64,000 nucleotides of DNA from Hymenobacter sp. BT559 (GTDB lineage Bacteria; Bacteroidota; Bacteroidia; Cytophagales; Hymenobacteraceae): positions 496,001-560,000 of the forward strand of contig NZ_JAELXV010000002.1 of NCBI RefSeq assembly GCF_016427535.1, read 5' to 3'. The position numbers were made by a program, and so were the translations under genes. Shown here one piece after another: positions 1 to 64,000 of this stretch. Under the pieces are notes generated by a model. It was not told the origin of the DNA. It saw only the letters and a program-made list of their open reading frames with translations, and ran no database searches. Position 1 is the first letter of the stretch. Each line of letters opens with the position of its first letter.

Positions 1-68
1 AAAGTAGCCTCGGCGGTGCCCTAGGTCACTGCTGGGCCCGGCCTGGTGGGTAAGCAGGCACAGAGCTT

Positions 69-215
69 AGAGCGTGTTTGAATTTTTCAAACTAGGGTCA
101 TGCTGAACGCAGTGAAGCATCTCTATCGCACCGCCCAACGAGGCAGTAGAGATGTTTCGGCAAGCTCAGCATGACCCCAATTCGAGGGTATTAGTACGAA
201 ATTCAAGCGTGCTCT
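69..215. repeat. Imperfect long inverted repeat (REP-like element, copy 1)
   Basis: The first 292 bases contain no gene I can support. They hold an imperfect palindrome: an outer arm beginning near 69 matches the complement of sequence ending at 215, and an inner pair (GTCATGCTGA at about 97-106 and its complement TCAGCATGAC at about 166-175) surrounds further complementary bases (AGCATCTCTA / TAGAGATG). The core GTCATGC...GAAGCA also occurs in the inverted repeats at 26666-26783 and 48034-48134, so the three look like one dispersed family. Confidence 0.7.
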
Positions 216-292
216 TAGCCTAAAAGCTCCCTCGCTGGCCGACCTCGCGCCCTAGGTGCTGGCCTGCGGCTCGGAGCTACCAGCGCCAGGTG

Positions 293-1027
293 CTAACAGC
301 TTTGCAGTTGAAAGGAGATGGTAGCCGAGTCGGCCCCATCTACGCAGAAATATAGCAGCCCCGAGTCGCCCCAGGCAAAGTCGTTGGTGCTATCAAATTG
401 CAGCCAGAAGGTGCCCGTTGGATAAGCCCCTTGCAGCCACTGCGCGTAGCCGCCCACCCAGGAACCTAAGTCGGGCTCGCCGGCTAGCTCGGTCACGGCC
501 TCGTGGTAGGCCGTGCGCCAGTCGTCGGGGCGGAGTTGCTCGCACAAGGCCTGCACATCGGGCGCGAGGTCATCCAGCTCGTCATCGTCGGGCAGCGAGG
601 GGGCGGATTGGGTGCGTAGCGCCGTGAAGGCCAGCGTCGGCAGCATGGCCGGGCGTGGCAGCAGCACTTGCCGCTCGGGGCTAATGAGCCGGTAGGTTTT
701 CACCTGAAAATCGGCGGGGTAGCTGTCGTCATAGGGCAGCTCGCCCCAGTGGTAGTTGTGGTAAAACTGCACCACTTGTGCCTCAAAGGGCCAGGGCAGC
801 TCCCCATTCAGGCTCACCAGTTGAAAAATTAGCTCCAGCGGCTGGCCGGTTTCGGGGTTGGTCGGCCAGCTCTCGCCGGCTTCAAAATAAGGGTCGCCGC
901 CGCTGTGCGAGTATAGCTGGGAAGTAGCCGGGCGCTCGGTTAGGGTGGGTAGCAGTAGTTGCCGGGTGCGGAGCAGGCTTTGTAACCGGGTCCGGAGCTG
1001 TTCGGCCAGAGTCTGTTCGGTGTGCAT
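293..1027 (-). CDS. DUF1963/YwqG-like protein
   Basis: This 244-residue soluble protein has no signal peptide. It shows the layout of the DUF1963 (YwqG) family: a GGDP segment at about residues 43-46, a WP pair at 53-54, a GQPL...F.Q.. strand, and a C-terminal end with GDSGLLYFCVD ending in Cys. Length fits the family (about 230-280). The biochemical role of the family is not established, so none is proposed. ATG start at 1025-1027; stop TAG. It stands alone, with a dispersed inverted repeat downstream of its 3' end. Confidence 0.72.
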   Translation of the reverse strand: MHTEQTLAEQLRTRLQSLLRTRQLLLPTLTERPATSQLYSHSGGDPYFEAGESWPTNPETGQPLELIFQLVSLNGELPWPFEAQVVQFYHNYHWGELPYDDSYPADFQVKTYRLISPERQVLLPRPAMLPTLAFTALRTQSAPSLPDDDELDDLAPDVQALCEQLRPDDWRTAYHEAVTELAGEPDLGSWVGGYAQWLQGAYPTGTFWLQFDSTNDFAWGDSGLLYFCVDGADSATISFQLQSC

Positions 1028-1126
1028 GCTGGGGCAGTATCAATTCTGTAGGAGTACTTATTGCTACCTAGGGCCAAACTAGCGGCATCCGCGGGCCGCA
1101 GCCCAGCGGCTTGCTAGCCAGCGCAC

Positions 1127-1864
1127 TCAATTGTCCGAGTGGCTGAGCACGCGGAAGCTCAGGCGTAGCAGAGCCTGCCGCGTGGTGTCGAGCTGGTCGG
1201 CCACTACCGGAATGCGCTTGCGGCGCTTGCCGTGCTGGAAGTACGTGTAGAGGGTGTCGGGCCGGGGGCGGTCGGGCCGCAGCGGGTAGGCCCGCACGTA
1301 CACCACCGAATCACTAACGCGGGCCTCGGCCACGGGCCCAAACGGGTAGTCCATTAGGTAGGAGTTGCGCTCGTAGGTGTTGCCGGCTGGCCAGCGCCGA
1401 TGCTCCAGCAGCGCCAGACGCCAGGAGTAGGTAATCGACATGCGGAGCGGGGTGCCGTCGGCGGTTTCAGCCACCTTGGGCTCGGTGCTGGCTTCGGCGA
1501 AAAAATCCCAGTGGTAGCCGGGCTGCTCATACTCCTCCAGCCGCAGATAGGTGCGGCGAAACGTGAGCGTATCGAGCCGGGCCGCCGCAGCCACCGACGC
1601 CGGCACAAACTGCACGCGCAGCAGCACTTGGCTGCGGTGCGCATTGCTGAGCTGAAAAAGAATGTCGGTATACAACGAGTCAGGCGCCCAAAAGCTCTCC
1701 AGCGTGTCTTGTCGGTTGAGGATGGGGCGGTAGCGGGGCGCCATTGTTTCGAGCAGCGGGACTAGGCGCGGCGGCCGCTCCGGTGTTTCGGGCGTCTGGC
1801 AGGCGCCGAGGCCGAGCAGCCCGGTAGTCAGGCCCCCTAAGGCAGTGCGAAGGCGGTGCGGCAT
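1127..1864 (-). CDS. Putative lipoprotein of unknown function
   Basis: This 245-residue protein is not recognised. The start is placed at the ATG at 1862-1864 rather than further upstream, because the protein then begins with a lipoprotein signal: basic N-end (MPHRLR), hydrophobic stretch and lipobox LGAC at about residues 18-21. The mature part is rich in Arg, Tyr and Thr with beta-like alternation and has no catalytic motif I can name. It is probably anchored to the inner leaflet of the outer membrane or in the periplasm. The family is unknown; the lipoprotein call is an inference from the N-terminus. Confidence 0.6.
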   Translation of the reverse strand: MPHRLRTALGGLTTGLLGLGACQTPETPERPPRLVPLLETMAPRYRPILNRQDTLESFWAPDSLYTDILFQLSNAHRSQVLLRVQFVPASVAAAARLDTLTFRRTYLRLEEYEQPGYHWDFFAEASTEPKVAETADGTPLRMSITYSWRLALLEHRRWPAGNTYERNSYLMDYPFGPVAEARVSDSVVYVRAYPLRPDRPRPDTLYTYFQHGKRRKRIPVVADQLDTTRQALLRLSFRVLSHSDN

Positions 1865-2085
1865 AGCATTACCGGCAGATAGCAAAGGGACCAGCGGTGC
1901 CCGGCCGGAATTCCTGCCCGATACGCATGTTGCTGGTGTCGTGTTGGGGGCCAACGGTGTGAAAGCACGCACTGCTTGAATAAAGTAAAAGCTGCGCAGC
2001 TCGCGGTAGCTGTTGTAGCCCTACGCCCAAGCCGCCCCACACCTAGGGCTGACATTAGCGAGATGACACAGGCGCTAGTTGACGT

Positions 2086-4029
2086 TTATCTTTCCTTAAG
2101 GCGAATGCGCTTCTTGAATTTCTCCTGGCCGTTTACCAGCACCTTCAAATAAAAGCGCCCCTTGGGAAAGCGGCTGAGGTCGTAGGTAAAGGTGCCTTCC
2201 TTGAGCTGTGGGTAGCGGTGCTCTTCCACCACCGCGTTGCCGGGGTCGGTCACGAGCTGCACCACTAGGTCCTCCGGAAAGTTGGCGTAGTAGTCGAACG
2301 TCGTGGGGCCGTTGGTGCTGGTAGGGTAGAGCCCAAACGAAGTTTGCGCCGTGACGGGGGCCACCGGCTGCCCCACCGCAAAGTCATACACCACCGAGGA
2401 GCCAAAGTCCGACTCGAAGTCCTTGAGCATAGCCCCAGCGGCGTTGAGCAGGCGCAACTTGCCGCGGCCGCCCCTAGGGTTAGCCCAAAACTCCAGCCCG
2501 TTGTTGGCCGAGTCGAGCAGCGCAAATCGGTACTGGCCGGTGGGCAGATGCAGCGTGTCGCGGTATAAGGTATTGGCCTTGAGTGAGCCCGCCGGCCGCT
2601 GCCGCCACACTTTGCCCGCGTTGTCGGTCAGGGTGTAACTGTTCTGCCCCGGCTGGTTGTTGGTTTGCAGTTGCACGACCAGGTCGCCGCCGTGTGTGGG
2701 CGCCGCTTCGTAGGGGCTGGCCAGGCGGTTGTCGGCGGTGTATTGGTCGGCCTTGCCGTTGGGGCGCAGCAACTCGGCCACGAAGGTGTGGCGCCCCGCC
2801 TGCCCGGCGATAGTGCCCGGTAGGTCGATAACCGTGGACGCGCTGGGCGCCAGGCTGCCCCGCCACTGGTACTGCTTCAGGGCACTGCCAGCCGAGCCGT
2901 AGCGCACCGCCAGGCTGCGCACCGGCGTGGCACCCATGTTCTTGACGATGATGCGAGGCTGCATGGAGGCCGGATTGTCGCGCCGATAAATATCCTGCAG
3001 CGAAGGCCGCACGATGGCTTCCAGCGCTACGTCGTGCTGGGCGGCGGCCTTGCGATACTGCACTAGGTAGGCCGAAATCACTTCGTCGGCGCTGGGTGTC
3101 GCAGCTGCGGTGTAGGGCTGCATGGTCAGGTCTAGGGTGTGGTGGCTGCCGCCGAGCACAGGCAGGTTGTATAGGTCAGGCTGCATGAGGTCGCCGGGGC
3201 ACCAGTTGGCGCGGCTGTATATCCAAGTGCCCGCCTGGGGGTAGAGCGGGTTGTCGCCACATTGCTTCCAGATGGGGCGCTTGTCAAACAGCTTGCCGTC
3301 GACCCACAGCTCCCGGTACTTGTCGCAAAATTCGCCGCAGCCGTCGGGCTTGTCCATGCCGTGGCCGGTTTGCACCACGCGCAGCCGCGCAAAGGCCGCG
3401 TCCTTGGCCGCTGTGAAGTCCACGGGCTTGAGCAGGTTTTCGATGCTGTTGGCCGGGTCGCCATAGCGAAACGAGCCGTCGTAGATTTTCTGGATGCTGA
3501 TGGGCTCCCAGGCCGGGCGGCCCTTCACGATTTCAAAGTCGAGGGTCACGCTCCAGCCCCGGTCCTGGTTGGGCTCGTAGCCAGTGTGGTTGTACTCTAT
3601 CTCCACGCTGTCGCGCAGCAGCAGGCTAAAATCGGTGATGTCCACTTCCCAGTTGAAGTGCCAATCCTTGCCAAACGCGCCGCCATAGGGCGTCAGCATC
3701 CGCCCCACTTCGTAGTCTTGCGAGGCGCCCTTCACGCCGCCCGTGCGCCGGATAGTGATGCGGTCGTTGTAGTCCCAGTCGGCGCAGCGCATGCCGTCGG
3801 GGCATCCTAGGCGCACGTTTAGCTTGATGCTCCGAATACCTTCTTTGGCCGCCGGAAACCGCCCCCAGGCTTTGTAGACGTTGGTGCCCTTAGACGGGTC
3901 CGTCACGACCGCGACGCGCCGGTGCGTAACCACATGTAGCGTGTCGGCGGCGCGGGTGGCCGTGGCAACAAGGGTGAGAACAATCGCAAATAGAAAAGCG
4001 AAAAACTTAGACGTAGAGGGTGCGAGCAT
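2086..4029 (-). CDS. Secreted PNGase F-like protein with T9SS-like C-terminal domain
   Basis: 647 residues with a cleavable signal peptide (about 1-27). Residues about 30-310 resemble the N- and C-terminal domains of F-type peptide-N4-(N-acetylglucosaminyl)asparagine amidase, which removes N-glycans from glycoproteins. Recognisable blocks are CADWD (82-86), YEVGRMLTPYGG (106-117), TGHG (221-224) and CGEFC (231-235). D86, E107 and E233 are candidate equivalents of the PNGase F acidic catalytic residues by position, not by alignment. The last 85 or so residues resemble a type IX secretion sorting domain, ending in KKRIRLKER. The middle part is extra beta-rich sequence absent from the 314-residue classical enzyme. 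Predicted to be exported or surface-attached. It is a single gene with no sugar-utilisation operon around it. Confidence 0.72.
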   Translation of the reverse strand: MLAPSTSKFFAFLFAIVLTLVATATRAADTLHVVTHRRVAVVTDPSKGTNVYKAWGRFPAAKEGIRSIKLNVRLGCPDGMRCADWDYNDRITIRRTGGVKGASQDYEVGRMLTPYGGAFGKDWHFNWEVDITDFSLLLRDSVEIEYNHTGYEPNQDRGWSVTLDFEIVKGRPAWEPISIQKIYDGSFRYGDPANSIENLLKPVDFTAAKDAAFARLRVVQTGHGMDKPDGCGEFCDKYRELWVDGKLFDKRPIWKQCGDNPLYPQAGTWIYSRANWCPGDLMQPDLYNLPVLGGSHHTLDLTMQPYTAAATPSADEVISAYLVQYRKAAAQHDVALEAIVRPSLQDIYRRDNPASMQPRIIVKNMGATPVRSLAVRYGSAGSALKQYQWRGSLAPSASTVIDLPGTIAGQAGRHTFVAELLRPNGKADQYTADNRLASPYEAAPTHGGDLVVQLQTNNQPGQNSYTLTDNAGKVWRQRPAGSLKANTLYRDTLHLPTGQYRFALLDSANNGLEFWANPRGGRGKLRLLNAAGAMLKDFESDFGSSVVYDFAVGQPVAPVTAQTSFGLYPTSTNGPTTFDYYANFPEDLVVQLVTDPGNAVVEEHRYPQLKEGTFTYDLSRFPKGRFYLKVLVNGQEKFKKRIRLKER

Positions 4030-4374
4030 TGGGGGCAGGCGTAAGAGTAGGCAAATGTCCTATTTATTCTGCCTAGGTTGCTTGCGCAGCATTTTGTGCG
4101 GCAGCACCTCGCTCGGCCTTTATTTACTGAAACCGGTAGATACGAGCTAACATGCGCTCTTCTATGCAAGTGAAAATTGGCTAGCCGACCACAGCGGCAT
4201 GGATTTTTCGTCATTAATAGCTTTATCGAGTGCATCAAGCGTAAAGCTAATTTTCCGCGGGATGTGTACGACCCAGCCACCTAGCACGCCATTGTCCCGC
4301 TGAGTTAACCAGTGGTAGCTGTTTGAGATTTACCAAGGGCGAGTACAAAGCCCGCCAACCTATTTTCGCGCTCC
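4030..4374. other. Intergenic region between divergent genes
   Basis: This 345-bp gap separates the PNGase F-like gene (minus) from the nucleotidyltransferase gene (plus). I see no convincing coding sequence. TATTTTCG at 4361-4368, six bases before the ATG at 4375, is one mismatch from the Bacteroidota -7 element TAnnTTTG and would give a leaderless or nearly leaderless transcript; no clear -33 element is visible. Confidence 0.5.
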
Positions 4375-5283
4375 ATGTCAACTACTAAACCACGTACCCT
4401 GCTGGTGCTGGCCGGGGGCCTCGGCAGCCGCTACGGCAGCCTCAAGCAAATCGACGGCATCACGCCGCACGGCGAAAGCATCCTGGAGTTTTCGGTGTTC
4501 GACGCGCTGGCGGCGGGCTTTACCAAGTTTGTATTCATCATCAACCGGCAGATTCCGGCGGCCTTTACCGAGCGGCTGACGGTCGTGCTCACGCAGCGGC
4601 AGGCCGAGGTGCACTGGGTAGTGCAGGACCCGGCCGTGGGCGTGCTGCCGGGCCTAAGCTATTCCGAACGTACCAAGCCCTGGGGCACCGGCCAAGCGGT
4701 GCTATGCGCTCAGCCGGTCATCGCCGAGCCCTTCACCGTCCTCAACGCCGACGACTTCTACGGCCGTGAGCTGTACCCGCTGGCCAGCCAGGCGCTGGGC
4801 GAGGTCGATGCCGCCACTTACCAGCTGCTGGCCTTCCCGGTGGCGGCCACGCTAAGCGAGCAAGGCGTGGTATCGCGGGGTATTTGCCAGGTCGATGGCC
4901 AGGGCTGGCTGCAAAGCATTGATGAGCAGCACAGCCTGCGGCGTGAGGCCGACGGCGTTGTGTACGAGAAAGATGGGCAGCAACTAACGCTGCCGCCCGA
5001 CCAGCCGGTATCGATGAACTGCTGGGTGTTCGACCCGTCAATATTCGAGCACCTAGGGTCGCTTTTCGCGCAGTTCTTGGGCGCGGCCCCCGCGCCAACC
5101 AGCGAGTTTTACTTGCCGGTGGCCGTGCAGACGCTGCTGGCCGAGGACCTCATCCGGGTGCGAGTACGGCTGTCGCCTTCGCGCTGGATGGGCGTTACCT
5201 ACGCCGGCGACAAGGAGCAGTTGGTAGAGTTTGTGCAGCAGGAAATCGCTCAGCACCGCTACCCGGCGCCGCTATGGACCTAA
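4375..5283 (+). CDS. Sugar-1-phosphate nucleotidyltransferase family protein
   Basis: 302 residues with the N-terminal signature of NTP-sugar nucleotidyltransferases: LAGGLGSRYG at 12-21 with Lys24, then NADD (124-127), the usual metal and nucleotide site. Such enzymes join a sugar-1-phosphate to an NTP to make an NDP-sugar. The next gene begins inside its last codons (10-nt overlap, ATGGACCTAA) and encodes a kinase of the N-acetylhexosamine kinase type. The two probably act in sequence: kinase makes the sugar-1-phosphate, this enzyme activates it. The sugar is not readable from sequence. No membrane segments; cytoplasmic. Confidence 0.78.
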   Translation: MSTTKPRTLLVLAGGLGSRYGSLKQIDGITPHGESILEFSVFDALAAGFTKFVFIINRQIPAAFTERLTVVLTQRQAEVHWVVQDPAVGVLPGLSYSERTKPWGTGQAVLCAQPVIAEPFTVLNADDFYGRELYPLASQALGEVDAATYQLLAFPVAATLSEQGVVSRGICQVDGQGWLQSIDEQHSLRREADGVVYEKDGQQLTLPPDQPVSMNCWVFDPSIFEHLGSLFAQFLGAAPAPTSEFYLPVAVQTLLAEDLIRVRVRLSPSRWMGVTYAGDKEQLVEFVQQEIAQHRYPAPLWT

Positions 5284-6311
5284 GGGCTATCGCGCGCCAT
5301 TTTCCGGCTTGCAGCAGCGGCGAGCTGCGCATCACGCCAATTACCGATGGCCTCATTAATGCCACGTACCGAGTAGAGCTAGTCGGGCAGGCGCAGCATT
5401 TTATCCTGCAAAAAATAAACTCCGCTATCTTCCAAAGCCCCGCGGCGGTGGTGCGCAACCACAACCTGGTCAACGAGCTGCTAGCCCAAGCGGACTACCC
5501 TAGGGCCCTGGTGCGGCAGCGCCCAACCGCCACTGGCCTCTACTTGCTAGACGACGCAAACAGCGCCTGGCGCCTGCTAGATTTCGTGCCGGGCGCGCAT
5601 ACGCTGCACAAAGCCGACCGCCCAGCTACGGCCTTCGAGGCTGCCAAAATCCTGAGTGAGTTCCTGTTTTACCTCAACCAGCATCCTGCCGCGGAGCCCG
5701 AAGAGACCTTGCCCGGCTTCGTGGATTTCGGCAAGCGGATGCGTGACTACCAGGCGGCCCTAGGGTCGGCTAGCCCCGCGCGGCGTCAGCAAGCCGCGGC
5801 CGCCATCCGCCAAGTCAACGACCATCTGGCGCTGCCCGACCAGTGGCTAGCTTGGCAGGCCACCGGCCAGCTACCCCGCCGCCTCATCCACGGTGACCCC
5901 AAAATCAGCAACGTGCTCTTCGACGAGGCCGGCCGCGGCCTGTGCGTAATCGACCTCGATACGGTAATGTTGGCCACGCTGCTCTACGACTTTGGCGACA
6001 TGGCGCGCTCTTACACCAACACCGCGACGGAGGACGACGCCCAGGCCGCCAGCGTATTTGACCCGGAAATGTACCTGGCCGTGAAGCAGGGCTTCCGGTA
6101 CCACCTAGGGGGCCTGCTGGCGCCTATCGAGGCCGAAAACCTGGACTACGCCGCCCAGACGGTCATCTTCATCCAGGCCGTTCGGTTTCTGACCGACTAC
6201 CTCAAAGGCGACGTGTACTACGCCACGCGCTACGCCACCCAAAACCTCGACCGGGCGCAAAACCAGTTGCATTTGCTCACAGAGCTACGGCGCTTTCTAG
6301 GAGTACATTAA
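5274..6311 (+). CDS. Phosphotransferase of the aminoglycoside/N-acetylhexosamine 1-kinase type
   Basis: 345 residues with the APH fold signature: catalytic-loop motif HGDPKISN at 206-213 (catalytic Asp208, Asn213), followed by the magnesium motif IDLDT at 226-230 and LYDFGD. The combination HGDPK/IDLDTVM and the N-terminal INATYRVE segment is closer to NahK-like N-acetylhexosamine 1-kinases than to antibiotic kinases. It is translationally coupled to the preceding nucleotidyltransferase (overlap 5274-5283), suggesting a two-step route from free hexosamine to NDP-sugar, for salvage or cell-wall/glycan use. Substrate is inferred from family and context only. Confidence 0.75.
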   Translation: MDLRAIARHFPACSSGELRITPITDGLINATYRVELVGQAQHFILQKINSAIFQSPAAVVRNHNLVNELLAQADYPRALVRQRPTATGLYLLDDANSAWRLLDFVPGAHTLHKADRPATAFEAAKILSEFLFYLNQHPAAEPEETLPGFVDFGKRMRDYQAALGSASPARRQQAAAAIRQVNDHLALPDQWLAWQATGQLPRRLIHGDPKISNVLFDEAGRGLCVIDLDTVMLATLLYDFGDMARSYTNTATEDDAQAASVFDPEMYLAVKQGFRYHLGGLLAPIEAENLDYAAQTVIFIQAVRFLTDYLKGDVYYATRYATQNLDRAQNQLHLLTELRRFLGVH

Positions 6312-6352
6312 CGCTTGTGATATCGCCAAGAAAACCGTGAATAAAGTGGGCT

Positions 6353-7105
6353 TTAACTACCTAGCAGCCAGCGGCGCAACTCGGGGGTGCGGTGAGTGCT
6401 GCTAGTAAGAGTAACAGCCTGGTTTTTGAGGTGCACCACCAGGGTATCATTGAAGTAAGGCTCTAGCCGCTCCACGGCCCGCAAGTGCACCATTTCGCTG
6501 CGATTGAGGCGAAAAAATGTGGCTGGGTCGAGCACGGCTTCGAGCTGGCTCAGGGTTTCGCTTAGCACAAAGCTGCGGCCCTGCTGGTCTACGGCATGGG
6601 TCACGCCATTGCGCAGCTGAAAGTAAGCCAGCTCGCTGACATCGAGCAGGTAGAGGCCAGTGCGAGCCTTGCTTACCAGCCGCTCTTTGTAGCGCGGGGC
6701 GGGCGCGGCCAGGGCCGCTAGGTGGCGCAGGGCGTCGGCCTGGAAGGAACTGCGCAAGCGCTCAAACTTCTGCAAGGCTGCCGCTAAGGCTTCGTAGCGC
6801 AGGGGCTTGAGCACATAGGCAATGCCATTCTGCTCGAAGGCCTGGGTCAGAAAGGTGTCGTAGGCTGTCACAAATACCACCGGACTACTCACCGGCACCT
6901 GGCTAAACAGCTGAAAAACATTGCCATCGAGCAGCTCGATGTCGGACAAGATGAGGTCGGGAGCCGGGTGGGTCCGCAAAAACGCCACGGCCTCACTCAC
7001 CTGCTGGCATTCGCCCACTACCGTGCCAGCGGGGTAAAACTGCAGCACCAAGCGGCGCAGCTGGGCTAGGGCCGGTTCTTCATCTTCTAGGAGCAGTAAG
7101 CGCAT
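6353..7105 (-). CDS. LytTR-type response regulator
   Basis: 250 residues: receiver domain (about 1-120) with acidic pocket EDEE at 7-10 and phospho-acceptor Asp55 in LILSDIELLDG, then a C-terminal LytTR DNA-binding domain (about 145-248) with the typical FFRLNRSEMVHL segment. Start is the ATG at 7103-7105, where the receiver begins immediately; an upstream extension lacks homology-like sequence. The cognate kinase gene lies upstream on the same strand and its 3' end overlaps this start by 26 bases (7080-7105), so the pair is translationally coupled. Confidence 0.88.
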   Translation of the reverse strand: MRLLLLEDEEPALAQLRRLVLQFYPAGTVVGECQQVSEAVAFLRTHPAPDLILSDIELLDGNVFQLFSQVPVSSPVVFVTAYDTFLTQAFEQNGIAYVLKPLRYEALAAALQKFERLRSSFQADALRHLAALAAPAPRYKERLVSKARTGLYLLDVSELAYFQLRNGVTHAVDQQGRSFVLSETLSQLEAVLDPATFFRLNRSEMVHLRAVERLEPYFNDTLVVHLKNQAVTLTSSTHRTPELRRWLLGS

Positions 7106-8147
7106 GGGTAGGGGGCGAGGGGAGGGCCGCCAGTAGCGGCACCGTAACGGCAAAGTACGCGGGCTCATCCTCGACCACTAGGGGCAAGTCGGTGAGCAAG
7201 GCCAGGCGGGCGCGCAGCCCCGGCAGGCCACTGCCCGTGCCCTCGGCCGGTGTGGGCCTAGGGCGGCGCGGGTGCGCCAGGCGCAGGGCCGCCGGTGTAA
7301 GGGTGAGGCGAATGAGCAGCGGCTGCTGCCGGCTGGCTAGGTTGTGCTTCACGGCGTTGGTAAGCAGCTCTTGCAGCACGCCCGGCGGCACCAGCCGCTC
7401 GGCCTGCTCGGCGGGTGTCAGCTGCACATCCTCCTCAAACACGTAGGCCGCCCCAAAGCGCCGCTGCAGCAAAAACTGATAATCGCGGGCAAAGGCCAGC
7501 TCTTCGGCCACCGGCACGGCCTCGCGCTGCGTGGCCCGCACTAGGTAGCGGTAGAGGCTGGCCAGGTGCGTCACGTAGTCGAGGGCGGCCTCGTTGGTAG
7601 GCTCGATGAGCGCGGACAGAATGTTGAGATTATTGAATAGGAAATGAGGGTCGACGTGCTGTTGCAAAGCTTGCAGCCGGGCTTGAGTAGCGGCTTTTTC
7701 GGCCTGCTCCAGGGCTAGGCGTACCTGGCTGGCGTGCTGCTGATAGAGAAACGGCAGATACACGCTGCCCACCAGCAAGTATAGCAAGAGCAGGGCCGCC
7801 AAGCCCCGGGCCACCTCGTACCAGCTGCCGTAGTCGCCGCGGCCTAGGTGGGCCAGCAGCAGCGCGCCTTGCAACAACTGCACTAGCCCCACAAAGAGCA
7901 CGGCCCCCCGCCACAGCAGCCCGAAGTAGTAGCCCGCCCGCCCGCTGGCCTGGCCGCGGCGCGTGGCGCGCCCGTGCAGGCGGTCGAGCAGATGCACCAC
8001 TAGCAGGGCTTCTAGAAACAGCCAAAACGGCGCGTCGGGAAATAGGTAGAAGTCCTCGGCGCGCTCGGCCATTGTCAGGCGCGTGTACACGGCCAGCAGC
8101 AAGGCCAGGCCGAAGACGAACAGGTAAAACCAGGGTTGCTTGCGCAT
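7080..8147 (-). CDS. LytS/YehU-type sensor histidine kinase
   Basis: 355 residues. Four hydrophobic segments in the first ~140 residues form a small membrane sensor without a periplasmic domain. A coiled region leads to the His_kinase motif with PHFLFNNLNIL; the phospho-acceptor His is about residue 168. The C-terminal ATPase region has an N box (ELLTNAVKHN) and a G box (GSGLPGLRARL). The ATG at 8145-8147 is preferred to a TTG ten codons upstream because it starts directly before the first membrane helix. It phosphorylates, by inference, the overlapping LytTR regulator. The sensed signal is unknown. Confidence 0.87.
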   Translation of the reverse strand: MRKQPWFYLFVFGLALLLAVYTRLTMAERAEDFYLFPDAPFWLFLEALLVVHLLDRLHGRATRRGQASGRAGYYFGLLWRGAVLFVGLVQLLQGALLLAHLGRGDYGSWYEVARGLAALLLLYLLVGSVYLPFLYQQHASQVRLALEQAEKAATQARLQALQQHVDPHFLFNNLNILSALIEPTNEAALDYVTHLASLYRYLVRATQREAVPVAEELAFARDYQFLLQRRFGAAYVFEEDVQLTPAEQAERLVPPGVLQELLTNAVKHNLASRQQPLLIRLTLTPAALRLAHPRRPRPTPAEGTGSGLPGLRARLALLTDLPLVVEDEPAYFAVTVPLLAALPSPPTHALTAPRR

Positions 8148-8188
8148 GGGAGGCCGCAAGGTAGAAGACGCTGCCAAAGCGACCTAGG

Positions 8189-8968
8189 CTACTGGCCCGC
8201 CGGCTTCACCGGCTGGCCCTTCTCGTCGAGGAAGCGCAGCACCGGCTGGTTGCTCTTATCGACGCCGATGGTGAGGCGGGTGCGGCCCTGGCTGTCTTTG
8301 AAATCGAGCGTTGATTGCTCGGTGTTGGCCACCAGCATCACGCGGTTTTCGCCCTTTTGGTCGGCCATAAGCAGGGCCGAGGAGCGGCCGGCTGTGGTGC
8401 CCACGTATAGGCGGGTTTGCAAGCCTAGCTTACCGGCTTTCTGGGCTTGTTGCTGTTGCTCGGGCGTGGCGGCTTTATATTTTTCTTCCAGGGTGGTCAT
8501 CGACTCGTTGGGCGCATCATTGAAAGTGAGGCCGGCCTTGTAGCCACCGCCATGCTCCTGGTAGTTGAGGGCAATGACTTGGTCCTGACCAAAGCGGTCG
8601 AGCGAGAAGTGCCCGCCGGCTGATACCCGGCCCGCCGAGTCGCGCTGCCCCCCGAAAATCAGGCCGCCGCACTCCTCACCCTTGGTGTTGTAGAACAGCA
8701 TGCCGGGGTGCTCACGCTTGAAATCAAGGTGCTTGCCATCGATGGTCACGCCCTGCGGAAAGCGCTCTTGGTTGCTCATTATCATCTTCACCGTGCCATC
8801 GCGCTCCACTAGGTTGAGGCGCTCTACCGAAACCTCGCTGAAGCGAACCGGCTTGTCGGGCTTGCTGAAGGCAAACAGCAGCCCTGTGAGCGGGAGCAGG
8901 GTAGCCGCTAGGGCGTAGGCTTTCAGAAATTTTACGTCGCGGGCGAGTTTCTCAGTGGTCGTGCTCAT
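8189..8968 (-). CDS. Single-pass membrane protein of unknown function
   Basis: 259 residues. A short cytoplasmic N-end with charged residues is followed by one hydrophobic helix (about 18-33). The rest is extracytoplasmic with recurring beta-type blocks built on the pattern 'DG.xKM.MSNxERFP', 'KGEECGGLIFGG' and 'DFKDSQGRTRLTIGVD'. I recall similar uncharacterised proteins in Bacteroidota but cannot name a family. ATG at 8966-8968 is chosen since longer starts add Arg-rich, low-complexity sequence. Gene stands between the kinase gene and a lipoprotein gene, all on the minus strand, without clear operon coupling. Confidence 0.65.
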   Translation of the reverse strand: MSTTTEKLARDVKFLKAYALAATLLPLTGLLFAFSKPDKPVRFSEVSVERLNLVERDGTVKMIMSNQERFPQGVTIDGKHLDFKREHPGMLFYNTKGEECGGLIFGGQRDSAGRVSAGGHFSLDRFGQDQVIALNYQEHGGGYKAGLTFNDAPNESMTTLEEKYKAATPEQQQQAQKAGKLGLQTRLYVGTTAGRSSALLMADQKGENRVMLVANTEQSTLDFKDSQGRTRLTIGVDKSNQPVLRFLDEKGQPVKPAGQ

Positions 8969-9111
8969 GGCCGAGTAGGGGAGAGGCAGTGATTGATGCC
9001 CCAAAGCTGCGCCGCCCCCGTCGCGAGCGCTTGCCTTTTCGCGCCAATGCCGGAAAAACCGCGCGAGTGCCGGAAAAGCCACCGCGAATACCTACACCCC
9101 ATCTTCGTAGC

Positions 9112-9945
9112 TCACCAGCCGCTGCGCAGCAGCACAGCACTTAGGCAGGCGGCCGTCAGAAAGCGTAAGTCGGCGGGCAGGTCGTCGCGCAGCCACACGC
9201 TGGGCTGGGCAGTGGCATAGTCGATGTAGCCAATGCGCTGCTGTTGATACACCACCGCAATGCCCCCAGGCTGGTCGAGCACCGGCCACGGCACCCGGCG
9301 GCCGTTGCGCAGGGTAAGGGGCGGGTGCGGAAGGCGCTGCAAGGTGAGCAAAACGTGGGCATCATCGCCCACCCGGCCCGCTACGGCAGTGGGGTCGGCG
9401 GGCTGTAGCGCGTGGGGTGGCTGCGGCAGCTCGAGGTACCAAGCGGTGCTTTGCGCCACCTGCGGCCCCACCACGATGGCCGAAAACTGCTCGGCGGCCG
9501 GCGGACCCACGCCTAGGTTGGGGCTGAGCATCCGCTCGCGCGAAAGGGCTTCGGTCGTGGTGAAGATGTCGGCTGCATGGCCTTGGCCGTCGGCAAAGTG
9601 GTAGCTGCTTCGGCCCTTGCTGGTGCGGGTGCGCTCGAGGTAGGGGCGGCGCAGCAGGTCGAGCACGGCCACGCCGGTGGCGGGAGGTAGCGCTTGGTAG
9701 AACTCGGTGCGCGTGTTCAGCCAGCCCCGGTGCAGGTTGCTGACTTGGTAGGGCCCGAAGCTAGGCGGGGTGTTGGCCCGCCGCACGGCGGCCTGTGGCA
9801 GCACCCACCGGGTGCCGCCCGCCTCGGCAAACGGATTGGGCGAGGTTGGCGGCAGCAAGGAAGAAACCGACGAAACAGCGCACCCGCCTAGCAGCAGAGG
9901 CAGGGCCAGCAGGCAAGACAATCGAAGGCGAAGCATATAAAGCAT
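9112..9945 (-). CDS. Putative lipoprotein of unknown function
   Basis: 277 residues beginning with a lipoprotein signal: MLYMLRLRLS, hydrophobic core and lipobox LGGC at about residues 19-22. The mature sequence is not recognised; it has several Trp/Tyr-rich beta-like segments and no obvious catalytic triad or metal site. Start at the ATG 9943-9945 (or the in-frame ATG at 9934-9936) is dictated by the signal peptide. Probably outer-membrane or periplasmic. The interrupted lipoprotein gene just upstream on the same strand could be co-transcribed. Confidence 0.6.
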   Translation of the reverse strand: MLYMLRLRLSCLLALPLLLGGCAVSSVSSLLPPTSPNPFAEAGGTRWVLPQAAVRRANTPPSFGPYQVSNLHRGWLNTRTEFYQALPPATGVAVLDLLRRPYLERTRTSKGRSSYHFADGQGHAADIFTTTEALSRERMLSPNLGVGPPAAEQFSAIVVGPQVAQSTAWYLELPQPPHALQPADPTAVAGRVGDDAHVLLTLQRLPHPPLTLRNGRRVPWPVLDQPGGIAVVYQQQRIGYIDYATAQPSVWLRDDLPADLRFLTAACLSAVLLRSGW

Positions 9946-9992
9946 AATGCAGCAAAAATGACCACCTAGGGCGCGCCGCGTGGCACGTTGGC

Positions 9993-10760
9993 TTAGGGCA
10001 TCGTGAAGCTGACGACCGGCGACGGAACTAAGTTGAGGCTGGGCCAGTCTAGGCGCTGGCCGGTGGCGGGGTCGGTATAAAGCATGCCCCACAAGCCCGC
10101 GCCGTAGGCCACGGCATACACCGTAGTGCCGGCAGCAAAGTCCGCACCGGCCTGCTGCAATTACGCCCGGCTAAATGTCCGGCTGATAGGGTACGTGGTA
10201 GCCGCGGGTAGGCCGCCTGTCCCACCTTGCACCAGCCGCCGGGCGGTGGCAAAGCTAAGCGTAGGGGAGTCGCTCACGTACAGCGCGTAGCGAAACACAT
10301 CAAGAGGCTGCGGATTGCGTAGGGTCAGGTCGAAGGTGACGGTGCCGGTTGTGGTGGTAGCGCGCAGGTCGGTAGCCCGCACCGTGGGTTCGGCATAGAG
10401 CGAGTAGCGCTCGGGCAGGGCAGTAGGCTGCTCAGGGTCGGGGTGGGCAATGCCGCGCAGGTAGAAAGAGCTGAGCCCAGGCCGGCTGAAGCACAGGCTG
10501 TAGGTGCCCGCTGGCAGCTGGGGTAAGGCAAATTCCCCATCGGCGTTGGTGGTGGCGGTCACGGCGGGCACAAGGCCCAGCACGGTTACGGTGACGTTGG
10601 CCGGCGACAGGGGCTGCGCCGCGGCCTGCTGGTCGAAGGCCAGCAGCTGCCCGGTAATGCCCGCCGGCGCTACCACCGGGGCGGGCGCCTGTTGGCGGCA
10701 GGCCGGTAGCAGCGCCAAACTTAGCCCCAGTACGGGCCCTAGGTAGGAAGCAACTCTCAT
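9993..10760 (-). pseudogene. Lipoprotein with carboxypeptidase-regulatory-like domain, interrupted by an in-frame TAA
   Basis: The open frame from 10760 gives 199 residues: lipoprotein signal with lipobox LPAC (about 18-21), then a beta-sandwich resembling carboxypeptidase-regulatory-like domains (GITGQLLAFD...NADGEFALPQLPAGTYSL). It stops at TAA 10161-10163. The same frame then stays open for 55 more codons to TAA 9993-9995 and reads as normal protein (LQQAGADFAAGTTVYAVAYG, then GLWGMLYTDPATGQRLDWP). The 768-bp stretch is exactly 256 codons, so no frameshift is needed: one base change (for example CAA to TAA) explains it. Either a nonsense mutation, a real shorter protein, or a base error. 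CACCTTTG (10798-10805, minus strand) resembles a -7 element. Confidence 0.7.
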
Positions 10761-10920
10761 GGCAATGACGGCAGCTAAAAATGCGGATTGACAGCTGCAA
10801 AGGTGGCCGCCGCACCCACGCCGCTCAATCGCCGAAAAGGGGGATTTTGGCCTACCTAGAAACCAGTAGTTTCAGTCCAGGGCCTGGTTTTATCGCGTTT
10901 CCTACCCAAGTTTACCAGCC

Positions 10921-12912
10921 ATGAGCAGCGCAGCTTTTCTTGTTTGCCGCGGCCGCCCGCGCCGCACTGCCTGGGGGCGGTGGCTGCTGGCGCTAGTGCT
11001 ACTCAGCGGCTCGCCTGCCGGAGCCAGTGCCTTAGGTGCACCCGCCGATACCACCCGCGCCAAAGACGCCCTCCGGCAGTCGGCCGCGCTGGCCGCCACC
11101 GACACGGCCCGCGCTGGGCAGCTGGCTAAGCAGGCATTGGCCATGAGCACAGCGGTAGGCTACGGCTATGGGGAAGCGCACAGTTGGCTGCAGCTCAGCG
11201 CGCTGGCGCTCATCAGGGGCAACCAACTGCGCGCCCAGCACTATGCTACACGCGCCCAAGCAGTGGTGCAGCCCCTGTATCGGCGCCAGCCCAGCGCCCG
11301 GCTGGCGCGCCTGCTGGCGGGCATTGCCAATAACCTAGGTAGCGCAGCCGACCACCAGGGCCAGTATGCCCAGGCCGCCGCGCACTACCTGGCCGCCACC
11401 ACCTACCTCCTGCCTTACCCCGAGCAGGCCGCCACCCTACAAACGGTATACACCAACCTTGGCAACTGCCTGCTGGTGCTGGGGCAGCCAACCCGGGCGG
11501 CGGGCTACTGGCGGCGGGCCGTGGCACTGTCTCCGCACCTCAGCCCGGCCCCCGAGCTGCTGCCCGCATACTTGCAGCTGGCGGCCCTGCACCTGCAAAA
11601 CGCCCACCTGGATAGTGCCGACCTAGCCCTGGCCTCCGCCCGCCCGCTGGTGCACCCTGGCAGCCTCTATGCTGGCGAGTACTACGGCACGCTGGGCCAG
11701 TACTACCTACGCCGGCAGCAAGCCTCGGCCGCCCGGCAGGCCTTTACCCAAGCCCTAGGCTATGCTACTCGCAAAGGAGCCGCCGGCTACCAAGCGCAGC
11801 TCTTATTGGGCCTAGCCCAACTTGACCAGCAAGCCGGCGACCTGGCCCAGGCCCGCACACGGCTGCTGCAAAGCCTGGCCCTAACCGAGCAGCGCGGCGA
11901 CCCGCAGCCGCTCGCCACCGTGCTGCAAAGCTTGGCCCAAGTTGAGGAGCAGGCAGGCCAGGGAATGGCGGCGCTGCATTACTACCGCCGCAGCCGCCAG
12001 CTGCTCGATACGCTGGCCAGCGCGGCGGCCCGCCGCCAGCTAAACCAGCTCGAAACCCGCTTTCGTACCCGCGAGCAGGCCCAGCAATTGCGCAGCTTGC
12101 GCCAGGCGCAGGCCACCCAGGCGCAGGCCTTGCGCCAGCAGCGCCAACTCAGCGCGCTCTATCTGGCGCTGCTGCTGGCGCTGCTGGGGGTAGGAGCCCT
12201 AGGGTTGGCGCTGTGGCAGTACCGCCGGCGCTTGGCGGCCCAGCGGCAAACCCAGGCCCAGGCCCAGCACGCTGCCCAGGCCGTGCTGCACGGGCAAGAA
12301 ACCGAGCGCCGCCGCCTGGCCCGCGACCTGCACGATGGCCTAGGCGGCATGCTGGCCACCGTGCGCCTGTACCTGGCTTCGGCTAGCCAGCGGCCCGGCT
12401 TGCCCGCCGAGCCAGCCCAGCTGCTGGCACAGGCCGCGGCGCACCTCGATAGCACCATCGGCGAGTTGCGCCAGGTGGCCCGCAACCTCATGCCCGAGGC
12501 TCTGCTGACGTTTGGCCTGAGCCAAGCGCTGCACGATTTAGCCGCGGCCCGCGCCGGGGCCGAGGGCCCACAGGTGCAGGTGCAGCTCTACGGCCTCGAC
12601 GAGCGCCTGGCCCCGGCGCTGGAGGTGGAGGTGTACCGCCTGGTGCAGGAACTGCTGGCCAACGCCCGCCGCCACGCCCGCGCTCAGCAAGTGCTGGTGC
12701 AGCTCATGCGCCACGGCCCCGAGCTGCAATTGGTAGTCGAAGACGATGGCTGCGGCTTCGACCCGGCCGCGCCCCAGGCCGGTGTAGGGCTGCGCAGCGT
12801 GCGGGCGCGGGTGCAGTACCTAGGCGGCACGCTGGAGGTGCAGTCGCGCCCCGGCCACGGCACCACGGTCAGCATCGAGCTGCAAACGGCCTTACCCAGC
12901 GGCGGGGCCTAG
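10921..12912 (+). CDS. TPR-containing sensor histidine kinase (HisKA_3 type)
   Basis: 663 residues. Signal-like N-terminus (about 1-40), then periplasmic tetratricopeptide repeats (about 45-385) rich in Ala and Gln, a transmembrane helix at about 410-433, and a cytoplasmic kinase with HisKA_3 motif RRRLARDLHDGLGG (phospho-acceptor His471) and HATPase region (ELLANARRHARA N box; GVGLRSVRARV G box). This is the common Bacteroidota layout in which a TPR module senses an envelope signal and a NarL-type regulator responds. The LuxR-type regulator gene starts 46 bases after its stop, so they form a pair. Confidence 0.88.
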   Translation: MSSAAFLVCRGRPRRTAWGRWLLALVLLSGSPAGASALGAPADTTRAKDALRQSAALAATDTARAGQLAKQALAMSTAVGYGYGEAHSWLQLSALALIRGNQLRAQHYATRAQAVVQPLYRRQPSARLARLLAGIANNLGSAADHQGQYAQAAAHYLAATTYLLPYPEQAATLQTVYTNLGNCLLVLGQPTRAAGYWRRAVALSPHLSPAPELLPAYLQLAALHLQNAHLDSADLALASARPLVHPGSLYAGEYYGTLGQYYLRRQQASAARQAFTQALGYATRKGAAGYQAQLLLGLAQLDQQAGDLAQARTRLLQSLALTEQRGDPQPLATVLQSLAQVEEQAGQGMAALHYYRRSRQLLDTLASAAARRQLNQLETRFRTREQAQQLRSLRQAQATQAQALRQQRQLSALYLALLLALLGVGALGLALWQYRRRLAAQRQTQAQAQHAAQAVLHGQETERRRLARDLHDGLGGMLATVRLYLASASQRPGLPAEPAQLLAQAAAHLDSTIGELRQVARNLMPEALLTFGLSQALHDLAAARAGAEGPQVQVQLYGLDERLAPALEVEVYRLVQELLANARRHARAQQVLVQLMRHGPELQLVVEDDGCGFDPAAPQAGVGLRSVRARVQYLGGTLEVQSRPGHGTTVSIELQTALPSGGA

Positions 12913-12958
12913 CACTTGCCTGGAGATATTAAGTTTAGTTACGCTGCTATCATTGCCC

Positions 12959-13585
12959 ATGGAAAAGATAAAAGTGCTGTTGGTAGACGACCACCGCATG
13001 TTGCTGGCGGGCTTACAAATGCTGCTGGCCCCGCTGCCCACCATTGCGGTAGTGGGCACGGCCACCACCGCGGCCGAGGCCTACGCGGCTGTGGCCCAGC
13101 TGCAGCCCGAGGTAGTGCTGCTCGACCTCAACCTGCCCGACCAAAGCGGCGTGGAGGTGTGCCGGCAGCTGCGGGCCACGCACCCAGCCCTGAAGGTGGT
13201 AGTGCTCACGACCACGCACGAAAAAAGCTACGTGACGCGCCTCATGCAGGAAGGCGCGGCCGGCTACCTGCTCAAAAATGCCCCGCCCGAAGAGCTAATC
13301 GAGGCCATTCTGCGCGTGCACGCCGGCCGCCGCTACTTCAGCGATGAAGTACAGGAGCTGCTGCTGCAGCCCGGCCCCGCCGCTGACCCCGCGCCACTGC
13401 TCACGCGCCGCGAAAAGGAAGTGCTAGCACTAATGGCCGACGGCCTCACCAGTCAGGCCATGGCCAATAAGCTGTTTTTGAGCATCCTCACCATCGAAAC
13501 CCACCGCCGCAACCTGCTAACCAAGTTTGGGGTGAATAATACGGCAGCCCTCATTCGGCAGGCGGCGCACTACCAGCTGCTGTAG
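12959..13585 (+). CDS. NarL/FixJ-type response regulator with LuxR HTH
   Basis: 208 residues: receiver domain with DDH at 10-12 and phospho-acceptor Asp56 (VVLLDLNLPD), conserved Thr/Lys end (LLKNAPPEE), and a LuxR-type helix-turn-helix (about 140-205) containing LTRREKEVLALMADGLTSQ and VNNTAALIRQA. ATG at 12959 is preferred to the TTG two codons earlier. It is the predicted partner of the TPR kinase immediately upstream. TATCATTG at 12948-12955 is one mismatch from the TAnnTTTG element, so an additional promoter in the 46-nt gap is possible but not required. Confidence 0.9.
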   Translation: MEKIKVLLVDDHRMLLAGLQMLLAPLPTIAVVGTATTAAEAYAAVAQLQPEVVLLDLNLPDQSGVEVCRQLRATHPALKVVVLTTTHEKSYVTRLMQEGAAGYLLKNAPPEELIEAILRVHAGRRYFSDEVQELLLQPGPAADPAPLLTRREKEVLALMADGLTSQAMANKLFLSILTIETHRRNLLTKFGVNNTAALIRQAAHYQLL

Positions 13586-13596
13586 CCGCCTCGCAT

Positions 13597-14256
13597 CTAG
13601 TGACGCTGGTTGTACTGCTGCACTAGGCTGGGCAGCTCGGCCCAGCGGTAGCCCGCCTGCCCAGCCCGAATGCGCCGGGCCAGCTCGGCATCGTCGGCCA
13701 GTAGGGTGCTGACCTGGCTGACAAAGGCGTCGGCTTGCAGCAGCACGGCCGGCTGGCCGGGGCGGCGCAAGTAGTAGCTCACGGCCTCGGGCACCAGCTC
13801 CACGGGGGTAGTAGCGTTGGGCGAGCTTAGCACTGGCATCGAACCTAGGAAGCTAACGCGCAAGGGCGGCGACTTCACCACGAGCAGCTCGACGGGCCCG
13901 GCCACTAGGCGCGCCGCCAGCCGGTCGGGCGTGCGCTGGGCGCGGCTGGCGGGCAGCGCCTCCGCATACTGGCCGCGCACCAGTGCCCACTGCACCTTGC
14001 TTAGGGCTAGGCGCTTGGGCCTAGGCCACGGCGTGCCTTGGCCGGGCAGCGCCAGGTAGTAGGGCAGCGTAAACTCGGCCCCGGCAGTGCCGGCGGGGAG
14101 GTAGGCGCGCAGGCGTGCCCCACTCCGCAGCTGCACCACACCCCAGGCATAGGCGGTGCCATCGGGGGCCACCGCCTGGCGCAGGGTATCGGCCGGCGCT
14201 TGGGCCAGCAGCGGGCGGGCCAGCACGGCCACGTAGGCAGCAAAAAGCAGGAGCAT
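13597..14256 (-). CDS. Exported protein of unknown function
   Basis: 219 residues with a signal peptide (about 1-19, cleavage after LLAQA). The mature protein is not recognised: it is Pro-, Leu- and Arg-rich, with hydrophobic beta-like segments (PVELLVVKSPPLRVSFLG) and a C-terminal helical part (VSTLLADDAELARRIRAG). It is convergent with the LuxR regulator gene (11 bases between stops) and divergent from the barrel protein that follows. Likely periplasmic or outer-membrane associated; function unknown. Confidence 0.6.
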   Translation of the reverse strand: MLLLFAAYVAVLARPLLAQAPADTLRQAVAPDGTAYAWGVVQLRSGARLRAYLPAGTAGAEFTLPYYLALPGQGTPWPRPKRLALSKVQWALVRGQYAEALPASRAQRTPDRLAARLVAGPVELLVVKSPPLRVSFLGSMPVLSSPNATTPVELVPEAVSYYLRRPGQPAVLLQADAFVSQVSTLLADDAELARRIRAGQAGYRWAELPSLVQQYNQRH

Positions 14257-14464
14257 AAGGAACTAGCCCAGCAACCGCCAGGTGGCGCAAAGATGCGCGC
14301 CGGGCAGCTTGCCTACCCGTGGTAGTAGCCCGCCGGCTGGCCTAGCCGGCCGAAAATACTGGTTTTCCGGGAGCACAAAACCCTGCTTTGGGAGGAGGCA
14401 ACTGCTGACGGGAGGGTCGGAGCTTTGCCCTGTTCCTGCCGCGTACTTTTTCAGCCACTTGCTT

Positions 14465-15490
14465 ATGCTTACGCACGTCCTTCTTTCACTGGCCCGGCCC
14501 GGCTTTGTTTCCCTAGGTGCGCTTTTTTTGCTCGGCGCTGCCTCGCCCGTTTCGGGGCAAAGCCGCCTGCGGGTGGGCCTGCAAAGCGGCCTGCATCTAA
14601 GCACTTATGCAGGTGGCGAGGCCGGCCGCCGCGCCCAGCTAGTACCCGGCCTAACGGCTGGCGTGCTAGCCGGCTGGCACTGGTCGGCGCGGCAAGGGCT
14701 ACAGGTAGAAGTGCGCTACGCGCAGAAAGGAGCCAGCCGGTCCGATAGTGGCTACCGAAGCCCGGGCCAAGCCACGCCGCCGGCCACCTACCGCTCGCGG
14801 CTAGCCTACCTCGACCTGCCCGTGCTCTACAGCTGGGGGGCGGGCAGCAGCGGGCAAGGCCTATACTTGCTCGTGGGGCCGCAGGTGAGCATTGCGCTGG
14901 GGCAGCGCGAGTGGCTGCGCCCCGAGGGCACGGCACCCGGCAGCCCCGCCGAAGTCAGCCTGCCCACCTCTCCGTGCACCCTAAGGCCCCTAGCTGCCGC
15001 GCTGGTAGGAGGCCTGGGCTACCAGCTGGCCAATGGCTTGGGCCTGGAGGCGCGCTACAGCAGCGACCTGACGCCCGTGTTTCGGGCGGGGCGAGGCCCT
15101 GGCGCGTTGCCCGCCAGCGGCGATGGCTGCCGTAACCTAGTGCTACAAGTGCAGCTGCGCTACGTGGTGAAGGGCCGGCGTTCCGCTAGTCCAGCAGCTT
15201 CTGACCCCAGCACTACCACCGAAGCGCACGTCTTGCCGGTTCCCACCGCCTGGCGCCCAGGCTGGGCTTTGCCCGGGCCCGCTTTGCCCACGCCGGCCCA
15301 GCCGGCCATGCCCGATTCGCTGACCCAGGACCCCCGTATTAGGCACATTCAGCGCGTGGTGCGCATCCTGGAGGTGTTTTCGTGGCTGCGCGCCGAGTGG
15401 TCGGCGCGCCCATCGTGGCCGGCCCCTGGCCCCCAGCCGGCGACGCGCCCGCTGCCCCGGCGCCAGCCCGAGCGGGTAGCGGCACCTTAG
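14465..15490 (+). CDS. Outer-membrane beta-barrel (porin/PorT-like) protein
   Basis: 341 residues. Start ATG at 14465 gives a clean signal peptide (MLTHVLLSLA...SPVSGQS). Residues about 30-235 have the pattern of PorT-like outer-membrane barrels: alternating strands separated by Gly/Ser-rich turns (RVGLQSGLHLSTY, GLTAGVLAGWHWS, LQVEVRYAQKGAS, YLDLPVLYSWG, LGLEARYSSDLTPV, LVLQVQLRYVVKG). The last ~100 residues form a Pro/Ala-rich tail unusual for this family, ending in a basic Pro-rich stretch; this tail is probably disordered. No substrate can be assigned. Confidence 0.68.
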   Translation: MLTHVLLSLARPGFVSLGALFLLGAASPVSGQSRLRVGLQSGLHLSTYAGGEAGRRAQLVPGLTAGVLAGWHWSARQGLQVEVRYAQKGASRSDSGYRSPGQATPPATYRSRLAYLDLPVLYSWGAGSSGQGLYLLVGPQVSIALGQREWLRPEGTAPGSPAEVSLPTSPCTLRPLAAALVGGLGYQLANGLGLEARYSSDLTPVFRAGRGPGALPASGDGCRNLVLQVQLRYVVKGRRSASPAASDPSTTTEAHVLPVPTAWRPGWALPGPALPTPAQPAMPDSLTQDPRIRHIQRVVRILEVFSWLRAEWSARPSWPAPGPQPATRPLPRRQPERVAAP

Positions 15491-15948
15491 CAAGTAAGGT
15501 GGTAAAACTGGCCAATTATCTAAATCCAAGCGTCTTCTGAAAGCTGCGTTTTTATGCTTACCAGTTTCAGAAAGCCATTTGATGAGCTTAGGAAACAATA
15601 GGGCCTATTTATATCAGGCCAACCTTACGCGGCGCTGAGCGCTACACGCGTATGATACTTAAAGCCTGCCCCAGGCCGGGACTTGCTGCACTCGGGGCAA
15701 ATGCCTAGGTGCTTACAAGTGCTCTGTTAAGCCGCTTGGTGTAAGCTATATAGATGCTGCGTGTGGCCAGGGTAGCGCGGCAAAGCCGGCAAGCGTGGGT
15801 GCGCTGGGCGGTAGCGCAGGTAACGCGCTGGGGGCGGCCAGCTAGGTAGGCGCGGCAAATGGTAATGCTCGGAGGAGCTACCGGCACGCCACCCAGCAAA
15901 CCTAAACGGTTGCTAGTGCGTATTGTGCTGATTATCTATTACCCCTCG
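15491..15948. other. Intergenic region with possible remnant of a small CxxC protein gene
   Basis: This 458-bp gap has no intact gene I can support. On the minus strand one frame ends at TAG 15705-15707 after a segment with HACRLCRATLATRS; the adjacent frame, shifted by one base, continues with STCKHLGICPECSKSRPG and ends at TAA 15625-15627. Joined, these would make a small four-cysteine zinc-ribbon-like protein, so a frameshifted remnant is possible. The evidence is weak because no homologue could be checked. Confidence 0.3.
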
Positions 15949-16413
15949 ATGAAGCATATTCTGTACATAAGCCGGGCTGTGCGCCCACTGACCGACGAAG
16001 ACCTGCAGCAGCTGCTAGACCAGAGCCGCCGCGATAATGCGCGGCACGGCATTACAGGTATCCTTTTTTATAGTCACGGTAATATTGCGCAGCTATTTGA
16101 AGGAGAAGACGGTATAGCTGATAATCTGTTTAAGCGTATTTCTGTAGACGGGCGGCATACGCATGTCATCAAGCATATCGATAAGCCGATTACAGCGCGC
16201 AGTTTCAACGAGTGGTCGATGGCATTCCACCCGCTCGAGCCCAGTGGCTTTACGGCCCTGCAGGGATTTGTGCTGCCCCACCATATGCCGCCCACCCCCA
16301 CCTCGCTAGCCATTGCCGATGCTCTGCTTGTCGAGCTTGTGCGCCTGGCCGTGTTTGGCCCCGACCCTTCCACGCCTTATCAACAGGCATTTCCGACGCT
16401 GCCCCGCTCCTAG
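15949..16413 (+). CDS. BLUF-domain blue-light photoreceptor (first copy)
   Basis: 154 residues; start ATG 15949 puts the BLUF domain at residue 1. BLUF domains bind FAD and switch on blue light. The flavin-site residues are all present with the spacing of the reference protein AppA: Tyr6, Asn30, Gln48, and the Trp89/Met91 pair in EWSMAF. Typical supporting text is ILYISRA and GITGILFY. The C-terminal ~50 residues form a short helical tail with no output domain, so signalling must be to a partner. A soluble PAS histidine kinase follows after 58 bases and a second BLUF gene after that, suggesting a shared photosensory unit. Confidence 0.9.
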   Translation: MKHILYISRAVRPLTDEDLQQLLDQSRRDNARHGITGILFYSHGNIAQLFEGEDGIADNLFKRISVDGRHTHVIKHIDKPITARSFNEWSMAFHPLEPSGFTALQGFVLPHHMPPTPTSLAIADALLVELVRLAVFGPDPSTPYQQAFPTLPRS

Positions 16414-16471
16414 GCGGCGTAGTATTTTCAGAGACTTGCGCGCTTAGTGCCTGGGTTTCACCAGCTTTTCC

Positions 16472-18337
16472 GTGTCGCATCCTCCCTTTGCTCAGCTTTT
16501 GCGTCAACTTTCGGCAGGTGTAGCCACGCTGGAGGGTGCCGAGTTGCGTTATGGGTTTGTCAATACGCAGCTGCGCGCGCTGGTGGGGGAGCAGGCTGAG
16601 GGCCAGCGAGTAATCGACCAGCCGGGGCGCTTGCCTGCCTCGCTGCTGGCTATCTTGCCCCAGGTGTATGCTAATGGCGTGCCCTACGTGGCCAAAGCGT
16701 GCGTGTGCACGCCGCAGCTTGGCGAGCAGGCCGCGCAATGCTTCGATTTTGCGCTCGACCCCTACCACGACGAGCAAGGCAACCTAAGCGGGCTGCTGCT
16801 GCTGGCCGTAGATGTGAGCGAGCAGGAGCATGCCCGCCAGCAATCTCATGAGCTAGTCACCAAAACCCGGCAGCTAGACGCCCGCCTGCGCGTGCTCACC
16901 GAAACCGCCCCGCTCATTACCTATACCATGGATGCGCAGGGGCACTACACGTACGCTAGCCCGCAATGGTACCGCTTTACGGGGCAAAACCCGGTGGCAG
17001 ACCTGGCGGCCGCATGGCCCCTGCTCATTCACCCCGACGACCGGCTACGCGTGCTCTATGAGGCCGAAACGGCCCGCCGCCAGGGCACCGGCTGGAACTA
17101 CGAGTACCGACTGCGCCGCTTCGACGGGGAGTACCGCTGGATGCTGAGCCGGTCCTTGCCCGAAGTGCACCTGCCCGATGCGCCCGCCTACTGGCACGGA
17201 GCCCTGACCGAGATTCACTTGCAGCGCGAGCTCTCCGAGGCCCGGCGCCGGGGCGAGGCCGAGGTGCGGTTTCTGGCCGACAGCATTCCGGAGCTTATCT
17301 GGACGGCCACGGCCGAAGGGCTCATTGATTATTACAACCAATACACCACCGAATACTCGGGCCTGACCAAAGACGAGCTTGGGCCCACGGGCTGGGTCGG
17401 GCTGCTTTACCCCGAGGAGCAGGCCGAGGCGGCGCGCGGCTGGGTGCGCAGCATTGCCAGCGGCGCGCCCTTCGAGGGCGAGTACCACCTGCGCCGCCAC
17501 GATGGCACCTACCGCTGGCACGTTATTCGAGCCCAGCGCCTGGCCGATGGCAGCGGGCTGCGCTGGTTTGGCACGTGCACCGATGTCGAAAACCAGTATC
17601 GGCTGCGCCAGGTGCTGCAAACCCAGTACGACGAGCTGGCCCGCGCCCACCACGACCTCGATACGTTTGTGTATGCCGCCTCGCACGACTTGCGTCAGCC
17701 CTCGCTTAACCTGCGCGGCCTCTTCGAGGAGCTGCGCCGCACGGCCACCTTCACCGACCCCGAGCAGGGGCTCTTGCTGAGCATGTTTGACCAGGCCCTC
17801 GGGCAGCTCGACACGACGCTGCTAGATTTGGCCACCACCGTGCGCACCCAGCGCCAGCAGCAGGAGCCCACCGAGTCCATTGATGTGGAGCTGCTCGTGG
17901 AGGAAGTGCTGCTGGGTCTGCACGCCAAGATTGTGCAGAGCCAGGCCCGGGTTGAACTGCAGCTATGCCCGGTCCCGGTGCTAGTCTACAGCCGGGCCAA
18001 CCTGCGCTCGGTACTCCACAACCTGCTCAGTAATGCTCTCAAGTTTGCGCACCCCGAGCGGCCCCCGCACGTGGTGGTGCACAGCTACCTAACCCCCGAC
18101 GGGCAACCCGTGCTGCAGGTGCAGGACAACGGCCTGGGCATGGCGCTCGACAACCCCGGGAGCCCGCAGTTCCGGCTCTTTGCCCGCCAGCACGCCCACA
18201 TCGACGGCACGGGCGTGGGGCTCTACTTGGTGCAGCGCATTGTTAGCAGCCAGGGCGGCCGCATAGAAGTGGCCAGCACTGTAGGCCAGGGTACTACCTT
18301 CACTATCTACTGGACCCAGGCTTCACCTAGCGCCTGA
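16472..18337 (+). CDS. Soluble multi-PAS sensor histidine kinase
   Basis: 621 residues, no transmembrane segments. GTG start (16472). Three PAS-like modules: a divergent one (about 12-125) ending in LLLAVDVSEQE, a PAS/PAC (about 135-255, YTYASPQWYRFTGQNP, RRFDGEYRWML), and another (about 262-385, IPELIWTATAEGLI, RRHDGTYRWHVI). Then HisKA with phospho-acceptor His405 (YAASHDLRQP) and an HATPase domain with N box (LLSNALKFA), DNGLGM and GTGVGLYLV. It sits between two single-domain BLUF genes (58 and 30 bp gaps, same strand), which is the main clue that it relays light signals. No response regulator gene is adjacent, so its target is unknown. Confidence 0.88.
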   Translation: MSHPPFAQLLRQLSAGVATLEGAELRYGFVNTQLRALVGEQAEGQRVIDQPGRLPASLLAILPQVYANGVPYVAKACVCTPQLGEQAAQCFDFALDPYHDEQGNLSGLLLLAVDVSEQEHARQQSHELVTKTRQLDARLRVLTETAPLITYTMDAQGHYTYASPQWYRFTGQNPVADLAAAWPLLIHPDDRLRVLYEAETARRQGTGWNYEYRLRRFDGEYRWMLSRSLPEVHLPDAPAYWHGALTEIHLQRELSEARRRGEAEVRFLADSIPELIWTATAEGLIDYYNQYTTEYSGLTKDELGPTGWVGLLYPEEQAEAARGWVRSIASGAPFEGEYHLRRHDGTYRWHVIRAQRLADGSGLRWFGTCTDVENQYRLRQVLQTQYDELARAHHDLDTFVYAASHDLRQPSLNLRGLFEELRRTATFTDPEQGLLLSMFDQALGQLDTTLLDLATTVRTQRQQQEPTESIDVELLVEEVLLGLHAKIVQSQARVELQLCPVPVLVYSRANLRSVLHNLLSNALKFAHPERPPHVVVHSYLTPDGQPVLQVQDNGLGMALDNPGSPQFRLFARQHAHIDGTGVGLYLVQRIVSSQGGRIEVASTVGQGTTFTIYWTQASPSA

Positions 18338-18367
18338 GTTTTCACTTTCGCCGCCTGCGCGGGCCTC

Positions 18368-18781
18368 ATGCACCACATCATCTACTTGAGCCGGGCCTCA
18401 GCACCCCTCTCCGACGACCAGCTGCACGACCTGCTGCTGCAGGCCCGCACCCGCAACGCTGCCCTTGAGGTAACGGGCTTACTGCTCTACGGCAACCAGC
18501 AGTTTATGCAGGTGCTGGAAGGAGAAGAAGAAGCCGTGCGCACCATCTACGAGTCTATCAAGGGCGACCCGCGCCACCAGAACGTAACGGCTTATGCCGA
18601 CAAGGCTATTGAGCAGCGCGCGTTTGAGGGGTGGGCTATGGCATTCGAAGCAACCTCGGCCGCACGCTTCGACGAGCTCACGGGCTACCTAGTGCCTGCG
18701 GGCCTTACCGTCGATGCAACGCGCCTGCGGCAAACTGACACGGCATTGCTAGTGCTGCTGCGCTCGTTCGTAATGCTTTAA
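18368..18781 (+). CDS. BLUF-domain blue-light photoreceptor (second copy)
   Basis: 137 residues, almost only BLUF domain. Tyr6, Asn30, Gln48 and Trp89/Met91 (GWAMAF) are all kept, so FAD binding and photocycling are expected. Diagnostic text: IIYLSRA, EVTGLLLYG, FMQVLEGEEE. It lies 30 bases after the PAS kinase gene on the same strand and is a divergent paralogue of the first BLUF gene rather than a recent copy. The short C-terminal helix (about 97-137) may bind the kinase; that is inference. Confidence 0.9.
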   Translation: MHHIIYLSRASAPLSDDQLHDLLLQARTRNAALEVTGLLLYGNQQFMQVLEGEEEAVRTIYESIKGDPRHQNVTAYADKAIEQRAFEGWAMAFEATSAARFDELTGYLVPAGLTVDATRLRQTDTALLVLLRSFVML

Positions 18782-19403
18782 GGTACCAGGGTTGCCATGC
18801 GGCAAAGAAGCTGAGCCTGACAAAGGACCGTGCTGGGGTCACTTACTGAATAGGGTTACGGCCCGACCAGTATCGGTGCGCACTACTTGTCGGGAAAGCA
18901 CCTAGGCGCAGCCAGCTGTAACAAGCGCACTCCTGGTGAAGAAAGCCCGGTAATAGTTAGCCAGTACTAGGATGGTATACGCTGTAAATGACTGTAAGCA
19001 AATTCATTATGCGCTATATACGCCAACTGTCAATCAGCCTAAGAATAGCGGGCTCACTGAACTAGCCGAGGCAAGCACCACTGCTGCGCAACTTTCTAAA
19101 TAATGGGCCATTGGAGGATTGTGCACAGAAAATGCGGCTGCCTGAATAATCAGAGTTAGCTAACTGCCTACTCATAAAAAAACTCATCCGAACCAGATGA
19201 GTCTTTCTGAACTATGAAAACAAACTTAGCCCAAAGGCTATCGCAATATTAAATATATATTTTGTTGAGAATCTGTTGTAAATAAACTTCATAAGGCGAC
19301 ACGATTGGCCTATCGGAAGCAGAGTTAAGATGGGGTAGAGGAGACCTTGTTTAACTCAGTAAATAAAAAAACGCCCTCAGCGCAGTGCTGAGGGCGTTTT
19401 CAG
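18782..19403. other. AT-richer intergenic region without genes
   Basis: Apart from two hairpins I see no gene here. The stretch is clearly richer in A and T than the flanking genes. A hairpin at 19182-19203 (ACTCATC / GATGAGT), preceded on the plus strand by a run of A, could terminate minus-strand transcription. The rest, including several near-random stop-rich frames, shows nothing recognisable. Confidence 0.5.
19364..19398 (-). terminator. Rho-independent terminator of tRNA-Arg
   Basis: Hairpin CGCCCTCAG / CTGAGGGCG at 19372-19396 with a run of A on the plus strand at 19364-19371, i.e. a U-tail for minus-strand transcripts. It begins right after the 3' end of the tRNA-Arg gene (19404). 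Confidence 0.85.
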
Positions 19404-19477
19404 TGGTCGCATAGGGAGTCGAACCCCAAACCTTCTGATTCGTAGTCAGATGCTCTATCCAATTGAGCTATGCAACC
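19404..19477 (-). tRNA. tRNA-Arg (anticodon ACG)
   Basis: Read on the minus strand from 19477. Acceptor GGTTGCA pairs with TGCGACC; D arm GCTC/GAGC; anticodon stem TCTGA/TCAGA with loop CTACGAA, giving anticodon ACG (Arg, CGN codons after deamination to inosine). T arm carries TTCGACT. The discriminator is A and CCA is not encoded. A promoter-like TACCTTTG lies 20 nt upstream, and a strong terminator follows. Confidence 0.95.
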
Positions 19478-19497
19478 GTTTCCCCGTGTTGGGAGTG

Positions 19498-19530
19498 CAA
19501 AGGTAGGACGAAAAATTTGGGCTGCACAAG
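19498..19530 (-). promoter_or_regulatory. Promoter of tRNA-Arg
   Basis: On the minus strand, TACCTTTG (plus-strand 19498-19505) exactly fits the Bacteroidota -7 consensus TAnnTTTG, with CTTG at the -33 position (plus-strand 19527-19530, CAAG), spacing about 21. Transcription would start near 19490, a few bases before the tRNA 5' end. Confidence 0.75.
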
Positions 19531-19593
19531 CCTGCTTCAAACTTTTCTGCTAAAAAAGGCTGTTTCGCAAAGCAAAGCAGTCATTGTCAGACA

Positions 19594-20310
19594 CTAATTT
19601 TTAGGGCCGGTTGTGCCGCGGCGTAGCACGCGCTGCAAAGCGCGATTGAAAACCACGTAGAGCCCCAGTAGCGACGCAGCCACCAGGAGCAGCAAAACCA
19701 GCTTGCTGAGAGTGCCTTCGTCGGGGTCGCGCAGCAGGGCCAGCACATCCGAGGCTTTGGTGCCAAGCCAATAGAAGAACAAGCTGCGTGGCAGCATGCC
19801 AAGCACCGAGGCAGCCAGGAAGCGCTTGCGCGGCACGCCTACGATGGCCAGCACGAAGGTCATGAGCGCAAACGGCAGCACGGGCGAGAGGCGCGTGAGC
19901 AGGATAAGCTGCCAGCTTTGGTCCTGCAGCTCGCTCAGCACCGCATCGGCCTTAGGAAAGTGGTGCAAGAAGCCACGCAGCTTGCCCTGGTCGAGGCGGC
20001 GGGCCAGCTCGTAGCCTAGGGCCGCGGCCAGAGCGTAGGAGGCAATCATGCCCGGGAGCCCCGCCCAGCCCAAAAAATACCCGGTGATGATGACAACAAA
20101 CGTGCTGTTGGTCAGAGCCAGAGCCATAGTTAGCCCCATCAGCGCGAAGTAGGCCAGCATCTGCCAAGGCGTAAGCTGGTGCAGTAGCTCTTGGTGCTGG
20201 GTCAGGAGGAGCACCAGCGAGCCGGAACCCAGCAGGGGCACAGCTACCAGCAGCGCCATCGTGAGCAGGGTAGAAAAATTCTTTTGAAAAAGCTCGCGCA
20301 GAAAGGTCAT
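19594..20310 (-). CDS. VTT/TVP38-DedA family membrane protein
   Basis: 238 residues with about five hydrophobic helices and the SNARE-associated/VTT core: a re-entrant-type segment (VVIITGYFLGWAGLPGMIASY), then the LLTRLSPVLPFALMTFVLAIVGVPRKRFLAASVLG block (about 140-175), in which the R..P....N/L pattern is typical. Relatives are linked to lipid scrambling or polyprenyl-phosphate transport. ATG 20308-20310 is used; a GTG two codons upstream is the alternative. The disrupted DUF2167 gene is upstream on the same strand. Confidence 0.8.
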   Translation of the reverse strand: MTFLRELFQKNFSTLLTMALLVAVPLLGSGSLVLLLTQHQELLHQLTPWQMLAYFALMGLTMALALTNSTFVVIITGYFLGWAGLPGMIASYALAAALGYELARRLDQGKLRGFLHHFPKADAVLSELQDQSWQLILLTRLSPVLPFALMTFVLAIVGVPRKRFLAASVLGMLPRSLFFYWLGTKASDVLALLRDPDEGTLSKLVLLLLVAASLLGLYVVFNRALQRVLRRGTTGPKN

Positions 20311-20397
20311 TGACACAAAGTAAAAGACAAAGCCCGCCTGGCCAGCGCCAGACGGGCCTACGCCGCCTAGGTACGGCCCCGAGCCGCATATGGCTGG

Positions 20398-21294
20398 CTA
20401 TCCTTCTTTAGTACCGAAGCCGAAGAAGCGCTTGATGGCCGCCCAGGCGCCACCTAGGGCCAAGATGCCTAGCTTCCAGAACTTGAGAATGATGGCAAAA
20501 AAGCCCACTTTGGCCAGCACCTTGCCTGCTACCAGGCCGCCAATGGTGTAGGCGGCCACCTCGTCGATGCTCGCGTTGTAGTCGGTATACTGCTGGCCTT
20601 TAGCAAAGGACACGTTGGCCAGCAGGCCGGGAATGCTGGCCTTGATTTCAGCCAGCTGCTCGGGAGCAGCTACCGCATTCAGCACAAGCACGCCTTTGCG
20701 GCCCAGCAGGCGCACGTTGTAGTTGAGCGTGGAGTCGGGGCTGCTGCCGAAGCGCAGTAGCTTGGCCCAGTGCAGGGCATGCTGGCTTTTGTCGTATTAG
20801 GGGTTGGCGCCCCAGCCCATGAGGTGCACGGTCTCGAAGCCCGCTTTTTCACGCTCGGGGTTTTCTTCCTCTAGGTCCTTCTGCATATCGGCCAGTAGGT
20901 CGGCATAGTCGATGTCGTCGGCATCGTCATCCTTCACGTAGCCCATGTCATCGTACTGAATGACGTAGGCCCAGCTGTTGTCATCAAGCGGACCCTTGTC
21001 TTTCGGGAAAAGCATCCCTAGACTGTTGCCGCGCGGGTTGTGCCAGAAGGTAGTGAGCACGCGCCGGCTCTGGGCCGAGTCGAGGTAGCGGTAGCCGGCG
21101 GGTACCGTAAGCTCGCCAATGCCGCCGGGCAGCGTGAGGTGGCCCGTTTGGTAGTGCAGCGTGCCTTGGATAGAATCGACCGTGGCCCGGTACCGCGCCA
21201 CCGAATCAGGCACGGCAGGCGTAGAGGCGGGCTTAGCTACAGCGCTAGCTGCTGCAAGTAATAAGAAAAACAAATTGAATAAAGCTTTTTTCAT
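20398..21294 (-). pseudogene. DUF2167-family membrane protein, broken by an in-frame TAA
   Basis: One 299-codon frame encodes a DUF2167 protein: signal peptide (about 1-21), Leu/Gly-rich domain with FWHNPRGNSLGMLFP and WAYVIQYDDMGYVKDDDADD, then a C-terminal half with a hydrophobic pair of helices (GGLVAGKVLAKVGFFAII and WKLGILALGGAWAAI). Codon 166 is TAA at 20797-20799, within GWGANP-stop-YDKSQH, a place where relatives keep an uninterrupted P/Y-rich segment. Reading resumes in the same frame, so a single substitution (TAC or TAT to TAA) suffices. The N-terminal piece alone lacks the membrane anchor. A natural nonsense allele, decay or a base-call error are all possible. Confidence 0.78.
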
Positions 21295-21391
21295 AAAATG
21301 AAGAGAAAGTGAATGATGGCCTTGCGAATATAGGACTACGCCCTAGGTATGTCTTGCCAGCGAGCGCCGCGCCGGCCTGCCCGCCGGGCGG

Positions 21392-21399
21392 TACCTTTG
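21392..21399 (+). promoter_or_regulatory. Probable -7 promoter element of the cystathionine synthase/lyase gene
   Basis: TACCTTTG matches TAnnTTTG and ends seven bases before the ATG at 21407, so the mRNA would be leaderless or nearly so. No convincing -33 TTTG at the usual distance. Confidence 0.55.
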
Positions 21400-21406
21400 C
21401 AGTCCT

Positions 21407-22546
21407 ATGAAATTCGCCACCAAAGCCATCCACGCCGGCGTGCACCCCGACCCCACCACCGGGGCCATCATGACGCCCATCTACCAGACCTCGACCTACG
21501 CCCAGCGGTCGCCGGGCGACAACAAAGGCTATGAGTACTCACGCACCCACAACCCCACCCGCACGCAGCTACAGGATGCCCTGGCCGCCCTCGACAATGG
21601 CCGCCACGGCCTGGCTTTTGCTTCGGGTATGGCGGCCATCGACTGCGTGCTGCGCTTGCTGAAGCCCGGCGACGAAGTCATTTCCACCGATGACCTCTAC
21701 GGCGGCAGCTACCGCATCATGACCAAGGTGTATGCGCCCCTAGGTATCAAGTTTCACTTTGTGCCAATGGGTAACATGGACGCCGTGCGCGCCAAGGTGT
21801 CAGCTAATACCAAGCTTATCTGGGTTGAGACGCCGACCAACCCGCTGCTGAACGTGATTGATATTGCGGCCGCGGCAGCCGTGGCCAAGGAGGCCGGTGC
21901 TCTGCTGGCCGTCGATAATACCTTTTCGACGCCCTACCTGCAGACGCCGCTGGCGCTGGGCGCCGACATCGTGGTGTACTCACTTACCAAGTATATGGGC
22001 GGCCACTCTGATGTGGTGATGGGCGCGCTGGTATTCAACGACGACCAGCTGCTGAAGGACCTGAGCTTCTACCAGAACTCGTGCGGCGGCACGCCCGGAC
22101 CCCAAGACTGCTTCTTGGTGCTGCGCGGCCTCAAAACTCTGCACCTGCGCATGCAGCGCCACTGCGAAAACGGCCGCGCCGTGGCCGAATACCTGCGCCA
22201 GCACCCTAGGGTAGCAAAAGTGTACTGGCCGGGCTTCGAGAACCACCCCAACCACGCGGTGGCTGCCCGCCAAATGAATGACTTTGGGGGCATGATTTCC
22301 TTCGTGCTAAAGGGCGACAAGCAGGAGGATGCCATCGCGGTGCTCGAAAAGTTTAAGCTCTTCACCCTAGCCGAAAGCCTAGGTGGCGTGGAGAGCCTCA
22401 GTGGTCACCCCGCCACCATGACGCACGCCAGCATTCCGGCCGAGCAGCGCCGCGCCTCGGGCCTCAGCGACTCGCTCATTCGTCTAAGCGTGGGTATCGA
22501 AGATGCGGAAGACCTGATTGAGGATTTGGCCCAGGCAATAGGGTAG
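21407..22546 (+). CDS. Trans-sulfuration PLP enzyme (cystathionine gamma-synthase/lyase type)
   Basis: 379 residues, the full length for the Cys/Met metabolism PLP family. Cofactor lysine is Lys195 in YSLTKYMGGHSD; other family marks are IYQTSTY, YEYSRTHNPTR, FASGMAAI and the C-terminal ESLGGVESLSGHPATMTH. The family includes cystathionine gamma-synthase, beta- and gamma-lyases and O-acylhomoserine sulfhydrylase; the ESLGGVESL and HPA.MTH text is common to synthase and gamma-lyase. Exact reaction is not decided here. Cytoplasmic, single gene. Confidence 0.88.
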   Translation: MKFATKAIHAGVHPDPTTGAIMTPIYQTSTYAQRSPGDNKGYEYSRTHNPTRTQLQDALAALDNGRHGLAFASGMAAIDCVLRLLKPGDEVISTDDLYGGSYRIMTKVYAPLGIKFHFVPMGNMDAVRAKVSANTKLIWVETPTNPLLNVIDIAAAAAVAKEAGALLAVDNTFSTPYLQTPLALGADIVVYSLTKYMGGHSDVVMGALVFNDDQLLKDLSFYQNSCGGTPGPQDCFLVLRGLKTLHLRMQRHCENGRAVAEYLRQHPRVAKVYWPGFENHPNHAVAARQMNDFGGMISFVLKGDKQEDAIAVLEKFKLFTLAESLGGVESLSGHPATMTHASIPAEQRRASGLSDSLIRLSVGIEDAEDLIEDLAQAIG

Positions 22547-22576
22547 GGTACTAAAGACAACCTGCGTTTAGTAAAT

Positions 22577-22627
22577 AGCACGAAGGCCGGAGCCTCGCAG
22601 CAAAGCGGGTGCTCCGGCCTTCGTGCT
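22577..22627. repeat. 17-bp perfect inverted repeat after the trans-sulfuration gene
   Basis: Arms AGCACGAAGGCCGGAGC (22577-22593) and its exact complement (22611-22627), with a 17-nt loop. No T-run follows, so it may be a factor-dependent terminator, an mRNA-stabilising hairpin or a dispersed repeat. Confidence 0.8.
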
Positions 22628-22701
22628 ACCCAATGGTTGCCGCCGGCATGGCCAGCGCCCACTGAATGCAGCGTTATTTTGCTGGCCCATATTAAGATTG
22701 A

Positions 22702-23976
22702 ATGCCACCTTTTTATCCGGCGCGGCTGCATTGGCTGCTTTACACCCTGCTCTTTGGCCTGCTGCTACTGCTCACGCCGGCTGCCAGCTATCAAGTTGAT
22801 GTACAGTATTGGGTAGACTGGGCCACGTATATGCACGCCCACGGATTGGGTAATGCCTATCGACTAGCGCAAAATAATTACAACCCGCTGTACCAGTATG
22901 TGTTGTTCGGCTACGCCGAGCTGGCGGGTAGTTCGAAGGCTATTACGACCTATATCCACTGCCTCAAAGCATTCACGCTGCTCTTTGATTTTGGCGGCGC
23001 CATCTTGGTAGTGCGCTATTTTGGATGGGGCGACGGCAACCAGCGGTTTATCTTGTCGCTGCTATTTTTGCTCAATGTAGGTTACCTCTACAATACGGTG
23101 GCATGGGAGCAGGTCGATGCTATTGTGAGCACGCTGGCCTTTGTGGCAGTGGTACAAGCTTTACGCCAGCGGCCGGTGGGTAGCTTTAGTTGGTTTGTGC
23201 TGGCTCTTAATATGAAAACTCAGGCCATCATACTGTTGCCGCCGCTGCTGCTGCTGTGGGTGCCCCAGTGGTGGCTGGCCCCGCGGCGGCTGGTGCAGGC
23301 GGTGGGGCTAGGAGCAGCAGTGCAGGTTCTGTTGCTGTTGCCATTTATCCTCAGCGGTACGCTGCCCTTGCTCAGCTTAGTGGTACGCGATGCCGTAGAC
23401 CACTATCCGAATGTTAGCTTGAATTGCTACAACCTATGGGTATTTATATTCGATGACTTCGTGGCGCTGGATTCTCAACTGTATGCGGGACTCCCTTATA
23501 AAAGCTGGGGTCTGCTGAACTTCTGCCTTGCCTCGGCCTTCATCTTGCTGCCCCTAGGGCTGGCTACGCTGCACAAGCTGCGCACACGCACTACGTTTGG
23601 GCCGGCCGACTATGCCTGGGTGCTGCTTAGCCTAGGGCTGATTCCTTTGGCCTTCTGCTTCTTCAATACCCAAATGCACGAGCGCTATTGGCACCCGGCA
23701 CTGCTACTACTCGGTGCGTATGCAATCCTGACGCGGCGGTACGCGTTGTTTGGTATTTTTTCGCTAGCCTACTACCTCAACATGGAGGCTGTGCTGCACT
23801 ACCTAGGTAGTTTCAGCCATTACCCCACGCTGCTTTTCCGGCCTAAATTGGTGGCCACGTTATTCGCCGCTGTGCTGCTGGGAGGTACCTGGCAGCTCTA
23901 CCGGGTGGCTAGCCCGTGGGCTGCCTGGCGGCAACTGCGCCAGCCGCGGCGCCCAGCTACGGCCGTACCAGCCTAA
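22702..23976 (+). CDS. GT-C type (Gpi18-like) mannosyltransferase
   Basis: 424 residues with about ten transmembrane helices. The first extracytoplasmic loop has acidic residues at the expected place after helix 1 (YQVDVQYWVDW). Near the C-end is FNTQMHERYWHPAL, the MHERY.HP-type motif found in Gpi18-like and related polyprenyl-sugar-dependent mannosyltransferases. A typical role is adding mannose or another hexose from a polyprenyl-phosphate sugar to a glycan or protein outside the membrane. The acceptor is unknown and no glycan cluster surrounds it. ATG at 22702. Confidence 0.7.
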   Translation: MPPFYPARLHWLLYTLLFGLLLLLTPAASYQVDVQYWVDWATYMHAHGLGNAYRLAQNNYNPLYQYVLFGYAELAGSSKAITTYIHCLKAFTLLFDFGGAILVVRYFGWGDGNQRFILSLLFLLNVGYLYNTVAWEQVDAIVSTLAFVAVVQALRQRPVGSFSWFVLALNMKTQAIILLPPLLLLWVPQWWLAPRRLVQAVGLGAAVQVLLLLPFILSGTLPLLSLVVRDAVDHYPNVSLNCYNLWVFIFDDFVALDSQLYAGLPYKSWGLLNFCLASAFILLPLGLATLHKLRTRTTFGPADYAWVLLSLGLIPLAFCFFNTQMHERYWHPALLLLGAYAILTRRYALFGIFSLAYYLNMEAVLHYLGSFSHYPTLLFRPKLVATLFAAVLLGGTWQLYRVASPWAAWRQLRQPRRPATAVPA

Positions 23977-24038
23977 TCCAACCGCGCCTAGGTGGCGTAG
24001 GTAGGCCGCTCGCCCCTAGGGCTCCTAGGTCTGTTTTT

Positions 24039-24737
24039 ATGCGTTTTATTTTGCTTTTGCTGGCCCTGTGCTCTTGTGCCGGCCCTTCTCGTATGCTTAC
24101 TTCTTCGGCTACTGCTACTTCGCAACCCGCTGGCCCAGCGGTTTCTTTTCTAGCGCTCGGCGACTCCTATACCATTGGCGAGGGCGAAACGGCAGCGCAC
24201 CGCTGGCCGGTGCAGCTGGCAGCGCTGGCCCGCCAGCACGGCCTTAACCTGACCGAGCCCACTATTATTGCCCGCACGGGCTGGACGACGGCCGAGCTCC
24301 AAGAAGCTATTAAGGCGGCCAACAACCACCAGACTTACGGGTTGGTTTCACTGCTGATAGGGGTCAATAACCAGTATCGGGGCCAGTCGGTAGCGCTGTA
24401 TCGCACCGAGTTTCGGGAGCTGCTAGCCACGGCCATTCGCTTTGCTGGGGGGCAGCCGCGGCACGTGCTGGTGCTCTCCATTCCCGATTGGGGGCAGACA
24501 CCCTTCGCCCACGACCGCAATCGGGCCCAAATAGCCCAAGAAATCGACCAGTTTAATCTGGTAGCCCACGAGGAGTGCCAGCACGCCGACGTAGCCTTTC
24601 TGGACATTACGCCGCTCACGCGGGCCGCGGCGGGCGCCGAAAATCAGTTTACGGCTGATGGTCTGCACTATACGGGTGCGCAGATGCAGCAATGGGCCGC
24701 CCTGGCGCTACCGGTGGTGCAGCAGCAGGTGCCCTAG
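24039..24737 (+). CDS. SGNH/GDSL hydrolase, putative lipoprotein
   Basis: 232 residues. Start ATG 24039 gives a lipoprotein-like signal (MRFILLLLALCSC). SGNH blocks: GDSYT with catalytic Ser43; block III-like GVNNQY carrying Asn; block V DGLHYT with Asp207 and His210 as remaining triad members. This family hydrolyses esters, commonly acetyl groups of glycans or lipids; substrate not assignable. It follows the mannosyltransferase gene by 62 bases on the same strand and might act on the same glycan, which is only a suggestion. Longer upstream starts lack a signal peptide. Confidence 0.8.
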   Translation: MRFILLLLALCSCAGPSRMLTSSATATSQPAGPAVSFLALGDSYTIGEGETAAHRWPVQLAALARQHGLNLTEPTIIARTGWTTAELQEAIKAANNHQTYGLVSLLIGVNNQYRGQSVALYRTEFRELLATAIRFAGGQPRHVLVLSIPDWGQTPFAHDRNRAQIAQEIDQFNLVAHEECQHADVAFLDITPLTRAAAGAENQFTADGLHYTGAQMQQWAALALPVVQQQVP

Positions 24738-24861
24738 CGCTGGGCAAGCAAGTTGAAATTTGTGGCGCAGCCAAGCATCATGCAGTGCTCACCACCCCCA
24801 GCCTAGCTTGCTGGCGGTGGCGCACCGCAGGGGTGGGCTGCTACACATTTTCTGCTTGACT

Positions 24862-25584
24862 ATGAAGTACCTATTACTGGCAGTGCCCGCCATGCTGCTG
24901 GCCACCCAGGCCTTTGGGCAACACATCGAATACTCGGCTCGCGCCAACGCCGGCTTTTCGGAGTTTAGGGGCGAACACACCACGGCTACCACGGCCATTT
25001 CTACCTCTGCTGCCAATGGCGTGGAGAGCAGCCGCGCCGTGAACCCCTACGGCCAGCACCTGGGCACGGGCGCGGGTATAAGCCTGCGGGCGCAGCGCGT
25101 GGGCAAAGCCGGCTTGCTGACGGCCTTCGACCTAGGCTTCGACTGGATGCAGGCCCGCGCCACGGTCAACACCATTTACTACAGCAACTCGTCGGCGAGC
25201 TACAGCCGCGCGGCCTCGGGCCGGGTTAGCCTCTACACGCCCAGCATCACGGCTTTTGCCGGTGCTGGCTGGCGCCTAGGTGGCCAAAAGCTGGCGCTGG
25301 ATGCCCTGGTGGGCCCCGAGCTGGCGTATGTGCTGGATGCCCGCGAGAAAGGCAACGGTACTTCGGCGGTGAACGGCGGCTGGAGCACCGATGTGAGTCG
25401 CCCGCCTGCCAACCGCCTCGATTTTCGGCTGCGGGGCGACCTCACGGTGTGGCGCAATCGCGTGGGCCTGATGGGCAGCTTTTCGACCGGCTTTGCCAAC
25501 TACCAGCCGGCTACTACCTCTATTGCCAACCCCGATGCCTCGGTGCGCCTGCTGCGCGTGGGCCTAGCCTACCGGCTGAAATAG
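24862..25584 (+). CDS. Outer-membrane beta-barrel protein of unknown function
   Basis: 240 residues. ATG 24862 begins a signal peptide (MKYLLLAVPAMLLATQAFGQ). The mature chain alternates polar/hydrophobic residues in about eight strands (for example IEYSARANAGFSEF, LLTAFDLGFDWMQARATV, SITAFAGAGWRLGG, RVGLMGSFSTGFANY, VRLLRVGLAYRLK) and ends in a strand with a terminal basic residue, as outer-membrane barrels do. No family can be named. A terminator hairpin (25624-25651) follows. Confidence 0.65.
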   Translation: MKYLLLAVPAMLLATQAFGQHIEYSARANAGFSEFRGEHTTATTAISTSAANGVESSRAVNPYGQHLGTGAGISLRAQRVGKAGLLTAFDLGFDWMQARATVNTIYYSNSSASYSRAASGRVSLYTPSITAFAGAGWRLGGQKLALDALVGPELAYVLDAREKGNGTSAVNGGWSTDVSRPPANRLDFRLRGDLTVWRNRVGLMGSFSTGFANYQPATTSIANPDASVRLLRVGLAYRLK

Positions 25585-25623
25585 GCGCGGGCCAAAGTAT
25601 AGAGGCGCCTTCCGCGTTTAAGT

Positions 25624-25651
25624 AAAAGCCAGCTTAGTAGCGCTGGCTTTT
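25624..25651. terminator. Terminator-like hairpin, directly before the next gene
   Basis: AAAAGCCAGC (25624-25633) and GCTGGCTTTT (25642-25651) form a ten-bp stem with T-run. It ends four bases before the ATG at 25656, so it would end the upstream transcript and lies within the expected promoter or leader of the next gene. Confidence 0.75.
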
Positions 25652-25655
25652 GCTC

Positions 25656-26642
25656 ATGCTCCTTCAGCCCCGCCACGACGGCCGTAAGTACTATAACGTA
25701 TTGCCCACCAGCATCAGCCCACCATCGGGCTACGGGGCCATGCTGCGCCGCTACTTGTTTGAAAAAGCCGAGCGCGAGCCCCAGCAGCCCCTAGGTCCGT
25801 TTCGGGCCGATGCGGCGGCTCTAGGCATGTCGGTGCCTACCGATGCACTGCGCGCTACCTGGCTCGGCCACAGCACTACGGTGCTGGAGGTAGATGGCCG
25901 CCGCTTCCTGACCGACCCAGTATGGGCCGGGCGGGCTTCTCCCTCGCAGCTGGTGGGGCCCAAGCGGTTTTTTGCGCCTCCCCTGGCCCTGGCCGATGTG
26001 CCGCCGCTGGATGGCATAATCCTCTCGCACGACCACTACGACCACCTCGACCCGCTAGCTATTCGGGCGCTGGCCGGGCGCACGGCGCATTTTTACTGCC
26101 CGCTGGGGGTGGGCGCGCACCTGCGCCGTTGGGGCGTGCCTGCGGCCAAGATTACGGAGCTGACTTGGTGGGAGGAGGTAGCTGTGGCACCCGATTTTAA
26201 GCTGGTAGCTACCCCAGCCCGGCATTTTTCGGGGCGCGGTCTCCTCAACCGCGACAGCACCCTGTGGGCCTCGTGGGTGCTGCTGGGGCCGCAGCACCGC
26301 GTGTTTTTTGGCGGCGACTCGGGGCCGTTTGATGAGGCTTTTAAGCAGATAGGGGAGCGGTTTGGGCCTTTTGACTTGGTGATGCTCGAAATAGGGGCGG
26401 CCGATGCCGAATGGGCCGACATCCACCTGGGGCCCGACCAGGCGGCCGCGGCGCACCGCTTGCTGGGCGGCGGGCCGCTGCTGCCATTGCACTGGGGCAC
26501 GTTCAATTTGGCGCTTCATGCGTGGCGCCAGCCTGTGCAGCACCTGCTAGAGCTGGTGGGGACGCCTGAGCTACTGTTGCCGGCCCCGGGGCAGCGCGTA
26601 GACGTAGCAGCCGGCCCAGTCAACTCGCATTGGTGGAAATAA
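25656..26642 (+). CDS. MBL-fold metallohydrolase, NAPE-PLD/UlaG-like
   Basis: 328 residues with the metallo-beta-lactamase fold in the arrangement of the NAPE-PLD-like hydrolases: TWLGHSTTVLEVDG, FLTDPVW, metal motif HDHYDHLD (His125, His127, Asp129, His130), RHFSGRGLLNRDSTLWASWVL, GGDSGP, and the C-terminal LPLHWGTF. Family members cleave phosphodiester or lactone-type bonds; the substrate here is unknown. ATG at 25656, two codons after a possible TTG. The ATG follows a terminator hairpin by four bases, which fits a leaderless mRNA. Confidence 0.85.
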   Translation: MLLQPRHDGRKYYNVLPTSISPPSGYGAMLRRYLFEKAEREPQQPLGPFRADAAALGMSVPTDALRATWLGHSTTVLEVDGRRFLTDPVWAGRASPSQLVGPKRFFAPPLALADVPPLDGIILSHDHYDHLDPLAIRALAGRTAHFYCPLGVGAHLRRWGVPAAKITELTWWEEVAVAPDFKLVATPARHFSGRGLLNRDSTLWASWVLLGPQHRVFFGGDSGPFDEAFKQIGERFGPFDLVMLEIGAADAEWADIHLGPDQAAAAHRLLGGGPLLPLHWGTFNLALHAWRQPVQHLLELVGTPELLLPAPGQRVDVAAGPVNSHWWK

Positions 26643-27167
26643 TTACCTAGGCTTGCGCATAAACCAGAAAACGTTGGTCATGCAGCGCGCAGCGAAGCAG
26701 CTCGCGTGCTGACGTCTGCAAGCGTCATTGATTACTGCGCCACGCGAGCTGCTTCGCTGCGCGCTGCATGACCAACGTTTTCTAAATTTCACTGATTAGA
26801 AGACGTATTTATTGCTTATTATCTTGCTGAATATTAGCATGCTAATGGCCGATAATTCGAGCAGTATGCAAAGTAGGCCCGAACAAAATTCTGGCAATGC
26901 AGTTTGAAGCGCCCTAGGCCTCAAGTGCCTTTGCTACTCATGCCCTTTCTCGCAGCCTGCTGTTTGTGTTGTTGTCGCCCGGCAGGCGAGGCGTGTTGTT
27001 GCGCGTAGTTACAGGCAATTCGTTGCGACGAGGCCAAGCCAAATCTCTCATCTTTTGCGGGTAGCGCCAAACGCCAGCTTACGGCGGTGGCCGGCACGTC
27101 AGCTTTTTGCAAAGCCATGACGTACAAGCAGCTATCCTTTATGATATAACCAGTCTCCCCACTCTTT
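26643..27167. other. Intergenic region with a large hairpin
   Basis: 525 bp between the MBL hydrolase and the TonB receptor. The first part carries the 43-bp inverted repeat listed separately. From about 26790 to 27167 it is partly AT-rich and I see no gene; open frames antisense to the receptor start (26921-27541) are not credible. The receptor promoter should lie here, but no clear TTTG/TAnnTTTG pair is visible. Confidence 0.5.
26666..26783. repeat. Perfect 43-bp inverted repeat (REP-like element, copy 2)
   Basis: Left arm 26666-26708 and right arm 26741-26783 are exact reverse complements, separated by 32 bases. The arms contain GTCATGC and GCGAAGCA, the same core as the elements at 69-215 and 48034-48134, though the remaining bases differ. 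It lies 24 bases after the MBL hydrolase stop codon. Confidence 0.95.
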
Positions 27168-29975
27168 ATGAAAAAAAGCCTACTTACGCCCCTGCTGGTC
27201 GTTACGGCGCTGGCCGCCCACGCCCAGAAGATTACCGTGACCGGCCGCGTGCTCAGTGCCACTGGCGAGGCCCAGCCTGGCGCCACCGTGCTGGAGCGCG
27301 GCACCACCAACGGCACCGCTACCGGGGCCAATGGCGAGTACTCGCTCTCGGTATCGCCGCAGGCCACGCTTACAATCTCGGCTCTAGGTTTTGCCACGCA
27401 GCAGGTGTCCGTGCAAGGCCGCACCACCTTGGAAGTGCGCCTGGTGGCCTCAGCCACCGACTTAGGCGACGTGGTGGTAACGGGTTCGCGGGCAGCCATT
27501 GGACGCTCTAATGTGCTGACGGCCTCGCCGGTAGATGTCATTTCGGCCCGCGAAATAAAAGCCTTTGCCCAAACCGACGTGAGCCAGGTGCTGACCTACG
27601 TGGCCCCATCGTTTCAGTCGTCGCGCCAAACCATCTCGGATGGTACCGATGCCGCCGACCCCGCTACACTACGCGGCCTAGGTCCCGACCAAGTACTGGT
27701 GCTGGTGAATGGCAAGCGCCGCTACCAGCAGGCGCTGGTGAACATCAACGGTACGGTGGGCCGCGGCTCGGTGGGTACCGATCTCAACGTGATACCCACG
27801 GCCGCCATCAAGCGCATTGAGGTGCTGCGCGATGGCGCGGCCGCGCTCTACGGCTCCGATGCCATCGCGGGCGTTATCAACATTCAGCTCAAGGACGACA
27901 CCACCGGCGTGCAGGCCACCGGCCTGTATGGCCAAACGGTGGAGAGCGACGGCAAAACCGAGCAGGCCGACATCAACATTGGCATTGGCCTGAACCACCG
28001 TGGCTTCCTCGACATCGGGGGGCAGCTGCTGAACCGTGGCTACACTAATCGGGCGTTCGCCGATACGGCACCGCTCATCTACTCGGGCGATGCCAGCGGC
28101 AACTACCCGGCCTCGGCCAATACCGAGCAAGCCCGCCGCGACCTGAAGGCTCAGGACGATGCCCTAGTGGCGCAGCGCGGCTACGACCGCAATAATATTC
28201 GGGTAGGCCAGTCGGCATTGCGTAATTTCTCGGGCTTTCTGAATGCGGGCTACCGCCTAGGTCGCGGCTATGAGGTATACCTGATGGGCAACGCCGCCTA
28301 CCGTACCAGCCATGCCGCCGGCTTCAACCGCCTGCCTACGGCTCTCACCCAGATAGACCTTAACATCTATCCCAATGGCTATCTGCCATTCATCGATGTT
28401 ACGCTCTACGACCAATCAGCCATCGTGGGCCTGCGCAAAACGGTTGGTGGCTTTGCGGCTGACCTAAGCAATACTTTCGGTCGCAACGAGATGGCTTACA
28501 ACGTGTCGGGCTCCGTAAATGCCTCGCTGCCCCAAGGGCCAAACTTAGTGGGCGTGAACCCGACTAATTTCTATGCTGGGCGGCTAGCCTTTTTGCAGAA
28601 TACCACTAACATAGGCTTCTCGCGGCGCTTCGAGCAAGTGGGGCCGCTAGCTACACTCAACGTGGCTTTTGGTGGCGAGTTTCGGGTTGATAATTTCTTG
28701 ATTGGACGAGGGGAATATGCCTCGTATATCAACTTGCAGCGGCCAGTTGGGGCGGGCTTTGCTGCCGCTGGCTCGCAGGTATTTCCGGGCTATCAGCCCC
28801 AGGATGAAGTAAACAAATCGCGCACCAACCTAGCCGGCTACGTAGACCTAGAAAGTGACATCTCAGAGCGCCTGCTGGTGCATCTAGCTGGCCGCGCCGA
28901 GCGATACAGCGACTTTGGTGGCAACGTGAGTGGGCAGGCCAGCGCCCGCTTTAGCATTATCGAGGGGGTAGCGGTGCGCGGTACCATCGGCAATGGCTTT
29001 CGGGCGCCTTCGCTTCAGCAGCGCTATTTCACTAGCACAGCGACTCAGTTTGTGAGTGGCAACCCCCGCCAGGTGCTCACAGCCAACAATGACAGCCCCA
29101 TCGTGCGCAATGATGTGACTAACAGCGTGCAGCCGGGCTTCGGAGTAGAAGCATTGAAGCAGGAAAAATCGACTAACTACAGCCTAGGATTGACGGCCCG
29201 CTTCCTACGCACTTTCACGTTTACGGCCGACTTGTATCAGATTGATATTCGTGACCGCATTGTGCTTTCGTCGCAATTCACGACCAGTAACCCTACGGTA
29301 GCTACCATTCTGCGTAACACGCAGGTAAGTTCTGTTCAATTCTTCGCCAATGCTGTGAACACGCGCACGCGGGGTATCGACGTGGTGCTGAGCGAGCGTC
29401 TGCGTCTGAACGAGCGCAGTAACCTAGGCTTCACAGCCGCCGCTAACTTCAACGAGACGGTGGTGCGTAGCTTCAACAGCTCGTCGAGTACCATCAACAA
29501 CGACCAAACCGCTGGTACTGCTAACCTGCAAAACACACTCTTCAACCGCCAGCAGCGTACCCGCCTCGAAAACGGTAACCCGCGCAGCAAAATCCTACTC
29601 ACGGCCAATTATAGCATCGGTAAGTTTGGGGTTGAAGCCCGTAGCGTGCGCTTTGGGGAAGTGCAAACGAAAGACCAAGACCCGGCCCGCTCGTACCTCG
29701 ACCAAACCTACTCGGCTAAGTGGATTACGGACCTTACCGTGAGCTATCAGCTCATCAAGCAAGTGGGCCTGACGGTAGGTGTTAACAACCTGTTCAATGT
29801 ATATCCCGACCGAGTTATCGTGGACCCGCGCAACGACCCCAACAATTTTGCGGTGGGGGCCAACAGCTACAGTTCTAGCATCGACAACTCAAATCGGGGC
29901 CGCTTCCTGTACAACGCCAATCAGTTCGGCTTTAACGGCGCCTATTACTTCACGCGCCTTGCCGTGACGCTATAA
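27168..29975 (+). CDS. TonB-dependent outer-membrane receptor
   Basis: 935 residues: signal peptide (about 1-20), a carboxypeptidase-regulatory-like beta-sandwich (about 22-95, VTGRVLSATGEAQPGATVLE), a plug domain (about 100-240; DVVVTGSRAAI, VLVLVNGKRRY, IKRIEVLRDGAAALYGSDAIAGVINI), and a ~690-residue barrel. Such receptors import iron complexes, vitamins or glycans with TonB energy. No SusD partner is next to it, so this is a stand-alone receptor; cargo is unknown. Wobble positions are less GC-rich in its second half than in neighbouring genes. Confidence 0.93.
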   Translation: MKKSLLTPLLVVTALAAHAQKITVTGRVLSATGEAQPGATVLERGTTNGTATGANGEYSLSVSPQATLTISALGFATQQVSVQGRTTLEVRLVASATDLGDVVVTGSRAAIGRSNVLTASPVDVISAREIKAFAQTDVSQVLTYVAPSFQSSRQTISDGTDAADPATLRGLGPDQVLVLVNGKRRYQQALVNINGTVGRGSVGTDLNVIPTAAIKRIEVLRDGAAALYGSDAIAGVINIQLKDDTTGVQATGLYGQTVESDGKTEQADINIGIGLNHRGFLDIGGQLLNRGYTNRAFADTAPLIYSGDASGNYPASANTEQARRDLKAQDDALVAQRGYDRNNIRVGQSALRNFSGFLNAGYRLGRGYEVYLMGNAAYRTSHAAGFNRLPTALTQIDLNIYPNGYLPFIDVTLYDQSAIVGLRKTVGGFAADLSNTFGRNEMAYNVSGSVNASLPQGPNLVGVNPTNFYAGRLAFLQNTTNIGFSRRFEQVGPLATLNVAFGGEFRVDNFLIGRGEYASYINLQRPVGAGFAAAGSQVFPGYQPQDEVNKSRTNLAGYVDLESDISERLLVHLAGRAERYSDFGGNVSGQASARFSIIEGVAVRGTIGNGFRAPSLQQRYFTSTATQFVSGNPRQVLTANNDSPIVRNDVTNSVQPGFGVEALKQEKSTNYSLGLTARFLRTFTFTADLYQIDIRDRIVLSSQFTTSNPTVATILRNTQVSSVQFFANAVNTRTRGIDVVLSERLRLNERSNLGFTAAANFNETVVRSFNSSSSTINNDQTAGTANLQNTLFNRQQRTRLENGNPRSKILLTANYSIGKFGVEARSVRFGEVQTKDQDPARSYLDQTYSAKWITDLTVSYQLIKQVGLTVGVNNLFNVYPDRVIVDPRNDPNNFAVGANSYSSSIDNSNRGRFLYNANQFGFNGAYYFTRLAVTL

Positions 29976-30025
29976 AGGGAAAACGCCCTAGGTTGGTACA
30001 AAATCGTCCTAGGCTAGTACAAAGC

Positions 30026-30061
30026 AAAAAGCCCGTTCCATTTATGTGGAACGGGCTTTTT
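30026..30061. terminator. Bidirectional terminator between convergent genes
   Basis: AAAAAGCCCGTTCCA (30026-30040) pairs with TGGAACGGGCTTTTT (30047-30061) around a six-base loop; A and T runs serve both the TonB receptor (plus) and the OmpA lipoprotein (minus). Confidence 0.9.
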
Positions 30062-30085
30062 GTTGCAAATCGGCCAGCAAGATAC

Positions 30086-31099
30086 CTAGGGCTTGGTAGT
30101 TGTGCCGCTGCTATTGCTGTCCAGTATCTGAAATAGCTCGTCGAGCTTAGGTGTCAAAATAATCTCGGTGCGGCGGTTGAGGGCCTTATCCTGGGGTGTG
30201 CTATTGCTGGCTACGGGCACGTACTGCGAGCGGCCCGAGGCCGTGATGCGGCTGGGCTCGACGCCACTGTTGGTGAGCAGGCGGGCGATGTCGGTGGCGC
30301 GCAGGGCGCTTAGGTCCCAGTTGTCAGTAATGCCACCGGTGGGGCGCATGGGTACGTTATCGGTGTGGCCTTCTACCACCACGTTCACGTCTTTTTGCTC
30401 TTGCAGCACGGCCGCTAGTTTTTTAAGGGCTTCTTGGCCTTTGGGGTCTACCTTGGTCGAGCCCGACTTGAAGAGTAGCTGCTCGGAGAGCGATACATAC
30501 ACTTTGCCGTCCTTGAGCTTCACTTGCAGGTCCTTGGAATTGAAGCTGAGCAGGGCGTTGCTCACGCGAGCCTTCAAGTCATTTACGGCCTTATCCTTTT
30601 CGGCGAGCGCCTGGGTCAGTTCGGTTAGCTTGGCCTCGCGGGCGGCTAGGTCAGCCTTCGACTTACGCAGGCTCTGGTCGAGCGTGCCCAGCTCGGCCTC
30701 GCGGGTGGCGAGGTCCTTGGCCAATTTGCCATACTCATTGTTGCGGTCGGCAAGGGCGCGGTCGCTGTTCTTGAGCAGCTTATCGTAGCTCTCGGTGAGC
30801 TGGTTATAGAGCGTGCGGGTGCGGCGCAGGGAGTTACCGTTCTGGGTCGAGTCGGCGACCAGTCGCTTCTGGTCGGTGCGCAGCTCATTCAGCACGTCGT
30901 TAGTTTTTTGTAGGTCGGCCTTAAGCTGGCGCACCTGCTGCTCGGCGGCGAGGCGCGCCTCCTGCTCGTTGCGCTGGCGTGCCTGCAAGTCGTCGTAGCG
31001 CTTGGCCGTCACGCAGCTAGGCAGCGTAAGCGTGGTGGCAGCTAGTAGAGCCACGCCCAGTGGATACGCCCGGCGAACCGTAAATTTCGCAGAAAACAT
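30086..31099 (-). CDS. OmpA-family lipoprotein with coiled coil
   Basis: 337 residues. Signal and lipobox LPSC at about residues 26-29 (start ATG 31097-31099). A long coiled coil (about 32-185) rich in Lys, Glu, Gln and Leu (DLQARQRNEQEARLAAEQQV...) leads to a peptidoglycan-binding OmpA domain with VVVEGHTDNVP, LSALRATDIARLL, ITASGRSQYVPVA and RRTEIILTPK. It probably tethers the outer membrane to the cell wall at a distance set by the coil. Transcribed away from accD. Confidence 0.87.
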   Translation of the reverse strand: MFSAKFTVRRAYPLGVALLAATTLTLPSCVTAKRYDDLQARQRNEQEARLAAEQQVRQLKADLQKTNDVLNELRTDQKRLVADSTQNGNSLRRTRTLYNQLTESYDKLLKNSDRALADRNNEYGKLAKDLATREAELGTLDQSLRKSKADLAAREAKLTELTQALAEKDKAVNDLKARVSNALLSFNSKDLQVKLKDGKVYVSLSEQLLFKSGSTKVDPKGQEALKKLAAVLQEQKDVNVVVEGHTDNVPMRPTGGITDNWDLSALRATDIARLLTNSGVEPSRITASGRSQYVPVASNSTPQDKALNRRTEIILTPKLDELFQILDSNSSGTTTKP

Positions 31100-31152
31100 A
31101 AGTGGAAGAAAAATGAGTTTTGTCTGCCAAGTTACCGCAATTTCCGCTGCCG

Positions 31153-31160
31153 TACCTTTG
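31153..31160 (+). promoter_or_regulatory. Candidate -7 element upstream of accD
   Basis: TACCTTTG matches TAnnTTTG but lies about 195 bases before the accD ATG, which would give a long leader. No -33 element at the right spacing. Alternatively it is chance. Confidence 0.3.
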
Positions 31161-31356
31161 CCCACCTTTCTGCCCTTGCGCAGCGTGCCCGGCCCTGTTT
31201 GCGCTGGGTATGCTGGCGGGCCGGGGGGTAGCTGCCCCTCCGTTTACCCACAGCCTGGCCTCGCTGCCAGTTAGTTTTACTGCTTCTACACGTACTCACC
31301 CGCATTTTTTAGTGGCTGGCTTCGGGCCGCTGCTACTAGCGTTCTCCCCATTATCT

Positions 31357-32202
31357 ATGGCTTGGTTCAAGCGACAGGAAAAAGGTATTATTACCCCTAC
31401 CGAGCAAAAGAAAGAGACCCCCGATGGCCTCTGGTATAAATGCCCTGAGTGTAAAACGGTGGTCACGATGGCCGAGCACCGGCGCCTCAACTACGTGTGT
31501 GGCAATTGTAGCCACCACGACCGCATCGATGCCGGCACGTATTTCGAGCTGCTTTTCGATGAGGGGCAGTACGAAGAGCTAGACGGCAACATGACCTCGG
31601 GCGACCCGCTGCATTTTGTTGATACCAAAGCGTATCCGCAGCGGGTGCAGTCTACCGAGAAAAACACCGGCCTTAAGGATGCCGTGCGCACGGCCCACGG
31701 CCAAAGCGCTGGCCAGCCGCTGGTTATTGCAGCCATGGACTTCCGCTTCATCGGCGGCTCGATGGGCTCGGTAGTGGGGGAGAAGATAGCCCGCGCCATC
31801 GACTACGCCCGCCAAAACCGGGTGCCCTTCCTGATGATTTCACGCTCGGGCGGCGCGCGCATGATGGAAGCCGGCTATTCGCTGATGCAAATGGCCAAAA
31901 CTTCGGCCAAGCTGGCCCTGCTGGCCGAGGCCGGCATTCCCTACGTGAGCCTGCTCACCGACCCCACCACGGGCGGCGTTACGGCTTCCTTCGCCATGCT
32001 CGGCGACTTCAACATTGCGGAGCCCGGCGCCCTCATCGGCTTTGCCGGCCCGCGAGTTATCAAAGAAACCATTGGCAAAGACCTACCTAAGGGCTTCCAG
32101 AGCGCGGAGTTTGTGCTCGAGCACGGTTTCCTCGACTTCATCGTGGACCGCCGCGAGCTGAAGCAGCGCTTGGCCGACCTTCTAGGTATGGTAAAGAAGT
32201 AA
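31357..32202 (+). CDS. accD: Acetyl-CoA carboxylase carboxyltransferase subunit beta
   Basis: 281 residues, the usual length. N-terminal zinc ribbon with Cys29, Cys32, Cys48 and Cys51 (CPEC...CGNC), then the carboxyltransferase core ([65 protein letters not shown]). With AccA it moves the carboxyl group from biotin to acetyl-CoA, the first step of fatty acid synthesis. The ATG 31357 is chosen over longer frames because the [11 protein letters not shown] start is the normal N-terminus. accA is not in the window. Confidence 0.96.
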
Positions 32203-32380
32203 TCAGAAGAGTAAGTAAGGCGCTAAGGAAAAGCTTAATTTCAGCTTTTTGCCTTCCCTCACCGTTACCGGCCTGCCCGCTTTGGCACAGCCTTTGAAAA
32301 GCCTATCCCCAACAACCGGGGTGGGCTTTTTCGTATACTGCTCGGTTGTAAAGCCACAACTTTCTTTAACACCCGTCCCC

Positions 32381-33124
32381 ATGACAACTCCTAAGACCTT
32401 CTTGGCCACGCTGATGGCCTTTGTAATGCTGCTTGGTTCGTGCGCTTCTTCGCGCCAGACTACCACCCAGCCCGACCTATCGAGCAACAACGGCACCGGG
32501 GCCCGCAAAACCGGTATGACTAAGGCCAATAAAGGTGGCCTCATCGGGGCCGGCGGCGGCGCGGTGCTGGGTGGCGTAGTAGGCGGCCTCCTGGGGGGCG
32601 GCCGGGGTACGGCGGCTGGCGCCATCCTGGGGGCTGCCGTAGGTGGCGGCACGGGCGCTATCATCGGTCGCCGCATGGACAAGCAGGCTGCTGAGCTGCA
32701 GCGCGACATGGCCAATGCCAAAGTAGAGCGCGTGGGCGAAGGCATCAAAATCACGTTCGACTCGGGCATCCTCTTCGACACAAACAGCAGCTCGCTGCGC
32801 CCGGCCTCGCAGGCTGACATCTCGAAGCTGGCCGCTACGCTCCAGAAATATGCCGACACCAACGTGCTGGTAGAAGGTCACACCGACAACACTGGTACCG
32901 ATGCCATCAACCAACCCCTGAGCGAGCGCCGTGCCCAAGCCGTGGCCAACAGCCTGACGGCCCAGGAAGTAGCCAGCAGCCGCATTAGCACCAAGGGCCT
33001 CGGCTCGGCCGACCCCGTTGCTGACAACACCACCGCCGAAGGCCGCCAGGCTAACCGCCGTGTAGAGGTAGCTATCTACGCCAACGAGAAAATGAAGAAG
33101 GCCGCTGAGGCCGGCACGCTATAA
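32381..33124 (+). CDS. OmpA-family lipoprotein with glycine-zipper segment (first)
   Basis: 247 residues. Start ATG 32381; lipobox GSC at about residues 19-21. Residues about 50-95 form a glycine zipper (repeated GGxxGGxxGG, with GLIGAGGGAVLGGVVG), a membrane-active or helix-packing segment. Then an OmpA domain: GILFDTNSSSLRP, VLVEGHTDNTG, LSERRAQAVAN, ANRRVEVAI. Very similar in order to the gene at 33742-34455, and the small zipper gene between them shares the zipper, so the three look like a local duplication series. Probably cell-envelope integrity; exact role unknown. Confidence 0.85.
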   Translation: MTTPKTFLATLMAFVMLLGSCASSRQTTTQPDLSSNNGTGARKTGMTKANKGGLIGAGGGAVLGGVVGGLLGGGRGTAAGAILGAAVGGGTGAIIGRRMDKQAAELQRDMANAKVERVGEGIKITFDSGILFDTNSSSLRPASQADISKLAATLQKYADTNVLVEGHTDNTGTDAINQPLSERRAQAVANSLTAQEVASSRISTKGLGSADPVADNTTAEGRQANRRVEVAIYANEKMKKAAEAGTL

Positions 33125-33154
33125 CAACGCAATCGGCTTGATAAGCTGAACTTT

Positions 33155-33189
33155 AAAAAGCCTGAGCCGGTAACGCTCAGGCTTTTTTT
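33155..33189 (+). terminator. Terminator after first OmpA/zipper gene
   Basis: Stem AAAAAGCCTGAGC (33155-33167) pairs with GCTCAGGCTTTTT, loop CGGTAAC, followed by T-run to 33187. Confidence 0.85.
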
Positions 33190-33282
33190 GTGCGCCAAGC
33201 ACAACCTAGGATTTCGCTGTTTCGTTAAAGCTCACTGTGTAGCGGCACGCTACGTTCCCTTCCTCTAAACTTCCTCTTTGTT

Positions 33283-33558
33283 ATGAAAGCGTTTGCCAGA
33301 ATCTTCGTTTTACTGTTGACTTTTATCGTATTAGGCAGTTCGGCAGTGCAAGCCCAGGACCGTAAAGGTTGGAGCCGCAAAGCCAAAGGTGCTGCTATCG
33401 GCGGTGGTGCCGGGGCGGTAACTGGTGCCGTAATTGGCGGCACGAAAGGCGCTCTCATTGGTACAGCTGCTGGCGTAGTAGGCGGTGGCCTCATCGGCCG
33501 CAACCAAGACAAGAAGAAAGACCCCGCTCGCTACTATCGCTATAAAAACAAAAAATAA
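33283..33558 (+). CDS. Small exported glycine-zipper protein
   Basis: 91 residues. Signal peptide (about 1-24, cleavage after VQAQ), a zipper segment (KGAAIGGGAGAVTGAVIGG...) and a short basic tail (GRNQDKKKDPARYYRYKNKK). Similar to YMGG-like glycine-zipper proteins of Bacteroidota. It has no OmpA domain, unlike its two neighbours, and may be a stripped version. Envelope location is inferred from the signal. Confidence 0.78.
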   Translation: MKAFARIFVLLLTFIVLGSSAVQAQDRKGWSRKAKGAAIGGGAGAVTGAVIGGTKGALIGTAAGVVGGGLIGRNQDKKKDPARYYRYKNKK

Positions 33559-33573
33559 GCTGCTCCGCAGCGC

Positions 33574-33602
33574 AAAGCCCGGCCCACCAGCCGGGCTTTT
33601 TT
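33574..33602 (+). terminator. Terminator after the small zipper gene
   Basis: AAAGCCCGGC (33574-33583) pairs with GCCGGGCTTT (33590-33599) around CCACCA, then T-run. Confidence 0.85.
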
Positions 33603-33741
33603 GTGCCCTAGGTAGTCTCAATTGTAGTTGCGCCGTAAAAGGCCGCTGATATTTGGCAAGGTGGTTGTAACGTACCGAACTTGCCAGCTCATAGCTGCTC
33701 CATTCAACCCGTCACCATTTTTACATTCCACTTATAAGTTC

Positions 33742-34455
33742 ATGAAGACCCTACGCTTTTCTTTCTCCTACCTGCTTGCGTTGTTGCTACTGGTAGGGCA
33801 CTTCGCACAGGCTCAATCGACCGTATCGACTGCTAAGCCCAAAGGCATGAGCAAAACCGCGAAAGGCGGTATCATTGGTGGCTTGGGCGGCGCAGCTGGC
33901 GGTGCCATTCTAGGCCGCGTTATTGGTGGTAAGTCGGGCACGGCAAAGGGTGCCATCCTAGGTGCCGTAGTGGGCGGCGCGGGTGGCGCGCTCATCGGCC
34001 GCAAAATGGATAAGCAAGCCGCCGAGCTACGCCGCGACCTCGAAGGCGCCAAAGTAGAGCGTATTGGCGAAGGCATTAAAATCACGTTTGCCTCGGGCAT
34101 CCTGTTCGCTTCTAACTCGTCGAGCCTGACGCCCGCCGCTACGGGCAACATCGATGAGCTAGCCAACACGCTTCAGAAGTATGCCGACACCAACGTGGTA
34201 ATCGACGGCCACACCGACGCGTCGGGCTCCGATGCCATCAACCAGCCCCTGAGTCAGCGCCGCGCCCAAGCGGTGGCCAACGAGCTGACCGCCAAAGGTG
34301 TAGATACCAGCCGCATCACGGCTACTGGCTATGGCTCGTCGCAGCCCGTGGCCGACAACACATCGGTAGCCGGTAAGGCCGCCAACCGCCGCGTAGAGGT
34401 AGCCATCTTCGCCAACGAGAAGATGCAGAAAGCTGCCAAGCGTGGCCAACTGTAA
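33742..34455 (+). CDS. OmpA-family protein with glycine-zipper segment (second)
   Basis: 237 residues. ATG 33742 begins a signal peptide (MKTLRFSFSYLLALLLLVGHFAQAQ) with no lipobox, so unlike the gene at 32381 this copy should be soluble periplasmic or inserted through its zipper. Zipper about 40-90 (GGIIGGLGGAAGGAILG), OmpA domain with VVIDGHTDASG, LSQRRAQAVAN, ITATGYGSSQP and NRRVEVAIFANEKM. The OmpA part closely parallels the first copy (IKITFASGILFASNSSSLTP versus IKITFDSGILFDTNSSSLRP). Confidence 0.85.
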   Translation: MKTLRFSFSYLLALLLLVGHFAQAQSTVSTAKPKGMSKTAKGGIIGGLGGAAGGAILGRVIGGKSGTAKGAILGAVVGGAGGALIGRKMDKQAAELRRDLEGAKVERIGEGIKITFASGILFASNSSSLTPAATGNIDELANTLQKYADTNVVIDGHTDASGSDAINQPLSQRRAQAVANELTAKGVDTSRITATGYGSSQPVADNTSVAGKAANRRVEVAIFANEKMQKAAKRGQL

Positions 34456-34471
34456 GCGCTCTTGCACTGAG

Positions 34472-34504
34472 AAAAAAGCGGCTCCGCAAAGGGCCGCTTT
34501 TTTT
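34472..34504 (+). terminator. Terminator after second OmpA/zipper gene
   Basis: AAAAAAGCGGC (34472-34482) pairs with GCCGCTTTTTT (34493-34503), ten-base loop, T-run. Confidence 0.85.
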
Positions 34505-34551
34505 GTGCCTGCCACAACAACCTAGGGCTGGGCTTGGCGGTACAATTGCTT

Positions 34552-35328
34552 ATGCCAACTCCCGCCACCTACACTGCCTCCCCCACCGATAAGGCCCTGG
34601 CCGACCACACCAGCCTCAATGAGTTTTTTGGGCCAGTGCCTACCGCCGCCCGGCGCACGCCCATGCGCGAGCTCATCTCGACGCTGCTGTCGCACCGCAC
34701 CACCCACGCCGACGAGGAGCTGGCCTACGACCGCATGCTCGAAGCCTTTGGCGATTGGGAGGGCGTGCTGGCGGCCCCGCTCGACGACCTGATTCATGCC
34801 ATCCGCACCACGCGCTGGCCGGCCACGCAGGCGCCCCGCATTCAGGAAATTCTGCGGCGCATCAAGGCCGAAACGGGCGGCAGCTTCGACCTCGACTTCT
34901 TGGCCGACTGGCCCACCGAGCGCAGCATGGAGTGGCTGACCGACATGCCCGGCATCGGCCTGAAAACGGCGTCGCTGGTGCTGCTCTTTAATTTTCGCAA
35001 GCCCGTGCTGCCCGTCGATGCCCATGTGCACCGCGTGGCGCAGCGCGTGGGCTTCCTAGGTCCCAAGGTATCAGTCGAGAAAGCTCATGCCGTGCTGCTA
35101 GATATGCTAAAGCCTCACCTCGACCCCGAGGGGCTGTTCAACTTTCACAAGCATAATTACTGGCTGGGCCAGCAAATCTGCTTCTTTCAACGGCCCAATT
35201 GCCCCCGTTGCCCGCTCAAAGGCTTTTGCAGCTACTACCAAGAGCACTATGGCGAGGCCACGCCCGAGGCCCTAGCGGCCACTCCCAAGCACTGGGACGC
35301 AGCAGCCTGGGGCCAACTCCCGCACTAA
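34552..35328 (+). CDS. Endonuclease III-like DNA glycosylase with 4Fe-4S cluster
   Basis: 258 residues. HhH-GPD layout: helix-hairpin-helix MPGIGLKTASLVL with catalytic Lys138, general-base Asp156 (VDAHVHRVAQRVGF), and a C-terminal iron-sulfur loop with Cys210, Cys217, Cys220 and Cys226 (C-x6-C-x2-C-x5-C). Cleaves oxidised pyrimidines, or a related lesion, in base excision repair. The N-terminal ~30 residues are longer than in E. coli Nth and the sequence is a divergent relative, so I do not use the symbol nth. ATG 34552; TACAATTG four bases upstream is near the -7 consensus. Confidence 0.87.
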   Translation: MPTPATYTASPTDKALADHTSLNEFFGPVPTAARRTPMRELISTLLSHRTTHADEELAYDRMLEAFGDWEGVLAAPLDDLIHAIRTTRWPATQAPRIQEILRRIKAETGGSFDLDFLADWPTERSMEWLTDMPGIGLKTASLVLLFNFRKPVLPVDAHVHRVAQRVGFLGPKVSVEKAHAVLLDMLKPHLDPEGLFNFHKHNYWLGQQICFFQRPNCPRCPLKGFCSYYQEHYGEATPEALAATPKHWDAAAWGQLPH

Positions 35329-35407
35329 CTTTCGTAGGACGAACTTTGTAGTTCGCGTAGCTGTGGCATTTTCGCAGCCCCGCGAGCTACTCAGTTTGCC
35401 CTCAGCT

Positions 35408-36391
35408 ATGCGTCTCGTTCGCCACCCAGTTCTCTGCAACTACTACGTCACGTACCGCTGCAACGCGAAGTGCTCGTTTTGTGATATCTGGGAGAAGCCT
35501 TCGCCCTATATCACGTTGGCCGATGTCGAGCAAAATCTGCGCGACCTCAAGCGGCTAGGAGTGAAGGTGATAGATTTTACGGGCGGCGAGCCACTACTGC
35601 ACCGGCAGCTACCCGAGTTTCTAGCCTTGGCCCGGCAGCTGGGTTTTATCACCACCGTCACGACTAACGGCCTGCTTTACCCAAAGAATGCGCAGAAGCT
35701 GCGCGGGCTGGTCGATATGCTGCATTTCTCGCTCGACTCGGCCGACCGCGCTACTCACGACCTAGGGCGCGGCGTGGCCTGCTACGATTTCGTACTCGAA
35801 AGCATTCGAGTGGCCAAGGAGTTGGGTGAGCGGCCCGATATTTTGTTCACAGTCTTCCGCAAAAACCTAGCAGACCTAGAAGCTGTGTACCGCGATATCA
35901 CGCAGCCCAATGGCCTGATGCTCATAATCAACCCGGCGTTCGACTATGGCGACGTTGAAACCGGCGAGCAGTTAACAGAAGACGAACTAGCATATCTATC
36001 GGCCTTTGGCAAGCGCCGGGGCGTGTACCTCAACGAAGGGTTTATTGCCCTGCGCCGCGACGGCGGCAACCACGTAGCCGCGCCGGTGTGCCGGGCCGCT
36101 AGCACCACTCTAGTCATCTCGCCCAGCAATGAGTTGGTACTGCCCTGCTACCACCTAGGCGAGCAGAAGTTTCCTATCGAGGGCCAGCTGTTTGACCTTT
36201 ATAATGCCCCCGCCACCCAGCGCCTTGCAGCCCTCGAAGGCCGCTTGCCGCAGTGCGAGGGCTGCACCATCAATTGCTACATGCAGCCCAGCTTCGCGGT
36301 CGAAACCAGCAAGTATTTCTGGGAGGCGCTGCCCAGCACACTGAAATACAACTGGGAAAAGGGTACCTGGAAGCGTTTGTTGCGCGCTTAG
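35408..36391 (+). CDS. Radical SAM protein with C-terminal cysteine-rich domain
   Basis: 327 residues (ATG 35408). The radical SAM cluster motif CNAKCSFC gives Cys18, Cys22 and Cys25, followed by FTGGEPLL and HFSLDSA. The C-terminal part has PVCRAAS, VLPCYHLGEQ and CEGCTINCYMQPS, a SPASM/twitch-like set for an auxiliary cluster. Reaction unknown. A GTG at 35363 would add 15 residues; the MRLVRHPVLCNYY start looks more natural. Genes around it do not suggest a peptide substrate. Confidence 0.83.
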   Translation: MRLVRHPVLCNYYVTYRCNAKCSFCDIWEKPSPYITLADVEQNLRDLKRLGVKVIDFTGGEPLLHRQLPEFLALARQLGFITTVTTNGLLYPKNAQKLRGLVDMLHFSLDSADRATHDLGRGVACYDFVLESIRVAKELGERPDILFTVFRKNLADLEAVYRDITQPNGLMLIINPAFDYGDVETGEQLTEDELAYLSAFGKRRGVYLNEGFIALRRDGGNHVAAPVCRAASTTLVISPSNELVLPCYHLGEQKFPIEGQLFDLYNAPATQRLAALEGRLPQCEGCTINCYMQPSFAVETSKYFWEALPSTLKYNWEKGTWKRLLRA

Positions 36392-36450
36392 TTATGCCAG
36401 TAGCCTGGCGAGCTACCTAAGGAACATGCGCTTGCACGCAGCGATAGCCC

Positions 36451-36458
36451 TACATTTG
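36451..36458 (+). promoter_or_regulatory. Probable promoter of the hexapeptide-repeat protein gene
   Basis: TACATTTG fits TAnnTTTG; CTTG at 36431-36434 is near the -33 position but only 16 bases away, shorter than usual. The ATG is 25 bases downstream of the element. Confidence 0.45.
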
Positions 36459-36483
36459 GCCGCTCACCTTATTTATTTGCCGT

Positions 36484-37017
36484 ATGCCTGCTTTGTTGCT
36501 GCCCGTCCAGGGCGTTATGCCTACCATTGGCTCCGATTGCTTTTTAGCTGATAACGCTACTGTGGTGGGCGATGTAGTGCTGGGCCGGGGCTGCACGGTA
36601 TGGTTTACGGCCGTGATTCGGGGCGACGTTAATAGCATTCGCATCGGCGACGAAACCAACATTCAGGATGGGGCCGTGCTGCACTGCACCTACCAAAAGG
36701 CAGCCCTGACAATCGGGTCGCGGGTGAGCATCGGCCACCGGGCGCTGGTGCACGGCTGTACTATCGAGGATGATGTGCTCATCGGCATGGGCGCCATCGT
36801 GATGGACCACGCCGTAGTGGGCCGCGGCTGCCTTATTGCGGCGGGCGCCGTAGTGCTCGAAAACATGGTATGCGAGCCTGGCTACCTCTACGCCGGCGTG
36901 CCTGCCAAGAAAATCAAACCTGTGAGCGAGGCACAGGCCGAGGGCCTGCGCCGCACAGCATCCAATTATCAACTGTACGCTAGCTGGTTTGCCGATAGCG
37001 CAGCGGCGGCAGAATAG
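36484..37017 (+). CDS. Gamma-class carbonic anhydrase-like hexapeptide protein
   Basis: 177 residues, a left-handed beta-helix of hexapeptide repeats (VVGDVVLGRGCTVWFTAVI). It keeps the zinc-site pattern of gamma-CA relatives: IRGDVNSIRIG, TNIQDGAVLH (His67) and IGHRALVHGC (His85, His90). Members either hydrate CO2 or are enzymatically silent; activity is unproven. The C-terminal ~35 residues are helical. Cytoplasmic. Convergent with the CNNM gene. Confidence 0.87.
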   Translation: MPALLLPVQGVMPTIGSDCFLADNATVVGDVVLGRGCTVWFTAVIRGDVNSIRIGDETNIQDGAVLHCTYQKAALTIGSRVSIGHRALVHGCTIEDDVLIGMGAIVMDHAVVGRGCLIAAGAVVLENMVCEPGYLYAGVPAKKIKPVSEAQAEGLRRTASNYQLYASWFADSAAAAE

Positions 37018-37021
37018 CAAA

Positions 37022-37055
37022 TAGCCGCTGTTTGCCTGTTAGCATACAGCGGCTA
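37022..37055. terminator. Hairpin between convergent genes
   Basis: TAGCCGCTG (37022-37030) pairs with CAGCGGCTA (37047-37055) around a 16-base loop. It separates the stops at 37017 and 37082. No strong T-run, so termination is plausible rather than shown. Confidence 0.5.
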
Positions 37056-37081
37056 ATGCAAGAAAAGCTTGTAGTAAGGAC

Positions 37082-38407
37082 CTAAGCGGCCAGTGGGTCT
37101 TCATCGGCCGGCACCAGCGGGGTTAGCACGCGTAGCTGCACCATCTCGACTACCCGGCCGGCCCGGCTGAGTACCCGGAACTCGTAGGGTTCAAGCACAG
37201 CCACATCGCCCACTTCCGGAATGTTGCCATACAGCACATTTAGCAGGCCGCCTACCGTTTCGTAGTCGTCGCCCTCAGGCAGGGGGTAGGGGAGGTATTC
37301 GTTGGCGTCGGGGATGGGGGTAGAGGTATTAACGCGGTATTCCGATTCGGAAATCTTTTCTACCACCGGTACTTCGTTGTCGTACTCGTCCTGGATTTCG
37401 CCTACCAGCTCCTCCATGATGTCCTCGATGGTGACGATGCCCGACACGCCGCCAAACTCGTCGCTCACTACGGCCATGACAATGTGCTTGCGCTGAAACT
37501 GGCGCAGCAAGCGATTAATTTTCTTGGTTTCGGGCACGAAATAAGCCGGGCGCATGATGCGGGCCAGCTCCAGTGGTTCGCCACGCCGAACAATGGGCAG
37601 CAAGTCCTTGACATTGAGCACGCCCACGATATTGTCGATACTGCCGTCATACACGGGCAGGCGCGAGTAGCCTTCGCTAAAAATCTTTTCGAGCAGCTTG
37701 TCTTCCGGGGCGTTCACATCAAGGGCAGCGAGCTTAGTGCGGGGCACCATTATCTGCTTCACCATGCGGTCGTTAAACTGGAAGACGTTTTCAATCAGCT
37801 CGTGCTCCGAGTCCTGAATTTCGCCGCTTTCCTTACTTTGGTCGAGCAGGATGCGCAGCTCCTCAGCCGTGTGTACGTCGCTGCCGTGTACGGCTCGTAC
37901 CCCAAACAAACCTAGCAAGCCGTTTGACAACTTATTCAGCAGCCAAATAGCTGGGAACGTGACGATGTAGAAAATACGCAGCGGCGCAACGATAGACAAA
38001 GTAGTTGCCTCCGGCTTCTGAATGGCCAGCACCTTAGGTGCCTGCTCGCCAATAACAATGTGCAGCACCGTGATAGTGGCAAACGAGGCCACTAGTGCAA
38101 TGCTGTGCACTGTTTCGGGAGAAACAACCAGCCCAAACTTGTGGATGATGGCCAGTAGCACTTCGGCCACTACGCTCTCCCCAATCCAACCTAGGCCCAG
38201 TGACGCTAGTGTAATACCCAGTTGGGTAGCCGAGAGATACGCCTCCAGATTGTGCAGCATCGTCTGGGTAAGCCGGGCCAACTTGTTGCCCTCCTGAGCA
38301 CGCAAGTCTATTTGAGAAGAGCGAACCTTGACCAAGGCAAACTCGGCGGCGACGAAAAACCCGTTGATTAGAACGAGTAGGAGGGTAATCAGTATTTTTA
38401 AGCCCAT
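37082..38407 (-). CDS. CNNM/CBS-domain transporter-like protein (CorC/HlyC family)
   Basis: 441 residues: four-helix DUF21/CNNM membrane domain (about 1-190; INGFFVAAEFALVKVRSSQID, LGITLASLGLGWIGE, FATITVLHIVIGEQAPK), a linked pair of CBS domains (about 210-335; MVPRTKLAALDV, GYSRLPVYDGSIDNIVGVL, DEFGGVSGIVTIEDI), and a C-terminal CorC/HlyC domain (about 350-430). Relatives export or regulate Mg2+ and other divalent cations. Full length, no defects seen. Confidence 0.9.
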   Translation of the reverse strand: MGLKILITLLLVLINGFFVAAEFALVKVRSSQIDLRAQEGNKLARLTQTMLHNLEAYLSATQLGITLASLGLGWIGESVVAEVLLAIIHKFGLVVSPETVHSIALVASFATITVLHIVIGEQAPKVLAIQKPEATTLSIVAPLRIFYIVTFPAIWLLNKLSNGLLGLFGVRAVHGSDVHTAEELRILLDQSKESGEIQDSEHELIENVFQFNDRMVKQIMVPRTKLAALDVNAPEDKLLEKIFSEGYSRLPVYDGSIDNIVGVLNVKDLLPIVRRGEPLELARIMRPAYFVPETKKINRLLRQFQRKHIVMAVVSDEFGGVSGIVTIEDIMEELVGEIQDEYDNEVPVVEKISESEYRVNTSTPIPDANEYLPYPLPEGDDYETVGGLLNVLYGNIPEVGDVAVLEPYEFRVLSRAGRVVEMVQLRVLTPLVPADEDPLAA

Positions 38408-38594
38408 GTGGTCGGCTCCCCTCAGACGCGGACGGTCGGGCAGCCTTTATAAGGCCAAAAGTACGGAGTTTAGGAGAGCGAGTTGACGTCGAGGTAATTG
38501 ATAACGCCAGAACTGCTCATTATTCGCTAGCTGCCCAAGAAGTTATAAAGCAAAAAAGGCACCCTCATGAAGAAGGTGCCTTTTTCGTAAAAAG
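38408..38594. other. Intergenic region between CNNM gene and tRNA-like gene
   Basis: About 190 bp with the terminator at 38552-38585. No gene seen; the CNNM gene promoter should be in this gap but no clear -7/-33 pair stands out. Confidence 0.4.
38552..38585 (-). terminator. Terminator of the tRNA-like gene
   Basis: GGCACC (38559-38564) pairs with GGTGCC (38575-38580). A run of A on the plus strand at 38552-38557 gives the U-tail for minus-strand transcripts; a T-run on the other side makes it usable in both directions. It ends ten bases from the tRNA-like 3' end. Confidence 0.85.
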
Positions 38595-38718
38595 CTGTAG
38601 CGGAAGGACTTGAACCTCCACGAAGTGGTTAGTCGCGGCTCCGGGGAGCATGCAATTTATCCCATTACTCTTCACCCCCGAGATAGGAGGGCGTGTCTGC
38701 CAATTTCACCACACTACA
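38595..38718 (-). tRNA. Atypical class II (Leu-like) tRNA or tRNA-like RNA, 124 nt
   Basis: Read on the minus strand from 38718. Acceptor TGTAGTG pairs fully (one G-U) with CGCTACA. Then TG and a Leu-type D arm (GTGAAATTGGCAGACAC). Anticodon-arm stem CCCTC/GGGGG closes loop CTATCTC, which would read ATC (an Asp-type anticodon) with pyrimidine at position 37, both abnormal. The region before the T arm is 54 nt instead of about 15. T arm GGAGG-TTCAAGT-CCTTC is normal. No encoded CCA. It has a consensus promoter and a terminator, so it is probably transcribed. It could be a pseudo-tRNA, a tRNA with a 35-40 nt insertion, or a specialised tRNA-like RNA. Confidence 0.6.
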
Positions 38719-38756
38719 AGGTTTGGTACCGCCACGCCGTTTGCGTTTTGATATGT

Positions 38757-38789
38757 CAAAGGTAAAACGACTTTTTCTTATTATGCAAA
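38757..38789 (-). promoter_or_regulatory. Promoter of the tRNA-like gene
   Basis: On the minus strand TACCTTTG (plus-strand 38757-38764) and TTTG (38786-38789) are 21 bases apart, an excellent match to the Bacteroidota consensus. Transcription should start near 38750, about 30 nt before the RNA 5' end, implying a 5' leader that is trimmed. Confidence 0.75.
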
Positions 38790-38902
38790 TTTTATTTAAA
38801 AAAGATTGAAAAATTATTTAATCTTCAATCAAGGGCTGAATTTTTAATAGTATTTGCTATAAGCGCTTAATTTTGTTTTTTGCTACTACTTACTCCCTCC
38901 CC

Positions 38903-39376
38903 ATGTCCCGCCCTTATGAATTAGATGACACTGACCGGCGCATCATCAGCTTGCTGGTAAAGGATGCCAAGCTGCCTTATTCTGAGATTGCTCGCCAATT
39001 GCAGGTCTCCGGCGGCACTATCCACGTGCGCATGACGCGCCTCGAAGAATTAGGTATTGTGCGTGGCGCTACCCTAGACCTTGATTTACAAAAAGTTGGC
39101 TATAGTATTCAGGCCTTTCTAGGTATCTATTTGCTCAAGAGTTCCTACTGCGACAGCGTAATTGAGCGGCTGCGCGGTATTCCTGAGGTGGTGAGCCTAC
39201 ATTTCACCACGGGCAGCTACAACTTGTTTGCCCGCCTAGCTTGCCGCGACACCCAGCACCTACGCAATGTGCTGCACGACCAGGTGCAGCAGATAGAAGG
39301 TGTAGAGCGCACCGAAACTCTAATCTCGCTGGATGAAGTATTTAGCCGCTCGGTACAATTAGAAAAAGGTGCTTAG
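38903..39376 (+). CDS. Lrp/AsnC-family transcriptional regulator
   Basis: 157 residues: N-terminal HTH (about 6-55; LDDTDRRIISLLVKDAKLPYSEIARQLQVSGGTIHVRM), then an AsnC ligand/oligomerisation domain (about 70-150; FLGIYLLKS, VVSLHFTTGSYNLFARLACRD, VERTETLISLDEVF). Controls amino-acid or related metabolism; the ligand is unknown. ATG 38903 starts MSRPYELDD; the frame extends ten codons further to a TTG but without domain support. TAATTTTG at 38868-38875 fits the -7 consensus but its TTTG partner is only 11 bases away. Confidence 0.9.
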   Translation: MSRPYELDDTDRRIISLLVKDAKLPYSEIARQLQVSGGTIHVRMTRLEELGIVRGATLDLDLQKVGYSIQAFLGIYLLKSSYCDSVIERLRGIPEVVSLHFTTGSYNLFARLACRDTQHLRNVLHDQVQQIEGVERTETLISLDEVFSRSVQLEKGA

Positions 39377-39518
39377 CCAGTAGCTGGGCTGCACCAAACG
39401 CCCTAGGTATGCATGCAGACCTAGGGGTTACACGAAGCTTACTGTGCATTCAGTGCATCTCAGCTTTGCTTGGCTCTCAGGTTGCCATTCACTGATACAG
39501 GTGTGCCTGAAAGCAACG

Positions 39519-39573
39519 GCAGCCACAAAAAAGCCCCTCACAGCTTCACTGTGAGGGGCTTTTTTGTGGCTGC
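39519..39573. terminator. Perfect 25-bp inverted repeat, terminator-like
   Basis: Arms 39519-39543 and 39549-39573 are exact complements around CTTCA and contain AAAAAAGCCCCTCACAG and its complement, giving A and T runs. It can end both the Lrp gene (plus) and the repeat-protein gene (minus). Confidence 0.88.
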
Positions 39574-39582
39574 TAGTCAGCC

Positions 39583-39933
39583 TTACATTACCGACTTGGT
39601 CGTTGACGTGGTCTTGGTAGACTTCGACTGCATGCCCGGAGCAGCGCTAGTTTTGGTAGTGGTCGACGATTTGCTCATGCCCGAGGGCGTGGTCATGGTG
39701 CTCGACTTACTCATGCTAGCCTGGCTTTTGGTCGTAGTCGATGACTTGCTCATGCCCGCTGGGTTGGTCATGGTCGTTATGCGGGTTGTGGTTTTGGCCG
39801 GGGCCTGTGTCGTTTTAGTAGTCATCGTCTTCGACGTGCTGCTCATGGTAGTGGCAGTCGGGGTCGTTTGGGCGTTAGCAGCGAAGCTGCCAGCTACGAG
39901 CAGGGCGGCGAAAAGGGAGGTGAAGCGTTGCAT
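39583..39933 (-). CDS. Small exported Ser/Thr/Lys-rich repeat protein
   Basis: 116 residues. ATG 39931-39933 begins a signal peptide (MQRFTSLFAALLVAGSFAANAQ). Nearly all the rest is Ser, Thr, Lys, Met and Ala with a loose repeat, GMSKSSTTTK or variants, occurring three or four times, plus MSSTSKTMTTKTTQ-type text. It is low-complexity and probably disordered and highly basic. No family is recognised. Its repeats make the opposite strand open too, which is a mirror effect. It could be a cell-surface or matrix protein; that is a guess. Confidence 0.65.
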   Translation of the reverse strand: MQRFTSLFAALLVAGSFAANAQTTPTATTMSSTSKTMTTKTTQAPAKTTTRITTMTNPAGMSKSSTTTKSQASMSKSSTMTTPSGMSKSSTTTKTSAAPGMQSKSTKTTSTTKSVM

Positions 39934-40100
39934 GGGGTGTGAAAAAAGGAGGTGAAAGAGGTGGTGTCCTAGGTGGCAGAAAGTGTGCCAACAGGTAAGG
40001 TGTCGGCTTATCAAAAACAACCTTGCACTGTTGAGAATATTCTACGAGAGGCCCGGTATGCTGGGTTGTGCTTGCCGCCGTGGCAGTGCCTTGAAATAGC

Positions 40101-40134
40101 AAAAGCCCCTCGCCTGGTGGGGCGAGGGGCTTTT
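40101..40134. terminator. Terminator after trxA
   Basis: AAAAGCCCCTCGCC (40101-40114) pairs with GGCGAGGGGCTTTT (40121-40134), loop TGGTGG. The A run upstream serves the minus strand, the T run the plus strand. Confidence 0.88.
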
Positions 40135-40159
40135 ACAAAAAACGAAGCAGCGAAGCTAC

Positions 40160-40489
40160 CTAGGCGGTTACCTGCGCTTCGAGCTTCTGGGCGAGCACGT
40201 GCTTGGGCACAGCGCCTACTTGCTTATCTACGATTTGGCCGTTCTTGAACACCAGCAGCGTCGGGATGCTGCGGATGCCGAACTTCATCGACGTCTGAGG
40301 ATTAGCGTCTACGTCTACCTTGCCGATGATGGCTTTGCCTTCGTATTCGCCGGCCAGCTCTTCTACCACTGGGCCTACCATGCGGCAGGGGCCGCACCAT
40401 TCGGCCCAGAAGTCTACTAGTACTGGCTTATCCGAGTTGATAATCTCCTCGAAGTTGGCGTCGGTTATTTCAATTGCTTTGTGCGCCAT
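40160..40489 (-). CDS. trxA: Thioredoxin
   Basis: 109 residues with a single thioredoxin fold. Active site WCGPC at 31-35 (Cys32, Cys35), [14 protein letters not shown], cis-Pro segment [11 protein letters not shown]. Cytoplasmic disulfide reductant supplied by thioredoxin reductase. It lies downstream of dnaE on the same strand (about 120 bp), an arrangement I recognise from other Bacteroidota. ATG at 40487-40489. Confidence 0.95.
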
Positions 40490-40608
40490 GACGCTAAGGT
40501 TTGGTTAGTGAAAAAACGTCCGGCGTGTACGGCCGACAAGGCCGCAAGGTAGCGGAGTGCGAGTAAAACAACGGTAGTGGTAGAAAGTTCAGCGCTAGTT
40601 CACGCGTC

Positions 40609-43600
40609 CTAAATCAGCGCGCAAACGTCCAGCTCAAACTCACGCATTTTGTCGATAAATGCCTTGGGTTCAATCTGAAAGCGGCGTGAGAACATATCCA
40701 CGGCTAGCTTTTCGTGCGGCTCTACAAATTGAATCTCCAATCGCTTCGAGCCCTTGGCGTGCTCGATGGCTTCTTGCAAACGGTCTATCATGGGCCCGGT
40801 CACGGTGCGCAAATCGAGCTTCACGCGCACGCCTTTGCTGAGCTTTTCGGCCACCTGCGCCAGCGGTTCCATGGTTTTTATTTTCAATTCCCACTGGTCC
40901 TGAGTGCCGTAGCGCAGTTCCATCTTGCCCCGGATGAACATAGGCGGCACCTGCTCCTGCGGGTAGTTCCGTGGGTTGATGAGGGCGCTGAAGCGCGTGT
41001 AGTCGTCGCGGAACAGCGCTAGGTTGATGCTCGAATCGTAGTCTTCCACGTTGAACGAGGCCATCGGTTGCCCGCTCTTGGTCGTGCGGAATACTACGCC
41101 CGAAAGCAAGCCGGCGATATTCACGTCCTTGCCCTTTTGCTGGTCGAGTTTGTCGAGCGGACAAGTGCAGTAGGCGTCGATTTCCATGCGGAAGGTGTCG
41201 AGCGGGTGGCCCGAGAGGTAGAAGCCCACCACTTCCTTCTCGCGGCGCAGCTTTTCGGGTGCACTCCATTCCTCTAGGTCCTGTATTTTGGGCAGCGGCG
41301 CAGCCACCGCCCCGAAGGCGCCAGCCCCGAACAGGCTGTGCTGCGCCGATTCCTTGGCGGCCTGGTGCTGCTGGCCGAGCTTTAAGGCCTTCTCAATCAA
41401 GTTTTGGTCGCCGGCCGGGGCATCCATAAACTGGCGGCGGTTATACTTTTCGAAGCTGTCAAAGGCACCGGCTTGAGCCAGGCTTTCCCAGGTTTTCTTA
41501 TTCACAGCGCGCAGGTTAACGCGTTTCGCAAAGTCGAACACGTCGGTGAACGGGCCGTTTTTCTGGCGTTCCTCTACAAGTTCGAGTACAGCCGCTTCAC
41601 CCGCGCCCTTTACGGCAGCGAGGCCGAAGCGAATCTGATTGGCGCGCGGTACGTTGAATTTTTGCTCGCTTTCGTTCACATCCGGCCCGAGTACGGCCAC
41701 GCCTTGCTTGCGGGCTTCCTCGATAAAGAAGGTCACCTTCTTGATATCGCCCATGTTGTTGGTGAGTACGGCCGCCATGTACTCAGCCGGGTAGTTAGCC
41801 TTGAGGTAGCCAGTCTGATAGGCTACAACCGAGTAGGCTGCCGAGTGCGAGCGGTTGAAGCCGTACTCCGCAAACTTCTCCATCACGTCGAAGACTTCAG
41901 AAGCCTTCTTGGCCGGAATCTTGTGGATTTCGCCTGCACCCTTCACGAATTTTTCGCGCTCTAGGGCCATCTTTTTCATGTCCTTCTTACCCATGGCGCG
42001 GCGCAGTAGGTCTGCTCCACCTAGGGAGTAGCCGGCCAGAATCTGGGCCGTTTGCATAATCTGCTCCTGGTACACCATGATGCCCTGGCTGTACTCCAGA
42101 ATGGGCTTGAGCAACTCGTGCGGGTATTCGACCGGCTCGCGGCCGTGTTTGCGGTTGATGAAGTCCGGGATGAACTGCATCGGGCCCGGGCGGTACAAGG
42201 CGTTCATCGCAATCAAGTCCTCAATGTTGGTCGGCTTCAAGTCCTTTAAGTACATGCGCATACCTTCCGATTCAAACTGGAACGTGCCGATGGTGTCGCC
42301 GCGCTGGTAGAGCGCGTACGTCTTCTCGTCGTCGAGCGGAATGTTGTCGATGTCGATTTTGACGCCGTGGTTGCGCTCAATCAAGTTCATGGCATCCACA
42401 ATGATGGTCAGGGTTTTGAGGCCCAGAAAGTCCATCTTGAGCATGCCGGCGCTCTCAATCACCTTGCCGTCGAACTGCGTCACGAGCAGGTCCGAGTCCT
42501 TAGAGGTCGAGACTGGGATGTAGTTCGTGATGTCGTCGGGCGCAATGATGACGCCCGCTGCGTGAATGCCCGTGTTGCGCACCGAGCCTTCGAGGCGCTC
42601 GGCCAGGGCCAGAATCTGGCCCTTAAGGTCGGTTTTGTCGTCGCGGATGGCTTGCAGCTCGGGCACGTCGCGAAAGGCGCCGGATAGGGTAGTGCCGGGC
42701 TTTTCGGGCACGAGCTTGGCCATTTCGTTGGCGGCGGGCAGCGGCAATTCCATGGCGCGGGCCACGTCCTTGATGCTCGACTTGGCGGCCATCGTGCCGA
42801 AGGTGATAATCTGGGCCACCTGCGTTTTCCCGTACTTCCCCACCACATAGTCAATGACTTTCTGACGGTTCACGTCGTCAAAGTCGATGTCGATATCGGG
42901 CATCGACACGCGCTCGGGGTTCAAGAAGCGCTCGAATAGCAGCGAGTACTTAATGGGGTCGATGTTGGTGATGCCCACACAGTAGGCCACTGCCGAGCCC
43001 GCGGCCGAGCCGCGGCCCGGCCCCACGGCCACGCCCATGCTACGGCCCTTGTTGATAAAGTCCTGCGTAATCAGGAAGTAGCCCGCAAAACCCATCGTCT
43101 TGATGATGCGCAGCTCGTACTCCAGTCGCTCTTCAACCTCGGGCGTACGCTCGGAGTACCTAGGCGGCTTGCTCATGGTCACGGTGCCATTGCCGGCGCC
43201 CGGCCCGAAGGCCCCCACGTAGGTCAGCTCGCGCAAAAAATCGTCGGCCGTAGCGAAGCCGGCGGGCAGCGGAAAGTTGGGGAGCAGAATGTCGCGCGCC
43301 AGCTTGGGCGGCGTTATCTTATCGACTATCTCGTTGGTGTTGTCGAGGCTCTCGGGCACGTCCGCGAACAGCTCCGACATCTCGGCCTGACTCTTGAAAT
43401 AGAACTGGTCGTTGGCGAAGCCGAAGCGGCGGCGGCGCTGCTTGGGTGGCTTTTGCAGCTCCTCGTCGATGCGCGAGAGCATACGGCGGGCGTTTTCGTC
43501 GTAGCTGTGCGCCTTGCGCAGCTCATCGAGCGGACCATAGTGCACGCGCTGGTCGGCGGTGAGCACGGTGTAGTAGTTGGTCTCGAAGTCGCCGACCGGG

Positions 43601-44325
43601 ATGCTGCGCTCCTCGGCCGTGTTCACGCACAGTAGCAGGTCGTGGGCAGCGTAGTCGGTCTGGTCAACGTAGTGTGAGTCGTTGGTACAGATAACCTTGA
43701 CGTTGTACTTCTTCGCGAACCCTAGGAGCACCTGGTTTACATCCTCCTGGCTTTTGCCGGTGCCGTCGAAGTTCATCAGTCCGTGCCGCTGAATCTCGAT
43801 GTAAAAGTCCTCACCAAACACATCGAGCCACCACTTCAGCTTCTCCTCGGCCGCTTCCTCGCTCTCAAACAGGATGGCCTGCGGAATCTCGGCCCCGATG
43901 CAGCACGAGGTAGCAATCAGCCCCTCGTGGTACTTCAGAATCAACTCTTTATCAATGCGCGGAAACTTCGAGTACACGCCCTCGATAAAGCTGAGCGAGC
44001 ACAGCTTGGCCAGGTTGTGGTAGCCGGCCTGGTCTTTGGCGAGCAGCAGCTGGTGGTAGCGCTCGTCTTTTTCGCCTTTTTCGCGCAAGAAGGTTTTCTT
44101 GTGACGGTCGGCCACTAGGTAAAACTCGCAGCCCACTATCGGCTTCACGTTGTACTTATTAGCCTCGGCCACGAAGTTGAACGCCCCGAACATGTTGCCG
44201 TGGTCGGTGAGGGCTACGGCGGGCATGCCGTCGGCCTGCGCCTTCTTCATAAGCGCCGAGATGCTGGCCTGGCCGTCGAGCAGCGAATACTGGGTGTGCG
44301 AGTGGAGGTGCGAAAACGTGGGCAT
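40609..44325 (-). CDS. dnaE: DNA polymerase III subunit alpha
   Basis: 1238 residues. N-terminal PHP domain (SHLHSHTQYSLLDG with paired His, LTDHGNMFG), then the C-family polymerase core with metal-binding PDIDIDFDD at about 475-484 and GPGRGSAAGSAVAYCVGIT, a tandem HhH part, and an OB fold near the C-terminus (INIAGLL.., QPMASFNVEDYDSSINLALF). This is the replicative polymerase subunit, DnaE1 type by length. Nothing broken. The only plus-strand frames across it are mirror frames. Confidence 0.97.
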   Translation of the reverse strand: MPTFSHLHSHTQYSLLDGQASISALMKKAQADGMPAVALTDHGNMFGAFNFVAEANKYNVKPIVGCEFYLVADRHKKTFLREKGEKDERYHQLLLAKDQAGYHNLAKLCSLSFIEGVYSKFPRIDKELILKYHEGLIATSCCIGAEIPQAILFESEEAAEEKLKWWLDVFGEDFYIEIQRHGLMNFDGTGKSQEDVNQVLLGFAKKYNVKVICTNDSHYVDQTDYAAHDLLLCVNTAEERSIPVGDFETNYYTVLTADQRVHYGPLDELRKAHSYDENARRMLSRIDEELQKPPKQRRRRFGFANDQFYFKSQAEMSELFADVPESLDNTNEIVDKITPPKLARDILLPNFPLPAGFATADDFLRELTYVGAFGPGAGNGTVTMSKPPRYSERTPEVEERLEYELRIIKTMGFAGYFLITQDFINKGRSMGVAVGPGRGSAAGSAVAYCVGITNIDPIKYSLLFERFLNPERVSMPDIDIDFDDVNRQKVIDYVVGKYGKTQVAQIITFGTMAAKSSIKDVARAMELPLPAANEMAKLVPEKPGTTLSGAFRDVPELQAIRDDKTDLKGQILALAERLEGSVRNTGIHAAGVIIAPDDITNYIPVSTSKDSDLLVTQFDGKVIESAGMLKMDFLGLKTLTIIVDAMNLIERNHGVKIDIDNIPLDDEKTYALYQRGDTIGTFQFESEGMRMYLKDLKPTNIEDLIAMNALYRPGPMQFIPDFINRKHGREPVEYPHELLKPILEYSQGIMVYQEQIMQTAQILAGYSLGGADLLRRAMGKKDMKKMALEREKFVKGAGEIHKIPAKKASEVFDVMEKFAEYGFNRSHSAAYSVVAYQTGYLKANYPAEYMAAVLTNNMGDIKKVTFFIEEARKQGVAVLGPDVNESEQKFNVPRANQIRFGLAAVKGAGEAAVLELVEERQKNGPFTDVFDFAKRVNLRAVNKKTWESLAQAGAFDSFEKYNRRQFMDAPAGDQNLIEKALKLGQQHQAAKESAQHSLFGAGAFGAVAAPLPKIQDLEEWSAPEKLRREKEVVGFYLSGHPLDTFRMEIDAYCTCPLDKLDQQKGKDVNIAGLLSGVVFRTTKSGQPMASFNVEDYDSSINLALFRDDYTRFSALINPRNYPQEQVPPMFIRGKMELRYGTQDQWELKIKTMEPLAQVAEKLSKGVRVKLDLRTVTGPMIDRLQEAIEHAKGSKRLEIQFVEPHEKLAVDMFSRRFQIEPKAFIDKMREFELDVCALI

Positions 44326-44544
44326 CGGGAGTCAAATAGCAATGAGCAATGAACAAAAAGTGCTTGCTGATTGGTGCGGCGGGTTTAAGTAAAGATACCC
44401 CCGCTGCTTGGGGCGAGGCAAGCCCAGCTAGTGGAAGTCTTGATACTGTGCATACTTGATTTTGGGGAGCTACCGCGGACTGGCCGCCCGCCGCCGGCGT
44501 ACACTTCCGACGCCGCACCTAGGCGGCGGGTAAACTCACCTGTG

Positions 44545-45291
44545 ATGAAGAAGCTGCTTGCGCTCGCAACAACGGCCGTGCTGGGATTACTACTAGCCCC
44601 CGCTACCCACGCCCAGGACGTGTACATGGACATGTTTAACTCGGCCAACCAAGCGGCCGTGAGCATGTCACTGGTAAACATCAACAACGCGGCGGTGATG
44701 GCCTCCACCCGCAACGCATCGGCCAAGCGCGGGGCGGCGGGCAGCACCGCCAGCGCAGCGAGCCGCAAGGTCAGCTTGGCCTACACGCCATCGGCGGCGC
44801 TACGGCAGCAAACGGTGCAAGACATGAGCCGCCAGATGCAGGCGAGCAACCCCAGCGCCGCGCAGGCTCTTACCAATGCCTTCGGGCCGGGCAAGTCCGA
44901 TTACGGGCAGCTCTTTACCGAACTGGTGAAAGAGTCGGGGCTGCCCGCCAACAACGCGGCCACCGCCTTCGCTGCTTACCTGGAAATAGGGTACATCGTC
45001 GTCAATAATGTGTTAGACCAGCGCAGCATTACGCCCGCGATGGACCGCGCGCTACAGCGACAAACTGCTGGCCTGCTAGCCCAAAACAAGACGCTGACCT
45101 CACCGGCCGCCATTGCCAAGTTTAGGGAAACTACTAAGCTGCAGGCTATTCTGCTATACCTAGGGTGGCAAAACGCGCAAAAAACTGGGAAAGCCAGTCA
45201 GTTTCGCAGCACCATTGCCGAGCAGTTCCGCAAGCAGGGACTCGACCTGAGCTTGGTGAAGCTGACCACTCAGGGCCTGGAAAAAAAGTAG
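44545..45291 (+). CDS. Exported protein of unknown function
   Basis: 248 residues. ATG 44545 begins a signal peptide (MKKLLALATTAVLGLLLAPATHAQ). Mature sequence is alpha-helical and Ala/Ser/Gln-rich; distinctive text includes VYMDMFNSANQAAVSMSLVNINNA and LQRQTAGLLAQNKTLTSP. I think it may belong to an uncharacterised Bacteroidota group with many repeats of Asn and Met near the N-end, but I cannot name it. The upstream 38-codon extension has no signal peptide and is not used. Function unknown. Confidence 0.6.
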   Translation: MKKLLALATTAVLGLLLAPATHAQDVYMDMFNSANQAAVSMSLVNINNAAVMASTRNASAKRGAAGSTASAASRKVSLAYTPSAALRQQTVQDMSRQMQASNPSAAQALTNAFGPGKSDYGQLFTELVKESGLPANNAATAFAAYLEIGYIVVNNVLDQRSITPAMDRALQRQTAGLLAQNKTLTSPAAIAKFRETTKLQAILLYLGWQNAQKTGKASQFRSTIAEQFRKQGLDLSLVKLTTQGLEKK

Positions 45292-45561
45292 GTACGCTCG
45301 AGGCGGACCGGACTCTCCGTGCGGGCATGATTCTGTGGCTAACAGCTGAGTGTTTGATAGTCAGTGAGTAGGTATTTCACTAGTTAAGTGAACTACTTGC
45401 CTTAGGACGTGTTGTAAGGGCTACACTGGGCCCAAGCTGGCCTGCGCTGGGGCTGCGTTCAGCTCTCATCATTAGCCAATCAGTTGCTTGCTGCTGCTTG
45501 TTTGCGGCCAAGTAGCCTTGGCAGCGGGCGGCTAGGCGGAAGGGGCGACACTTCGTACCGT

Positions 45562-46629
45562 ATGAAATTCCTTGCCCCCAGCACTGACCCGGTTTATATC
45601 CGGCCAACTACACAATCCTACCTCGACAACTGGCTGCTGCGCTATCTGCAAGACCCGCGCGACCTGCCTTTTGCGCACCTTATGCTAAAAATAGCGGCCA
45701 CCATGCTGCCGCTGGCAGTGGCGCTGTTTGTGCCCGCGTTGCGTGGCGCCTGGTGGTGGGCAGTGTTTGGCTTGTTTTTTTACTTTAGCAATGCGCGGTT
45801 CAAAGGGCCATTTGGGCTGATGCTGCACTGCACTAGCCACCGCGTGCTATTTAAAAAGCAGCACGGCTGGCTGAATCACATCATTCCGTGGGTGCTGGGG
45901 CCGCTGTTTGGCCAAACGCCAGAGTCATACTTCGTGCACCACATGGGGATGCACCACCCCGAGAATAATATGCCCGCCGACGAAAGCTCGACCATGGCCT
46001 ATAAGCGCGATTCGCTCCGTGGTTTTTTGCGCTACCTAGGCGACTTCTTGTTGCTCGGGGCTGTGCGTTTGGCTAGCTATTTCACGCGCCGCAACAAGAC
46101 AACGCTACGCTTTCGGCTTCTGCGGGGCGAAATGGTATACCTAGGGTTGGTGGTAGTGCTCAGCTTTGTGAGCTTACGGGGTACGTTGGCTGTGTTTGTG
46201 GTGCCGTTTGTGTTATCACGGGTCATTATGATGCTCGGTAACTGGGCGCAACACGCGTTTGTCGATGCTGCTACGCCCGCCAACTGCTACACTAATAGTG
46301 TGACCTGTATCAACACGGCCTACAACCACAAGTGCTGGAACGATGGCTACCACATCAGCCACCACCTTAAGCCGGCGCTGCACTGGACCGACCACCCGGC
46401 GCACTTTCGCCAGCACTTAGGCGAGTACATCGCGCAGAAGGCCATTGTGTTTGATGGCATCCACTTCCTGCACATTTTCTTTTACCTCATGGCCAAGCGC
46501 TATGACCTGCTGGCGCGCCATTTTGTGCTGCTCGATGGGGCACCCCGCGACGAGGCGTCGGTAGTAGCCTTTTTGCGGTCGCGCACTCAGCGCATTGCGC
46601 TGCCGGTGCTAGTGCCACAGTTGGCTTAG
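45562..46629 (+). CDS. Fatty acid desaturase family membrane protein
   Basis: 355 residues, four or more membrane helices and three histidine clusters of the desaturase family: HCTSH (first), HHMGMHH (second) and GYHISHH (third), which bind the di-iron site. Probably acts on an acyl lipid or sphingolipid; whether it is a desaturase or hydroxylase is not decided. ATG 45562 begins MKFLAPSTDPVYIRP. No partner ferredoxin or reductase gene is adjacent. Confidence 0.82.
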   Translation: MKFLAPSTDPVYIRPTTQSYLDNWLLRYLQDPRDLPFAHLMLKIAATMLPLAVALFVPALRGAWWWAVFGLFFYFSNARFKGPFGLMLHCTSHRVLFKKQHGWLNHIIPWVLGPLFGQTPESYFVHHMGMHHPENNMPADESSTMAYKRDSLRGFLRYLGDFLLLGAVRLASYFTRRNKTTLRFRLLRGEMVYLGLVVVLSFVSLRGTLAVFVVPFVLSRVIMMLGNWAQHAFVDAATPANCYTNSVTCINTAYNHKCWNDGYHISHHLKPALHWTDHPAHFRQHLGEYIAQKAIVFDGIHFLHIFFYLMAKRYDLLARHFVLLDGAPRDEASVVAFLRSRTQRIALPVLVPQLA

Positions 46630-46743
46630 GACAACTAATTGCAGGTGAGGATTTAAGCCGGAAGTAAGCTTCTGGTAATTGTGGAGGGCCAATGGACGAC
46701 TGCTAACTTGCGCCCTCCATTCTGTCCTACTTACCTGCTGCCC

Positions 46744-48033
46744 ATGCGCTACGGACCCATCGCCCCCGAGTTGTTTATCGAGAATCGCCGCCGCTTTCGC
46801 GAACTGCTGCCGCCCAACTCGCTGGCCATTTTCAATGCCAACGACATTCTGCCCACCAACGCCGACGGTACGCTGGCGCTGAAGCAGAACACCGACCTGT
46901 TTTACTTAAGCGGCGTTGACCAGGAAGAAACCATCCTCGTCATCAGCCCCGACGCCACGCTGCCCAAGTACCGCGAAATCTTGTTCGTGCGCGAGACCTC
47001 GGAGTTGATTTTGGTGTGGGAAGGCTACAAGCTGACCAAGGAAGAGGCACGTCAGGTATCAGGTATCCCGACCATCATGTGGCTCGACCAGTTCGAGACC
47101 GTGTTGCCGGCTCTCATGAACGAGGCCGACTACGTGTACCTGAACACCAACGAGCACATTCGCTCGGTGGTAGAGGTCGAAACTCGCGACGCCCGCTTTA
47201 TCAAGGACTTGCAGCGCCGCTACCCGCTGCACCAGTATCGCCGCGCCGCTAAGCTTACGCACCAACTGCGCGCCATCAAGAGCCCCGAGGAAATCCGGCT
47301 GATGCGCCGCGCCTGCGAGATTACCGGCAATGCCTTCCGCCGCTTGCTCGGCTTCGTGCAGCCCGGCGTGTGGGAATTTGAGGTAGAGGCTGAGATTTTA
47401 CATGAGTTTGTGCGTTCGGGCTCGCGCGGGCCGGCTTACACCAGCATCATCGGCAGCGGCGAAAGCGCTACCATTCTACACTACATCTCCAACGACCGCC
47501 AGTGCCAGGATGGCGACGTGCTGCTGCTCGACTTCGGCGCCGAATATGCCAACTACGCCGCTGACCTCACGCGCAGCATCCCAGTCAACGGCACTTTCTC
47601 GCCGCGCCAGCGCCAGGTGTATGAGGCGGTATTACGGGTGTTCCGCTTCTGCCAAAGCCGCCTAGTAGTCGGCAATTCCATTGAGGAGTACCACAAAGAA
47701 GTGGGCGATACAATGGAGCAGGAGCTCATCAAGCTCGACTTGCTGAACGCCAGCGACGTGAAAAACCAGGACCCCGACGCGCCGCTCTACAAGAAGTACT
47801 TCCCACACGGCACCAGCCACTACCTCGGCCTCGACGTGCACGACGTGGGCTTCAAGTACCGCAAGTTTGAGGCGAACATGGTGTACACCATTGAGCCGGG
47901 CATCTACATCCGTGAAGAAAAGTTAGGCATCCGCCTCGAAAACGACTTCCTCATCACGCCAACCGGCAACGAGGACCTGATGGCCGACATTCCGCTGGAG
48001 CTAGCAGACATCGAGCGCCTGATGAAGCGGTAA
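46744..48033 (+). CDS. pepP: Xaa-Pro aminopeptidase (aminopeptidase P family)
   Basis: 429 residues: N-terminal creatinase-like domain and C-terminal pita-bread metallopeptidase domain. Metal ligands are visible in order: LLLDFGAEY (Asp), ADLTRS (Asp), PHGTSHYLGLDVHDVG (His), TIEPGIYI (Glu) and IRLENDF (Glu). Removes N-terminal residues preceding proline; Mn-dependent in family members. ATG 46744 puts the domain start at MRYGPIAPELF; upstream codons lack support. The gene ends directly at an inverted repeat that begins one base after its stop. Confidence 0.9.
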   Translation: MRYGPIAPELFIENRRRFRELLPPNSLAIFNANDILPTNADGTLALKQNTDLFYLSGVDQEETILVISPDATLPKYREILFVRETSELILVWEGYKLTKEEARQVSGIPTIMWLDQFETVLPALMNEADYVYLNTNEHIRSVVEVETRDARFIKDLQRRYPLHQYRRAAKLTHQLRAIKSPEEIRLMRRACEITGNAFRRLLGFVQPGVWEFEVEAEILHEFVRSGSRGPAYTSIIGSGESATILHYISNDRQCQDGDVLLLDFGAEYANYAADLTRSIPVNGTFSPRQRQVYEAVLRVFRFCQSRLVVGNSIEEYHKEVGDTMEQELIKLDLLNASDVKNQDPDAPLYKKYFPHGTSHYLGLDVHDVGFKYRKFEANMVYTIEPGIYIREEKLGIRLENDFLITPTGNEDLMADIPLELADIERLMKR

Positions 48034-48134
48034 AAAACCCGTCTGTCATGCTGAGCTTGCGAAGCATCTTTTCACGGTTGAGACAACCTAGCGTGAGAAG
48101 ATACTTCGCAAGCTCAGCATGACAGACGGGTTTT
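48034..48134. repeat. 43-bp inverted repeat with two mismatches (REP-like element, copy 3)
   Basis: Left arm 48034-48076, right arm 48092-48134, loop 48077-48091; 41 of 43 positions pair. Arms begin AAAACCCGTCTGTCATGC and contain GAGCTTGCGAAGCATCTT. It directly follows the pepP stop codon, with A and T runs at its ends, so it could also act as terminator for both neighbours. Confidence 0.92.
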
Positions 48135-48152
48135 GAGCAGTTGGCCGGTTAC

Positions 48153-48932
48153 CTAGGGACGCCGGAATAGCATCAGATGCTGTTGTGGCAGGCTCTCCCG
48201 CACTTCTATAAACTCCAGGCCAATGGCGCTCATTTCCTTTTTGGCCTGCGTCACGGTCATCTTATGAATAGGCTTGATGGGTACCTTAGGGTCCTCGGCC
48301 CGGTATTCTACCAAGGCAAGGCGGCCGGTGTGGGGACGCAAGGCATTGCGAATGGCGCGGCCCATTTCGCGCGGGTGGTCAAACTCGTGGTAGGCATCTA
48401 CCAGCAGCACTAGGTCAACGCCACTAGCGGGCAGGTGCGGGTCGGTCGTCGTGCCTAGAACGGGCCTCACATTAGTCACTTTGTTTCTGGCCTTGCGCTG
48501 ATTTAGCTCGGCTATCATTTCGGGCTGAATGTCCTCGGCTAGCACTTGGCCATTGGGCACGAGCGCCGCCATGCGGAAGGAAAAGAAGCCCGTGCCAGCC
48601 CCTAGGTCGGCCACGACATCGGTGGGTTTTAGCTGTAGCTCCTTAAGCAAAATATCGGTGCCTTCCTCCTCGCGGCGGTCCGAGCGCTCGAGCCAGTCGG
48701 CACCCTCATGGCCCATTACGTGGGCTATTTGCCGCCCTAGGTAGTAGCGGCCAATGCCGCTAGGGTCACGCGGGGCGCGCGACTCGTAGCCTGCCGTATC
48801 TGCCGTTTGGGCATTGGGCATGTCTGAACGCAAGAAAGCCTGCGAGGCAACGTTCGATTCTATTGGTAGCTGAGTGCAGGCACCAGCGGCGGTTGTGCCA
48901 GCCAATACCCATCTCACAACGGCTTTTTTCAT
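48153..48932 (-). CDS. Exported (lipoprotein-like) SAM methyltransferase
   Basis: 259 residues. N-end is signal-like with a lipobox AGAC (Cys19). The rest is a class I methyltransferase: motif I VVADLGAGTGFFSFR (Asp109, Gly111, Gly113), a motif II region LAEDIQPEMI, and VDLVLLVDAYHEFDHPREM. SAM is normally not found outside the cytoplasm, so a methyltransferase behind an export signal is odd. Relatives with signal peptides exist among uncharacterised predicted methyltransferases. Substrate unknown. The residues between about 20 and 60 look like a linker. Confidence 0.75.
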   Translation of the reverse strand: MKKAVVRWVLAGTTAAGACTQLPIESNVASQAFLRSDMPNAQTADTAGYESRAPRDPSGIGRYYLGRQIAHVMGHEGADWLERSDRREEEGTDILLKELQLKPTDVVADLGAGTGFFSFRMAALVPNGQVLAEDIQPEMIAELNQRKARNKVTNVRPVLGTTTDPHLPASGVDLVLLVDAYHEFDHPREMGRAIRNALRPHTGRLALVEYRAEDPKVPIKPIHKMTVTQAKKEMSAIGLEFIEVRESLPQQHLMLFRRP

Positions 48933-49124
48933 ACGTAAGTAGACCTAGGCTTCCTAAACTGCCTGCCCAACAGCGCTGAGCTAGTAGGCGTTCAGCAAAG
49001 CCGCACAGTTATTTTTTAGTGCAATAACAACATTAAGTATAACAAATACCTTAACAGCGCAGCCAAATTGCTTCATATAACGTAGGGACCCCTACTTTCT
49101 TACCTCTTCCCCTTTTTTCACCTT

Positions 49125-49739
49125 ATGAAAAAATTGTCCCTTTCTCTCGGCCGCCTTACGCTTGTTGTTGCTGCCGCTCTTTCACTTGGCGCCTGTGGCC
49201 GTGCCGATTATGCGCCGCTGTCGCGCACTACTACTCAGCCCGCTAGTACGCCCATCGCCCAAGCTACTCCCTACGTATCAGTAGCCGACGACGCCTCGGC
49301 TACCGTGAAAGTAGCTACTCCAGTTCAGGCTGCGCCTGCCACTTCGGTGGCCGTGCAGGCAGCTCCGGCCACGCCCGTGGCGGCTCCGGCGGCAGTAGCA
49401 CCCGCCACCTCGGCTGCCTCGGTAGCTGCCGTAGCGCCCCAGGCTAGCGCCGCCGCTACGCCGGCTCCTAAGCCGAATCTGGTGCAGCGCCTAGCTCTGC
49501 GTAAAATCACTAAAAAGATTGATAAGCTAGCCAGCCAAATGCCGCAGCTTAAGAAGCAAGACGCCAGTGCCGCCCGCGGTGGCCTCGATGGCAACCTGCG
49601 TAGCGCCCTGTTATTTGGCCTGATTGGTATTATCCTGCTGCTGTTCAGCGGGGTAAGTAACGTGTTTGGTATCCTAGGTACCATTTTGCTCATCATCGGC
49701 CTCGTCTTCCTGGTGCTCTGGTTGCTTGACCAAGCCTAG
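49125..49739 (+). CDS. Lipoprotein with Ala/Pro-rich linker and two C-terminal membrane helices
   Basis: 204 residues. Lipobox LGAC at about residues 21-24. An extended Ala/Pro/Val-rich linker (about 60-115, with repeats such as QAAPATPVAAPAA) leads to a basic segment (LVQRLALRKITKKIDKLASQ) and two hydrophobic helices (about 157-202; LRSALLFGLIGIILLLFSG and ILGTILLIIGLVFLVLWLL). The combination of a lipid anchor with membrane helices is unusual. No family recognised; may be envelope-spanning. ATG 49125. Confidence 0.65.
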   Translation: MKKLSLSLGRLTLVVAAALSLGACGRADYAPLSRTTTQPASTPIAQATPYVSVADDASATVKVATPVQAAPATSVAVQAAPATPVAAPAAVAPATSAASVAAVAPQASAAATPAPKPNLVQRLALRKITKKIDKLASQMPQLKKQDASAARGGLDGNLRSALLFGLIGIILLLFSGVSNVFGILGTILLIIGLVFLVLWLLDQA

Positions 49740-49757
49740 AGCCAGCCGGTATAGGTT

Positions 49758-49800
49758 ATAAAGAAAGCCCTAGGTGCCAAGCACCTAGGGCTTTCTTTAT
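49758..49800. terminator. 20-bp perfect terminator hairpin containing CCTAGG
   Basis: Left arm 49758-49777 (ATAAAGAAAGCCCTAGGTGC) and right arm 49781-49800 pair perfectly around CAA. A and T runs at the ends suit the lipoprotein gene and the convergent priA gene. Each arm holds a CCTAGG. Confidence 0.93.
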
Positions 49801-49813
49801 ATGTGGGACAACC

Positions 49814-52360
49814 CTACATCGGGTCTACGTCGGCCACGAGCCGGGCCTGGCGAAACTCTTTTTGGTCACGCACTATATCCATCGCGGCGCAAATGTCCAG
49901 CTTGGCTTGCTTGAGCACCGTATGCTCGCGGCTGAGCTTGATGACAATTTCCTGCAAGAAGAAATTGCGAATGCGAAAAATGTACGGCGGCTCGGGCCCC
50001 AACACTACGCTCCGGCCTAGGCGGTCGACCAGCTCCTGCGTGAGCAAGATGGCCGCCTTCTGAGCCAGCTCCTGGTCCATGTGCTTCACCGTCAGCTTTA
50101 TCATGCGCGTGAAAGGCGGGTATTCGTGCTCGCGGCGCTGCTCGATTTCGTAGGCGTAAAACTCGAGATAATCGTTGCGGATAACCTTATCAAAAATTAC
50201 CTGTGTGGGGTCACCGGTCTGAATTAACACCTTGCCCTTCTTGCCCTTGCGTCCCGCCCGGCCGCTCACTTGCACAAACATTTGGTAGGCGCGCTCATGG
50301 GCCCGGTAATCGGGGTAGTGAATAATAGCGTCGGCATTGACAATACCTACTAGGCTCACGTTTTCAAAGTCGAGGCCCTTGGTCACCATTTGGGTGCCGA
50401 CGAGCACGTTGGTTTTTTGCTGCTCAAAGTCGCCGATAATCTGCTGGTAGGCGTTTTTGGCGCGGGTGGTGTCTAGGTCCATGCGCTGCACATTAGCCTG
50501 CGGCAGCATGATTTTGAGGTCGTCTTCCAGCTTCTCGGTGCCAAAACCCTGGGTGCGCAGCGCTCGCGAGCCACAGGCCGGGCACTGCGTGGGCATGCCC
50601 TCGTGGTAACCGCAGTAGTGGCAGCGCAGCTCATGGGCGTGCTTATGGTAGCTTAGGCTCACGGCGCAGCTCTGGCATTTTGGAATGTAGCCGCAGTCTT
50701 GACAGGCAATGACCGGCGCGTAGCCCCGGCGGTTTTGAAACAGAATAACTTGCTCCTGCTGCGCAATCTTGCTCTCCATCGCGCCCAGTAAGTCGGCCGA
50801 GAAGTGATTGTGCATCTTCTTGTCAGCGCGCAGCTTGCGCGTGTCAATCAGTTCAATCTCGGGCATGCCGGCCTCGCCAAAGCGTTTCGTAAGTGATACT
50901 AGCCCGTAGCGCCCCTGCCGCGCCATGTAGAAGGTCTCAACGGCCGGCGTAGCCGAACCTAGGAGCACCTTGGCGCCTTGGAAGTTGCCTATCATCAGGG
51001 CCACCTCGCGGGCGTTGTAACGCGGGGCGGGGTCGTACTGCTTGTAGCTCGACTCGTGCTCCTCATCTACAATCAGTAGCGAGAGGCTGTCGAAGGGCAG
51101 AAACACCGCCGAGCGCACGCCCACCACCACCTGAAAGCGACCCGAGAGCACGCCATTCCAGACCTCCACGCGCTCGTTGTCCGAAAACTTGGAGTGATAC
51201 ACCCCTAGGCGCGAGCCAAACACACGCATGAGGCGCGTCACAATCTGGGCCGTGAGCGCAATTTCGGGCAGCAAGTATAGTACCTGCCCCCCGCCATCGA
51301 GTGCATTGCGAATGAGGTCGATATAAATTTCCGTCTTGCCCGAACCTGTGACGCCGTGCAGCAGCACAATATTCTTTTGGCCAAACAAGGTCATTACCTC
51401 GTCGCGCGCCGCAGTCTGAGCATCGCTGAGCTGGAAAGGCATCTGCGCCAGCGGGTTTTCTTCCAGTGGAAAGCGCGAGACAATCTGGTCAAACTGCTCA
51501 AGAATACCGTTTTTTATCAGCGTATTCACGGCCGAAGGCGACAAGTGCGGCGAGCTAGTAAGCGCGGCTTTCTCGATGCCCTGCTGGTTGAGGTGCTCGT
51601 TGTGATGCACCGGCACACGCTGCAAATACTTCAGCAGCACATCGACCTGCTTGGGCTTACTAGCCAGCGTATCGAACAGTTGCTCCACGGCCGCCATCGT
51701 TACAAAGTGCTCGGCTAGGCGCACCTTTTTTACCACTTTGGGCGTGTACTTGTCGGCCATCTGCTCAAATAGAAAGATGACATCTTTCTGCATCAAGGAC
51801 TTAATAACCTTGTGGAAAGACGCCACCTCCAGCAAGTCGCCGACTTCGGTAAAGGTTAGCGCCTTGCCATCTTCGCCACCTAGGGCGTCCACAATGCGTT
51901 GCTCCTTATCATCGAGCGGGTAGGGGCTGCCCTCGGCCACGAACACTGGGTGCAGTTGAATGCGCGACTCCGAACTCAGCTTGAGCGCCGAGGGCAGCGC
52001 GGCGTTTATCACCTCGCCTAGGGTGCACATGTAGTACTCGGCCATCCAGCGGAAAAGCTTCAGCTGCGGCTGCGTCACTACCGGCGCATCGTCGATAAAC
52101 TCTAGAATGTACTTGGCCTGGTATTCTTTAGGTGGCGTTTCGTGCACGGCGGCCACGATGCAGCTTAGCGTGCGCTTGGCCCCAAACTGCACAATGACCC
52201 GGCCGCCGATTACGACGTTGTCGTTCAGTTCGTAGGGCACCCTGTAAGTGTAGAGCTTGGGAAGGGGCAGGGGCAAAATGACGTCCACAAACAGCGTCAC
52301 GCGGTCGGGCGCGGGCGTTGGGATGGGGGCAGGCGAAGCAAATTCGAACGTAAGCGACAC
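49814..52360 (-). CDS. priA: Primosomal protein N' (replication restart helicase)
   Basis: 848 residues. N-terminal DNA-binding domain, then a DEAH-type superfamily 2 helicase: Walker A GVTGSGKTEIY (about 335-345), Walker B-like IVDEEHESSYKQYDPAP (about 427-443), SATPAVET, and a zinc-binding cysteine region (CQDCGYIPKCQSCAVSLSYH and CHYCGYHEGMPTQCPACG, about 560-610). It reloads the replisome at stalled forks. Full length; nothing damaged. TATCTTTA just upstream of the start resembles a -7 element. Confidence 0.95.
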   Translation of the reverse strand: MSLTFEFASPAPIPTPAPDRVTLFVDVILPLPLPKLYTYRVPYELNDNVVIGGRVIVQFGAKRTLSCIVAAVHETPPKEYQAKYILEFIDDAPVVTQPQLKLFRWMAEYYMCTLGEVINAALPSALKLSSESRIQLHPVFVAEGSPYPLDDKEQRIVDALGGEDGKALTFTEVGDLLEVASFHKVIKSLMQKDVIFLFEQMADKYTPKVVKKVRLAEHFVTMAAVEQLFDTLASKPKQVDVLLKYLQRVPVHHNEHLNQQGIEKAALTSSPHLSPSAVNTLIKNGILEQFDQIVSRFPLEENPLAQMPFQLSDAQTAARDEVMTLFGQKNIVLLHGVTGSGKTEIYIDLIRNALDGGGQVLYLLPEIALTAQIVTRLMRVFGSRLGVYHSKFSDNERVEVWNGVLSGRFQVVVGVRSAVFLPFDSLSLLIVDEEHESSYKQYDPAPRYNAREVALMIGNFQGAKVLLGSATPAVETFYMARQGRYGLVSLTKRFGEAGMPEIELIDTRKLRADKKMHNHFSADLLGAMESKIAQQEQVILFQNRRGYAPVIACQDCGYIPKCQSCAVSLSYHKHAHELRCHYCGYHEGMPTQCPACGSRALRTQGFGTEKLEDDLKIMLPQANVQRMDLDTTRAKNAYQQIIGDFEQQKTNVLVGTQMVTKGLDFENVSLVGIVNADAIIHYPDYRAHERAYQMFVQVSGRAGRKGKKGKVLIQTGDPTQVIFDKVIRNDYLEFYAYEIEQRREHEYPPFTRMIKLTVKHMDQELAQKAAILLTQELVDRLGRSVVLGPEPPYIFRIRNFFLQEIVIKLSREHTVLKQAKLDICAAMDIVRDQKEFRQARLVADVDPM

Positions 52361-52466
52361 AGAGACTAACTAGCGGCAGGCGAATAGTAAAGATAACCCC
52401 GGCCGCGGGGCAGATGGTTTAATAAATCGCATTAATACCGCCCGCTATCTGGCGCCTAGCGTTGCC

Positions 52467-54518
52467 CTACTGCTCGGCCAACGCAAGCTGACCTAGGGCC
52501 TCGGCCACCGAGTGTACCGGTAGCTGGCAAGCCCGGTTGCGGCACACATAAAGGGTTGTTTCGGCCGTAGCGTTACGTCCTTGCAAGAGCGGTAAGTTGC
52601 TAGCGGACAATGTGCCAGCAAGTATATCATTCGGTAGAAAATACTGGCTAAGCTCGCGTCGAAGCTTCTCGACCTCCGGCCCGACAATAGCCACCTCGGC
52701 GCCCGGCCGCACCAGCGCCACGTAGAGGCTGGCCCAATTGGTAAGGTGCTGCGGCTCCTTCACTACCAGGCTTTGCACGCGGCCGAGCATGTTCGCTGCT
52801 AGGTCTTGGTACTGAGTATTTTCAAGATGACGACCTAGGCGCAGTAGGTTGTGCGCCATCACCGAGTTGGAGCCCGGTATTACGTTGTCGAATAATTCTT
52901 TCTTGCGGGCGATGAGCGGCTCGGCGCTTGCATCGGTGTAGAAAAACTGCTGCTCGGTCGGGTCAAAGAAGTTGTCGAGCACGTAGCGCGTCAGCACCTC
53001 AGCTTCGCGCAGCCAGCTTTCGTCGAAGGTGACTTCGTAAAGACCGATGTACGCCTCAATCACCAGCGCGTAGTCTTCCAAAAAGCCGTTGATAGTGGCG
53101 CGGCTATTCTTCCAGGTGCGATAAAGCTGTGGGCCGTGGCGAAGGTTTTGCTGTAAGAACTCCGCGTTGCGCAACGCTAGCTCTAATAGTTCGGCCTCAC
53201 CAAAGGCCCGGTAGGCAGCAACCAGCCCGCTAAGCATAAGTGCGTTCCAGCCAGTCAATACTTTATCATCCAGTCCTGGCCGCACGCGGTGGCTCCGAGC
53301 CGCCAGCAGCTTGTGCTGCCACCCGTGCACGAGCTTAGCCAAGACGTGCAGTTCCAAGCCATGCTCGGCAGCAAAATCAGCGTCTGATTGCCGCCGGTGC
53401 AGAATATTGCGGCCGTGCTCCCAGTTGCCTAGGCCCGTGCAGTTGTAGTAAGCCGCGGCCAGCGCTTCTTCGGCACCTAAAACGTGTTGCAGCTCCTCCC
53501 GCGTCCATACATAAAACTTGCCCTCCTCGCCCTCGCTATCGGCATCGAGCGAAGAGTAAAAGCCACCTTCCGAATTGGTGAGTTCGCGCCGTACCCAGGC
53601 CACGGTCTGAAACACAACCTCACGGTACAACGGGTCACGCGTGACTTGGTACGCCTCACTGTACAGGCTTAGTAGCTGGCCATTGTCGTACAGCATTTTT
53701 TCAAAATGCGGTACTAGCCACTCCGCATCGACCGAATAGCGAGCCCAGCCACCACCCACTTGGTCATATATGCCACCCCACGCCATCTCGCGCAGCGTCA
53801 GATTGACTTGGTTGAGCATCTGTTGGCTGCCCGTTATGTGATAGGTACGCAATAAAAACCGCCAGATATTGGGCATCGGAAACTTAGGTGCGCGGTTAGT
53901 GCCGCCCCGCTCGCGGTCAAAGCGCAGCCCTAGGTTATATGCCAGCAGCTTAAACTCTTCGTCGTTCACTTGAGCGCTAGATACATCGCTCGCCGCGCCG
54001 TATTTCTCTAGTTCGCTAGCTTGCAGCACTTGCGCAAAGCGCTCGGCTGACCCGTCTAACTCAGCACGGTGCTCGCCGGCATAAGCCTGAGCGATGTTTT
54101 CGAGCAGCTTTATCCAGTTGCCGGGCGCGAAGTAGGTACCGCCATAAAAGGGCTTGGCCTCGGGCGTGAGCATCACGTTTAACGGCCAGCCGCCCTGGAT
54201 GCCCATAGCTTGCACCGCGTCCATATAAATTTGGTCTACATCGGGCCGCTCTTCCCGGTCAACCTTGATGCATACAAAGTGCTCATTCATTACCCGCGCC
54301 ACCTGCTCGTTTTCAAACGACTCGCGTTCCATTACGTGGCACCAGTGGCACGCCGCATAGCCTATACTTACGATAATAGGTTTTTGCTCGGCCTGCGCCC
54401 GTGCTAGTGCCTCTGGCCCCCAAGGGTACCAGTCCACGGGGTTGTGGGCGTGTTGCAGTAGGTAAGGGCTGGTTTCGTGCCCTAGGCGGTTGGTTGGTGT
54501 AGGCGAAGGTGTAGACAT
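52467..54518 (-). CDS. YyaL/spermatogenesis-associated 20-like protein (thioredoxin-like DUF255)
   Basis: 683 residues. Thioredoxin-like N-terminus (about 1-170) with [11 protein letters not shown] (Cys57, Cys60), [33 protein letters not shown] and QGGWPLNV; then a large alpha/alpha-barrel like that of N-acylglucosamine epimerases (about 190-680). Bacterial members are of unknown function. It is the next gene upstream of priA on the same strand. The start at 54518 matches the common N-terminus [21 protein letters not shown]. Confidence 0.9.
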
Positions 54519-54542
54519 AGCAAGGAAAGCGACGGGTAAAAC

Positions 54543-54569
54543 AAAACCCAGCCGAGTGGGCTGGGTTTT
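54543..54569 (-). terminator. Terminator of the GSCFA gene
   Basis: AAAACCCAGCC (54543-54553) pairs with GGCTGGGTTTT (54559-54569). On the minus strand it follows the GSCFA stop (54576) by a few bases and gives a U-tail. Confidence 0.85.
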
Positions 54570-54575
54570 GAGAAA

Positions 54576-56822
54576 TTATGCAGCAGGCGCCTCCGGCGCT
54601 GCTGGTGGCGTTTTCTTGCCCGGCGGCCGGCCGCGGCGTGGCGTGTCTGCTTTTGCCGCTGGCTTTTTAGGCGTGGCAGCTTTAGCAGCACGAGCCGCCC
54701 GGGGCTTGGCTTTAGTAGCAGGCTTATCGCTAGAGGCTTCCTCGCTGGCATCTAAGGCAGCCGGGGCCGCTTCAGTTGACGGGTCAGTCATTTCAGCCTC
54801 GTTAGGCGCTGGGTTGTCGGCTGATGCAGCAGGCTGGCGAGCAGCTTTGGGCCGGCCGCGCTTGGGCTTGGCAGGGGCGGTATCAGCCGCCACCTCAGCC
54901 GCGAACTCTTCTACCTCGGGCTCGCTAGGCGGAAACTCAGCTAGCGCCACTGCGGGCCGCTCTAGTAGTACTTCAGGAATAATCGGCGGCGAAATAATCG
55001 GCGCTGTTGCGGGCTCCGCTGCCGGCTCAAGTGCGGGTACTTCGGCTGCTTCAGCTGTCGGCGAGCGGTATAAGCTAGTGCGTTTGCCCCGCTTCACCAA
55101 GGCCGATTTTGTAATGACTTTTGATTTTTTGGGAGTTGGACCAGTGCCTCGCTTACGAATTGGCGCTGGCTGCTCTGGGCTAACCGGTGCTGGAGCTTCG
55201 GCCGGTCGCTCAGGCGTAGTTTCAGTTCCTAGGTCATTATCTGGCTCAGAAGCTACCTCATTAGGCAATTCAGCTAAGGCCAGCGGCCCAGCAAAAACCC
55301 CTTCTGCAGCCGCCGGCGCTTCAAACGTCTCGCTATAAGTAGCAGATTCCTCTGTTACCTCTTCGGTAGGCTCTTCTGCTTCATCTGGCGAAAGCTGGCT
55401 GCCTTCCTGTTCAGCGGCCAAGCGGGCGGCGTTTTTGCGCGCCGTGCGTTTGGCTCCGCCTCGTGAGCGACGCTTCTTCTTTTTAGCAGGATAGCCAATC
55501 CCTTCCTCCGACACCGCTACTAGTAATTCGACCTCTGGATTGGTAAGCAAGGCTTCTACCTCAGCAGCTACTGACTCTTGAGGTAGTGCCTCGGCCGGTG
55601 CTACGGGTTCTTCCGACGCTGGCAGAGCCACCGGAGCCGGGCGGTTATCGCGCCGGTCGCGGCTAGTGCGGTCGTTGCGCCGGCCATCGCGGCGATTTTC
55701 GTGGCGTCGGTTTTGCTGCGGCGCTGTCTCGGTGGGGGGCAGTAGGGTAGGAGATGCGCTATCGGCCTCGTCGCTGCCAATATCGATGCGCTCCTCATCA
55801 TCTACCACCTCTACCTCGGGCACGCGCACTGGGCGGGGTGGGGGTAAAGCAGCCAGCTGGCGCTGCACATCACGTAGCTCTTGGCGTACATCCACGCCCT
55901 GGCTAGTCATGCGCTCGAGGCGCTCGCGGGTCTGGTCTAGGAAAGCGCGGTGCTCTGGGGCACCTGGGTGCAGCGGCCGGTGACCTAGGGATTGCCGCAC
56001 GGCCGCCCATTCCTTGCGGAAGCGTCCGAAGTCAGCATCGAAATAGGCCCGCGCAAACCGCTCCCAGATGTAGTCTTCCGCAACTTCCGACGGATGCAGC
56101 ATATCGGCCGCGTAAAAGCGATAGTCGCGTAGGTCATCAGTGAGCAACTCGTAAGCTGGGAAATAGCTGACGTTAGGAAGCAGCTCACTCAGGTAGTGGC
56201 AAGCCACCCGCAGCACCGATTTGCTCACCGCATTCAGCGGCAGCGTGTCTTTTATGTGCCGCACGGGGCTCACCGTGAGCACAATGCGAATAGCGGGGTT
56301 CATGCGCCGCAAAAGAGCGTGCACCTCCGCTAAGCCGTTTACTATCTCATCAGCTGTCAGCAGCTCTTTCTCAAATAAGCCAGCCGGCAGTTTATGCAAA
56401 TTGCTTACTAGCTCACCGGTTTCGCGTAGGCGATAAGCCCAGGCGGTACCTAGAGTAAGAATTACCGCATTGGCGGTGCGCACAAAGTCGCCTACGCGGC
56501 GCACCGTTTCCTGGATGGTTTGCAGCAGCTCGACCGGTGACTCGGCCCCAATGGTACCATGAAAGTCATAGCTCTGCCAGCGGCCTCGCGCTTCCACCAC
56601 ATGCTGCTGCCAGTCCTGCTCTTCGCCGGCTGCCGCCCGCAGCAGTTGGGCCAGCGCTAATGGCTGAAACACGGTGCCAAAAGGATTGACCAGCGCATTG
56701 ACTTTATTAAGCCGTAGCCGCTCGCCAATACTGTCGGCAAAACATGAGCCCACCGTCAGCACCCGCGCCGTGCGCGGCAATAGCCGCTCCTGCGGCGCAA
56801 TAGTTAATTCAGTCCGAAACAT
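54576..56822 (-). CDS. GSCFA-domain protein with long disordered AT-hook-bearing tail
   Basis: 748 residues. The first ~320 form a GSCFA domain (GDSL-like hydrolase family): TVGSCFADSIGERL, YDFHGTIGAESP, TLGTAWAY, LTVSPVRHIKDTLPLNAVSKSVL, HPSEVAEDYIWERF. The remaining ~430 are disordered: an Arg/Asn/Asp run (NRRHENRRDGRRNDRTSRDRR, about 375), acidic Pro/Glu/Ala stretches, and a Lys/Pro-rich histone H1-like end with two AT-hook cores RGRP (655-658 and 730-733). No signal peptide. GSCFA proteins are ordinarily only the domain. The tail suggests binding to DNA or RNA; the enzyme link to nucleic acid is unexplained. TACCTTTG (56829-56836) ends six bases from the start. Confidence 0.85.
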   Translation of the reverse strand: MFRTELTIAPQERLLPRTARVLTVGSCFADSIGERLRLNKVNALVNPFGTVFQPLALAQLLRAAAGEEQDWQQHVVEARGRWQSYDFHGTIGAESPVELLQTIQETVRRVGDFVRTANAVILTLGTAWAYRLRETGELVSNLHKLPAGLFEKELLTADEIVNGLAEVHALLRRMNPAIRIVLTVSPVRHIKDTLPLNAVSKSVLRVACHYLSELLPNVSYFPAYELLTDDLRDYRFYAADMLHPSEVAEDYIWERFARAYFDADFGRFRKEWAAVRQSLGHRPLHPGAPEHRAFLDQTRERLERMTSQGVDVRQELRDVQRQLAALPPPRPVRVPEVEVVDDEERIDIGSDEADSASPTLLPPTETAPQQNRRHENRRDGRRNDRTSRDRRDNRPAPVALPASEEPVAPAEALPQESVAAEVEALLTNPEVELLVAVSEEGIGYPAKKKKRRSRGGAKRTARKNAARLAAEQEGSQLSPDEAEEPTEEVTEESATYSETFEAPAAAEGVFAGPLALAELPNEVASEPDNDLGTETTPERPAEAPAPVSPEQPAPIRKRGTGPTPKKSKVITKSALVKRGKRTSLYRSPTAEAAEVPALEPAAEPATAPIISPPIIPEVLLERPAVALAEFPPSEPEVEEFAAEVAADTAPAKPKRGRPKAARQPAASADNPAPNEAEMTDPSTEAAPAALDASEEASSDKPATKAKPRAARAAKAATPKKPAAKADTPRRGRPPGKKTPPAAPEAPAA

Positions 56823-56828
56823 GAGCTA

Positions 56829-56836
56829 CAAAGGTA
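56829..56836 (-). promoter_or_regulatory. Probable -7 element of the GSCFA gene
   Basis: TACCTTTG on the minus strand, six bases before the ATG, implies a leaderless or near-leaderless mRNA. No clear -33 element. Confidence 0.55.
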
Positions 56837-56910
56837 GGCGCTGCGTAGCTGTTAGCTTATGGCGACTAGCTATTAGATTCTAACGCTGGTATCACGCTGT
56901 CAATCAACAA

Positions 56911-56963
56911 AAAAGCCCTGATAGATGACCTAGCTAGGAGCAAGGCCGTCCATCAGGGCTTTT
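56911..56963 (-). terminator. Terminator of the rpsF-rpsR-rplI operon
   Basis: AAAAGCCCTGAT (56911-56922) pairs with ATCAGGGCTTTT (56952-56963); a 29-nt loop holds the palindrome CCTAGCTAGG. Located 38 bases after rplI on the minus strand. Confidence 0.8.
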
Positions 56964-57000
56964 AATAGCGAGTAGCTATTACTAACTACTCGCTTAAAAT

Positions 57001-57444
57001 TTAAGCAGCTACTACGCGGAAATTAACCGTGTGCTTAACTTCTTTGTGCAGGTTCAGCGTAGCGGTATAGTCGCCAGCGGTAGTCGGCTCCTGGTCGAAG
57101 CTCAAGCGCTTGCGGTCTACCTCGATACCCTTGTTTTTCAAGGCATCAGCTAGCTGCAGGGTAGTTACGCGGCCGAAAATTTTGCCGGTTTCACCCACTT
57201 TAGCAGGCAGCTCAAATACTTGGTCACCGATTTGGTCAGCTACTGCTTGTGCATCAGCTTTAACCTTTTCAGCTTTGTGAGCCGCTTGGCGCACGTTTTC
57301 TGCTACAATTTTCTTAGCCGATTTGTCAGCCAGAATAGCGAGGCCTTGGGGCAATAGGTAGTTGCGGCCGTAGCCCGACTTCACCGTTACGAGGTCGTTC
57401 TTGTAGCCCAGACCCTTAACGTCGTCTTTCAGAATGATTTCCAT
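57001..57444 (-). CDS. rplI: Ribosomal protein bL9
   Basis: 147 residues, the standard length. N-terminal domain MEIILKDDVKGLGYKNDLVTVKSGYGRNYLLPQG-type text, then the helix and C-terminal RNA-binding domain (IFGRVTTLQLADALKNKGIEVDRKRL). Third gene of the rpsF-rpsR-rplI operon, 11 bp after rpsR. Confidence 0.97.
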   Translation of the reverse strand: MEIILKDDVKGLGYKNDLVTVKSGYGRNYLLPQGLAILADKSAKKIVAENVRQAAHKAEKVKADAQAVADQIGDQVFELPAKVGETGKIFGRVTTLQLADALKNKGIEVDRKRLSFDQEPTTAGDYTATLNLHKEVKHTVNFRVVAA

Positions 57445-57455
57445 CTCTATAAAGT

Positions 57456-57728
57456 CTATTTCAGGGCGTCAGTTACGTAGGGCATCAGAGCCAAGTGGCG
57501 AGCTTTTGCTACTGCCTGGGCCACTTTGCGCTGGAATTTCAAGCTAGTACCCGTGATACGGCGGGGCAGCAAGCGACCCTGCTCGTTTACAAACTTCAAT
57601 AGGAAGTTCGGGTCTTTGTAGTCTACGTACTTGATACCGTTCTTCTTGAAGCGGCAGTACTTGTTGCGCGTGTCAACGGGCTTGTTACCGTTGTCGCGGT
57701 TGTTGTTGCGGTTGTTCGAGGTAGCCAT
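57456..57728 (-). CDS. rpsR: Ribosomal protein bS18
   Basis: 90 residues with a basic Asn-rich N-end and the conserved core ([42 protein letters not shown]). Binds 16S rRNA as a heterodimer with bS6. Standard order rpsF, rpsR, rplI. Confidence 0.97.
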
Positions 57729-57747
57729 CGTGTTACGTACTAGAGGG

Positions 57748-58119
57748 TTACTGAGCGGCAGCTTCTTGCGGAGCTTTCGGCTGGTTCATTTCGCCGTTGC
57801 GGCGGCGCTCGTTGTAAGTCACGGCGTGCTTATCGAGCACCGTGGTCAGAAAGCGGATAACCCGCTCGTCGCGGCGGAAAGCCAGCTCCAGTACGTCTAC
57901 AATATTGCCCGAGCCGTTGTAGGTCAGGGTAAAGTAGTAACCAGTGGATTTCTTTTGAATCGGGTAAGCCAGCTTGCGCAAGCCCCAGGCTTCAGTAGAA
58001 ATGAGGTCGGCGCTATTTTCCTTAAGCACCTGCGAGAACTTCTCGACCGTCTCTTGCACCTGGCCCTCGTTTAGCACGGGGGTAAGGATGAAGACCGTCT
58101 CGTAATTTCTTACGTCCAT
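57748..58119 (-). CDS. rpsF: Ribosomal protein bS6
   Basis: 123 residues starting [20 protein letters not shown] (ATG 58117-58119). Typical bS6 text includes [19 protein letters not shown] and [12 protein letters not shown] longer frame upstream lacks homology. First gene of the ribosomal operon, transcribed from a consensus promoter about 45 bases upstream. Confidence 0.96.
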
Positions 58120-58160
58120 TGACGGGGTTGATTTTGGGAGTGAAAAAATGAATTGGGGTG

Positions 58161-58192
58161 CAAAGGTACTGATTTCCCGCAAGATTACCAAG
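58161..58192 (-). promoter_or_regulatory. Promoter of rpsF-rpsR-rplI
   Basis: On the minus strand TACCTTTG (plus-strand 58161-58168) with CTTGG (58188-58192) about 20 bases upstream. Transcription would start near 58155, leaving a ~35-nt leader. Confidence 0.75.
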
Positions 58193-58448
58193 TGCCCACC
58201 TAAGTATCCGTCTAGGCCGACCTACTCCTTCACTCCATGAACTAATCATGAGTGGCGGCGCTTACCCAATAGTTAAGCATCGCACCTAGGGTAGCTATCA
58301 AAAAGTAAGCTCCTGCTTAGGCAATTAACTGCGTAGGTGATACCTTAGTATAAATCGCCACTGCATTACAGCAGGAATAAGCTGTCTTAATTGGTTATTT
58401 AGGCAGATTCTAAATAAGCTGCTAGGGCCCTAAAATGCCTTTCTCACC

Positions 58449-58479
58449 TTTGCCACCCACAATTCCTAGCCTACATTTG
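58449..58479 (+). promoter_or_regulatory. Promoter of the act (alternative complex III) operon
   Basis: TTTG (58449-58452), 19 bases, TACATTTG (58472-58479): an exact fit to TTTG-N19-TAnnTTTG. Start site expected near 58486, about 40 bases before actA. Confidence 0.85.
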
Positions 58480-58527
58480 TACCCCGGAAAGGGTACGCCC
58501 GCATTCCGTTTTTACCGGTTCGTTTGG

Positions 58528-59844
58528 ATGATGAATAGCTTTCTATCACGCACCAGCTATTGGGTGCTAGCACTATTTCTGGCCTTGGCGGGCTCCGCCA
58601 CTGCACAGGACGCCACATCGGCAGCTACCGTAAGCCAGCAAGGTGTAACCCCTGGGGGCACCGCAGGAGCAGCCCCAGCTACTGGCGGCGGTGATGCCGC
58701 TGCTATTCAGGCAGGCGACGCTCTTTTCAAGGCTAACTGTACGCAGTGCCACGCAGTAAATGAAAAAGTGGTGGGCCCGGCACTAGCTGGAATCACTAAG
58801 CGTCGTCAAATTCCGTGGTTAATTAAGTGGGTCAAGAACCCTGCCAAAGTTATTGCTAGCGGTGACGAGTATGCCGTGAAGCTGTTTAATGACTACGGTA
58901 AGCAGCAGATGCCTTCGTTCGCGCTGTCGGACAAGGAAATAACCAGCATCATGGCTTGGGTTGATTCTCAAGGTGCAGGTCCTGTTGCTGGTCCTACTAA
59001 GGAGAATGCAGCTAAAGTTGACGGCGCTGGTGGAGACACCGCCGATGCTGGTGGCGCTGGTGCAGGCAAGTATGCCGATGTGCTGCTCATCGTGCTCGTG
59101 GTAGTGCTGATTGTATTAGTAGTTACGCTCGTCATCATCGCTAACTTGATGAAGGACGTGCTGCGTGGTCGCAAAGACCTAGACGGCCGCGATGTAGAAA
59201 TTCTGGAGCAGCGCTTCGACTGGGCTGGTTTGTATAAGTCAACTGCTCTCCGCGGCATAGTGGGCGCTGTAGTAGCACTAGCATTACTCTACGCTGGTGT
59301 GCAAAGTGTAATGGCTGTTGGCCTGACGCAAGGTTACCAGCCCACGCAGCCGATTGCTTTCTCGCACAAGCTGCACGCTGGCGAAAACAACATCAACTGC
59401 GCTTACTGCCACACCTCAGTTTATAAGGGCAAATCAGCTAATATCCCATCGGCTAACATCTGTATGAACTGCCACTCGCAGATTAAGACAGAATCGCCGG
59501 AAATCAAGAAAATCTACCGGGCCATCGAGCGCAAGCAACCCATTCAGTGGGTGCGCGTGCACAACCTGCCCGACCTTGCTTACTTCAACCACTCGCAGCA
59601 CACCCAGGTTGGTGGCATTCAGTGCCAGACCTGCCACGGTCCCATCCAAAATATGGAAGTGGTGTACCAGTACTCGGCTCTCACGATGGGCTGGTGCATT
59701 AATTGCCACCGCGAGACTCCTCTCAACACGAAAGGCAATGCTTACTATGACAACCTCGTGAAACTGCACGACAAGTCTAACAATGCAGTTCCTTTCACTG
59801 TGTCGTCGAACGGCGGTACCGAGTGCTCGAAGTGCCACTACTAA
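58528..59844 (+). CDS. actA: Alternative complex III subunit ActA with fused N-terminal cytochrome c
   Basis: 438 residues. Signal peptide; N-terminal monohaem cytochrome c (about 65-155; first CxxCH near residue 71 and MPSF as probable axial Met), Gly/Ala linker, one long TM helix plus a second hydrophobic segment, then a multihaem domain with CAYCH, CMNCH, CQTCH, CINCH and CSKCH. Six CxxCH motifs in all: one in the N-domain and five in the C-domain. ActA passes electrons from menaquinol oxidation to a terminal acceptor. ATG 58528 (or 58531) chosen for the signal peptide. The N-terminal monohaem piece may substitute for or add to a separate ActE. Confidence 0.9.
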   Translation: MMNSFLSRTSYWVLALFLALAGSATAQDATSAATVSQQGVTPGGTAGAAPATGGGDAAAIQAGDALFKANCTQCHAVNEKVVGPALAGITKRRQIPWLIKWVKNPAKVIASGDEYAVKLFNDYGKQQMPSFALSDKEITSIMAWVDSQGAGPVAGPTKENAAKVDGAGGDTADAGGAGAGKYADVLLIVLVVVLIVLVVTLVIIANLMKDVLRGRKDLDGRDVEILEQRFDWAGLYKSTALRGIVGAVVALALLYAGVQSVMAVGLTQGYQPTQPIAFSHKLHAGENNINCAYCHTSVYKGKSANIPSANICMNCHSQIKTESPEIKKIYRAIERKQPIQWVRVHNLPDLAYFNHSQHTQVGGIQCQTCHGPIQNMEVVYQYSALTMGWCINCHRETPLNTKGNAYYDNLVKLHDKSNNAVPFTVSSNGGTECSKCHY

Positions 59845-59965
59845 GTTTTTTCAGCTAAGCTTTATTATTTAGGACGCGAAGCACTTAACTAAGATTAAAC
59901 GAGCGCAGGCTATCACCTTGCTGCCGCATCTTAGGTCCTCTTCGTCCGTCTCCTTACTACCTACA

Positions 59966-62900
59966 ATGAAATACTGGAAGGGAATTGAAGAGCTGGATAA
60001 TTCGCCGGAGTTTGCTAAGAACGCCTTCGCCGAATTTCCTGACTTTCTGCCGGTGAAGGAAAGCCGCGCCGGCGATGCCGAAGATAGTTCGGTAGCCCCC
60101 CGCCGTGACTTTCTAAAGCTTATGGGTTTCGGCGTAGCAGCGGCCACACTAGCCGCTTGCGAAGCACCGGTTCGCAAAGCAATTCCGTATCTCAATAAGC
60201 CGGAAGAGGTCGACCCGACTATCTCTAACTTCTACGCCTCGACCTACTTCACTGGCTCCGATTACAACGCGGTACTGGTGAAAAACCGTGATGGTCGTCC
60301 GATTAAGCTAGAAGGTAACCCTGAGTCACCTGTGACGCGTGGTGGCCTCTCGGCCCGCGCACAAGCTGCCATCCTAAGCTTGTATGACGGTGGCCGCCTG
60401 CAGCAATTTATGGCTAAGGGCAAGAAGGCTGATTTTGACAAAGTCGACCAAGCCATTCGTACTGGGCTAAACAGCGCTACTGGTAAAATCACCATCGTAT
60501 CGCCGACTATTATTAGCCCTGGCACCAAGCGAGCCATAGCTGCTTTCGCAGCAAGCCACCGCAACGTAGAGCATGTCATGTACGACGTCAACTCTGCTTC
60601 GGGACTACTGCAAGCAAATGGTGGTGTACTGCCAGCCTATGATTTTAGCCGCGCAAACGTTATCGTTAGCCTAGGCGCCGACTTCCTAGGTACGTGGATT
60701 TCGCCTGTTGAATATTCGCGTCAGTATATTACTAATCGTAAGGTTAGAAGCGATGGGCCAGCTAAGCCCACTATGTCGCGCCACTACCAGTTTGAGACGG
60801 CTCTATCCTTGAGCGGTTCGAACGCTGATATCCGCGTGCCAGTTAAGCCTTCGCAAATGCCAGCAGTAGTGCTAGCGCTGTACAGTGCCATTGTAGGTGG
60901 TGGTACGGCTCCAGCCTTGACTCCAGCTATCAGTGCGAAAGTGAAGGCTGCTGCTACTGAATTGCAGAACAACCGCGGTGCTTCGCTCGTGGTAGCTGGT
61001 TCTAACGACCCTGCAGTTCAAGTTCTAGTTGCTGCTATCAACCAGAGCCTCGGCAACGTGGGTACTTCGGTTGACTTGACGAATCCGTCTTATGTGCGTC
61101 AGGGCGATGATGCGCGTATGGCGCAGTTCGTTCGCGACCTCAACAGCGGGGCTGTTAGTGCTGTATTCTTCTACAACGCTAACCCGGTATACAACCACCC
61201 CCTAGGTGCGCAAATTAAAGCCGGTATTGCAAAAGCTGCTTTAAGCGTATCGCTCAACGACCGCCTCGACGAGACGGGTTCGCTGTGCCAATACCAAGCG
61301 CCCGACAGCCACTGGCTAGAGTCGTGGAATGACTATGAGCCCAAGCGTGGTTTCTTGAGCCTTGCTCAGCCCGCTATTACGCCCATCTTCAAAACCCGCC
61401 AGGGACAAGAAAGCTTCTTGCGTTGGGCTGGTTCTAACGAGACCTACTACAACTTCCTAAAAGCTGGCTGGCGCAATGTGCTTGGTGCTAATGGCTTCCA
61501 GGCTGCTTGGGATAAAGCTGTACACGATGGTGTTGCTACCGGTACCGCTCTGACTGCAGCCCCAGCTTTCTCGTCACCAGTAATTGGTGCAGCTGAAGCT
61601 GTAAGCCGCCTACGTAATGTGCCTACAGCTCCGGCTGGCACGGTAGAGTTGGCGTTGTATGAAAAGGTAGGTATCGGCGAAGGTGGCGTAGAAGCTAACA
61701 ACCCCTTCCTGCAGGAATTGCCCGACCCAATTTCGAAAGCTACTTGGGGCAACTACGTAGCCGTGCCCCGTGCTATGGCAGTAGCCAATAAATGGGAGCA
61801 AGGCGATGTGCTAAGCATCAGCGCTGCTGGAGTGGCAAAACCACTCAACCTGCCAGTATTGATTCAGCCAGGCCAAGCTGATGGCACCGTAAGTATTGCT
61901 GTTGGTTACGGCCGTGTGATGGCTGGCCGCGTTGGCGATAACGTAGGTGAAAATGCTTTTCCGTTTGCGCAAGTAAATAAAGACGGTATTGTCTACGCCA
62001 ACGCTGTAACGCTGAAAGCTACAGGTGCCAACAGCCCTATCGCACAGACGCAGACGCACCACACTATCATGGACCGCCGTGAGGTGGTGCAGGAGAACAC
62101 ACTGGAGAAGTACCGCGAAAATCCTAAAGAGGTAACGGAGTATGAGCGCATTGCTACGCCAGAAGGCCTAGAAAAGCCCAGCAAAGTTTCGCTCTGGCAG
62201 GATTACCAGTATAATGACCATCACTGGGGAATGGCAATTGACCTCAACTCGTGCATTGGCTGCGGCTCATGCGTGATTGGGTGCCAGACCGAAAACAACA
62301 TTGCCGTTGTAGGCAAGCAGCAGGTTATCAACCGCCGCGAAATGCACTGGATGCGTATCGACCGCTACTATAGCTCGAACGCGCACAAGAGTGATTTCGA
62401 CGAAAAAGGCAAGCTGGACACATACGCTGCTATGGAAGACCCTTCGGACAACCCGCAGGTAGTATTCCAGCCCATGCTGTGCCAGCACTGCAACCATGCA
62501 CCCTGCGAAACGGTGTGCCCAGTGCTAGCCACTACGCACAGCTCAGAAGGTCTCAACCAGATGACCTACAACCGTTGCGTGGGTACTCGCTACTGCGCCA
62601 ACAACTGCCCGTATAAAGTGCGTCGCTTTAACTGGTTCTCTTACTACTCTAACGAGAAGTTTGAGGACGTGAACGGCCACATGTTTACCGACCTAGGCCG
62701 GATGGTGCTGAACCCCGATGTAACGGTTCGTGCCCGCGGTGTAATGGAGAAATGCTCTTTCTGCGTACAGCGTATTCAGCTTGGTAAGCTAGAAGCTAAA
62801 AAGCAGAAGCGCCGCCCATTAGACGGAGAAGTTGTCGCCGCTTGCGCACAGTCCTGCCCCACCGAAGCCATTCTTTTCGGCGATATGCGTGACCCAAGCA

Positions 62901-63049
62901 GCCGCATCAGCAAGCTACTGAAGCGCGAGGATGGCGAGCGTGCGTTCCACGTGTTAGATTCTATCAACGTGCAGCCCAACGTTACGTACCTGACTAAAAT
63001 CCGCAATGTAGAGCAGTCGGCCTTCTTCCCCGAAGAAAAGCCAGCCTAG
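59966..63049 (+). CDS. actB: Alternative complex III subunit ActB (Mo-type fold plus 4Fe-4S ferredoxin part)
   Basis: 1027 residues. N-terminal twin-arginine-like signal (RRDFLKLMGFG, Arg46/Arg47) followed by lipobox LAAC (Cys65), so export and lipid anchoring are expected. About 70-700 resembles a molybdopterin oxidoreductase fold without cofactor; the C-terminal part has several ferredoxin motifs: CIGCGSCVIGCQ, CQHCNHAPCETVCP, CVGTRYCANNCP, and CSFC...CAQSCP. It forms the peripheral electron-transfer arm of the complex. ATG 59966 gives MKYWKGIEELD. Codon use here favours T- and A-ending triplets more than the rest of the window, as expected for highly expressed genes. Confidence 0.92.
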   Translation: MKYWKGIEELDNSPEFAKNAFAEFPDFLPVKESRAGDAEDSSVAPRRDFLKLMGFGVAAATLAACEAPVRKAIPYLNKPEEVDPTISNFYASTYFTGSDYNAVLVKNRDGRPIKLEGNPESPVTRGGLSARAQAAILSLYDGGRLQQFMAKGKKADFDKVDQAIRTGLNSATGKITIVSPTIISPGTKRAIAAFAASHRNVEHVMYDVNSASGLLQANGGVLPAYDFSRANVIVSLGADFLGTWISPVEYSRQYITNRKVRSDGPAKPTMSRHYQFETALSLSGSNADIRVPVKPSQMPAVVLALYSAIVGGGTAPALTPAISAKVKAAATELQNNRGASLVVAGSNDPAVQVLVAAINQSLGNVGTSVDLTNPSYVRQGDDARMAQFVRDLNSGAVSAVFFYNANPVYNHPLGAQIKAGIAKAALSVSLNDRLDETGSLCQYQAPDSHWLESWNDYEPKRGFLSLAQPAITPIFKTRQGQESFLRWAGSNETYYNFLKAGWRNVLGANGFQAAWDKAVHDGVATGTALTAAPAFSSPVIGAAEAVSRLRNVPTAPAGTVELALYEKVGIGEGGVEANNPFLQELPDPISKATWGNYVAVPRAMAVANKWEQGDVLSISAAGVAKPLNLPVLIQPGQADGTVSIAVGYGRVMAGRVGDNVGENAFPFAQVNKDGIVYANAVTLKATGANSPIAQTQTHHTIMDRREVVQENTLEKYRENPKEVTEYERIATPEGLEKPSKVSLWQDYQYNDHHWGMAIDLNSCIGCGSCVIGCQTENNIAVVGKQQVINRREMHWMRIDRYYSSNAHKSDFDEKGKLDTYAAMEDPSDNPQVVFQPMLCQHCNHAPCETVCPVLATTHSSEGLNQMTYNRCVGTRYCANNCPYKVRRFNWFSYYSNEKFEDVNGHMFTDLGRMVLNPDVTVRARGVMEKCSFCVQRIQLGKLEAKKQKRRPLDGEVVAACAQSCPTEAILFGDMRDPSSRISKLLKREDGERAFHVLDSINVQPNVTYLTKIRNVEQSAFFPEEKPA

Positions 63050-63099
63050 GCAGCAGATAGCCTGATTACCACGAGTTAAGTCTTTAATTATTCATCATT

Positions 63100-64000
63100 A
63101 TGCAGCACGTATCACCTGTACGCGAGCCGCTCGTAACGAGTGGCAAGACGTACCACGACGTAACTCAGGATATCTGCTACCAAGTAGAAGCTGCCCCGAA
63201 CGTTCGGTGGATGGGCGCCTTGGCTGTAGCCCTGGTTCTGCTAGGCGTTTTCTTTTACTCAGTTTATCGTACCCTATGGTATGGTATCGGTGAGTGGGGC
63301 CTCAATAAAACTATCGGTTGGGCTTGGGATATCACCAACTTCGTATGGTGGGTAGGTATTGGCCACGCTGGTACACTGATTTCGGCAGTACTGCTGCTGT
63401 TCCGTCAAAAGTGGCGGTCGTCCATCAACCGGGCAGCAGAAGCTATGACGATTTTCGCCGTAATCTGTGCTGCCATGTTCCCGGTACTGCACATGGGTCG
63501 TCCCTGGTTGGCTTTCTACGTTTTCCCGCTGCAGAATACCTTAGGGTCATTGTGGGCAAACTTTAACTCGCCTCTGTTGTGGGACGTATTCGCTATATCT
63601 ACCTATTTCACAGTATCGCTGGTCTTCTGGTACACTGGTCTAGTACCTGACTTCGCTACTATCCGTGACCGCGCTAAAGGTAAGATTGCAAAAGTGAGCT
63701 ACTCGCTCCTCAGCTTTGGCTGGACGGGCTCGGCTAAGCACTGGTCGCGTTACGAGACAGTGTCGCTCATCCTAGCTGGTGTGTCTACTCCTCTGGTACT
63801 CTCGGTACACACCATCGTTTCGATGGACTTTGCAACTTCGGTAGTACCAGGCTGGCACACTACCATCTTCCCGCCCTACTTTGTGGCAGGTGCTATCTTC
63901 TCGGGTTTTGCAATGGTACTTACGCTAATGCTTATCACCCGTGTAGTATTCAAGCTAGAAGATTACATTACGTTGGAGCACATTGCCCTCATGAACAAAA
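63100..64000 (+). CDS. actC: Alternative complex III subunit ActC (NrfD-type membrane protein), truncated by window end
   Basis: At least 300 residues visible; the frame is open at the window end. NrfD-family features: N-terminal segment HVSPVREPLV, helices with WWVGIGHAGTLISAVLLLFRQ, AEAMTIFAVICAAMFPVLHMGRPW, and later helices of the quinol-binding core (FWYTGLVPDF, HTIVSMDFATSVVPGWH). It anchors the complex and binds menaquinol. It starts 51 bases after actB. The remaining act genes would lie beyond the window. Confidence 0.93.
   Translation, partial: MQHVSPVREPLVTSGKTYHDVTQDICYQVEAAPNVRWMGALAVALVLLGVFFYSVYRTLWYGIGEWGLNKTIGWAWDITNFVWWVGIGHAGTLISAVLLLFRQKWRSSINRAAEAMTIFAVICAAMFPVLHMGRPWLAFYVFPLQNTLGSLWANFNSPLLWDVFAISTYFTVSLVFWYTGLVPDFATIRDRAKGKIAKVSYSLLSFGWTGSAKHWSRYETVSLILAGVSTPLVLSVHTIVSMDFATSVVPGWHTTIFPPYFVAGAIFSGFAMVLTLMLITRVVFKLEDYITLEHIALMNK

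Follow-up and report, generated by a model that had tools for sequence, protein, structure and literature searches.

Decoding tRNAs in general have an anticodon loop of 7 nt with U33 and a purine at position 37, and tRNA-Leu is defined by a Leu anticodon together with A73. The anticodon of tRNA-Sec is UCA, and tmRNA contains a tag reading frame and no anticodon arm. According to the available part of PMC9976931, the strong determinants of tRNA-Asp are G73, G34, U35, C36 and C38 (further ones being G10, G1-C72 and G2-C71), and the identity set of tRNA-Ser consists of G73, C72, G2-C71, R4-Y69, C11-G24, a large variable region and G30-C40. The same part describes tRNA-like mRNA structures which regulate synthetases. 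Allo-tRNAs, found in Clostridia, Proteobacteria and Acidobacteria, and tRNA-Sec have acceptor domains of 12-13 bp (8/4, 9/3 and alike; PMC7609411, accessible part). Large Bacteroidetes phages with 5-25 tRNA genes and a gene for ribosomal protein S21 have been described (PMC9723584, accessible part, where the RNA treated below is not mentioned).

The locus analyzed here is located in a stretch of 64,000 nt from Hymenobacter sp. BT559 (the window, to which all coordinates without a locus name refer). On the minus strand, at 38718-38594, it contains a complete tRNA cloverleaf, in which the variable region measures 55 nt and the anticodon loop reads CTATCTC. This tRNA-like RNA has the 7-bp acceptor stem, the 5-bp T stem, the D/T elbow bases and the long variable arm in common with the class II tRNAs (tRNA-Leu and tRNA-Ser), and its D arm is nearly identical to that of tRNA-Leu(GAG) from the same genome. 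In contrast to class II tRNAs, the variable region between anticodon stem and T stem spans about 40 to over 110 nt across relatives and includes an internal loop and a second hairpin, position 37 is almost never a purine and the anticodon is neither Leu nor Ser. Measured against tRNA-Leu, the window copy has the loop CTATCTC and G73 instead of A73, and it starts with U1-A72. With tRNA-Asp it shares the loop C-U-N-U-C-N-C including C38, as well as G73 and G2-C71, whereas the tRNA-Asp of the genome has a short variable loop, A37 and G1-C72, and G34 is not fixed in the tRNA-like RNA. tRNA-Sec differs by its 13-bp acceptor domain and UCA from the 7/5 geometry and the loop NUC found here. An assignment to tmRNA was rejected because a covarying anticodon arm is present and separate tmRNAs were found in 8 of 40 viral stretches.

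Allo-tRNAs and tRNA-Sec also have non-standard anticodons and a long variable arm, with irregular tRNAs in polycistrons, but the variable arm of the tRNA-like RNA is far larger and, compared with allo-tRNAs, it occurs in other taxa (accessible part of PMC7609411). Allo-tRNAs are the nearest published oddities found, with a different acceptor geometry; on account of the 7/5 geometry, both tRNA-Sec and allo-tRNA were rejected as identities. The synthetase-regulating mRNA structures share an anticodon-arm mimicry which could bind a synthetase, whereas the gene described here is free-standing, forms a full cloverleaf and has its own promoter motif (available part of PMC9976931). Literature searches, which covered an open-access collection, listed no recognizable report of the RNA family. 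As far as it can be searched, the family of tRNA-shaped RNAs in Bacteroidota and large phages is undescribed there.

Structure and surroundings of the tRNA-like gene

The covariance model R1 was built from 25 copies, 24 of them from Hymenobacter. The positions of the gene, its parts and its neighbours are listed in Table 1. When a stretch of 501 bases around the gene was searched, the Rfam tRNA model gave a score only just above its gathering score of 29, and no other Rfam family reached the cut-off. A gathering search of the whole window did not list the gene; the sole listing was an ordinary tRNA, assigned to tRNA-Arg by ARAGORN. This program called no tRNA-like copy in the window, at the 30 loci L001-L030, among the copies of L102-L141 or in 40 viral stretches.

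Table 1. Positions of the tRNA-like gene, its structural parts and adjacent features in the window.
Feature	Position	Strand	Basis
tRNA-like RNA gene, T1 to C74, 125 nt	38594..38718	-	R1 119.3 bits; Rfam tRNA 30.3 bits; covariation among relatives
Acceptor stem, TGTAGTG + CGCTACA	38712..38718 + 38596-38602	-	7 pairs, one G-U; sequence and pair counts
D arm, Leu-like, GTG-AAATTGGCAGA-CAC	38693..38709	-	sequence; compared with own tRNA-Leu(GAG)
Anticodon arm, CCCTC-CTATCTC-GGGGG (one G-U), loop 38680-38686	38675..38691	-	sequence and compensatory changes
Variable-arm stem V1, GAAG + CTTC	38670..38673 + 38622-38625	-	covarying, 100% paired in three alignments
Variable-arm internal loop, 5' side, end = GGGATAAA	38656..38669	-	GGANAAA kept in most rows
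Variable-arm tip hairpin V2, 23 nt in the window copy	38633..38655	-	length very variable among relatives
Variable-arm internal loop, 3' side, CTAACCA	38626..38632	-	CTAAC invariant in 25-row alignment; some distant copies differ
T arm, GGAGG-TTCAAGT-CCTTC, stem with one G-U	38603..38619	-	sequence and pair counts
Discriminator G73 and genome-encoded C74	38594..38595	-	GC ends in 138/138 parsed copies
Bacteroidota-type promoter, TTTG 38789-38786, 21 nt, TACCTTTG 38764-38757	38757..38789	-	sequence
Terminator-like stem with A and T tracts	38552..38586	-	sequence, by eye
Divergent Lrp/AsnC-family regulator gene	38903..39376	+	Pfam AsnC_trans_reg and HTH_AsnC-type
CNNM/CorC gene, other neighbour of the tRNA-like gene	37082-38407	-	

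The earlier note on this DNA had described a tRNA-like gene with an odd anticodon loop, CTATCTC, and a very long variable region, and both sequence and covariation bear this out. The acceptor, D and T arms, which it found to pair well, form a 7-bp acceptor stem, a D arm with GG and the stem GTG/CAC, and a 5-bp T stem. The pyrimidine it placed at position 37 is U37 in the window copy (whose loop also has U33 and A34) and U or C in 132 of 135 copies read by script. The section before the T arm is indeed very long, but counts 55 nt and not the 54 nt given. The term 'Leu-like ends' holds in part: a resemblance to tRNA-Leu is seen in the D arm and in the geometry around the variable arm, but not in U1-A72 and G73. 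The check by tRNA finders suggested there turned out negative, as ARAGORN called no copy tested and the match to the Rfam tRNA model is weak and generic. The near-perfect TTTG/TACCTTTG promoter is present on the minus strand with a spacing of 21 nt. For the terminator, a strong stem with paired A and T tracts was seen by eye, but a generic scan at the window gene, limited to sigma-70-type hexamers and to loops of 3-8 nt, gave neither a promoter nor a terminator.

The promoter motif is enriched upstream of the copies in relatives. TAnnTTTG, which we take to be the Bacteroidota -7 element, was found within 120 nt upstream at 116 of 159 loci, compared with 8 of 159 for a control stretch and 9% of shuffles. 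At 54 of these 116 loci it ends 33-40 nt before T1 (38 nt in the window). Judged by this motif, the transcript is probably expressed.

An Lrp/AsnC gene is divergent and close at 140 of the 217 loci with enough flank, some genomes being counted more than once. Since this neighbour is absent at 77 of the 217, the link is not obligatory. In a cluster analysis of 41 loci, no neighbour was as widespread as the Lrp/AsnC family, with 22 loci; at about ten of the 41, the neighbours were taken, by eye, to be sufB/sufC/sufD.

Within the giant variable arm, the 4-bp stem V1 occurs as GAAG/CTTC, GGAG/CTCC, GGTG/CACC and other variants and is paired throughout. In most copies, the two sides of the internal loop contain GGANAAA and CTAAC, respectively, an arrangement which seems to resemble the UAA/GAN internal-loop motif. 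The tip hairpin differs widely between lineages in length and sequence. GG(T/A)(T/A)GACCAC was found in the tip of 47 of the 222 distinct host copies among the host pattern matches listed, and GACCAC in 35 of 36 distinct phage copies. Gene length ranges from 109 to 176 nt for copies not chosen by their loop, and one copy among the pattern-search matches listed measures 186 nt.

Conservation and distribution

A DNA search gave matches in 67 of 99 relatives (own genome counted), although those of lesser length and score may represent ordinary tRNA-Leu genes. A full-length alignment of 30 copies contained 29 from Hymenobacter and one from another family. RNAalifold, applied to 25 relatives, recovered the cloverleaf and the extra variable arm without these being supplied. 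Pair counts were obtained for three alignments: for 25 copies aligned with MAFFT, 94.4% of the cells were paired and both sides had changed in 70 cases, compared with 24.6 in shuffles; for at least 99 distinct pattern-search copies, the values were 96.8% and 413 compared with 115.6; and for 49 distinct model-search copies, 96.1% and 212 compared with 59.8. The 99-copy and 49-copy alignments were fitted to the model structure and hence lean towards the model, in contrast to the 25-copy MAFFT alignment. In all three, pairing and covariation exceeded all 500 shuffles, and compensatory changes keep the acceptor, D, anticodon and variable-arm stems. Such changes in related genomes had been proposed as a check beforehand. 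The anticodon stem is 97-100% paired in relatives; among the 49 distinct copies from the class and the genus, 7 have a mismatch in it. All aligned copies have the 7/5 geometry of acceptor and T stem, and G2-C71 is conserved in the 49-copy alignment and, among the matches listed, in the 99-copy alignment.

Folding of the single window sequence does not favour the cloverleaf (minimum free energy -36.0 kcal/mol, compared with -26.5 kcal/mol for the cloverleaf as drawn; z -0.08, with 80 of 200 shuffles folding at least as well), so chance was excluded through the comparative evidence instead. This evidence makes a strong case that the tRNA-shaped RNA is real and selected. A recently decayed tRNA, one of four options in the earlier note, and an assembly error, which it named as a refuting case, are both excluded for the window copy by conservation with compensatory change across the phylum. 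The option of an insertion-bearing tRNA is right only in form: what appears inserted is a conserved variable arm with a structure of its own, and all five Leu anticodons already exist in the genome. The regulatory mimic and the non-canonical use fit best. A decaying tRNA-Leu pseudogene or an assembly error is hardly credible: one decayed copy and the missing copies in some relatives would agree with it, but the acceptor, D, anticodon and variable-arm stems show compensatory changes and the promoter motif is conserved. Two further candidates were discarded. An intron in the anticodon loop was rejected because the 5-bp stem covaries as it is and the loop comprises 7 nt. An anti-Shine-Dalgarno mimic, an idea based on the resemblance of CCTCCTNTCTC to the 16S tail, was set aside because stems like CCCGC/GCGGG break CCTCCTNTCTC and keep the pairing.

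Presence was called at E ≤ 1e-14, a threshold set above what ordinary tRNA-Leu genes reach (in L129, ordinary tRNA-Leu reached 50.5 bits, compared with at least 85.9 bits for the tRNA-like copies in the same search). At this threshold, R1 matched 286 of 390 genomes of the order, 65 of 395 genomes of the class, including 51 from beyond the order, and 30 of 296 genomes of the phylum, including 2 from beyond the class, the three draws overlapping. A looser threshold in the same search of the order yielded 384 of 390, ordinary tRNA-Leu included. The pattern search also covered phyla other than Bacteroidota; among the matches listed, the 118 named stretches bear Bacteroidota names, except one Ignavibacteriales MAG. 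Tandem copies are common, with up to seven at one locus (L117, one copy interrupted by N). Near a true copy, a degenerate tRNA-like stretch with a similar acceptor and T arm was seen (L141:5413-5508, 26 bits).

In 12 of 47 Hymenobacter genomes, no match was obtained at E ≤ 1e-14, and the RNA is thus dispensable there. All 12 contain the lrp gene, beside which one has an eroded copy and 11 are without a match at E ≤ 1. The eroded copy (L339:1230-1346, 69 bits) has broken pairing and occupies the usual place beside lrp. At the other loci (L329-L338 and L340), where the gene beside lrp is missing, a TACATTTG promoter-like element still precedes another sequence, as judged by eye; in most of them, a GGCCACGGC...GCCGTGG stem is followed by a hairpin with ATCTGGGTGGGT, again by eye. 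L340 has two hairpins with this core in a row and a T run after the last. G-rich hairpins with a ATCTGGGTGGGT core also occur downstream of many Hymenobacter copies, e.g. in L018.

Copies in viral contigs

The pattern scan detected a copy in 40 IMG/VR viral contigs, the longest of which comprises 326,291 bases, and R1 scored 57 to 102 bits in all 40. From 10 viral stretches, 15 of 20 proteins matched PHROG families, including DNA polymerase, RNA ligase, clamp loader and endolysin-like families. GenBank phage records, queried with one phage copy, gave no match. Many viral copies are located within phage tRNA arrays: ARAGORN found ordinary tRNAs in 38 of the 40 viral stretches and separate tmRNAs in 8, and the nearest tRNA on the 5' side was tRNA-Ser for 26 of 36 distinct phage copies (5 nt upstream in 11). 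A second long tRNA-like kind was observed in phage arrays, with Leu-like ends AGTCAGGTGGCG...CAGGTTCGAATCCTGTCCTGACTAC or close and a length of about 109-149 nt; the central parts differ greatly and show no evident anticodon arm. Several occur per stretch in some cases (L295:6142-6262, L295:6477-6616, L295:7682-7830, L298:4907-5050, L298:5866-5974, L319:3170-3299, L320:5064-5185, L320:5269-5412 and L324:9200-9320).

All 35 viral copies with GACCAC have a palindrome of 6-12 nt which starts 1-4 nt after the motif, in 12 different sequences; in 28 of the 35, it comprises at least 10 nt. Shuffled tails gave a 6-nt palindrome in 30% and a 10-nt palindrome in 2%. Among the host copies with the motif, only 9 of 47 have a palindrome of at least 6 nt. 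Since the carrier phages are related to each other, the palindromes cannot be counted as independent. The persistence of self-complementarity despite changes in sequence suggests homodimerization of the phage copies; for the longer palindromes, a small hairpin is the alternative to a dimer.

The phage copies also bear on a further explanation, namely an element of phage-host conflict which would have spread between hosts and large phages, acting either as part of a defence or, on the phage side, as a decoy for defences that cleave tRNAs. Carriage in tRNA/tmRNA arrays, the patchy presence with tandem copies and a phage tip which varies yet stays palindromic would agree with this, as would a defence reported in 2026 to cleave the variable loop of tRNA-Tyr (PMC13096335, available part). 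We nevertheless regard it as unlikely, considering that the chromosomal lrp adjoins at 140 of 217 loci and that the window neighbours tested are housekeeping-type genes.

Anticodon loop and possible function

For a loop tally of copies not chosen by their loop, 154 rows (141 distinct) were taken from the search with the model, which had been trained on genus copies; 138 were kept after removal of an ordinary tRNA-Leu, an N-bearing copy and an odd 26-bit match. All 135 copies read by script have U35, C36 and C38. At position 37, 127 of them have U, 5 have C and 3, all class-level copies, have G; U33 is present in 117, the other 18 having G or C at 33. The remaining three of the 138, read by eye, are CCTCC-TTGTCTC-GGTGG with a U-U mismatch in the middle of the stem. 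Position 34 takes all four bases, G being the commonest (74/138); in Hymenobacter copies, including the window copy with A34, A or C replaces G34. U1-A72 and the end GC were found in 138 of 138 copies and G10 in 33. The consensus loop is CUNUCUC, with its length of 7 nt kept and U33 not fixed. An earlier tally of at least 258 distinct copies (67 of 353 rows being dropped as ordinary tRNAs, truncated, N-bearing or unparsed) holds partly by construction, since the search pattern fixes much of the D arm and the anticodon arm.

In the genome's tRNA-Asp, the loop is CTGTCAC; the commonest loop of the family, CTGTCTC, thus differs from it by a single exchange, U for A at position 37. G73-C74 at the 3' end is in keeping with the ordinary tRNA genes of the genome, as all 14 that were looked at encode N73-C74. 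Five Leu and four Ser anticodons are present in the genome, as well as Asp and Glu tRNAs, which makes the tRNA-like gene an extra gene; that it supplies a missing Leu tRNA was rejected because all five Leu anticodons are otherwise present. Neither tRNA-Ile(GAT) nor tRNA-Ala(TGC) was noticed among the genome's 42 matches to the tRNA model, perhaps because the assembly collapses rRNA operons.

From the Asp identity set, G73, U35, C36, C38 and G2-C71 are conserved in the copies, while G34 (74/138) and G10 (33/138) vary and U1-A72 occupies the first pair (138/138). From the Ser set, G73, G2-C71, the large arm and mostly R4-Y69 are present; the copies have A72, mostly U11-A24, and U-G at 30-40.

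Since purine 37 is missing and U33 is relaxed, the RNA likely does not decode; on account of the three class-level copies with G37 and of U33 in most copies, a small chance of decoding is left. A decoding tRNA with an oversized arm, whose anticodon NUC would read GAN codons as a special Asp or Glu tRNA or, allo-tRNA-like, misread them as Ser, would account for the intact cloverleaf, the loop close to that of tRNA-Asp and the position of phage copies among decoding tRNAs. Given the pyrimidine 37 in 132 of 135 script-read copies, G or C at 33 in 18, a position 34 varying over four bases and the presence of ordinary Asp and Glu tRNAs, this appears quite improbable.

We rather propose, with moderate confidence, a non-decoding RNA of the tRNA family which works through its giant variable arm. 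Its transcript would be stable, trimmed and CCA-tailed like a tRNA, and it may be charged, either through the Asp determinants U35/C36/C38/G73 or with Ser through the large variable arm and G73. The giant arm would offer a platform for binding partners, with a role in translation or amino-acid control. The divergent Lrp/AsnC regulator would probably control the RNA in hosts, and phages bring their own copy among their tRNAs. More tentatively, this may be extended to a new functional class, found phylum-wide, of chargeable, non-decoding tRNAs in which the giant arm does the work. They would serve a process linked to translation for which large phages provide by themselves, and would form homodimers via a self-complementary tip in phages. 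The dimer part is weakened because the host copies with the motif have no shared palindrome and the phages are related.

The Asp-like loop could also be read differently, as that of a trap or regulator of an aminoacyl-tRNA synthetase, which would bind AspRS (or SerRS/GluRS) via this loop and G73 and tune charging under Lrp control while delivering no amino acid. U35, C36, C38, G73 and G2-C71 are conserved, strong Asp determinants being among them (PMC9976931, available part), and the divergent regulator gene belongs to the Lrp/AsnC family. Hymenobacter copies, however, carry A or C at the place of the strong determinant G34, U1-A72 stands in place of the G1-C72 of bacterial tRNA-Asp (same part of PMC9976931) and the giant arm is left unexplained, which renders this reading rather doubtful.

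Although few genes are catalogued as well as tRNAs, a standard finder misses this tRNA-like RNA, and no dedicated Rfam family appeared in the search despite its presence in 286 of 390 genomes of the order and in viral contigs. This suggests that tRNA counts of phages and bacteria may be incomplete. The divergent Lrp/AsnC gene, the lineages with natural loss and the phage copies provide handles on the job of the RNA. If it is a stable non-decoding tRNA, the tRNA fold would have been recruited phylum-wide for another job.
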